Source: Pseudomonadota bacterium
GTDB lineage: Bacteria > Pseudomonadota > Gammaproteobacteria > Burkholderiales > Sulfuricellaceae
Assembly (NCBI GenBank): GCA_021801705.1
Contig: JAJYXP010000066.1
Span: 1-33,310, forward strand
Reading direction: 5' to 3'
DNA: 33,310 bases
In this document: positions 1-33,310 of the stretch, piece by piece
Layout of the letters: every line of letters starts with the position of its first letter
Numbering within the stretch: the first letter of the stretch is position 1
Notes under the pieces: model-generated
The model's input: only the letters and a program-made list of their open reading frames with translations
Database searches by the model: none
Told to the model about the DNA's origin: nothing
Program-made: the position numbers and the translations under genes

Positions 1-2
1 TG

Positions 3-1742
3 CCGATCGAGGAAATCAAGAAATTCCGCCAGCTCCACTCCAAGACTCCGGGCCACCCCGAATACGGCTACACCCCCGGCGTTGAAACCACCACCGGCCC
101 ACTCGGCCAGGGCATCGCCAACGCCGTCGGCATGGCCATGGCGGAAAAGCTGCTGGCCCACGAATTCAACAAGCCCGGTCATGAAATCATCAACCACCAC
201 ACCTACGTGTTCATGGGTGACGGCTGCATGATGGAAGGCATCTCCCATGAAACCTGCGCACTGGCCGGCACCTGGGGCCTGGGCAAGCTGATCGCCTTCT
301 GGGACGACAACGGCATTTCCATCGACGGGCACATCGAGGGCTGGTACACCGATGATACCGCGAAGCGCTTCGAAGCCTACGGCTGGCATGTAATCCCCAA
401 CGTTGACGGCCACGACCCGGTGGCGGTGGACGCCGCCGTACAACTGGCCAAGCGCGTCACCGACAAGCCTTCCATGATCTGCTGCAAGACCGTGATCGGC
501 AAAGGCTCCCCCAACAAGGAAGGCACCCACGACGTGCACGGCGCCGCGCTGGGCGCTGACGAAATCGCCGCCACCCGCGCCAACATCGGCTGGAATTACC
601 CGGCATTCGAAATCCCTCAGGACGTGTACGACGGATGGGATTGCCGCACCAAGGGACAAGGCCTGGAAGCCCTGTGGAATAACAAGTTCGCCGAATACGC
701 CAAGGCTTTCCCGAAAGAAGCCGCCGAACTGAAACGCCGCATGGCCGGGGAACTGCCCGCAAACTGGAAACAGCACGCCGCGGAATTCGTCAAGAAAACC
801 AACGAGAAAGCCGAAACCGTGGCTACCCGCAAGGCTTCCCAGATCGCTATCAACGGCCTGGCCCCGGCGCTGCCCGAGTTCCTCGGCGGCTCCGCCGACC
901 TGACGGGTTCCAACCTGACCAACTGGACCGGCTGCCACCACATCAAGGGCAAGAGCACCGGCAACTACATCAGCTACGGTGTGCGCGAGTTCGGTATGTC
1001 CCACATCATGAACGGCATGGCCCTGCACGGCGGCCTGCTGCCGTTCGGCGGCACCTTCCTGATGTTCTCCGAGTACGCCCGCAACGCGCTGCGCATGTCC
1101 GCCCTGATGAAGCAGCGCGTAATCTATGTATTCACCCACGACTCCATCGGCCTGGGCGAAGACGGCCCGACCCACCAGCCGGTCGAGCAGACCGCCACCC
1201 TGCGCATGATCCCCAACATGCAGGTATGGCGTCCTTGCGACACGGTTGAAACCGTGGTGGCCTGGACCAGCGGCGTGGAGAAGAAAGACGGCCCGACCAG
1301 CCTGATCCTGTCCCGTCAGAACTTGAACTTCCAGAAGCGTGATGAGGCCCAGATCGCCGCTATCGCCCGCGGCGGCTACGTGCTGGCCGATGCCGCCAAT
1401 CCCAAGCTGGTGCTGATCGCCACCGGCTCGGAAGTGCAACTGGCGATGGATGCGAAGAAGGTGCTGGACGAGCAGGGCATCGCCACCCGCGTGGTATCGA
1501 TGCCTTCCACCAACGTGTTCGACCAGCAGGACCAGGCCTACAAGGACAGCGTGCTGCTGCCCACCGTGCACAAAGTCGCCATCGAAGCCGGCGTCACCGA
1601 CGGCTGGTACAAGTATGTCGGCCTGCGCGGCGCCGTTATCGGCCTGAACCGCTTCGGCGAATCAGCCCCGGCCGGCGAACTGTTCAAACTGTTCGGCTTC
1701 ACCGTCGAGAACGTGGTCAACACTGCGAAAGGCGTTCTGTAA
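3..1742 (+). CDS. tkt: Transketolase (5' end outside window)
   Basis: Transketolase moves two-carbon ketol units between sugar phosphates in the cytoplasm using thiamine diphosphate, and serves both the Calvin cycle and the pentose phosphate pathway. The frame is open from base 3 with no start codon needed, and the first residues ([20 protein letters not shown]) are already internal transketolase sequence. About 579 residues are present against a usual 660-670, so roughly 85 N-terminal residues lie upstream. The cofactor motif [12 protein letters not shown] and the following [10 protein letters not shown] segment are intact, as is the middle-domain stretch [16 protein letters not shown]. It heads a same-strand run with gap, pgk, pyk and fba. 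A palindromic repeat starts directly after its TAA stop. The family call is very secure; whether it should be called cbbT is a matter of naming. Confidence 0.97.
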
Positions 1743-1744
1743 TT

Positions 1745-1823
1745 TTCACCGCAAAGGACGCTAAGGATCGCAAAGGAAAAACCTGCTTTACCTTGCGTGC
1801 CTTTGCGTCCCTAGCGGTTAACC
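1745..1823. repeat. Palindromic intergenic repeat, CCGCAAAGGACGC family, short copy
   Basis: An imperfect inverted repeat fills the tkt-gap gap. The left arm begins TTCACCGCAAAGGACGC and the right arm ends TTTGCGTCCCTAGCGGTTAA. It belongs to the same family as the longer copies at 11291-11482 and 27344-27495, but lacks their outer ends. It begins two bases after the tkt stop codon. It leaves the gap ribosome-binding site (AAGGAG, 1845-1850) free. Confidence 0.8.
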
Positions 1824-1853
1824 TGGTTTTAGGTTTTATTTATCAAGGAGTGA

Positions 1854-2855
<1,002 letters not shown>

Positions 2856-2860
2856 ACAAT

Positions 2861-2938
2861 GTAGGGTGGGCACGCTTTTGTGCCCACGCGGAAACAACCC
2901 CGGCTGGCCGCGTGGGCACAAAAGCGTGCCCACCCTAC
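2861..2938. repeat. Long perfect inverted repeat (GTAGGGTGGGCACG family)
   Basis: Two 31-base arms (2861-2891 and 2908-2938) are perfect reverse complements around a 16-base loop. Each arm is itself a small hairpin (GTGGGCAC, six-base loop, GTGCCCAC), so the RNA could fold as one long stem or as two hairpins. It starts five bases after the gap stop codon and ends 72 bases before pgk. There is no following T-run, so it does not look like a simple terminator. Confidence 0.9.
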
Positions 2939-3010
2939 CCCCCTCAACCGTGAGCTGTAAGGCATAAGCCCACTTATCCCTTACACCTTATTTTTACTGG
3001 AGAACAAACC

Positions 3011-4189
3011 ATGTCCGTAATCCGCGTTACCGATCTGGACCTCAAGGGCAAGCGCGTCCTGATCCGTTCCGACCTGAATGTGCCCGTCAAGGATGGCAAA
3101 GTCACTTCCGACGCCCGTATCACGGCGTCCATGAAGACCTTCGAGCATTGCCTCAAGGCTGGCGCCAAGGTGATGGTGATGTCCCACCTCGGCCGCCCCA
3201 CCGAAGGCGTAAATTCCGAGGAAAACTCGCTCAAGCCGGTAGCCGACGTTCTGTCCGCAAAACTCGGCAAACCCGTGCGCTTGATCAAGGACTGGGTTGA
3301 TGGCGGCTTCGACGTCGCCGACGGCGAGCTGGTGCTGCTGGAAAACGTGCGTTTCAACAAGGGCGAGAAGAAAAATGTCGAGGAAACCGCCAAAAAATAT
3401 GCCGCCCTGTGCGACGTGTTCGTGATGGACGCATTTGGCACCGCCCACCGTGCGGAGGGCTCCACTTACGGCGTGGCCCAGTTCGCCCCGGTGGCCTGCG
3501 CCGGCATCCTGCTCACCGAAGAACTGGATGCCTTGACCAAGGCCCTGCTCAGCCCGGCCCGCCCGATGGTCGCCATCGTCGGCGGCTCGAAAGTTTCAAC
3601 CAAGCTGACCGTGCTCGAGTCCCTGTCCGAGAAAGTGGACCAGATGGTGGTCGGCGGCGGCATCGCCAACACCTTCCTCAAGGCGACCGGCAAGAATGTC
3701 GGCAAATCGCTGTGCGAGGACGATCTCGTTCCCACAGCCCAGGCATTGATGAAGAAAATGACCGCCCGTAGCGCCACCATCCCCGTCGCCGTAGACGTGG
3801 TGTGCGGCAAGAAATTCGACGCCAACGAACCCGCCGTTCTCAAGGATGCCGGCGCCGTTGCCGATGATGACATGATTTTCGACATCGGCCCGAAATCCGC
3901 CCAGGAACTGGTCGACATCATCATGAAGGCCGGTACCGTCGTTTGGAACGGCCCGGTCGGCGTGTTCGAATTTGACCAGTTCGGCGAAGGCACCAAGGCC
4001 ATCGCGATGGCTATCGCCGAAACCAAGGCCTTCACCCTGGCCGGCGGCGGCGATACCATTGCCGCCATCCAGAAGTACGGCATCTTTGACAAGGTGTCCT
4101 ACATTTCCACCGCCGGCGGCGCCTTCCTCGAATTTCTCGAAGGCAAGAAGCTGCCTGCAGTGGAAATCCTTGAACAACGCGCTAAATAA
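3011..4189 (+). CDS. pgk: Phosphoglycerate kinase
   Basis: The enzyme transfers a phosphate between 1,3-bisphosphoglycerate and ADP. In the Calvin cycle it runs in the ATP-consuming direction to supply gap. The protein has 392 residues, the normal bacterial length. The N-terminal substrate motif ([12 protein letters not shown]), the VMSHLGRP arginine-loop motif, the hinge WNGPVGVFE and the C-terminal nucleotide-binding GGGDTIAAI are all present in the expected order. The ATG follows TGGAGA at 2998-3003. It sits between gap and pyk, and both gaps hold the same class of palindromic repeat, so the genes are probably co-transcribed through strong RNA hairpins. Confidence 0.97.
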
Positions 4190-4193
4190 CAAT

Positions 4194-4283
4194 GTAGGGT
4201 GGGCACGTCTTTGTGCCCACGCGATCAACGTGATGTCATTTTCAGGTAATCAACGCGTGGGCATAAAGACGTGCCCACCCTAC
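4194..4283. repeat. Second copy of the GTAGGGTGGGCACG inverted repeat
   Basis: The arms at 4194-4223 and 4254-4283 are reverse complements with one mismatch in 30 bases. The loop is 30 bases, longer than in the copy at 2861-2938. It begins five bases after the pgk stop and ends 19 bases before the pyk ATG, so it occupies nearly the whole gap, including the place where a ribosome-binding site would normally sit. Confidence 0.9.
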
Positions 4284-4302
4284 TCGGCTCAAAACTAATT
4301 CT

Positions 4303-5745
4303 ATGCAACGCAAAACCAAGATTGTCGCCACCCTGGGCCCAGCCTCCAACGACCCGGAAGTGCTGAACCGGATGCTCCAGGCCGGCGTGGATGTCGTCCG
4401 CCTCAACTTTTCCCATGGCAAGCCCGAGGACCACATCGAACGAGCCGAAATGGTGCGTGCAATGGCCCGCGCCAGAGGCAAGACCGTAGGCGTACTGGTT
4501 GATCTGCAAGGGCCGAAGATTCGTATCGGCAAATTCGAACAGGGGAAAATAATCCTGAAGAACGGCGATACCTTCATTCTCGACAGCGATTGCCCACTGG
4601 GCACCCAGGAGCGGGTCGGGCTCGACTACAAAGAGCTGCCGCGCGACGCCAGCCGCGGCACCACGCTGCTTCTGGACGATGGCCGTATCGTCCTGTGGGT
4701 GGAGGAAGTGCGCGGCAATGAAATCATCTGTTTGGTCAAGCAGGGCGGCGTGTTGTCCAACAACAAGGGCATCAACCGCCAGGGAGGCGGCCTGTCCGCA
4801 GCGGCACTGACCGAAAAGGACATGGAAGACATCAAAACCGCCGCGGCGCTGAAGGCTGATTATATGGCCGTGTCTTTTCCGCGCGATGGCGCCGACATGC
4901 AACTGGCGCGCAGGCTGATGCAGGCCGCCGGGGGCAAGAGCATGCTGGTGGCCAAGATCGAGCGTGCCGAAGCAATCGCCAACCTGGACGAAATTCTCGA
5001 TGCCTCCGACGCCATCATGGTGGCACGCGGCGACCTGGGCGTGGAAGTCGGCGATGCCGCCGTGCCCGCCCTGCAAAAGCGCATGATTCGCAAGGCGCGG
5101 GAAAAGAACAAGCTGGCGATCACTGCCACCCAGATGATGGAATCCATGATAACCAGCCCGATTCCCACCCGTGCCGAGGTTTCCGACGTGGCCAACGCGG
5201 TGATCGACGGAACCGATGCGGTGATGCTCTCCGCCGAGACCGCTGCCGGACAATACCCGGTGGAGGCGGTCGCCGCCGTGGACCGGGTATGCCTCGAAGC
5301 GGAAAAGGAAGCCGAAACTTCATTCAGCCAGTATCGTCTCAGCATGCAGTTCGGGCGCGTAGACGAATCGATCGCCATGGCGACCACTTACATCGCCAGC
5401 CATCTGAAAGTAAAGGCTATCGCCGCGTTGACAGAATCCGGCTCAACGCCCTTGCTGATGTCGCGGGTCTACACCGACGTGCCGATTTACGCCCTTTCCT
5501 CCGATGTGGGTACGCGCCGGAAACTGACGCTGTACAGAGGGGTCTATCCCGTCAATTTCAAGCCCGCAACCCATGAACGCGAACAGGTTCTGCTCGAGGC
5601 CGAGGACGAATTGCGCCGTCGAGGCGCCATAAGGGACGGGGATCTGATCGTGCTGACCATCGGCGAACCGATCGGAAAATCCGGCGGCACCAACACCATG
5701 AAGATCGTTAAAGTGGGTGATACCCGGAAAACGACCGAGAAATAA
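4303..5745 (+). CDS. pyk: Pyruvate kinase
   Basis: The enzyme converts phosphoenolpyruvate and ADP to pyruvate and ATP, the last step of glycolysis and outside the Calvin cycle proper. The protein has 480 residues. The N-terminus reads RKTKIVATLGPAS and NFSHG. The active-site lysine lies in LVAKIERAEAI, followed by ARGDLGVEV and ITATQMMESM. The LSNNKGINRQGGGLSA segment resembles the PykA (type II) enzyme of enterobacteria more than PykF, which is my reading from memory. No clear Shine-Dalgarno sequence precedes the ATG, because the palindromic repeat at 4194-4283 ends just 19 bases upstream. Translation may depend on coupling or on RNA folding. Confidence 0.96.
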   Translation: MQRKTKIVATLGPASNDPEVLNRMLQAGVDVVRLNFSHGKPEDHIERAEMVRAMARARGKTVGVLVDLQGPKIRIGKFEQGKIILKNGDTFILDSDCPLGTQERVGLDYKELPRDASRGTTLLLDDGRIVLWVEEVRGNEIICLVKQGGVLSNNKGINRQGGGLSAAALTEKDMEDIKTAAALKADYMAVSFPRDGADMQLARRLMQAAGGKSMLVAKIERAEAIANLDEILDASDAIMVARGDLGVEVGDAAVPALQKRMIRKAREKNKLAITATQMMESMITSPIPTRAEVSDVANAVIDGTDAVMLSAETAAGQYPVEAVAAVDRVCLEAEKEAETSFSQYRLSMQFGRVDESIAMATTYIASHLKVKAIAALTESGSTPLLMSRVYTDVPIYALSSDVGTRRKLTLYRGVYPVNFKPATHEREQVLLEAEDELRRRGAIRDGDLIVLTIGEPIGKSGGTNTMKIVKVGDTRKTTEK

Positions 5746-5802
5746 GCTAACAGTATCCCTCATAAACCCAGCCACATATTCAATCACTTAGCAGGAGGCA
5801 TT

Positions 5803-6867
5803 ATGGCTTTAGTATCCATGCGTCAACTTCTTGATCACGCTGCTGAAAACGGTTACGGCCTGCCGGCGTTCAACGTCAACAACCTGGAGCAGGTGCAGGC
5901 GATCATGCAGGCCGCCGACGAGTGCGACAGCCCGGTAATCATGCAGGGCTCCGCCGGTGCGCGCAAATATGCCGGCGAAGCTTTTCTGCGCCACCTGATC
6001 GATGCCGCGATCGAAGCCTACCCGCACATTCCGGTGGTGATGCACCAGGACCACGGCGCCTCTCCGGCCGTGTGCATCAACGCCATCCGCTCCGGCTTCT
6101 CCAGCGTCATGATGGACGGCTCCCTGATGGAAGACGCCAAGACTCCATCCAGCTTCGAATACAACGTCGAAGTCACGCGCAAGGTGGTGGAAATGTCCCA
6201 TGCCGTCGGCGTGTCCGTCGAGGGCGAGCTGGGTTGCCTGGGTTCCCTGGAAACCGGTACGGGTGAAAAAGAGGACGGTCAGGGCGCCGAAGGCGTGCTC
6301 ACCATGGATCAACTCCTGACCGATCCCAACGAAGCGGCCGAGTTCGTCAAGGCCACCGGCGTGGACGCCCTGGCCATCGCCATCGGCACCTCGCACGGCG
6401 CCTACAAGTTCACCCGTCCGCCCACCGGCGACGTGCTGGCCATCAGCCGCATCAAGGAAATCCACGCCCGCATTCCCAATACCCACCTGGTGATGCACGG
6501 CTCTTCCTCGGTGCCGCAGGAATGGCTCAAGATCATCAATGATTTCGGCGGAGAGATGGGCCAGACTTACGGTGTGCCGGTCGAGGAAATCGTCGAGGGC
6601 ATCAAGCATGGCGTGCGCAAGGTGAACATCGACACCGACCTGCGCATGGCCTCCACCGGAGCAATACGCAGATACCTGGCGGAAAACAGGAAAAATTTCG
6701 ATCCGCGCAAGTTTCTCTCCGCCGCGACTGTGGCAATGAAGGAAATCTGCAAGGCGCGCTACACCGCCTTCGGCTCCGCCGGCCAGGCCAGCAAGATCAA
6801 GCCGATCATGCTCGACCGGGTTGCGACCATGTACGTGAAAGGCGAATTGAAGGCGATCGTGAAGTAA
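5803..6867 (+). CDS. fba: Fructose-bisphosphate aldolase, class II (Calvin-cycle type)
   Basis: This zinc aldolase joins dihydroxyacetone phosphate to glyceraldehyde 3-phosphate, or to erythrose 4-phosphate in the Calvin cycle, and runs in reverse in glycolysis. The protein has 354 residues. The HQDHGAS motif holds the likely proton donor Asp83 and zinc ligand His84. [17 protein letters not shown] and the phosphate-binding VNIDTDLR motif follow. The length and sequence match the CbbA/Fba class IIB enzymes of autotrophic proteobacteria. AGGAGG just before the ATG is a strong ribosome-binding site. It is the last gene of the tkt-gap-pgk-pyk-fba run and is closed by a hairpin terminator. Confidence 0.96.
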
Positions 6868-6886
6868 CCAGGCAAGGCACTTAGTC

Positions 6887-6914
6887 AAAAAAGGCGGCTT
6901 GAGCCGCCTTTTTT
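6887..6914. terminator. Bidirectional intrinsic terminator between fba and cbbR
   Basis: A 9-bp stem (AAGGCGGCT at 6891-6899, AGCCGCCTT at 6902-6910) is followed by a T-run to 6914 and preceded by an A-run from 6887. It can therefore end both the fba transcript (+) and the convergent cbbR transcript (-), whose stop codon overlaps the T-run. Confidence 0.9.
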
Positions 6915-7833
6915 ATGCCTGTTGCCTGGCAGGCTGCATCACTTGCGCCGCCTCTTTCAACAGAAAATCCTTGAACGCCTGCGCCATGGCCGACAAACGT
7001 TTTCCCTTGCGGTGGATGACGTACCAGTGGCGCAAAATGGGGAAGGACTCCACATCAAGCACAACCAGCCGCCGGGTTTCAAGCTCCAGTGCGATCGTGT
7101 GCACAGAAACGACACCCAGACCCATGCCAGCCTGTACTGCCTGCTTGATCGCCTCGTTGGTGCTCATTTCCATGCCGGTTGCAAGATTCAGCCCATGCTG
7201 CTGAAAAAAACGCTCCATCGCGCTGCGCGTACCTGACCCCTGCTCGCGAACAATAAAGGTTTCCTGGGCCAATCGAGACAGCGGGATGTTCCGTTCCGTC
7301 ACCAGAGGATGGCCTGGCGGCGCAACCACGACCAGGGGGTTTTCCATAAAGGGCTCGGCGACAATATCCAGCCCCTCCGGCGGCTGCCCCATCACACCCA
7401 GGTCCATCTCGTTGCTGGCCAGTTGATTGAGCAGTTCCTCGCGGTTGACCACCTTCAGGCTCAAGGTGACATCCTGATTGCGCTGGCAGAATAACGCCAG
7501 GAGCTGCGGCGCGAAATAATTGGCGGTACTCACTACCGAAATATTAAGCTTGCCGCGCTTCAGCCCTTTCATCTCGCTCAGCACTGCCTCCGCCTCTGTG
7601 AGCTGCTGCGCGATACTGCGGCTGTAATGGTAGACCTCGTTCCCCGCTTCGGTCAGGAAGATTTTTTTGCCTATCTGCTCAAACAAGGGCAGGCCCACGC
7701 TTGCCTCGAGCTGCCTGATTTGCATGGACACTGCGGGCTGGGTCAGATACAGCTCCTCGGCCGCACGCGAGAAGCTGAGATGACGTGCCACCGCCTCGAA
7801 CACCTGGAGTTGACGCAAAGTAACGTGGAGCAT
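6913..7833 (-). CDS. cbbR: LysR-type regulator, probable CbbR
   Basis: This is a 306-residue LysR-family regulator. An N-terminal winged helix-turn-helix (about residues 4-62, with FSRAAEELYLTQPAVSMQIRQLE-like spacing) is followed by a substrate-binding domain from about residue 90 to the end. The start MLHVTLRQLQVFEAVARHLS resembles known CbbR proteins, and it lies between fba and the RuBisCO genes, so control of Calvin-cycle genes is the best guess. It is divergent from purC rather than from cbbM, which is unusual: CbbR normally faces the operon it controls. The ATG has no clear Shine-Dalgarno sequence. CbbR effectors reported elsewhere include NADPH and sugar phosphates; nothing in the sequence shows which applies here. 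Confidence 0.85.
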   Translation of the reverse strand: MLHVTLRQLQVFEAVARHLSFSRAAEELYLTQPAVSMQIRQLEASVGLPLFEQIGKKIFLTEAGNEVYHYSRSIAQQLTEAEAVLSEMKGLKRGKLNISVVSTANYFAPQLLALFCQRNQDVTLSLKVVNREELLNQLASNEMDLGVMGQPPEGLDIVAEPFMENPLVVVAPPGHPLVTERNIPLSRLAQETFIVREQGSGTRSAMERFFQQHGLNLATGMEMSTNEAIKQAVQAGMGLGVVSVHTIALELETRRLVVLDVESFPILRHWYVIHRKGKRLSAMAQAFKDFLLKEAAQVMQPARQQA

Positions 7834-7962
7834 GGCAACTATAACAAGTATTTATGGTTATAATGAATGAATATAGCAATAGCTTATACACTATTATGTC
7901 AAAATGGAATACTTAGGCCAATCTAAGTAGAATTTACAGCTTGCTCAAAATTAGGAAATTAC
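7834..7962. promoter_or_regulatory. Divergent cbbR-purC control region with LysR-type dyads
   Basis: This AT-rich gap holds several short dyads. ATAAC (7841-7845) and GTTAT (7857-7861) are inverted around exactly 11 bases, as expected for a LysR-type site. TTAT and ATAA flank GGTT at 7852-7863. ACTTAG (7911-7916) and CTAAGT (7923-7928) are inverted around six bases. The 10-mer TATTTATGGT at 7849-7858 recurs upstream of cbbM at 8892-8901 on the same strand. An AGGA ribosome-binding site serves purC. Binding by CbbR is an inference. Confidence 0.55.
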
Positions 7963-8844
7963 ATGACCGCCCCCCTTTTCAATTCCAGCATCCGCAGTCT
8001 TCCGCTCATCAACCGCGGCAAGGTGCGCGACATTTATGCGGTAGACGACGAGCACTTGCTGATCGTCACTACCGACCGCCTCTCCGCCTTCGACGTCGTG
8101 CTGCCGACGCCGATCCCCGGCAAGGGCAAGGTGCTGACTCAGATTTCAGATTTCTGGTTCGCCAAGCTAAGCCACATTCTTCCCAATCAGCTCACAGGCG
8201 TTGCGCCGGAATCGGTTGTTGCACCGGATGAGCGCGAACAGGTGGCGGGCCGCGCAACGGTGGTGCGCCGCCTCAAGCCCCTGCCTATAGAGGCCATCGT
8301 ACGCGGCTACCTGGTCGGCTCCGGGTGGAAGGAATACCAGGTCCAGGGCAGCGTTTGCGGCATTCTCCTGCCCGCCGGACTGAAAGAGGCGGACAAGCTT
8401 CCCGAGCCGATCTTCACCCCCTCCACCAAGGCGGAAGCGGGCGCTCACGATGAGAACATCAGCCTGGACAAGGCCGTGGAACTGCTGGGCCCGATATCGG
8501 CGATGCAGGTGCGCAACGCCGCCATCGCCCTCTACAAGGAAGCGGCGGATTACGCCCTGACCAAAGGCATCATCATCGCCGACACAAAATTCGAGTTCGG
8601 CCAGGATGCCCAAGGCAGGCTCTATCTGATCGACGAGGCGCTAACGCCGGACTCTTCCCGTTTCTGGCCCGCCGATCAGTACGCACCTGGCTCGAACCCG
8701 CCCAGCTTCGACAAGCAGTATGTGCGCGACTGGCTGGAAAGCGTGGGCTGGGACAAGAAGCCGCCCGCACCCGAGCTACCTGCTGAAGTGGCCGCCAGGA
8801 CCGGTGAGAAATACCGCGAAGCGCTGTCCCGATTGACCAACTAA
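7963..8844 (+). CDS. purC: Phosphoribosylaminoimidazole-succinocarboxamide synthase
   Basis: SAICAR synthase joins aspartate to CAIR with ATP in purine biosynthesis. The protein has 293 residues, in line with the longer proteobacterial and yeast-like form rather than the roughly 237-residue E. coli form. Recognisable motifs are [41 protein letters not shown] and the C-terminal [20 protein letters not shown] with AGGAAA upstream sets the start. In many Betaproteobacteria purC follows fba directly. Here cbbR has come between them and cbbM follows 127 bases after purC, so the two modules look interleaved. Confidence 0.96.
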
Positions 8845-8971
8845 CAAACCATAAGTGTTTGCTGATCATAATTATAATAATAATTTAATATTATTTATGG
8901 TAGATCATTCGTATAGTGTCACCCGGTAGTTCATTTAGTCATTAACGGATTTTTTGCGAAGGAACATTCAA
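8845..8971 (+). promoter_or_regulatory. cbbM promoter region
   Basis: Between purC and cbbM is a 127-base AT-rich stretch. CCATAA (8849-8854) and TTATGG (8895-8900) are inverted around it. AATAAT (8879-8884) and ATTATT (8890-8895) form a tighter dyad. TATTTATGGT (8892-8901) is shared with the cbbR-purC gap. TATAGT at 8912-8917 is a possible -10 with no good -35, as expected for an activator-dependent promoter. AAGGA at 8959-8963 is the cbbM ribosome-binding site. The promoter elements are read by eye and not tested. Confidence 0.5.
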
Positions 8972-10351
8972 ATGGATCAGTCAGCACGCTACGCAAACCT
9001 TGACCTGAAAGAAGATGACCTGATCAAGGGTGGCAAGCACATCCTCGTCGCCTACAAGATGAAGCCCAAGGCCGGCACCGGCTACCTGGAGGCCGCTGCC
9101 CACTTCGCCGCCGAGTCCTCCACCGGCACCAACGTGGAAGTCTCCACCACCGACGACTTCACCAAGGGCGTGGACGCGCTGGTGTACCACATCGACGAAG
9201 CCACCGAGGACATGCGCATCGCTTACCCGCTCGAGCTGTTCGACCGCAACGTGCTCGACGGCCGCTTCATGCTGGTTTCCTTCCTGACCCTGGCCATCGG
9301 CAACAACCAGGGCATGGGCGACATCGCGCACGCCAAGATGATCGACTTCTACGTGCCCGAGCGCGTCATCCAGATGTTCGACGGCCCGGCCAAGGACATC
9401 TCCGACCTGTGGCGCATCCTCGGCCGTCCGGTGGTCAACGGCGGCTACATCGCCGGCACCATCATCAAGCCGAAGCTGGGCCTGCGCCCCGAGCCGTTTG
9501 CCCAGGCTGCTTACCAGTTCTGGCTGGGCGGTGACTTCATCAAGAACGACGAACCGCAAGGCAACCAGGTGTTCGCCCCGATCAAGAAGGTGCTGCCGCT
9601 GGTGTATGACGCCATGAAGCGCGCCCAGGACGAAACCGGCCAGGCCAAGCTGTTCTCCATGAACATCACCGCCGACGACCATTACGAAATGTGCGCCCGC
9701 GCCGATTTCGCGCTGGAAACCTTCGGTCCCGACGCCGACAAGCTGGCCTTCCTGGTCGACGGTTTCGTCGGCGGCCCCGGCATGGTCACCACCGCCCGTC
9801 GCCAGTACCCCAACCAGTACCTGCACTACCACCGCGCCGGCCACGGCATGATTACTTCACCGTCCTCCAAGCGTGGTTACACTGCCTTCGTGCTGGCCAA
9901 GATGAGCCGTCTGCAGGGTGCTTCCGGCATCCACGTCGGCACCATGGGCTACGGCAAGATGGAGGGCGAGGGCGACGACAAGGTTATTGCTTACATGATC
10001 GAGCGCGACGAGTGCCAGGGCCCGGTCTACTTCCAGAAATGGTACGGCATGAAGCCCACCACCCCGATCATCTCCGGCGGCATGAACGCGCTGCGCCTGC
10101 CCGGCTTCTTCGAGAACCTGGGCCACGGCAACGTCATCAACACCGCCGGCGGCGGCTCCTACGGCCACATCGACAGCCCGGCGGCGGGCGCGATCTCCCT
10201 GCGCCAGTCCTACGAGTGCTGGAAGGCCGGCGCCGACCCGATCGAATACGCCAAGAGCCACAAAGAGTTTGCCCGCGCGTTCGAATCCTTCCCGGGCGAT
10301 GCCGACAAGATCTTCCCGGGCTGGCGCGAAAAACTGGGCGTGCACAAGTAA
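8972..10351 (+). CDS. cbbM: Ribulose-1,5-bisphosphate carboxylase, form II
   Basis: This is the CO2-fixing enzyme of the Calvin cycle, form II (large-subunit-only type), typical of lithotrophs living at high CO2 and low O2. The protein has 459 residues. The catalytic residues fall at the R. rubrum numbering: Lys166 in [10 protein letters not shown], carbamylated Lys191 with Asp193 and Glu194 in [10 protein letters not shown], and loop-6 Lys329 in [12 protein letters not shown]. The start is the ATG at 8972, preceded by AAGGA at 8959-8963; an in-frame TTG at 8954 would add six residues ahead of the normal MDQSARYA start and is less likely. No small-subunit or carboxysome genes are nearby. cbbQ follows after a terminator. 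The identification is secure. Confidence 0.98.
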
Positions 10352-10368
10352 GCCCAGCACGCTCATCT

Positions 10369-10388
10369 CCTCCCCCTTCAAGGGGAGG
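10369..10388. repeat. Short GC-rich hairpin (CCTCCCC family)
   Basis: CCTCCCC (10369-10375) and GGGGAGG (10382-10388) are inverted around a six-base loop just after cbbM. It resembles the CTCTCCCCC repeats seen inside cbbO at 12334-12381 and at 16836-17085. It sits directly in front of the cbbM terminator and could protect the 3' end of the transcript. Confidence 0.6.
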
Positions 10389-10403
10389 GGAAATAAATTA
10401 AGG

Positions 10404-10432
10404 CGCCCCCACTTTGCTGGGGGCGTTTTTTT
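10404..10432 (+). terminator. Intrinsic terminator after cbbM
   Basis: A 7-bp GC stem (CGCCCCC 10404-10410, GGGGGCG 10419-10425) with an eight-base loop is followed by seven Ts (10426-10432). Read-through may be partial, since cbbQ begins 42 bases later with a ribosome-binding site but no obvious promoter of its own. That would make RuBisCO mRNA more abundant than its activase mRNA. Confidence 0.88.
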
Positions 10433-10474
10433 CCGGGGTCAAGAAACCTTTCTTGCCTCACGGATAAGGAGAAA

Positions 10475-11281
10475 ATGATGACCGCCAAAGACCAGTACAA
10501 GGTTCACAAGGAACCTTTCTTTCAACAGCAAAGCAACGAAGTGGCGCTTTACGAGGCCGCCTATGCCGCCCGTCTGCCCGTGATGATCAAAGGCCCGACC
10601 GGCTGCGGCAAATCGCGCTTTGTCGAATACATGGCGTGGAAACTCAACAAACCGCTGATTACCGTAGCCTGTAACGAAGACATGACCGCCTCCGATCTGG
10701 TCGGACGCTATGTCCTCGAAGCCAACGGCACGCGCTGGCTGGACGGCCCGTTGACCACCGCAGCGCGTATCGGCGCGATCTGCTATCTGGACGAAATCGT
10801 CGAAGCGCGCCAGGACACCACCGTGGTGATCCACCCGCTCACCGATCACCGCCGCACCCTGCCGCTGGACAAGAAGGGCGAGCTGATCGAAGCGCATCCC
10901 GATTTCCAACTGGTGATTTCCTACAATCCCGGCTACCAGAGCCTGATGAAGGACCTCAAGCAATCCACCAAACAGCGCTTCGCCGCTTTTGAGTTCGACT
11001 ACCCGGAAGCCAAGCTGGAAGCCGGCATCGTGGCCAGGGAAACCGACATGAGCGAAGAACTGGCGAGCAAACTGGTGAAAATCGGCGCCACCGCGCGCAA
11101 CCTGAAAGGCCACGGCCTGGATGAAGGCATTTCCACCCGACTGCTGGTATACGCGGCCACCCTGATCAAGGGTGGAGTGGAACCCCGTGACGCCTGCCGC
11201 ATGGCCCTGGTACGCCCGATCACCGACGATGCGGACATTCGCGATACGCTGGATCACGCGATCGACGCGACTTTCGGCTGA
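10475..11281 (+). CDS. cbbQ: RuBisCO activase AAA+ ATPase CbbQ
   Basis: CbbQ is a MoxR-type AAA+ ATPase that forms hexameric rings and, with CbbO, remodels inhibited RuBisCO. The protein has 268 residues. Walker A is GPTGCGKS (residues 40-47) and Walker B ends in YLDE (Asp106, Glu107). Sensor and arginine-finger regions follow around [12 protein letters not shown] and [17 protein letters not shown] at 10466-10471 fixes the ATG at 10475. It follows cbbM and precedes cbbO in the usual order. NorQ, the denitrification paralogue, is closely related; the cbbM neighbour makes CbbQ the better name. Confidence 0.95.
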
Positions 11282-11290
11282 TTTCATTTC

Positions 11291-11482
11291 TCGATCAAAA
11301 AAGCACTAACCGCAAAGGGCGCGAGGGACGCAAAGGAAACGGGGTAGGCAGGGATGGGCGACAAGTCGCCCAACTCGCAAAAGCAATCAGGCTGGCATGT
11401 CTGAGATTTGGCTTTCCTTTGCGAACCTTTGCGTCCTTTGCGGTGAAAGATTTTTGCTGTTTATTGCTGGATTGAATGTCAA
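11291..11482. repeat. Long CCGCAAAGGACGC repeat element, copy A
   Basis: This 192-base element fills the cbbQ-cbbO gap. Read on the minus strand it aligns end to end with the copy at 27344-27495. It shares the outer ends (CATTCAATCCARCAATAAAC at one side, TCGATCAAAAAMGCACTAACC at the other), the inner CCGCAAAGG arms, and the CAGACATRCCAGC centre. This copy carries about 40 extra bases, including a GGGCGAC-TT-GTCGCCC hairpin near 11355-11372. It ends about 20 bases before the cbbO start codon. Confidence 0.85.
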
Positions 11483-11503
11483 TCGGAATTGAGGACTGCG
11501 AAC

Positions 11504-13858
11504 GTGGCTGAAGCACACACCGAATACGAACACCCCCTGATGAAGGGCTACCGCGAGCAGCTCGGCTGCGGCTTCCCGCAGGTCGCCGACGTGTTCGAGG
11601 ACTGCATGGCAGAGGCCTTGTCGGCGCTGTCCGGAGAGGGCATCGATGCCTATCTGGAGTATGCGCGGTTTCTGTGCAAGATGGGGCGCGGCGTCGAGCC
11701 GGTGCTGATCTTTCTGGAAGAGTGGCCGTCGGTCGCCACCACGCTGGGCGAGTCTGCGCTGCCAGCTCTCAAGGGTTTCATCCACAAGATGTACAAGTCG
11801 CCCAACGGCAAAGCCATCGTGCCGTTCCTGCAATCACTGGCGGCCATCGCGCGGCGCTTGCATTCGCAGGAACAGATGCAGGACTACATGGACCTGACGC
11901 TGGACTTCATGGCGCGCACCACCGGTTCGATCCACGGCATCCACGCCACCTTCGCCAGCCCGGGCCTGCCTGAGTTTTTCCAGCAGACGCCGTTCCTGTT
12001 GAGCCAGGTTTCCGTCGCCGGGCTGAAAAACTGGGTCGAATACGGCATCCGCAATTACCACGACCATCCCGATCGCCAACGCGATTATTTCAGCCTGCAA
12101 TCGGCGGACAGCCGCGCCATGATGCAGCGCGAACGGAGCGGCACGCTGCTGTTCGACAACGAGCGCAAGCTGGATATGACCCTGCGCGGGCTGTGGAATG
12201 TCAGCGACCATTTCGTGCCGTACTCGCTCAAATTCGACGAACTGCGCAAGCCGATTCCCTACTACGACAAGCTGGGCATCCGCCTGCCGGATGTTTACGA
12301 CGATTTTGTTGTGCCCGGCGGCCCCCTCTCCAACTCTCCCCCGCTTGGCGGGAGAGAGGGCAATAGTCTCCCTGCGGGAGAAATAATTGTTTCTGGTTTG
12401 GACCGCTATCGCGCCGTACTCGCGCACATCGTCGGTCACAAGCGCTGGACCGCGGCCATTTTTGCCGACAACATGAGTCCATTCCAGCGCATGTCGGCCG
12501 AGTTCCTGGAAGACTCGCGGGTGGAATATCTCGCCATGCGCCAGTACCCCGGCCTGCGCCGCATCTTCCTGGCCCTGCATCCGGTGCCGGCGGAAGACGC
12601 CTGCGACCCGGCAAAGGAATCGGCCGTGCGCCATCGCCTGGCCATGCTGTCGCGTGCCATCCTGGATGCAAACCATCCATACACGAATCCCGACATTATC
12701 GAATTCGCCCAACGCTTCCACGCCATGATGGCACAAAGCGAATCCAGCACGCAGGAAATGGCCGACCTGGCTATTGCGTTCGGTGCCAGAACGCACCGCC
12801 AGAGCGACCAGTTGCCGAAAATCCACTTCCAGGATACCGAGATCGATTACCGCGACGACAATCGTCAGATGTGGAAATTCATCGAGGAAGGCGACGAAGA
12901 AGAAGCTTTCGACCAGAACCGCAAGGTCGAACTCGAAGAGGAAATCAAAGGCCTGCCGCCGCGCCATTATCCGGAATGGGATTACAACAGCCAGACCTAC
13001 CGGCCTGACTGGGCGAGCGTTTACGAGGCTTTGCATCCGCAGGGCAACGCAACGGATATCGACAGGCTGCTGGAGAAACACAGCGCGCTGGCCAAACGCC
13101 TGAAACGCATGCTGGACTTGCTCAAGCCGCAGGAAAAAGTGCGTATCCGCTATCAGGAAGAAGGCAGCGAGCTGGACCTGGATGTCGCTCTGCGCTCGCT
13201 GATCGATTTCAAGAGCGGCGCCACGCCCGACCCGCGCATCAACATGAGCCACAAGACCAGCGGGCGCGACATCGCCGTCATGCTGCTGCTGGACCTGTCC
13301 GAGTCGCTCAACGAAAAAGCGGCCGGCAGCGAGCAGACCATCCTGGATCTCAGCCAGGAGGCGGTGTCGCTCCTGGCCTGGGCGGTGGATAAACTGGGCG
13401 ACCCCTTCGCCATCGGCGGCTTCCATTCCAACACCCGGCATGACGTGCGTTACCTGCACATCAAGGGCTACAGCGAACAGTGGAACGATGAAATCAAGGG
13501 CCGCCTGGCGGCAATGAAAGCCGGCTACTCCACCCGCATGGGTGCCGCCATGCGCCACGCCGCCCACTACCTGGAAGCGCAGAAGGCGGACAAAAAGCTG
13601 ATGCTGATCCTCACCGACGGCCAACCTGCGGACGTGGACACCAAGGATGAACGCCTGCTCATCGAAGACGCTAGGCAGGCAGTCAAGGAACTGGATCAGA
13701 AGGGAATCTACGCCTACTGCATCAACCTCGACAACCGATTGAAACCGGGGGCGGATGAATATGTCAGCGACATTTTCGGCAGGCAGTACACCGTCATAGA
13801 CAACATCCAGCGCCTGCCGGAGCGTTTGCCGGAACTGTTCATAGCGCTGACCAAGTAG
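11504..13858 (+). CDS. cbbO: RuBisCO activase adaptor CbbO, von Willebrand factor A domain
   Basis: CbbO is the adaptor that binds RuBisCO through its von Willebrand factor A domain and couples it to the CbbQ ring. The protein has 784 residues from GTG 11504, chosen because GAGG at 11491-11494 lies nine bases upstream; an in-frame TTG at 11489 would add five residues but has no such site. The C-terminal VWA domain has the metal-site motif DLSES (Asp597, Ser599, Ser601) and LTDGQPAD. The N-terminal two thirds are the helical NorD/CbbO-type region. Between VYDDFVV and SGLDRYRAVLAH, residues about 271-293 (GGPLSNSPPLGGREGNSLPAG) are encoded by a palindromic double hairpin. This looks like a repeat inserted in frame, because other CbbO/NorD proteins, as I remember them, join these segments directly. 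The frame stays open, so the protein is probably made. Confidence 0.93.
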   Translation: MAEAHTEYEHPLMKGYREQLGCGFPQVADVFEDCMAEALSALSGEGIDAYLEYARFLCKMGRGVEPVLIFLEEWPSVATTLGESALPALKGFIHKMYKSPNGKAIVPFLQSLAAIARRLHSQEQMQDYMDLTLDFMARTTGSIHGIHATFASPGLPEFFQQTPFLLSQVSVAGLKNWVEYGIRNYHDHPDRQRDYFSLQSADSRAMMQRERSGTLLFDNERKLDMTLRGLWNVSDHFVPYSLKFDELRKPIPYYDKLGIRLPDVYDDFVVPGGPLSNSPPLGGREGNSLPAGEIIVSGLDRYRAVLAHIVGHKRWTAAIFADNMSPFQRMSAEFLEDSRVEYLAMRQYPGLRRIFLALHPVPAEDACDPAKESAVRHRLAMLSRAILDANHPYTNPDIIEFAQRFHAMMAQSESSTQEMADLAIAFGARTHRQSDQLPKIHFQDTEIDYRDDNRQMWKFIEEGDEEEAFDQNRKVELEEEIKGLPPRHYPEWDYNSQTYRPDWASVYEALHPQGNATDIDRLLEKHSALAKRLKRMLDLLKPQEKVRIRYQEEGSELDLDVALRSLIDFKSGATPDPRINMSHKTSGRDIAVMLLLDLSESLNEKAAGSEQTILDLSQEAVSLLAWAVDKLGDPFAIGGFHSNTRHDVRYLHIKGYSEQWNDEIKGRLAAMKAGYSTRMGAAMRHAAHYLEAQKADKKLMLILTDGQPADVDTKDERLLIEDARQAVKELDQKGIYAYCINLDNRLKPGADEYVSDIFGRQYTVIDNIQRLPERLPELFIALTK
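12322..12390. repeat. Palindromic double hairpin in frame inside cbbO
   Basis: Two adjacent hairpins lie inside the coding region. The first pairs CTCTCCC (12334-12340) with GGGAGAG (12350-12356). The second pairs TCTCCC (12367-12372) with GGGAGA (12376-12381). The sequence is of the same GC-rich CTCTCCCCC type as the intergenic repeats after cbbM and after pfkA. It adds about 22 codons without breaking the frame. Confidence 0.75.
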
Positions 13859-13893
13859 GCCTGCCCGACGCCATGCGCCTTTAGCACGGCGCC

Positions 13894-14709
13894 CTACTGC
13901 CCGCTTGGTGCAAGCATCTTTTCGAGCAGGCTCTTGATGAGAGCCGGCTCAAAAGGTTTGTCGCAGATTGCCGAAACACCCGCCTGCTCCACGGCAGCGA
14001 GCCGGCTCTGATTTCTCTCGCTGGAAATCATCAGTACCGGCACCGAGCTTTGCCAACTCTTGCCGCGAATGAACTCCACCAGTTCCCTGCCGTCCATTTC
14101 AGGCATGTTGTAATCGGTAACGACCAGATCGAAAAACTGTTCCTGGATGATTTCTGCCGCCTGCAGGCCATTCTCCGCCTCGATGATGTGCTGAATTCCC
14201 ATGTTTCCCAGCACCTGCCGGCTGTAAGTACGGGCGCTGCGACTGTCATCGACCACCAGTACGCGCAGATTTTCGATATCGATGTCCCCGCCATCCAGCG
14301 AGAGGTTGCCGGGTTTGAGGTAGTCCAGCGTAGCGGAAAGGGCGGCTCTCAACTGTCCGGTTTCAAACGGTTTCGGCAAAATGGCGCAGGCGCCGGCCTG
14401 GCGCACGGGATCAAGGTATTGAAGTTTGGTCTCGCTCGAGATCAGGATAAACGCGACGCCTTTCAGCGCATCGTCGACACGCATCTTTTCCACCAGTTCG
14501 GCGCCCGTCATGTCGCTGAGATACATGGCACTTATAACGAGGTCGGGCAAGCGCTCGTGCATGGCGGCAAACACTGTGGCGCCGTCCCTGAAAACCCGTG
14601 GAGGCAGGATATCCAGATCGCCAAGCCGCGCCTCGATGAACTGGGATTGCACACTGGAGGGTTCGACCAGGAAGATGGAAAGATCACTCATGCCGGTTAG
14701 AAATGTCAT
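13894..14709 (-). CDS. Response regulator with two receiver domains, the first degenerate
   Basis: This 271-residue cytoplasmic protein is made of two receiver domains with no output domain. The second (about residues 148-268) is complete: Asp154/Asp155 in VVDDSRSAR, phosphoacceptor Asp199 in VVTDYNMPEMDG, Ser229/230 and Lys251 in CDKPFE. The first (about 10-130) has Ala61 where the phosphoacceptor belongs (DLVISAMYLSDMTG) and VEP in place of the acidic pair, though Lys113 in LPKPFE is kept. It is thus a pseudo-receiver. AAGGGA lies eight bases before the ATG. It is convergent with cbbO (35-base gap) and has no kinase partner here. Its role is unknown; protein-protein signalling to a remote kinase or to motility is possible. 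Confidence 0.88.
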   Translation of the reverse strand: MTFLTGMSDLSIFLVEPSSVQSQFIEARLGDLDILPPRVFRDGATVFAAMHERLPDLVISAMYLSDMTGAELVEKMRVDDALKGVAFILISSETKLQYLDPVRQAGACAILPKPFETGQLRAALSATLDYLKPGNLSLDGGDIDIENLRVLVVDDSRSARTYSRQVLGNMGIQHIIEAENGLQAAEIIQEQFFDLVVTDYNMPEMDGRELVEFIRGKSWQSSVPVLMISSERNQSRLAAVEQAGVSAICDKPFEPALIKSLLEKMLAPSGQ

Positions 14710-14777
14710 GCCAACGATCCCTTTTTAATTGTTACAGGAAATATAGCCTCAACTTCCCGCCATTTCCAGACCATGGC

Positions 14778-15503
14778 CTATCCGCGCAGAACTTTGTCCA
14801 GGTACTCCTTCACTATCCTCACCAAGTCGGCGTCGCGGTTATTGAAAAAATGGTCGGCCTGGGGAACGACTGTCTGTTCCGAGCCTTCAACTCTGAAGGA
14901 TGCGGCCCGCGACCGGGCGTTCCGGAGTACGGCGGGCAGGTCGCTGTCGCCGTAGAGATCGAGAACCGGGCGCTTCACTTTGCCATACGACCCACCGCCA
15001 GGCATGCCGATGGCAACCCAGGCTTGCACCGGCGCATCGGGATTCTGCTCAAGATAGTGCTGGCTCATGCGTGAACCCATGCTGTGCGAGACGATGGCGA
15101 TCGAGCCGTAAACCTTACTCTGTAAATAACTTGCGGCCGCCCTGAGCCGTGCCGCCGCCTCGTCGAACGTGGCCGGATAGGCCTCCGGCCCGGCATCCGC
15201 AGCCAGCACCGGCATTTGCACCGAGAGGGTGGTGTAGCCTTGCTCCGCCAGGCCGCTGCGCAGCACGCCGATGAGGCTCCAGTCAGGATGCACCCCCAGT
15301 CCGTGCACCACGATCACGGCGCTCCCGGGTTTGGCCGCTTCGGCATAAAGGGCGAGAAAGCGGTGCCCGTCCGCCTCCAGATAAAGCGGTTCGCCCACCA
15401 CGACCGAAGGAATGACTTCATCCGCCCATTTCTTCTCCCGCGCATAATCCGATGCGGCAGCGGGCAGAGCAAGCAGCAGCAGCACGATTGCCAGAAAACG
15501 CAT
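14778..15503 (-). CDS. Secreted alpha/beta hydrolase, DUF3530-like
   Basis: This predicted 241-residue protein begins with a signal peptide (MRFLAIVLLLLALPAAASDY; cleavage likely after ALPAAA or AAS), so it should act in the periplasm. GGAGGAGGT ends three bases before the ATG at 15503 and fixes the start; longer upstream versions lack such a site. HGLGVHPDW gives the oxyanion-loop region, SHSMGSR the nucleophile elbow serine, DLYGDSD a likely acid region, and QADHFF the catalytic histidine. The pattern resembles the DUF3530 group of uncharacterised alpha/beta hydrolases. The substrate is unknown. Its divergent neighbour is pfkA, and the gap between them has an FNR-like box. Confidence 0.8.
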   Translation of the reverse strand: MRFLAIVLLLLALPAAASDYAREKKWADEVIPSVVVGEPLYLEADGHRFLALYAEAAKPGSAVIVVHGLGVHPDWSLIGVLRSGLAEQGYTTLSVQMPVLAADAGPEAYPATFDEAAARLRAAASYLQSKVYGSIAIVSHSMGSRMSQHYLEQNPDAPVQAWVAIGMPGGGSYGKVKRPVLDLYGDSDLPAVLRNARSRAASFRVEGSEQTVVPQADHFFNNRDADLVRIVKEYLDKVLRG

Positions 15504-15616
15504 ATAACCTCCTCCAATACCAACGATGATCCGGATCGCGTTCCGATAATAAACTTGGCCGGGCCCATATGAAAAGAAAATACAACAGTAAGGCACCGCC
15601 GCGGCCGTACAACACA

Positions 15617-15630
15617 TTGACCTTGATCAA
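15617..15630. promoter_or_regulatory. FNR/Anr-like binding site
   Basis: The sequence TTGAC-CTTG-ATCAA differs by one base from the FNR/Anr consensus TTGAT-N4-ATCAA. It lies 46 bases before the pfkA ATG and about 115 bases before the divergent hydrolase start. No clear -10 was found at the right distance, so control of either gene is inferred. It suggests oxygen-responsive control of the phosphofructokinase. Confidence 0.5.
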
Positions 15631-15675
15631 CATATCGATGATCATATTCTCATTGGACAAAAGGCGCATCTCTCA

Positions 15676-16791
15676 ATGACAAAATACATCGGCATCCTCA
15701 CCGCCGGCGGCGACAGTCCCGGCCTCAACGCAGCGATACGCGGGGTCGGCAAGTCCGCTCTGAATAATTACGGCATGCAGATCATCGGCTTCCGCGACGG
15801 CTTCCGCGGGCTGATGGAAAACCGGACGATACGGCTGGACGGCGGGGAGCTGTCCGACATTCTTACCCGCGGCGGCACCATCCTCGGCACCAGCCGCGAC
15901 AAACCGCACCGCATGCCGGTGGGCGGCAAGCTGCTCGACATGACCGACGTCATCGTCGGCAATTACCAGGACAACCATCTTGACGCACTGGTTTGCCTGG
16001 GTGGCGGCGGCACGCAAAAAAATGCCCTGCGCCTCAAGGAAAAAGGCCTCAACATCATCACCCTGCCGAAAACCATCGACAATGATGTCGCCATGACCGA
16101 CGCCACTTTCGGCTTCGACACCGCGCTCGGTATCGCGACCGATGCAATCGACCGGCTGCACAGCACGGCGCACAGCCACCACCGCATCATCGTGGTGGAG
16201 ATCATGGGCCACAGGGCCGGCTGGCTGGCTCTGGGCGCGGGCATCGCGGGCGGCGCCGACGTCATCCTCATCCCCGAAATCCCGTACTCGGTGGAAAGCG
16301 CGGCGGAAGCGATCCGCGAGCGCAGCCGGCGCGGGAAGCCGTTCAGCATCGTTGCCGTGGCCGAAGGGGCAATCTCCAAACAGGAACACGATGCCCTGCT
16401 TGAGGCCAAGAAACAGAAACCCTCTTCCAGGCAAAAAGAGAGCAAGAAGGCCGAGCCTGAAGATATACCGGAAACCCAGTATGCCGAGCGCACGCTGCGC
16501 CTCGCCAAGCAGCTCGAAAAGCTGACCGGCCTGGAATCCCGCGTCACCATCCTGGGACATCTGCAGCGCGGCGGCATCCCCTCCGCGGCCGACCGCCTGC
16601 TTGCCACCCGCCTGGGGACGGCCTGCACCGACCTGATTCATCAGGGCCACTATGGCGTCATGGTTGCCGCCAAGGGGGAAATCACCAAACCGGTGAAACT
16701 GGAGGATGTCGCCGGGCAAGTCAAAACCGTTCCCCCCGACCACCCCTGGGTAGTGAGTGCACGGCGCGTCGGCACCAACATGGGAGATTGA
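15676..16791 (+). CDS. pfkA: 6-phosphofructokinase with atypical donor-site motif
   Basis: The enzyme phosphorylates fructose 6-phosphate, committing sugar to glycolysis. The protein has 371 residues. Conserved features are the N-terminal [18 protein letters not shown] loop, PKTIDND (131-137, catalytic Asp135) and the sugar-binding GHLQRGG near the C-terminus. The phosphate-donor signature reads GGGGT (109-113) where ATP enzymes have GGDGS/T and pyrophosphate enzymes GGDDT. So the usual Mg-binding Asp (E. coli 103) is Gly111. Lys132 (E. coli Gly124) is the pyrophosphate-type residue while Gly112 (E. coli 104) is ATP-type. MGHRAGW has Arg and His swapped relative to the common MGRHAGW. A lysine-rich insert spans about 236-268. 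Family membership is sure; the donor (ATP or PPi) is not. Confidence 0.88.
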
Positions 16792-17156
16792 GACCGCTTG
16801 TTAACGTGAACGTCGCGAAGCGACACCTCATCACTCCCCCTCTGGGCTAATCTATGCACACAAGTCCCCTCTCCCGTCTCGCCGGATTGAGCAGCTTGCT
16901 GCCAATCCCGGCGGGGACACTCCTTGCGGGTGCGAGGGAGAGAGCTAGGGAGAGGGAATTGGTTGATTAACATGCCCTTTTTCCCTCTCCCCCAACCCCT
17001 CCCCCGCAAGCGGGGGAGGGGAGTAAAATCAACAGCTTGCAAAGATGTGTGCATAGATTAGCCCCTCTGGGGGAGAGGTAGGAGAGAGGGAACGGACATG
17101 GCGGCCGCGCCAACCCGAATGATGAACGTCGCGGCCGCCATGACCGTTAGGCAAAA
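16792..17156. other. Gene-free, repeat-filled stretch between pfkA and the GntR gene
   Basis: No open frame here looks like a gene. From left to right it holds a small GTCGC-GAA-GCGAC hairpin (16812-16824), a CTCCCC-type palindrome interrupted by the MITE-like element at 16847-17061, and a 13-bp inverted repeat (CATGGCGGCCGCG 17097-17109, reverse complement 17130-17142). The last lies just 3' of the GntR gene but lacks a T-run. Confidence 0.8.
16847..17061. mobile_element. MITE-like element with 16-bp terminal inverted repeats and 10-bp target duplication
   Basis: CTAATCTATGCACACA (16847-16862) and its exact reverse complement (17046-17061) bound a 215-base element without a gene. The 10-mer CCCCTCTGGG is present directly outside both ends (16837-16846 and 17062-17071). 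Removing the element plus one 10-mer restores an uninterrupted palindrome, CTCCCC-CTCT-GGGGAG. The inside carries two hairpins: CCCTCTCCC (16867-16875) with GGGAGAGGG (16948-16956), and a perfect 12-bp stem at 16996-17007/17010-17021. A non-autonomous element moved by a transposase elsewhere is the simplest reading. Confidence 0.7.
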
Positions 17157-17864
17157 TCAGTCCTGCGATACCGGCTTGGCCTGGCCACGGCCCAAGTCTC
17201 CAAGCATGGGCAGGGAGGCCACCAGATCCGCGAAACGCTGCCCCTGCACCACAACGTGAGCGCGCAACCGCTCGGCGGCAAGCTCTCTATCTCCGGCGGT
17301 AATCGCCTCGACTATGCCGGCATGTTCCGCGAAAGACGTGCTCATCCGGTCCCGAACGCGAAGCTGGAGGCGCCGGTACGGCCTCAATCTCCGGTGCAAG
17401 GCGGCGGCCTGCTCCTCCAGAAACCCGTTATGACTTGCCGCATAGATCAAATGATGGAAGCGCTCGTTTAGCCGATAGTAGGCATCCGGGTCGGCCGCAT
17501 CCCGCGCATCTTCGCAAGCCTGATGCGCCGCCGCGAGAGCAAGTTGTTCGGGTTCCGTAATGCGGCGTGCCGCCAGCCGCCCGCACATGGCTTCGAGTTC
17601 GGCCATCACCTCGAACATCTCGCACAGCCGATGCGGCCCGATTTCCGCGACGATCGCTCCCCGTCGGGGCCGTATCTCGACCAGTCCGGCCGAGGACAAC
17701 TGGATCAAGGCTTCACGAATCGGCGTGCGCGACACGCCGAAACTGCTCGCCAATTCAGTCTCGTCAAGACGCATTCCCGGCGCATAGACCCCCGTGACGA
17801 TGCGCTCCTCGATCAGATAGCCCATCTGCTCCGAGCGCCGCGACGTGCGCTGCTTGCTTTCCAT
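17157..17864 (-). CDS. GntR-family (FadR subfamily) transcriptional regulator
   Basis: This 235-residue regulator has an N-terminal winged helix-turn-helix (about residues 13-75, with LASSFGVSRTPIREAL as the recognition region) and a C-terminal FCD ligand-binding domain (about 85-210). The ATG at 17864 is preceded by GGGAG with five-base spacing; an ATG eight codons further up is less well placed. It is divergent from the TRAP-malonate genes. Two inverted repeats of the TGTATACA kind lie in the gap, and one overlaps the likely transporter promoter. That fits a repressor relieved by malonate or malonyl-CoA, which is inference. GntR-type regulators are known for malonate operons in rhizobia. 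A TATAAT (17900-17905, minus strand) may be its own -10. Confidence 0.9.
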   Translation of the reverse strand: MESKQRTSRRSEQMGYLIEERIVTGVYAPGMRLDETELASSFGVSRTPIREALIQLSSAGLVEIRPRRGAIVAEIGPHRLCEMFEVMAELEAMCGRLAARRITEPEQLALAAAHQACEDARDAADPDAYYRLNERFHHLIYAASHNGFLEEQAAALHRRLRPYRRLQLRVRDRMSTSFAEHAGIVEAITAGDRELAAERLRAHVVVQGQRFADLVASLPMLGDLGRGQAKPVSQD

Positions 17865-17941
17865 AACACTCCCGCATTGCTGTGCCAAATATGGCGGCGA
17901 TTATATAACGATATTGACAACGGATACGCGGGCAGTCAATA

Positions 17942-17973
17942 TTGCATACATTGTATGTTTTATTGTATACAAT
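17942..17973. promoter_or_regulatory. Paired GntR operators and dctP promoter
   Basis: CATACA-T-TGTATG (17945-17957) and ATTGTATACAAT (17962-17973) are both perfect dyads with the FadR-family TGT...ACA core. TTGCAT (17942-17947) and TATACA (17966-17971) could be the -35 and -10 for dctP with an 18-base spacer, so the second operator covers the -10. Binding would block the transporter promoter. Confidence 0.65.
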
Positions 17974-18070
17974 TTACTTTGCACATCGTTCCGGGTTTTA
18001 AGGGCAGGATATTGCGGAGCAGGAATTTTTAGAAGCCCTTTTTTCGTACTTACATAAAGGAGATTGCTGA

Positions 18071-19096
18071 ATGGACATCACTCGTCGCCGTATTCTGCTC
18101 GGTTTAGCCGCCGCCCCAACCGTTGCGCTGTTTGGCCGCCACGCCTTTGCGGCGGAGCCGGCAAGCCTGAAAATTTCCCACCAATTCCCCGGTGGCACCA
18201 TCAACGAAGGCGACTTCCGCGACCGGCTATGCCGCCGCTTCTCGGCCGAGATCGAAAAACGCACCGCTGGCGCGCTCAAGGGGACCGTCTACGCCGGCTC
18301 TTCCCTGATGAAGACCAACGCCCAGTTCAGCGCCTTGCGCAAGGGCGCGCTGGACATGTCGCTGGTGCCGCTTTCCTACGCCGGCGGCGAAGTCCCCGAA
18401 ACCAATATCGGCCTGATGCCCGGCGTCGTCACCTCTTACGGGCAGGGCATGTCGTGGAAACATGCCGAAGTCGGCAAGGCGCTGTCCAATGTGCTCGCCG
18501 ACAAGGGGGTGATGATCGTGAGCTGGATCTGGCAGGCCGGCGGCGTCGCCAGCCGCACCAAGCCGATTATCGATCCGGAAGATGCCAAGGGCCTGAAGGT
18601 GCGCGGCGGCAGCCGGGAGATGGACATGGTGCTGAAGGCGGCCGGGGCGGCGGTGCTGACGCTGCCGTCGAACGAGATCTACGCCGCGATGCAGACCGGC
18701 GCCCTCGATGCCGCGATGACCTCATCCACCAGCCTGATCTCCTTCCGTCTCGAGGAAGTTGCAAAACAACTGACCACGGGCCGCGGCAAGACCTACTGGT
18801 TCATGTTCGAGCCGCTACTGATCTCGCGCGCGGTGTTCGAGCGGCTGCCCAAGGCCCAGCAGGACGTAGTCATGGCGGTCGGCGCCGAGATGGAGAAATT
18901 CGCGCTGGAACAGGCCAAGGCGGACGACCAGGCGGTGGCGGCGGTGTATCAGAAGGCCGGCGGCAAAGCCTATGACATGTCGGACGCGTCCGTCAAAAAA
19001 TGGCAGGCGATCGCCCGCGACACCGCCTGGAAGGACTTCGCGGCGAAGAGCGAAAGCTGCGCGCGCATCCTCAGGCTGGCTGAGAAAACCCTATGA
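18071..19096 (+). CDS. dctP: TRAP transporter substrate-binding protein, probably for malonate
   Basis: This is the periplasmic solute-binding subunit of a tripartite ATP-independent (TRAP) carboxylate transporter. It has 341 residues with a twin-arginine signal (ITRRRILLGLAAAP, cleavage near HAFAAEP), so it is probably exported folded by Tat. The DctP-family core includes ALRKGALDMSLVPLSY, KGLKVRGG and the ligand-arginine region, then MQTGALDAAMTSS. AAAGGAGAT precedes the ATG. It overlaps dctQ by ATGA and is followed by dctM and the malonate decarboxylase genes, which is the basis for assigning malonate. Other C4-dicarboxylates or related acids are possible. Confidence 0.9.
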   Translation: MDITRRRILLGLAAAPTVALFGRHAFAAEPASLKISHQFPGGTINEGDFRDRLCRRFSAEIEKRTAGALKGTVYAGSSLMKTNAQFSALRKGALDMSLVPLSYAGGEVPETNIGLMPGVVTSYGQGMSWKHAEVGKALSNVLADKGVMIVSWIWQAGGVASRTKPIIDPEDAKGLKVRGGSREMDMVLKAAGAAVLTLPSNEIYAAMQTGALDAAMTSSTSLISFRLEEVAKQLTTGRGKTYWFMFEPLLISRAVFERLPKAQQDVVMAVGAEMEKFALEQAKADDQAVAAVYQKAGGKAYDMSDASVKKWQAIARDTAWKDFAAKSESCARILRLAEKTL

Positions 19097-19650
19097 GCCA
19101 CGGCTTCGAGCTCGAAGGCCGGGAGGCTCCGCCGACGCCACCCGTCGGCGGCCCCCTGGGGCAGTTGGTCAGGCTGCAGGCGAGGGTGAACAACGGTGTG
19201 CTGGTGCTGTCCATGCTCGCCCTCCTCGCCGCCTGCGCCATCCTCACCGGCAGCGTTTTCCTGCGCTACTTCCTCAAGGTGCCGACCGACTGGCAGGACG
19301 AGATGTCGGTCTTCCTGCTGGTCGGCGCGGTCTTCATGTGCGGCGCCTACGTGCAATCGCAGCGCGGCCATATCGGCATCGAGGCCCTGGCGGGATTTTT
19401 CTCGCCGGCGGCCAACCGGCTGCGTCTGCTGTTCTGTGATGCCGCCTCCTTCGCCTTCTGCGCGTTCTTTTCCTGGAAGTCCTGGAGCATGCTGCACGAG
19501 GCCTTCGTCGAGGGCCAGACCACATCCTCCTCCTGGGCGCCGCCGCTGTGGATTCCCTACGGGCTCATGGCGACCGGGATGACGCTGCTATCCCTGCAAA
19601 TCCTTCTGCAGGTCATTACCGCGCTAACCACCAAAGGGGCAAGCAAGTGA
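19093..19650 (+). CDS. dctQ: TRAP transporter small membrane subunit
   Basis: The small integral-membrane subunit of the TRAP system has 185 residues and four predicted membrane segments: about residues 35-56, 70-88, 113-130 and 155-175. A conserved RYFLKVPTDWQDEMSVFLL stretch matches the DctQ family. It overlaps dctP by four bases (ATGA) and dctM by GTGA, so the three are translationally coupled. A proline-rich 25-residue N-terminal cytoplasmic tail precedes the first helix. Confidence 0.9.
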   Translation: MSHGFELEGREAPPTPPVGGPLGQLVRLQARVNNGVLVLSMLALLAACAILTGSVFLRYFLKVPTDWQDEMSVFLLVGAVFMCGAYVQSQRGHIGIEALAGFFSPAANRLRLLFCDAASFAFCAFFSWKSWSMLHEAFVEGQTTSSSWAPPLWIPYGLMATGMTLLSLQILLQVITALTTKGASK

Positions 19651-21002
19651 GCGTCGGCATCATTGGAGTACTCTATGGACTCGGCACCCTGCTCCTGATG
19701 TTCTCGGGCATGCCGATTGCGTTTGCCCTCGGCGGCATCGCCGTCATCTTCATGTTCATTTTCATGCCGGGTGCGTCGCTCGATACGGTCACGCTGAACG
19801 TCTACGAGGAAATGGCCAACATCACGCTGCTGTCCATTCCCCTCTTCATTCTCAAGGGCGCGGCGATCGGCAAGTCGCGCGCCGGCGCCGATCTTTATCT
19901 GGCCATCCATGCCTGGATGCACAAGATCCCGGGCGGGCTGGGCATCGCCAACGTCTTCGCCAGCGCGCTGTTCGCCGCGATGTCGGGTTCCAGCCCGGCC
20001 ACCTGTTCGGCGATCGGCAGCGCCGGCATCCCCGAGATGCGCTCGCGCGGCTATTCGCCCCGCTTCGCCGCGGGCATCATCGCGGCCGGCGGCACCCTCG
20101 GCATCCTGCTGCCGCCGTCCATCGTCATGATCCTGTTCGCCGTCGCCGCCGAGCAATCGCTGGGCAGGCTGTTCCTCGCCGGCGTCGGCCCGGGCATACT
20201 GCTGGTGGCGCTGTTCTCCGCCTACGCCGCATTCCGCTACAAGAAAGAGTACAGGGAAGCGCTCGACATCTGGAAACAGGGCGGCGAAAAATCGGCCTAT
20301 CTGGATGCGATGGAGCTCACGCTCTACGACAAGACCCGGCTGCTGCCGCGCGTGATCCCCTTCGTCACCCTGCTGATCGGCGTCATGGTCGCGCTTTACG
20401 GCGGCTATGCCACGCCTTCCGAGACCGCCGGCCTGGGGGGGCTGCTGGCGCTACTGCTGATCGCGGTCATCTACAAGGTGTGGCGGCCGTCGCAGCTCGG
20501 CCCCATCCTGGCCAGCACCCTCAAGGAATCGACCATGCTGATGTTCATCATCGGCATGTCGCTGCTCTTCTCCTATGTCATGAGCTACCTGCACATCAGC
20601 CAGTCCGCGGCGGAATCCATCGTCGCCCTGAGCCTGTCGAAATGGGCGCTGCTGAGCGTGATCCTGCTGCTGGTGGTGGTGCTCGGCTTCTTTCTGCCGC
20701 CGGTATCGATCATCCTGATGACGGCGCCCATCATCCTGCCGCCGCTCAAGGCCGCCGGCTTCGACCTGATCTGGTTCGGCGTGGTCATGACCATCGTCAT
20801 GGAAATGGGGCTGATCCATCCGCCGGTCGGGCTCAACATCTTCGTCATCAAGAACATTGCGCCCGACATTCCGCTGCGGGACATCATCTGGGGGGTGATC
20901 CCCTTCGTCGGCCTGATGGTGCTTGCGGTGCTGCTGATCTGTCTCTTTCCGGGCATCGCCACCTGGCTGCCGGACGCGGTGTTCGGCGTCAGCGGCAAAT
21001 GA
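19647..21002 (+). CDS. dctM: TRAP transporter large permease
   Basis: DctM is the large permease that drives uptake with a sodium or proton gradient. It has 451 residues from GTG 19647, with about a dozen hydrophobic segments and the family signatures GSSPATCSAIGSAGIPEM, GGTLGILLPPSIVMI and the C-terminal HPPVGLNIFVIKNIAPDIPL. The start was chosen because GTGA overlaps the dctQ stop and AAGGGG lies just upstream. An open frame runs 33 codons further up but that part is hydrophilic and has no family match that I recognise. A 176-base gap with a hairpin repeat separates it from mdcA. Confidence 0.92.
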   Translation: MSVGIIGVLYGLGTLLLMFSGMPIAFALGGIAVIFMFIFMPGASLDTVTLNVYEEMANITLLSIPLFILKGAAIGKSRAGADLYLAIHAWMHKIPGGLGIANVFASALFAAMSGSSPATCSAIGSAGIPEMRSRGYSPRFAAGIIAAGGTLGILLPPSIVMILFAVAAEQSLGRLFLAGVGPGILLVALFSAYAAFRYKKEYREALDIWKQGGEKSAYLDAMELTLYDKTRLLPRVIPFVTLLIGVMVALYGGYATPSETAGLGGLLALLLIAVIYKVWRPSQLGPILASTLKESTMLMFIIGMSLLFSYVMSYLHISQSAAESIVALSLSKWALLSVILLLVVVLGFFLPPVSIILMTAPIILPPLKAAGFDLIWFGVVMTIVMEMGLIHPPVGLNIFVIKNIAPDIPLRDIIWGVIPFVGLMVLAVLLICLFPGIATWLPDAVFGVSGK

Positions 21003-21039
21003 TCCGGCAAACAACACCATGAACCCAAGAACCTCTTTT

Positions 21040-21161
21040 AGCCACGGATTAACACGGATTAACACAGATAAAATAATGTGTTGCAGAAAGCTTGCCGTTC
21101 ACCCGAAAGGTGCGCAAAATGATAGATGTAACTCATTGATAATCTGTGTTAATCCGTGGCT
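21040..21161. repeat. Palindromic repeat (CCACGGATTAACAC family) with trailing T-run
   Basis: AGCCACGGATTAACAC (21040-21055) and its reverse complement (21146-21161) close a 122-base element. A partial tandem of the left arm follows it (GGATTAACACAGATAA). Seven Ts (21169-21175) lie eight bases after the right arm, and the mdcA ATG follows at 21179. It lies between dctM and mdcA and could lower expression of mdc relative to the transporter. Confidence 0.75.
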
Positions 21162-21178
21162 GAGCTGCTTTTTTTAGG

Positions 21179-22840
21179 ATGAACGCCCCTGCTACTCCCT
21201 CCGGCCGCTGGGACAATCTGGCGCGCAGCCGGGCCGGGCGCCTGGCGCGCGCCGCAGGCTTCGCGACCGGGCGCCTGGTTTCCGCCGATTCCATCGTGCC
21301 TCTGCTCGAAGCCGTAATCGAGCCGGGCGACCGCGTCTGCATCGAGGGCAACAACCAGAAACAGGCGGACTTCCTCGCCCGCAGCCTGGTCAAGACCGAT
21401 CCTGCCCGCCTGCGCGACCTGCACCTGGTGCAGTCTGTGCTCGCGCTGCCGGAGCACATCGACCTGATCGAACGCGGCCAAGTGAGCCGCATCGACTTCT
21501 CCTTCTCCGGCCCGCAGGCAGGACGCCTGGCGCGCCTGGTCGAAAGCGGGAAAATCACCATCGGCGCGATCCACACCTACCTCGAACTGTTCGCCCGCTA
21601 TTTCGTCGACCTGACGCCGCGCGTCGCGCTCATCGCGGCCCAGGCAGCCGACCGCGAGGGCAATCTCTACACCGGCCCCAACACCGAGGACACGCCGGCC
21701 ATCGTCGAGGCGACGGCCTTCAAGGGCGGCATCGTCATCGCCCAGGTCAACGAAATCGTGGACAGGCTGCCGCGCGTCGACATCCCCGCCGACTGGGTGA
21801 ACTTCGTCGTCCAGGCCCCGACGCCCCACTACATCGAGCCGCTGTTCACGCGCGACCCCGCCCTGATCACCGAGATCCAGGTGCTGATGGGGATGATCGC
21901 GATCAAGGGCCTGTACGCCGAATACGGCATCACGCGCCTGAACCACGGCATCGGTTTCGACACGGCGGCGATCGAACTGCTGCTGCCCACCTATGCCGCC
22001 GAACTCGGCCTGAAAGGCAAGATCTGCACCCACTGGGCGCTGAATCCGCATCCGACGCTGATTCCCGCGATCGAGGCCGGCTTCGTCGAATCGGTGCATT
22101 CCTTCGGCTCCGAGGTCGGCATGGAGCGTTACACGGCGGCGCGGCCGGATATCTTCTTCGTCGGCCAGGATGGCTCGATGCGCTCCAACCGCGCCTTCTG
22201 CCAGGCCGCCGGCCATTACGCCTGCGACCTGTTCATCGGCTCGACCTTGCAGATCGACCTGCAGGGCAACAGCTCGACCGCCACCAAGGGTCGCATCGCC
22301 GGCTTCGGCGGCGCACCCAACATGGGGGCGGACGCACGTGGGCGGCGCCATGCTTCCCCGGCCTGGCTGCGCGCCGGGCGCGAAGGGCGCGGCAATATTG
22401 CCATGCCGCGCGGCCAGAAGCTGGTGGTGCAGATCGTCGAGACCTTCCGCGAGCACATGCAGCCCACCTTCGTCGAGCGCCTCGATGCCTGGGATCTGGC
22501 GGCGACGGCGAACATGGCGCTGCCGCCGGTGATGATCTACGGCGAGGACCTGACCCACATCATCACCGAGGAAGGCATCGCCAACCTGCTGATGTGCGCG
22601 ACGCCGCAGGAGCGCGAGCAGGCGATCCGCGGCGTGGCCGGCTACACGCCGGTCGGGATGGCGCGCGACCTGCGCATGGTGGAAAACCTGCGCGACCGCG
22701 GCATCATCCGCCGCCCGGAAGACCTCGGCATCAGGAAGCGCGACGCCACGCGCGATTTGCTCGCCGCGCGCAGCGTCAAGGATCTGGTGCATGCCTCCGG
22801 CGGCCTGTACGACCCGCCGCAGCAATTCCGCAACTGGTAA
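21179..22840 (+). CDS. mdcA: Malonate decarboxylase, alpha subunit (malonyl/acetyl transferase)
   Basis: MdcA transfers malonyl to the acyl carrier protein in exchange for acetyl, the first half of the malonate decarboxylase cycle. It is cytoplasmic and has 553 residues, the normal length. It shows the family stretches VCIEGNNQKQADFLA, ANREGNLYTG-like DREGNLYTGPNTED, GNSSTATKGRIAGFGGAPNMG-type sequence near residue 360-380, and RGRRHASPAWL. The ATG has only AGG directly in front of it and no spaced Shine-Dalgarno sequence, because the repeat at 21040-21161 and a T-run end there. It heads mdcA-C-D-E-G-B-H. Confidence 0.95.
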   Translation: MNAPATPSGRWDNLARSRAGRLARAAGFATGRLVSADSIVPLLEAVIEPGDRVCIEGNNQKQADFLARSLVKTDPARLRDLHLVQSVLALPEHIDLIERGQVSRIDFSFSGPQAGRLARLVESGKITIGAIHTYLELFARYFVDLTPRVALIAAQAADREGNLYTGPNTEDTPAIVEATAFKGGIVIAQVNEIVDRLPRVDIPADWVNFVVQAPTPHYIEPLFTRDPALITEIQVLMGMIAIKGLYAEYGITRLNHGIGFDTAAIELLLPTYAAELGLKGKICTHWALNPHPTLIPAIEAGFVESVHSFGSEVGMERYTAARPDIFFVGQDGSMRSNRAFCQAAGHYACDLFIGSTLQIDLQGNSSTATKGRIAGFGGAPNMGADARGRRHASPAWLRAGREGRGNIAMPRGQKLVVQIVETFREHMQPTFVERLDAWDLAATANMALPPVMIYGEDLTHIITEEGIANLLMCATPQEREQAIRGVAGYTPVGMARDLRMVENLRDRGIIRRPEDLGIRKRDATRDLLAARSVKDLVHASGGLYDPPQQFRNW

Positions 22841-22854
22841 CGGGACAAGCGCAG

Positions 22855-23163
22855 ATGGAACAATTCACCCTCACCCTGCCGTCATCGCCCCTGCCGCAGG
22901 ACATCGTTCGCGCCGCGATCTGCGGCGTGGTTTCGTCGGGCAATCTGGAAGTGCTGGTCGAGCCCGGTGCGACCCGCGACGCCTGCGAGATCGTGGTCAA
23001 CACCTCGGCCCACGGCTTCCGCGACATCTGGGAAGCGGTGCTGAAGGACTTCGCCGCACGCCATGACGTGGGCGGCCTCAGGCTTTCGATCAACGATGCG
23101 GGCGCCACGCCCGCGGTGGTCAGCCTGCGCCTCGACCAGGCCTTCGAAACCTGCGCAGCATGA
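22855..23163 (+). CDS. mdcC: Malonate decarboxylase acyl carrier protein
   Basis: This small carrier subunit (102 residues) bears the 2'-(5''-triphosphoribosyl)-3'-dephospho-CoA-derived arm on which malonyl is decarboxylated. The modification site is in GVVSSGNLEVL, with Ser28 the likely attachment residue by comparison with the Klebsiella protein. The ATG at 22855 lies 14 bases after the mdcA stop; longer frames from 22594 read through mdcA and are not real. It overlaps mdcD by ATGA. MdcG and MdcB, encoded downstream, make and attach its prosthetic group. Confidence 0.93.
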   Translation: MEQFTLTLPSSPLPQDIVRAAICGVVSSGNLEVLVEPGATRDACEIVVNTSAHGFRDIWEAVLKDFAARHDVGGLRLSINDAGATPAVVSLRLDQAFETCAA

Positions 23164-24059
23164 ACGGCCGGCGCATCAGCTACTTCGAGGCCTCGGCGCG
23201 CATGCGCCTGAGCGGCCTGGTCGACGCGGATTCCTTTAGCGAGTTCTGCCCCCCCGAGCTGAGGCAGACCAGCCCGCACCTGGCCCAGTTGGGCGCGCCG
23301 CAGGCCTTCGACGACGGCGTCGTGGTCGGCCGCGCCAAGCTGGCCGGGCACGCCGTGCTCGTCGCCGCGCAGGAAGGCCGCTTCATCGGCGGCTCCGTCG
23401 GCGAAGTGCACGGCGCGAAAATCCGCGGTCTGCTCGACAAGGCCCTGGTCAAGCGGCCTGCCGCCGTGCTGCTGCTGGCGGACTCGGGCGGCGTGCGCCT
23501 GCACGAGGCCAACGCCGGCCTGATCGCCATCTCCGAAATCATGCGCGCCGTGCTCCGGGTCCAGGCCGCGGGCATCCCGGTGTTCGCCCTCGTCGGCGGC
23601 TCGTGCGGGGCATTCGGCGGCATGGGCATCGTCACCCGGCTGTGCGCGGAAGTCGTGATGTCGGAGCAGGGGCGGCTCGGCCTGTCCGGCCCCGAGGTGA
23701 TCGAAACCGTGCGGGGGGTGGAGGAATTCGACTCGCGCGACCGGGCGCTGGTGTGGCGGGTTACCGGCGGCAAGCTGCGGCGCACCTTGGGCGAGGCGAC
23801 GCGGCTGGTGGACGACCTCATTCCCGCCTTTCGCGCCGCCGCCGCCGACTTGATCGCGCGCTACCAGGCCCACCCGCTCGCGCCTGCCAGCCTCGTGGCC
23901 CTGCTCGATGAACAGGCGCGGCTGGCCGCCCGCAGCGAGCGCTTCGCCGGCGCGCGCGACGGACGGGAAATCTGGCAGGCCGCCGGCTTTGCCGACGCGT
24001 CCCGGGTGCCCGAATTGAGCGTAGCGGAATTCAACCTTCATCTGGGAGAAACATCATGA
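23160..24059 (+). CDS. mdcD: Malonate decarboxylase, beta subunit
   Basis: MdcD has the carboxyltransferase (crotonase-like) fold and with MdcE removes CO2 from malonyl-S-ACP. It has 299 residues. Recognisable stretches are FIGGSVGEVHGAKI, LLLADSGGVRLHEANAGL, LVGGSCGAFGGMGIVT and GRLGLSGPEVIE. The ATG overlaps the mdcC stop, and the TGA overlaps the mdcE start, both by four bases. The GGG and GGS oxyanion loops look intact. No carboxybiotin partner genes (madB-like) are present, in line with the biotin-independent enzyme. Confidence 0.94.
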   Translation: MNGRRISYFEASARMRLSGLVDADSFSEFCPPELRQTSPHLAQLGAPQAFDDGVVVGRAKLAGHAVLVAAQEGRFIGGSVGEVHGAKIRGLLDKALVKRPAAVLLLADSGGVRLHEANAGLIAISEIMRAVLRVQAAGIPVFALVGGSCGAFGGMGIVTRLCAEVVMSEQGRLGLSGPEVIETVRGVEEFDSRDRALVWRVTGGKLRRTLGEATRLVDDLIPAFRAAAADLIARYQAHPLAPASLVALLDEQARLAARSERFAGARDGREIWQAAGFADASRVPELSVAEFNLHLGETS

Positions 24060-24772
24060 GCGAACAAGCAATTTTCGACCGGCTGTTCGGCGCGGGTGGC
24101 CATGATATCGCCAGCACAGGCTTGTTCCTGCACGGCTCGGCCCAGGTCGGCGACAAGCGCGTGACCGTGATCGGCACCCGCGACCATGCGGCGATCGACG
24201 GCCCGCTCGCACTCCGGATCGCCGCCGCGATTCTGCAGGCCGTGCGCGCCGATGCCGACACCGCGCCGCGCCCCATCCTCTTCATCGCCGACACCCAGGG
24301 TCAGGCCCTGTCGCGCCACGACGAGCTGCTCGGCCTCAACGGCTACTTCGCCCATGTCGCGCGCTGCGTCGATCTGGCGCGCCGGCACGGACACCGCCTG
24401 CTGACCGTGATCAACGGCGAAGCAGTCAGCGGCGGCTTCCTGGCCTTTGGCATGCTGGCCGACCGCATCTGCGCGCTGCCCGATGCCCAGGTGCGCGTCA
24501 TGGACCTGCGCGCGATGGCGCGCGTCACCAGGATCAGCCTCGAACGGCTGGAAGAGCTGGCGGGCGTATCGCCGGTGTTCGCGCCCGGTGCCGAGAATTA
24601 CTGGCGCATGGGCGGCATCCACGAAATCTGGTCGACGGACGACAACTGGCCCGATCGCCTCGCCGCCGCACTGGCCAGCGCCACTGACACGGACGGCCGC
24701 GCCGCAATCGGGCTGGAGCGCGGCGGGCGGCTACTCGCCGCGCCGACGGCGCAACTCGTGGCGGACGCATGA
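24056..24772 (+). CDS. mdcE: Malonate decarboxylase, gamma subunit
   Basis: MdcE pairs with MdcD to form the decarboxylase. It has 238 residues, with the family stretch LFIADTQGQALSRHDELLGLN, then INGEAVSGGFLAFGMLADRICALPDA and a C-terminal segment with YWRMGGIHEIW. GGGAG precedes the ATG, which overlaps the mdcD stop by ATGA. It overlaps mdcG by ATGA in turn, so mdcC-D-E-G form a tightly coupled block. Confidence 0.94.
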   Translation: MSEQAIFDRLFGAGGHDIASTGLFLHGSAQVGDKRVTVIGTRDHAAIDGPLALRIAAAILQAVRADADTAPRPILFIADTQGQALSRHDELLGLNGYFAHVARCVDLARRHGHRLLTVINGEAVSGGFLAFGMLADRICALPDAQVRVMDLRAMARVTRISLERLEELAGVSPVFAPGAENYWRMGGIHEIWSTDDNWPDRLAAALASATDTDGRAAIGLERGGRLLAAPTAQLVADA

Positions 24773-25440
24773 GCACGGCCCCGTTCCGCCGCCACGACCT
24801 GGTCTGGCTCGACCCCGGCGTCGATGCGGGCCGGTTCGTTGGCGCTGCCGAGCATGCCGTCCGTGCCCGCAACTGGGTGGAACGGGGCCGGCCGCTAGTG
24901 GTCGCCCGCCAGTCCGAACCGGCAGCCGCCGACCCGTTGATCCTGGGCTTCACGCAGCCCTCCGCACCCGCGCGCACACGCATCGCGCTCCGCGCACCCC
25001 GCGCCGCCATCATTCGCCACTCGCGCCCGCTCTTGCTGCTCGATGCGATCGATCATGCGCCCCGCATCTGGCGGCCCGGCATGTACAGCCTGCACGCCCT
25101 GTGCGCGAAGACCGGGGCGGTGCCGCGCGTGTATGGCTCGCTCTCGGCCCAGGCCTTCACCGGCGCAAGCTATCTCGACGAAGCCAGTGATCTCGACCTG
25201 CTGCTGGAATGCAGCGAGGCGACACAAGTTCATGCGCTGCTTGCGGCGCTGGAAACCTTCCCGCTGCAAACGCCCCGCATCGACGGGGAAATCCTCGCGC
25301 CGACGGGATGGGCGGTTGCCTGGCGGGAGCTGGCCGGGGCGATTCGCGCGGGCACGCCGCGGCAAGTGCTCGCCAAGTCCGATGGCGAAACCCGTTTGAT
25401 TCCCGTCGATCAGCTCTTCGCCCGGCCGCTTTCCGCCTGA
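24769..25440 (+). CDS. mdcG: Phosphoribosyl-dephospho-CoA transferase (holo-ACP synthase)
   Basis: MdcG attaches the triphosphoribosyl-dephospho-CoA precursor to the serine of MdcC. It has 223 residues and a nucleotidyltransferase-type motif VYGSLSAQAFTG...SDLDLLLEC, with Asp141 and Asp143 as the likely metal ligands. The N-terminal RRHDLVWLDP is typical. It overlaps mdcE by ATGA and is followed two bases after its stop by mdcB, so the two prosthetic-group enzymes are adjacent here. Confidence 0.92.
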   Translation: MSTAPFRRHDLVWLDPGVDAGRFVGAAEHAVRARNWVERGRPLVVARQSEPAAADPLILGFTQPSAPARTRIALRAPRAAIIRHSRPLLLLDAIDHAPRIWRPGMYSLHALCAKTGAVPRVYGSLSAQAFTGASYLDEASDLDLLLECSEATQVHALLAALETFPLQTPRIDGEILAPTGWAVAWRELAGAIRAGTPRQVLAKSDGETRLIPVDQLFARPLSA

Positions 25441-25441
25441 C

Positions 25442-26320
25442 ATGGAAGCGGCCGCCTGCAGCCCTGCCGCATTTGCTGCCCGGCCGCGCGACCCGCATGC
25501 CGACTGTTTCCGTCTCGAGCGCCTTTGCCTGGAGGCGCTGCGCCACGAGGCCATGGCCTGGCCCAAGCCCGGCCTGGTGACGCCGGTCGATTCTGGCAGT
25601 CATAGTGATATGCATATCGGCACCTTCCTCGCCAGCATAGACGCCTTGCGAGGCAGCTTCGCCATGCTTGCGCTGGCCGGTGCACGCGGTCTACCCTTCA
25701 CCGTGCTCCAGGCGATCGGGATCGAAGCGGAGCGAAAAATGCTCCGCGCCACTGGCGGCGTCAATACCCATCGCGGCGCCATCTTCAACCTCGGCCTGCT
25801 CGCGGCGGCCGCCGCCCGGCGCAGGGCGGACGCTGCGCTGGCGCAGCTCGACTGCGGCGCCGTGGTCGCCAGGGTCTGGGGTGCCGACATTGCCGCCGGG
25901 CGCAGAAAGTCTCCCGCATCTCACGGCAACAACGTATTCAAGAAATTTGCGGCCGGCGGCGCGAGGACGGAAGCGGCGGACGGATTCCCGACGGTCTATA
26001 ATATCGGCCTGCCGTCCCTGCGCCGCCACCTTGCCGCCGGGCATGACCGCGAAACGGCGCAGATCGGCACCCTGCTGGCCCTGATGGAACACCTGCCGGA
26101 CACCAACCTGCTGTGGCGGGACGGGGCAGGCGGGCTCGATTTCGTGCGCCACTCCGCCGCCGCCTTCAACCGCGCCGGCGGGGTGGATGCGCCGGGCTGG
26201 CGCGACCGGCTGCTCGCCCTGCATCGCGCCTTCGTCGAGCGCAACCTCAGCCCGGGCGGCAGCGCCGACCTGATGGCGGCAAGCTGGGCGGCGCATGGGT
26301 TCGAAACCTTTTCCTTATGA
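25442..26320 (+). CDS. mdcB: Triphosphoribosyl-dephospho-CoA synthase
   Basis: MdcB (CitG family) makes the prosthetic-group precursor from dephospho-CoA and ATP. It has 292 residues with the family motifs KPGLVTPVDSGSHSDM, TGGVNTHRGAIFNLGLL, SHGNNVFKKF and LMEHLPDTNLLWRDG. It starts one base after the mdcG stop. In Klebsiella and Pseudomonas mdcB follows mdcA; here it lies between mdcG and mdcH. CitG is a close relative, but no citrate lyase genes are nearby. Confidence 0.93.
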   Translation: MEAAACSPAAFAARPRDPHADCFRLERLCLEALRHEAMAWPKPGLVTPVDSGSHSDMHIGTFLASIDALRGSFAMLALAGARGLPFTVLQAIGIEAERKMLRATGGVNTHRGAIFNLGLLAAAAARRRADAALAQLDCGAVVARVWGADIAAGRRKSPASHGNNVFKKFAAGGARTEAADGFPTVYNIGLPSLRRHLAAGHDRETAQIGTLLALMEHLPDTNLLWRDGAGGLDFVRHSAAAFNRAGGVDAPGWRDRLLALHRAFVERNLSPGGSADLMAASWAAHGFETFSL

Positions 26321-26331
26321 AGCGCCGCCAT

Positions 26332-26379
26332 TGTAGGTCGGGTTTTAACCCGACATGTCGGGCTGAAGCCCGACCTACA
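26332..26379. repeat. Palindromic repeat (GTAGGTCGGG family)
   Basis: TGTAGGTCGGG (26332-26342) and CCCGACCTACA (26369-26379) form an 11-bp outer stem. Two inner hairpins (GTCGGG-TTTTAA-CCCGAC and GTCGGG-CTGAAG-CCCGAC) make a cruciform-like double hairpin. It lies between mdcB and mdcH, the only sizeable gap in the mdc run, and resembles the REP repeats widespread in Betaproteobacteria. Confidence 0.88.
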
Positions 26380-26410
26380 TCCCGGAAATTCAATAGGACT
26401 GACTACTAAC

Positions 26411-27364
26411 ATGCGGCTCGCCATCCTCTGCTCCGGTCAGGCAGGCCAGCACCGCGGCATGCTGGACGGGCTGCTCGCGGCCCCCGAATGCGAGCCGGTG
26501 CGCCAGGCGGCGAGCGCGGCCCTGGGGCGGGATGTCGCCGCATGGTGGAACGGGCTCGACGAGCAGGCAATTTTTCTCAACGCGAATGCGCAGTTTGCCA
26601 TCGCCTATTACCAGATCGCGACCTGGACCAGGATAGCCCGGCTGTTGCCGGAAATCAGCCTGGTCGCCGGCTACTCCCTGGGCGAATTGATTGCCTACCA
26701 TGTCGCCGGGGCGCTGGATGCGGCAGAAACGTTCAGGCTGGTGCAAGAGCGCGCGCGCCTGATGGATGCGGCTACGGCCGGCAACGGTGGTGGCTGCATG
26801 GCGCTGTGGCGCGGCCGGGTCTCTCCCGCCACGCTCGCCGCGCGCGACCGGGCTATCGCCGACTGCGGCCTGGATGTCGCCATCAAACGCCGCACCGGCG
26901 AAGAAGTGCTGGCCGGACCGAGCGACGCCATCGCGCGCTTTGTCGCCGATTTCCGGGCGGCGAACCCGAGCCTGGTGCGATTGCCCGTTACCATACCCGC
27001 CCACACCCATTACCTCGCGGCGGCGGCGGACTCGTTCCGCGATGTCCTGAGCGCAAGCGCCATCGCCCCGCCCAGGGTGACCGTCCTGGGATCTGTCGAT
27101 GCTGCGCCGGTTCGCTCCCGCGACCAGGCGATAGCCGCCCTGTCGCGGCAGATCGCCACGACCATCCGGTGGGACAGGTGCATGGATGCGCTGGCGGAAT
27201 TCGGCATCGATGCCGCGATCGAACTCGGACCGGGCAACGATCTGGCGCGGCTGGTCGAAGCGGAACAGCCGCAGATCAGGACGCGCGCCGTCGGCGACTT
27301 CGGCGATTACCGGGCGCTGGCGGACTGGCTGGGTTATTCCAATTTGCATTCAATCCAACAATAA
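26411..27364 (+). CDS. mdcH: Malonyl-CoA:ACP transacylase of malonate decarboxylase
   Basis: MdcH primes the system by moving malonyl from malonyl-CoA to MdcC. It has 317 residues and the FabD-like fold. The nucleophile is Ser89 in GYSLGE and the catalytic histidine is probably His198 in PAHTHYL. It is the last mdc gene, 90 bases after mdcB across a palindromic repeat. The last six codons and the stop (LHSIQQ, 27344-27364) lie inside a dispersed repeat element, so the native C-terminus has been replaced or extended by repeat sequence. The core fold should not be affected. Confidence 0.93.
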   Translation: MRLAILCSGQAGQHRGMLDGLLAAPECEPVRQAASAALGRDVAAWWNGLDEQAIFLNANAQFAIAYYQIATWTRIARLLPEISLVAGYSLGELIAYHVAGALDAAETFRLVQERARLMDAATAGNGGGCMALWRGRVSPATLAARDRAIADCGLDVAIKRRTGEEVLAGPSDAIARFVADFRAANPSLVRLPVTIPAHTHYLAAAADSFRDVLSASAIAPPRVTVLGSVDAAPVRSRDQAIAALSRQIATTIRWDRCMDALAEFGIDAAIELGPGNDLARLVEAEQPQIRTRAVGDFGDYRALADWLGYSNLHSIQQ

Positions 27365-27495
27365 ACCGCAAAAATCTTTCACCGCAAAGGACGCAAAGGT
27401 TCGCAAAGGGAAAACCTAACCTTCAGACATACCAGCTTAATTGCCTTTCCTTTGCGTCCCTTCGCGTCCTTTGCGGTTAGTGCGTTTTTGATCGA
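27344..27495. repeat. Long CCGCAAAGGACGC repeat element, copy B
   Basis: This 152-base element begins inside mdcH and ends about 70 bases before the TauE/SafE gene. It is the inverted counterpart of 11291-11482, matching at both outer ends, both CCGCAAAGG arms and the CAGACATACCAGC centre, but without the extra GGGCGAC hairpin. The two copies stand in opposite orientation about 16 kb apart. Confidence 0.85.
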
Positions 27496-27563
27496 TAAAT
27501 GGAATTAACCGGCGAAGTCAGCGGGAAAAGCAAGGGCGTATAATCCACACATGGGAGTTTTTG

Positions 27564-28373
27564 ATGATCGGCTGGGAATTCATTCTGCTTTATCTTGCCG
27601 CCGGCAGCGTCGCCGGCTTCCTGGCCGGACTGCTGGGCGTGGGCGGCGGGGTCGTGATCGTGCCGATACTGATGTTCATCTTCGCCGCCCAGCATTTTCC
27701 GCCGGACCACATGATCCATCTGGCGATCGGCACCTCGCTGGCCAGCATCATGTTTACCTCGGTGTCCAGCCTGCGTGCGCACCACGCGCATGGCGCGGTC
27801 AACTGGGGCATCGTGAAGCGCATCACGCCGGGTATCCTGCTCGGCACCCTGGCCGGCACGTTTCTGGTGGCGAAACTGCCGGCGGGTTTGCTCAAGGGCT
27901 TCTTTATCGCCTTTCTCTTCTACGTGGCGACGCAGTTGCTGCTCAACCTCAAACCCAAGCCGACGCATCAGCTTCCCGGCGCGGACGGAATGTTCGTCGC
28001 GGGCGGGATCATCGGCCTGGTTTCAAGCTTTGTCGGCATCGGCGGCGGCGCCTTGTCCGTGCCCTTCATGACCTGGAGCAACGTCAGGATGCATAACGCC
28101 ATCGGCACCTCGGCCGCGATCGGATTTCCCATCGCTGTCGCCGGAACCGTCGGCTACCTTCTCAACGGCTTGCCGATTAAAAACCTGCCGCACTGGAGCC
28201 TCGGTTTCGTCCACCTGCCTTCCCTTGCCGGGCTGGTGGTGGCCAGCATGCTCGTCGCCCCCTTCGGGGCCAGGGCTGCCCACAGGCTGCCGGTGGCGAC
28301 GCTCAAGAAAGTCTTCGCGCTGTTCCTCTACATCATCGGCACGAAGATGCTGCTGAATTCGATTTACCCTTAA
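27564..28373 (+). CDS. TauE/SafE-family (TSUP) membrane permease
   Basis: This integral-membrane protein of 269 residues has about eight hydrophobic segments and the internal duplication typical of the TSUP family. The two repeats are GLLGVGGGVVIVPIL (about 23-37) and SFVGIGGGALSVPFM (about 155-169). Family members export or import sulfite, sulfonates, sulfolactate and similar anions; which substrate applies is not visible here. GGGAG lies six bases before the ATG at 27564; a TTG directly in front is not needed. It is a single gene between two repeat-filled gaps. A sulfur-anion role would suit a sulfur-oxidising host but is a guess. Confidence 0.9.
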   Translation: MIGWEFILLYLAAGSVAGFLAGLLGVGGGVVIVPILMFIFAAQHFPPDHMIHLAIGTSLASIMFTSVSSLRAHHAHGAVNWGIVKRITPGILLGTLAGTFLVAKLPAGLLKGFFIAFLFYVATQLLLNLKPKPTHQLPGADGMFVAGGIIGLVSSFVGIGGGALSVPFMTWSNVRMHNAIGTSAAIGFPIAVAGTVGYLLNGLPIKNLPHWSLGFVHLPSLAGLVVASMLVAPFGARAAHRLPVATLKKVFALFLYIIGTKMLLNSIYP

Positions 28374-28380
28374 AACCGTA

Positions 28381-28509
28381 ATTAACCACGAATGACACGA
28401 ATGTTCACGAATGAACACAAATAGTTAACAACAAATATCGCCTCATCCAACGGGTGAATCGGGTTAATTTCGTTAATTCCTTGATTATTCGTGTAAATTC
28501 GTGGTTAAT
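28381..28509. repeat. Palindromic repeat (TTAACCACGAAT family)
   Basis: The arm ATTAACCACGAATGACACGA (from 28381) is inverted at 28487-28509 with a one-base indel. Like the copy before mdcA it is followed by GCTTTTTAGG, so the two may be variants of one family. It fills the gap between the convergent TauE/SafE and EVE genes. Confidence 0.78.
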
Positions 28510-28531
28510 CGCTTTTTAGGTTTACTGATTT

Positions 28532-28987
<456 letters not shown>

Positions 28988-29062
28988 ATATGTTCTTATC
29001 CACTTAACAATGTACGTATTGTACTGTTGCCTATGGATGCATGTAATCCATGAGGAAAAGAA

Positions 29063-31576
29063 TCACCCGGGAAACCAGCGGATAAGGTTCGATTCCATCG
29101 GAATATGCGCTTCCGGATGCCAGGCGACGATGCGCGGCGTGAAGTCGGCGGCGGGCCGTGCAGTGGCGATATGGCAATGGTAGACATAGCCGTGGGTAGC
29201 GCCGGGTATGCTGGCGCGGCATTCCATCACCTGGGGCACCGCCGCATCCTTATCCGCCGGCTCGGCATACAATTGCACCTGCACCGATTGCGGCGGGATC
29301 TCCCCCAGGTAAACCTGCAGGGCGAAGAGCCACCCGTCCGGCTGTTGCTGCACCTCCAGGTTGGACAGGTGTATTTCATGCCAATACCGCCTGAGATTGG
29401 ATTCCCAGGCGGCGAGCTCTTTTGCCAGGCGGCCTCCGTCTGCGCTGCGCCTGCGGTATGCTGCGGACACCGGGAGATAGGCGTCGCCGACATATTCCTG
29501 CAGCATGCGGTTGCTGCTGAATCGCGGCGCAAGCCCGGACATGCTGGCGCGTATGCGCGCCACCCACTCGCGCGGGATGCCCTGTTCGTCGCGGCGGTAA
29601 AACAGGGGCACGATCTCCTGCTCCAGCAGGCGGTATAGCTGCTCGGCTTCAACATCGTCCCAGCCCGGCTCGGTGTGTTCCCGGCCGTCGCCCAGCGCCC
29701 AGCCCACCTCCGGCGCATAGGCCTCGGCCCACCAGCCATCCAGCTCTGAAAGATTGAGGCCGCCGTTGACCAGCACCTTCATGCCGGAGGTGCCGCTCGC
29801 TTCCCACGGCCGGCGCGGCGTATTGATCCACACATCCACCCCCTGGACCAGCTCCTGTGCAAGATCCAGATCATAATCCTCAAGAAACACCACGTGCGCG
29901 CGCACATCCATACGGTTCACAAACTCCGCCCACGCCTGGATAAACCGCTTGCCGCCCTCATCCTGGGGATGGGCCTTGCCGGCGACGATCAACTGCACCG
30001 GGTGCGGCGGCCCCCTCAGCAGCCGCACCAGCCGCTCCGGATCGTGCAGCAGCAAATTCGGGCGCTTGTACTCGGTAAAACGTCGCGCGAAACCGAGCGT
30101 GAGCATGTTCGAATCCAGCATATTGCCGGCCTGGGCGATAGTTTCCGGGTTCGCGCCGCGCTGCCCCAGTTGGCGGGCCAGCCGCCGGCGTGCGTAATGC
30201 ACCAGTTCGTGCCGCTCCTCGCCGCGAAACTGCCACAGCGCCTCGTCGCCCAGGTCCTGAATGGCGCCCGACAGGATTTCCGGTGTTCCCAGCCAGCGCC
30301 CCTTGCCGCAGGCCGCGGTCCATATCTCGTCGGCCCACGGCGAATCCCAGGAGGGGACATGCACGCCGTTGGTAATGTGGCCGACGGGCACTTCGCGCTC
30401 CGGCCAGCGCGGGAACAGGTCGTGGAAAATACGGCGGCTGACCGCACCGTGAAGCCGGCTCACGCCATTGACGCTGTCGCAGGTACGCATAGCCAGATAG
30501 GCCATGTTGAAAGCCCCGTCACCGCCGTCGGGTGGTCTGCTCCCCAGGGCCAGAAGGTCGCGCGGCGAAACGCCGAGCTGTTCGGCATAATGGGTGCCAT
30601 ATTCCTCGAGCAGCGTGCGAGGAAAAACGTCAAAGGCAGCCGCGACCGGAGTATGGGTGGTAAATACATTACCGGCCCGCGTCGCCCAAAGCGCTGCCCA
30701 GAAATCCACGCTGTTGTCCAGCATGAAGCGTCGCGCCCGTTCCAGCGTCACCAGCGCGGCATGGCCCTCGTTGAGGTGGCACACGTCCGGACGCAAACCC
30801 AGCGCCTCCAGCGCCCGCCAGCCGCCGATCCCGAGTACGATCTCCTGCATCAGGCGCACCTCCACGCCGCCGCCATACAGCTTGCCAGTAATGCCGCGGT
30901 CGGCCGGGCTGTTCATGGGGTCATTGCTGTCCAGCAGGAACAAGGCGACCCTCCCCACCTGCACCTGCCACACGCGCAGCACCAGCACGCGGCCCGGAAG
31001 CTGGAGAGGCACACCCAGCCAGCCGCCATTGCCGTCGCGCACCGGCGTAATCGGCAAACTGGTGGGCGTATTGTAGGGGTAGACTTCGATCTGCCTGCCA
31101 CGGGCGTCGAGCATCTGGCGGAAATAGCCTTCCTGGTACAGCAAACCCACGGCGACCAGTGGCACACCAAGATCGCTTGCGGCCTTCAGGTGGTCGCCCG
31201 CAAGCACGCCCAGCCCGCCGGAGTATAACGGCAGCGCTTCCGCAAGTCCGTACTCCATGCTGAAATAGGCAATCAGCGTGTCGTTGTCGGGGTGAGCGTC
31301 GCCGAACCATTCGGCGCCCGTGAGGTAATCACGCCGCGCCTGCAGCAGGCGCTCAAGTTCGGCGCGGAAATCCCGCTCCTGCGCCAGTTGCTCCAGACGC
31401 CGCTGAGAAACGCTCTGCAGGAGCAGCCACGGATTCCCGGTTCGTTCCCAGACCGCCGGGTCGATCTCCTGCCACAGGCGGTCTGCCGCATGGCTCCAGG
31501 TCCAGCGCAGGTCAAGACTGAGCTCGACCAGGCTCTCCATACCAACCGGCAGCGACCTCAAAAACGGATGCGTCAT
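29063..31576 (-). CDS. glgP: Alpha-glucan (glycogen) phosphorylase
   Basis: The enzyme releases glucose 1-phosphate from glycogen or maltodextrin with pyridoxal phosphate as cofactor. It has 837 residues and an N-terminal DUF3417 segment (about residues 8-110), which marks the shorter-type bacterial phosphorylases. The cofactor lysine is Lys600 in EASGTSGMKVLVNGG. Other motifs are YFSMEYGLAEALPLYSGGLG, CHLNEGHAA, TTHTPV and RRFTEYKRPNLL. AGGAG lies just before the ATG at 31576; a start 22 codons further up would overlap yqjK and is rejected. It follows yqjK by 34 bases and probably shares its transcript. With pfkA and pyk it gives a path from stored glucan to pyruvate. Confidence 0.95.
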   Translation of the reverse strand: MTHPFLRSLPVGMESLVELSLDLRWTWSHAADRLWQEIDPAVWERTGNPWLLLQSVSQRRLEQLAQERDFRAELERLLQARRDYLTGAEWFGDAHPDNDTLIAYFSMEYGLAEALPLYSGGLGVLAGDHLKAASDLGVPLVAVGLLYQEGYFRQMLDARGRQIEVYPYNTPTSLPITPVRDGNGGWLGVPLQLPGRVLVLRVWQVQVGRVALFLLDSNDPMNSPADRGITGKLYGGGVEVRLMQEIVLGIGGWRALEALGLRPDVCHLNEGHAALVTLERARRFMLDNSVDFWAALWATRAGNVFTTHTPVAAAFDVFPRTLLEEYGTHYAEQLGVSPRDLLALGSRPPDGGDGAFNMAYLAMRTCDSVNGVSRLHGAVSRRIFHDLFPRWPEREVPVGHITNGVHVPSWDSPWADEIWTAACGKGRWLGTPEILSGAIQDLGDEALWQFRGEERHELVHYARRRLARQLGQRGANPETIAQAGNMLDSNMLTLGFARRFTEYKRPNLLLHDPERLVRLLRGPPHPVQLIVAGKAHPQDEGGKRFIQAWAEFVNRMDVRAHVVFLEDYDLDLAQELVQGVDVWINTPRRPWEASGTSGMKVLVNGGLNLSELDGWWAEAYAPEVGWALGDGREHTEPGWDDVEAEQLYRLLEQEIVPLFYRRDEQGIPREWVARIRASMSGLAPRFSSNRMLQEYVGDAYLPVSAAYRRRSADGGRLAKELAAWESNLRRYWHEIHLSNLEVQQQPDGWLFALQVYLGEIPPQSVQVQLYAEPADKDAAVPQVMECRASIPGATHGYVYHCHIATARPAADFTPRIVAWHPEAHIPMESNLIRWFPG

Positions 31577-31610
31577 ATGCGCTCCTGGAAGAGCGGGGGT
31601 GCAGAAGGAA

Positions 31611-31901
31611 TCAGCCGCCCGGCAATCTTTGTTTGACGGCACGGACTATGCGCCATACCATCCAGCCGCTTCGCAACCAGCTTACGACACGCCTGGGGCG
31701 GATGACCGCCACGAACACGGCAATTCCTGCCAGCAATTCCGGATGGCTCTTGAGATAGCGGACGGCCGCCACACCCTGGTCCGCGACTGCCAGCGGCACA
31801 CGCCATGGCGCAAGCTGTCGCGCAAGTGCCGACCGCTGCGCCGCGGCCCTCGCAGTCAGGGTCGCCCGGCGTTCGGCCAACTCCAGCAGTCTGGCGTTCA
31901 T
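31611..31901 (-). CDS. yqjK: YqjK-like protein
   Basis: This 96-residue basic protein has a charged N-terminal helix (MNARLLELAERRATLTARAA) and a short hydrophobic stretch (LLAGIAVFVAVI, about residues 57-68) followed by an arginine-rich tail. It matches the YqjK family by length, pattern and position after yqjE. Its ATG overlaps the yqjE stop by four bases. Function is unknown. Confidence 0.8.
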   Translation of the reverse strand: MNARLLELAERRATLTARAAAQRSALARQLAPWRVPLAVADQGVAAVRYLKSHPELLAGIAVFVAVIRPRRVVSWLRSGWMVWRIVRAVKQRLPGG

Positions 31902-32296
31902 TGCCTTAACTGCTCGCGATCACTGGAAAGCTCCGCCAGGCTCCCGGCAAACAAGCGGGGCTTGGCGCGTGCCTTGGCAAGAACGGCCAGCACCGCCAAT
32001 ACGGCCGCCAGCAGAAACACCGCGGCCAGGACCCCCAGCGCCAGCAGGCGATGGGTCTCCCAGTAAGCGACCACCACAAATACCGTCGCGAGCACGACCC
32101 CCAGGCCAGCGCAAAACAGCGCAACCAGGGTCCATGCCAGCATGGAACCCAGCCACACCCGCTCTTCTTCGAGCTCCGTGGAGAGAAGATCCAATCGGGT
32201 GTGGGCAATGGCAACAAGGGTGGCAGCCAGTGTTTTCAGCGAGTCGAACAAGCCGCCACGCCGGTCCCCGCCGGAATCAGGTGCCTCAAAAAGCAT
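31898..32296 (-). CDS. yqjE: YqjE-like (holin-superfamily) membrane protein
   Basis: This 132-residue inner-membrane protein has an amphipathic N-terminus (GGLFDSLKTLAATLVAIAHTRLDLLSTELEEE) and two hydrophobic segments, about residues 50-75 and 83-107. The LDLLSTELEEER stretch is characteristic of the YqjE family. It lies nine bases after yqjD and overlaps yqjK by ATGA. In E. coli the yqjCDEK genes are stationary-phase genes and YqjD binds ribosomes at the membrane; YqjE's own role is not known. Confidence 0.87.
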   Translation of the reverse strand: MLFEAPDSGGDRRGGLFDSLKTLAATLVAIAHTRLDLLSTELEEERVWLGSMLAWTLVALFCAGLGVVLATVFVVVAYWETHRLLALGVLAAVFLLAAVLAVLAVLAKARAKPRLFAGSLAELSSDREQLRQ

Positions 32297-32305
32297 GAGC
32301 CGGAA

Positions 32306-32647
32306 TCAGCGTCGCGAGATCAGAAGACCCAGCACAAACCCGACCGCCGTGCCGACTCCCACAGCCTTCCAGGGATTGGCCCGCACGTAATCGTCGGTAG
32401 CCTTGGCGGCCACCTTGGTTTTCTCGACCACCACAGCCTGCGCTTCGGCGAGCCTGATCTTCGCCGCCTTCAGCGACTCCTCCGCCTTGGCGCGTGCCGC
32501 TACGATCCGCTCACCAGTCTGGTTAGCGGTGGCCTTGAGCAACTCCTCGGCATCCGCCACCACCACCCGGAGGTCTCCCATCAGTTTTTCCTTGGTAACC
32601 TGTTCCAATTCGGCCTCTGCCGACACTGCCTGTTCTTGCGTAGCCAT
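32306..32647 (-). CDS. yqjD: DUF883 (YqjD/ElaB) membrane-anchored protein
   Basis: This 113-residue protein has a long charged helix (about residues 10-85, alanine, lysine and glutamate rich, probably coiled coil) and a C-terminal glycine-zipper membrane anchor (VGVGTAVGFVLGLLISRR). The E. coli relatives YqjD, ElaB and YgaM anchor inactive ribosomes to the inner membrane in stationary phase. GAGAGGG precedes the ATG. It is the first gene of yqjD-yqjE-yqjK-glgP. TATAAT on the minus strand at 32714-32719 is the likely -10. Confidence 0.92.
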   Translation of the reverse strand: MATQEQAVSAEAELEQVTKEKLMGDLRVVVADAEELLKATANQTGERIVAARAKAEESLKAAKIRLAEAQAVVVEKTKVAAKATDDYVRANPWKAVGVGTAVGFVLGLLISRR

Positions 32648-32713
32648 GATAACCCTCTCTTCTTGTTAACGTTTTGGACAAGCCCCTGCGCATAAAGCAA
32701 CTTGCATATTTCC

Positions 32714-32719
32714 ATTATA
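32714..32719 (-). promoter_or_regulatory. Probable -10 element for yqjD
   Basis: The minus strand reads TCCTATAATGG, a perfect TATAAT with no recognisable -35 at 16-18 bases. It lies 67 bases before the yqjD ATG. The lack of a -35 would suit the stationary-phase sigma factor, which drives these genes in E. coli. The rest of the gap to 32825 shows no gene. Confidence 0.45.
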
Positions 32720-32825
32720 GGACACAAAGCGATTCAGCCTGGAAATGGTAGTTGAACGGGGTGGCGTGTGCGATTTCAAGGGACTTTTTCTCGCTTTGCC
32801 TGGCTCGGCAAATCACGCCCTTTGA

Positions 32826-33310
32826 TCATTTCCTGCTGGCGTAATAAATCCGCTGTTCGGTAATCACCGCATCGAGATGCATATCCCACGGGTCGACAGG
32901 AACTTCACCCACCTTCTGGCATTCATAGCCGACGCCAACCAGAAGCGGCTTGCGCCACACCGTGCGGCGCCGCAGATAGGCCAGGCTGGCATCGTAGAAG
33001 CCGCCGCCCATGCCGAGGCGGTGACACGCCTCGTCAAAGCCGACCAGGGGGACAAACAGCAGATCGAGCTGCCAGGCGCGCACCGGACGCGGCGCCCAAT
33101 GTTCGTGTATGCCGAAGCGGTTGAGGTACCAGCGCGGCAGCGGCGTCAGCAGGCTGAAACCGAGCCGGCGTTGAAATTTCCGGGGAACAATGGGCAAAAA
33201 ACACGCCTTGCCCAACCAGAGCGCCTGATTGAGCAAGGGCATCAAATTCATTTCTTCATGGGTTGAGGCATAAAAGCCGATGCGGCGACGGTTCAGCAGC
33301 AGGCCTTGTG
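32826..33310 (-). CDS. ygfA: 5-formyltetrahydrofolate cyclo-ligase (5' end outside window)
   Basis: The enzyme converts 5-formyltetrahydrofolate to 5,10-methenyltetrahydrofolate with ATP. The frame is open to the window end on the minus strand, where GLLLNRRRIGFYASTHEEMN reads as internal family sequence, so the ATG at 33251 is not the true start. About 161 residues are present of a usual 180-200. The signature GMGGGFYDASL and the preceding VPLVGFDEACHRL are present. The family is clear; the N-terminal phosphate-binding part is missing from view. Confidence 0.92.
   Translation of the reverse strand, partial: QGLLLNRRRIGFYASTHEEMNLMPLLNQALWLGKACFLPIVPRKFQRRLGFSLLTPLPRWYLNRFGIHEHWAPRPVRAWQLDLLFVPLVGFDEACHRLGMGGGFYDASLAYLRRRTVWRKPLLVGVGYECQKVGEVPVDPWDMHLDAVITEQRIYYASRK

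Follow-up and report, generated by a model that had tools for sequence, protein, structure and literature searches.

The window analysed here, a stretch of 33,310 nucleotides from a member of the Sulfuricellaceae, carries at positions 16847-17061 a 215-bp element with perfect inverted ends, which is seated at the tip of a REP-like palindrome. Comparison of its sequence with other copies and with insertion sequences indicates, with a probability of about 0.9, that this block is a MITE in which two IS4-family, Tn5-like (IS50-type) ends surround REP-like palindromes and which has been moved in trans. In the proposed mechanism, a Tn5-like transposase supplied in trans would bind the ends, and the element would be cut out and then inserted with staggered cuts approximately 9 bp apart. 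These cuts would straddle the symmetry axis of a REP palindrome rich in C and G, as a rule CCC-NNN-GGG, and the symmetric stagger would lead to duplication of the palindrome tip. It is a transposase of this kind that would have moved the copies described below, and by analogy with Tn5 it would have done so by cut-and-paste. A MITE-like insertion into a palindromic repeat had been proposed in an earlier sequence-only reading of this DNA, and the proposal is supported by recurring ends, by an insertion sequence that shares these ends and by sites that lack the element.

The element lies between two convergent genes, a phosphofructokinase gene on the forward strand (15676-16791; Pfam PF00365, 329.9 bits) and a gene for a GntR/FCD-type regulator on the reverse strand (17157-17888; Pfam PF00392 and PF07729). 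A repeat finder returned inverted arms of 19 nt at 16844-16862 and 17046-17064 that are 100% complementary, and this complementarity extends beyond the 16-bp ends because the flanking GGG/CCC of the target is complementary too. The element's own ends are 16847-16862 and 17046-17061, and the outer 3 nt of the arms belong to the palindromic target. The left terminal inverted repeat reads CTAATCTATGCACACA on the forward strand and was delimited by the repeat finder, the end search and a comparison with Tn5 ends, while the right one reads CTAATCTATGCACACATCTT inward on the reverse strand and was delimited by the repeat finder and a comparison with an element from Propionivibrio. The sequence CCCCTCTGGG is present at both 16837-16846 and 17062-17071 as a 10-bp direct duplication, and the earlier reading had both the coordinates and the letters of the inverted 16-bp ends and the flanking 10-mer right. 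Removal of the element and one 10-mer leaves CTCCCCCTCTGGGGGAG, the clean palindrome which that reading had derived, and the same genome has this sequence, without interruption, in four further host-repeat copies (L217, L218, L219 and L221).

When folded as single-stranded DNA, the 235-nt block gives a z of -8.7. Two internal hairpins had been described, and both are found. The first (interior palindrome 1, 16866-16956) is REP-like and reads CCCTCTCCCGCTTGCGGGAGAGGG in the short copies, and in long copies such as the one in the window it is broken by a nested repeat, a REP-like hairpin of about 54 bp (16880-16933) with ambiguous boundaries that was recognised from the alignment and from similar dispersed repeats. 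The description of two hairpins has to be amended accordingly, as the first holds a separate repeat that is present in 6 of 14 copies and missing from the eight short ones. Interior palindrome 2 (16983-17021, repeat finder) is also REP-like and is inverted relative to palindrome 1, and sequence similar to it (query positions 143-188) is present outside the element in the same genome. An Rfam search gave 29 matches up to an E value of 1, all below their gathering scores and 27 of them to microRNA families, which were read as chance matches of a G/C-rich hairpin.

In a search of the window's own assembly (a draft of 2.84 Mb in 79 contigs, 98.75% complete), the block or portions of it were found at 66 places. 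The end pattern CTAATCTRTGCACACA, with at most 2 mismatches, has 31 sites in this genome compared with 0 for the reversed control, and recurrence of the end is far beyond chance. These sites are made up of the 28 ends of 14 complete elements, two solo right ends (on C32 and C56) that were left out of the counts as incomplete, and one unpaired site at C3:15974, which has 2 mismatches and no partner and was treated as chance and dropped from the counts. The search for further copies that the earlier reading had suggested has thus yielded 14 complete elements, and the ends are not confined to this locus; such confinement is what it had regarded as refuting its proposal. The solo right halves at C32:5724 (L024) and C56:15047 (L023) are joined to REP sequence and may be recombination products or a precursor form.

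The complete copies fall into six long ones (214-215 bp) and eight short ones (159-162 bp), and in the alignment the two forms differ at few positions outside the insert of approximately 54 bp, which splits interior palindrome 1 and is similar to a repeat that recurs in the genome and in relatives of the family. Since the long and short forms are both multicopy, both have probably moved. Repeats like the 54-bp hairpin were also seen to sit within palindromic repeats elsewhere in the genome (L025-L028), with matches in relatives. Several properties by which MITEs are recognised are present: the elements are 159-215 bp long, have 16-bp terminal inverted repeats and no transposase gene, occur in multiple dispersed copies with target duplications (14 complete, 11 of them with exact duplications), and share their ends with a transposase-coding element, namely the 1465-bp Propionivibrio element described below and the transposase C-termini that lie at such ends in G360 and G065.

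In this genome, 11 of the 14 copies are flanked by direct duplications that are exact, eight being 9 bp, two 10 bp and one 11 bp in length. The 10-bp duplication described earlier therefore holds for the window copy, and the usual length elsewhere in the genome is 9 bp (8 of 11 exact cases). Among the other three copies, the flanks of the C24 copy are exactly inverted and those on C14 and C6 are imperfect. Every exact duplication spans the tip of a palindrome, mostly CTCCC-NNN-GGGAG, and the loops vary by copy (TCT, GCA, GGA, GCG, TTTT and TTGC, on either strand), with the same loop on both sides in all 11 copies with exact duplications. In 14 of 14 targets, a minimum of 6 out of 7 stem positions around the centre of the duplication are paired, a level reached at 1.1% of positions elsewhere in the window, a background that is mostly coding, so that the contrast with intergenic DNA is overstated, palindromes being commoner between genes. 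The 14 targets are also not fully independent, because several copies share a host-repeat type. In this score the centre was free to shift by one base, the background was scored identically, and a 9-bp duplication was assumed for the three copies that have no exact direct duplication. With a fixed centre, the window copy scores 4/7 and the C64 copy 5/7, as compared with 7/7 for both when the centre is free, and the low fixed-centre values are due to duplication lengths of 10 and 11 bp, respectively.

Another 15 complete short elements with similar ends have been found in other genomes, where eight have exact direct duplications, two have inverted flanks and five have neither; only 4 of these 15 targets reach 6/7 paired stem positions. 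For all 29 complete short copies in this and other genomes, the flanks are direct in 19, exactly inverted in three and otherwise imperfect in seven, a count that excludes a 1489-bp element (L125), the Propionivibrio element, which lies at a contig edge, and single-ended matches in other genomes. Exact inverted-repeat flanks in place of direct duplications were observed at L018 (C24:13446-13606), L098 and L162, and these could represent near-palindromes that were corrected to perfect ones after insertion.

The palindromic target described in the sequence-only reading is present, and it lies itself inside a larger dispersed host repeat of about 135 bp, the left part of which (16801-16846, forward strand) carries the target palindrome and the right part of which (17062-17149, forward strand) resumes beyond the element; both parts were recognised from element-free copies and from the locus of a sister species, which lacks them. 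When the two flanks of the window element were joined and used as a query against the same genome, near-full copies of this outer repeat without the element were found on C9, C19, C63 (two copies), C55 and C3, and four of these six element-free host repeats keep the exact uninterrupted palindrome tip. Compared with the C19 copy, the duplication at the C25 element is exact and 9 bp long, and that at the window element is 10 bp long. In the sister species G009, whose phosphofructokinase is 98% identical to that of the window, neither the outer repeat nor the element is present between the two convergent genes, and the 16-mer was not found at up to 2 mismatches in that genome, which is only 74% complete. 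Empty sites, for which a search had been recommended, are thus available both as paralogous host repeats and as the sister locus. The outer repeat may be a second, separate mobile repeat, because it is missing from the sister locus. By eye, its junctions (16801-17149; L217-L221 and L223) suggest a 3-4 bp TAA/TTAA duplication.

A search for the pattern CTRATCTRTGCRCACA gave matches in 7 of 399 genomes of the order and 0 in the control rows, and the seven are this genome, G004 (same genus), G360, G065, G189, G285 and G186. In other families, G360 has 18 end sites, G065 has 3 and G189 has 2, and the single sites in G285 and G186 look by eye like chance matches in coding DNA. In G065 and G360, the C-terminus of a transposase lies at the ends, and the final codon of the element is its stop codon. 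When named genomes were scanned for a 19-mer of the right end, 49 stretches were returned, from which records of this genome were possibly left out. One of these stretches, L146 from a Propionivibrio MAG, holds a complete 1465-bp element that is bounded on both sides by the 16-bp end in perfect form. An insertion sequence with these ends, for which the earlier reading had proposed a search, is thus present in another genome, and the MITE right end shares its first 20 letters with the right end of this element.

The Propionivibrio transposase matches NCBIfam transpos_IS4_3 with 326.7 bits (cut-off 160) and the Tn5 transposase with an E value of 2.1e-25 and 92.7 bits over 389 residues, a local homology only, and among solved structures Tn5 entries alone matched it at E 0.001. 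The Y(2)R(3)E(6)K motif is found as YRQRWHIEQLFRTLK at residue 292, and the D of IQDTT as well as ADRESD align with the Tn5 sequence. The element begins with CTAATC and so has the 5'-CT end, and its reading frame ends in KDVCID, where the stop codon is formed by the last three bases of the element inside the terminal repeat. As assembled, the N-terminal start of this transposase is in a different frame, so no fully intact autonomous copy has been seen. The contig stretch ends 3 bases past the element, and the duplication lengths of 9-11 bp come from the MITE copies; a 1489-bp copy from Methylococcales has no duplication.

Nine right ends that lie beside recognisable transposase sequence all abut a C/G-rich half-palindrome ending in GGG. 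These comprise five from G360 (four recognised by protein match and the fifth, on C190, solely from similarity at the DNA level), two different flanks from Propionivibrio, where a third record repeats one of the two, one from G065 and one from a Methylococcales MAG. Because these transposase-linked ends abut half-palindromes, the sequences suggest that the preference for palindromes belongs to the transposase and not to the MITE. Other end matches have flanks without such a half-palindrome; four of them belong to a Legionellaceae MAG, and Chryseolinea and a Nitrosomonadales MAG each have one. In the Legionellaceae MAG (L118, L123, L152 and L158), the 19-mer end occurs four times with similar sequence inward of it, no second end and no palindromic flank.

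Among the closest known systems are IS50/Tn5 and IS50-type members of the IS4 family; in IS50/Tn5 the target duplication is 9-10 bp, about one helix turn. The system described here is like them in that the partner transposase is homologous to that of Tn5 and has the YREK motif, in the 5'-CT ends and in the duplication of approximately 9 bp at the MITE copies. The Tn5 outside end is identical to the MITE left end (with the following AGT) at 12 of 19 positions (shuffle p 0.0013) and the Tn5 mosaic end to the MITE right end at 11 of 19, and the ends of both share ACACAAGT and ACACATCT; the Tn5 letters were taken from oligonucleotides given in PMC3347997. It differs from IS50/Tn5 in that the MITE strongly prefers C/G-rich palindromes in this genome and that the sequence of the partner transposase is divergent. 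The definition of the Y(2)R(3)E(6)K motif comes from "IS4 family goes genomic" (PMC2266710), in the relevant passages of which 5'-CT ends are reported for the subgroups IS10, IS50 and ISPepr1.

Four plasmid-borne relatives of the transposase (42-47% identity), from the best 12 of 607 matching records, are bounded by similarly built ends (CTA...ACACAAGT or ...ACACATCT) and have direct repeats of 10-11 bp. The top plasmid relative among the 12 listed of 607 is ISSysp3 of the Picosynechococcus plasmid pAQ7 (annotated as IS4-like, 47.3% identity), the end of which, CTACTGTGTACACACAAGT, agrees with the MITE left end at 15 of 19 positions and which has a 10-bp direct repeat at that copy. Unlike the MITE, ISSysp3 is a full insertion sequence, and the flank of the single copy examined contains A/T (CCCTCTAAAT) and no REP palindrome. 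The end of the relative on a Nostoc plasmid agrees with the MITE left end at 13 of 19 positions, and the relative on an S. meliloti plasmid lies in CTCCCTTCAGGGGAG. REPs have been described as targets of insertion sequences, including the IS4-family ISRm22 of Sinorhizobium meliloti, all copies of which are reported in REPs at the axis of palindromy (Tobes and Pareja, 2006; PMC1525189). ISRm22 resembles the present case as an IS4-family element at the REP palindromy axis and differs from it in being autonomous, in the 6-bp duplications reported for it and in its assignment to subgroup IS4Sa (PMC2266710). REP-targeting insertion sequences and MITEs derived from insertion sequences are both already known. 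A literature search gave no description of this element, and an exact text search for the 16-mer gave no paper.

Other explanations for the block can be weighed against these data. It is very improbable that a larger REP/BIME mosaic spreads as a whole, with the duplication as a mere feature of its palindrome. A larger repeat is indeed common to several copies (C29, C25 and C64 are of one type and C67, C15 (20148) and C24 of another) and palindromes readily yield repeated flanks, but the same larger repeat is found without the element, the target loops vary between copies while being identical on both sides in the 11 exact cases, and the orientation of the element varies within one host-repeat type (C29 and C25 versus C64). 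The earlier reading had seen a threat to its proposal in relatives carrying the block as part of a larger conserved repeat; such a host repeat exists, and it also exists without the element.

REPINs are miniature mobile DNA built on inverted REPs, and palindrome-associated transposable elements are related to IS200/IS605. The interior of the short copies does hold an inverted pair with 82-83% identity over 40-41 nt, as would suit mobilisation of a REPIN-like repeat by a transposase of the RAYT (REP-associated tyrosine) kind, and yet such an origin is very unlikely, since the ends are common to IS4-family insertion sequences whose coding frame runs into them. Unlike REPINs, the element has IS4-family terminal inverted repeats together with direct target duplications, and REPINs moved by RAYTs are not known to carry long, perfect terminal repeats together with 9-bp duplications. 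Retention of the copies because their hairpins serve the host, for instance as a two-way terminator between convergent genes, is compatible with the MITE reading and would fit both the position of the element between two such genes and its strong folding, but both the element and the outer repeat are missing from this locus in the sister species, and host function is very unlikely to be what keeps the copies.

No match to the Propionivibrio-type transposase was found in this genome, and among 21 other genomes of the family 19 were without a match, with only G004 and G007 matching. G004 has two distant relatives of the transposase (36% and 31%), and G007, of the same genus, has a short insertion sequence relic (L246, G007:C3) in which a stop and a broken transposase start lie beside an end differing at 3 of 16 positions. 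Across the 22 family genomes, PF14706 (the Tn5 N-terminal domain) was found in two long Tn5-like proteins, both in G004, which were rejected as the source of the element in that no matching end was present in the stretches examined. At L080 and L081 of G004, the open frames that encode Tn5-like transposases have 763 and 727 codons, and the protein of L080 is much extended at its N-terminus. Two DDE_Tnp_1 genes, the only ones in the window's own genome, were likewise rejected, being bounded by other inverted repeats. All ends in this genome are at least 1.9 kb from contig ends, and several in G360 are within a few hundred bases of them. The MITE is probably an orphan, the source of which would have been lost, be absent from the assembly, or have come and gone.

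The 28 distinct short elements form nine clusters by interior, one of which has 13 members, all from this genome. An inverted pair inside the element was detected by BLAST in three of the nine clusters (the short copies of this genome, G065 and one MAG titled Bordetella), and similar inverted pairs in other interior clusters were seen by eye only; MAG titles naming Bordetella parapertussis are given as deposited and the label is doubted. The less usual feature of this system is that, from lineage to lineage, unrelated interiors are found between the same ends. The transposon may have taken up host repeats, or the host repeats may be derived from it. A tentative and rather unlikely extension is that one set of Tn5-like ends serves as a general vehicle, by which palindromic repeats of the host would be captured and then inserted anew into the tips of further palindromes, such that REP arrays would enlarge through nesting by means of a DDE transposase and without RAYT.

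These results tie an unnamed MITE to a class of transposase through its ends, the length of its duplication and its target, and they add a Tn5-like case to REP-targeting transposition. The repeat-within-repeat locus can be ordered in time against the sister species. The capture of palindromic cargo, if true, would give REPs a way to spread that does not depend on RAYT enzymes.
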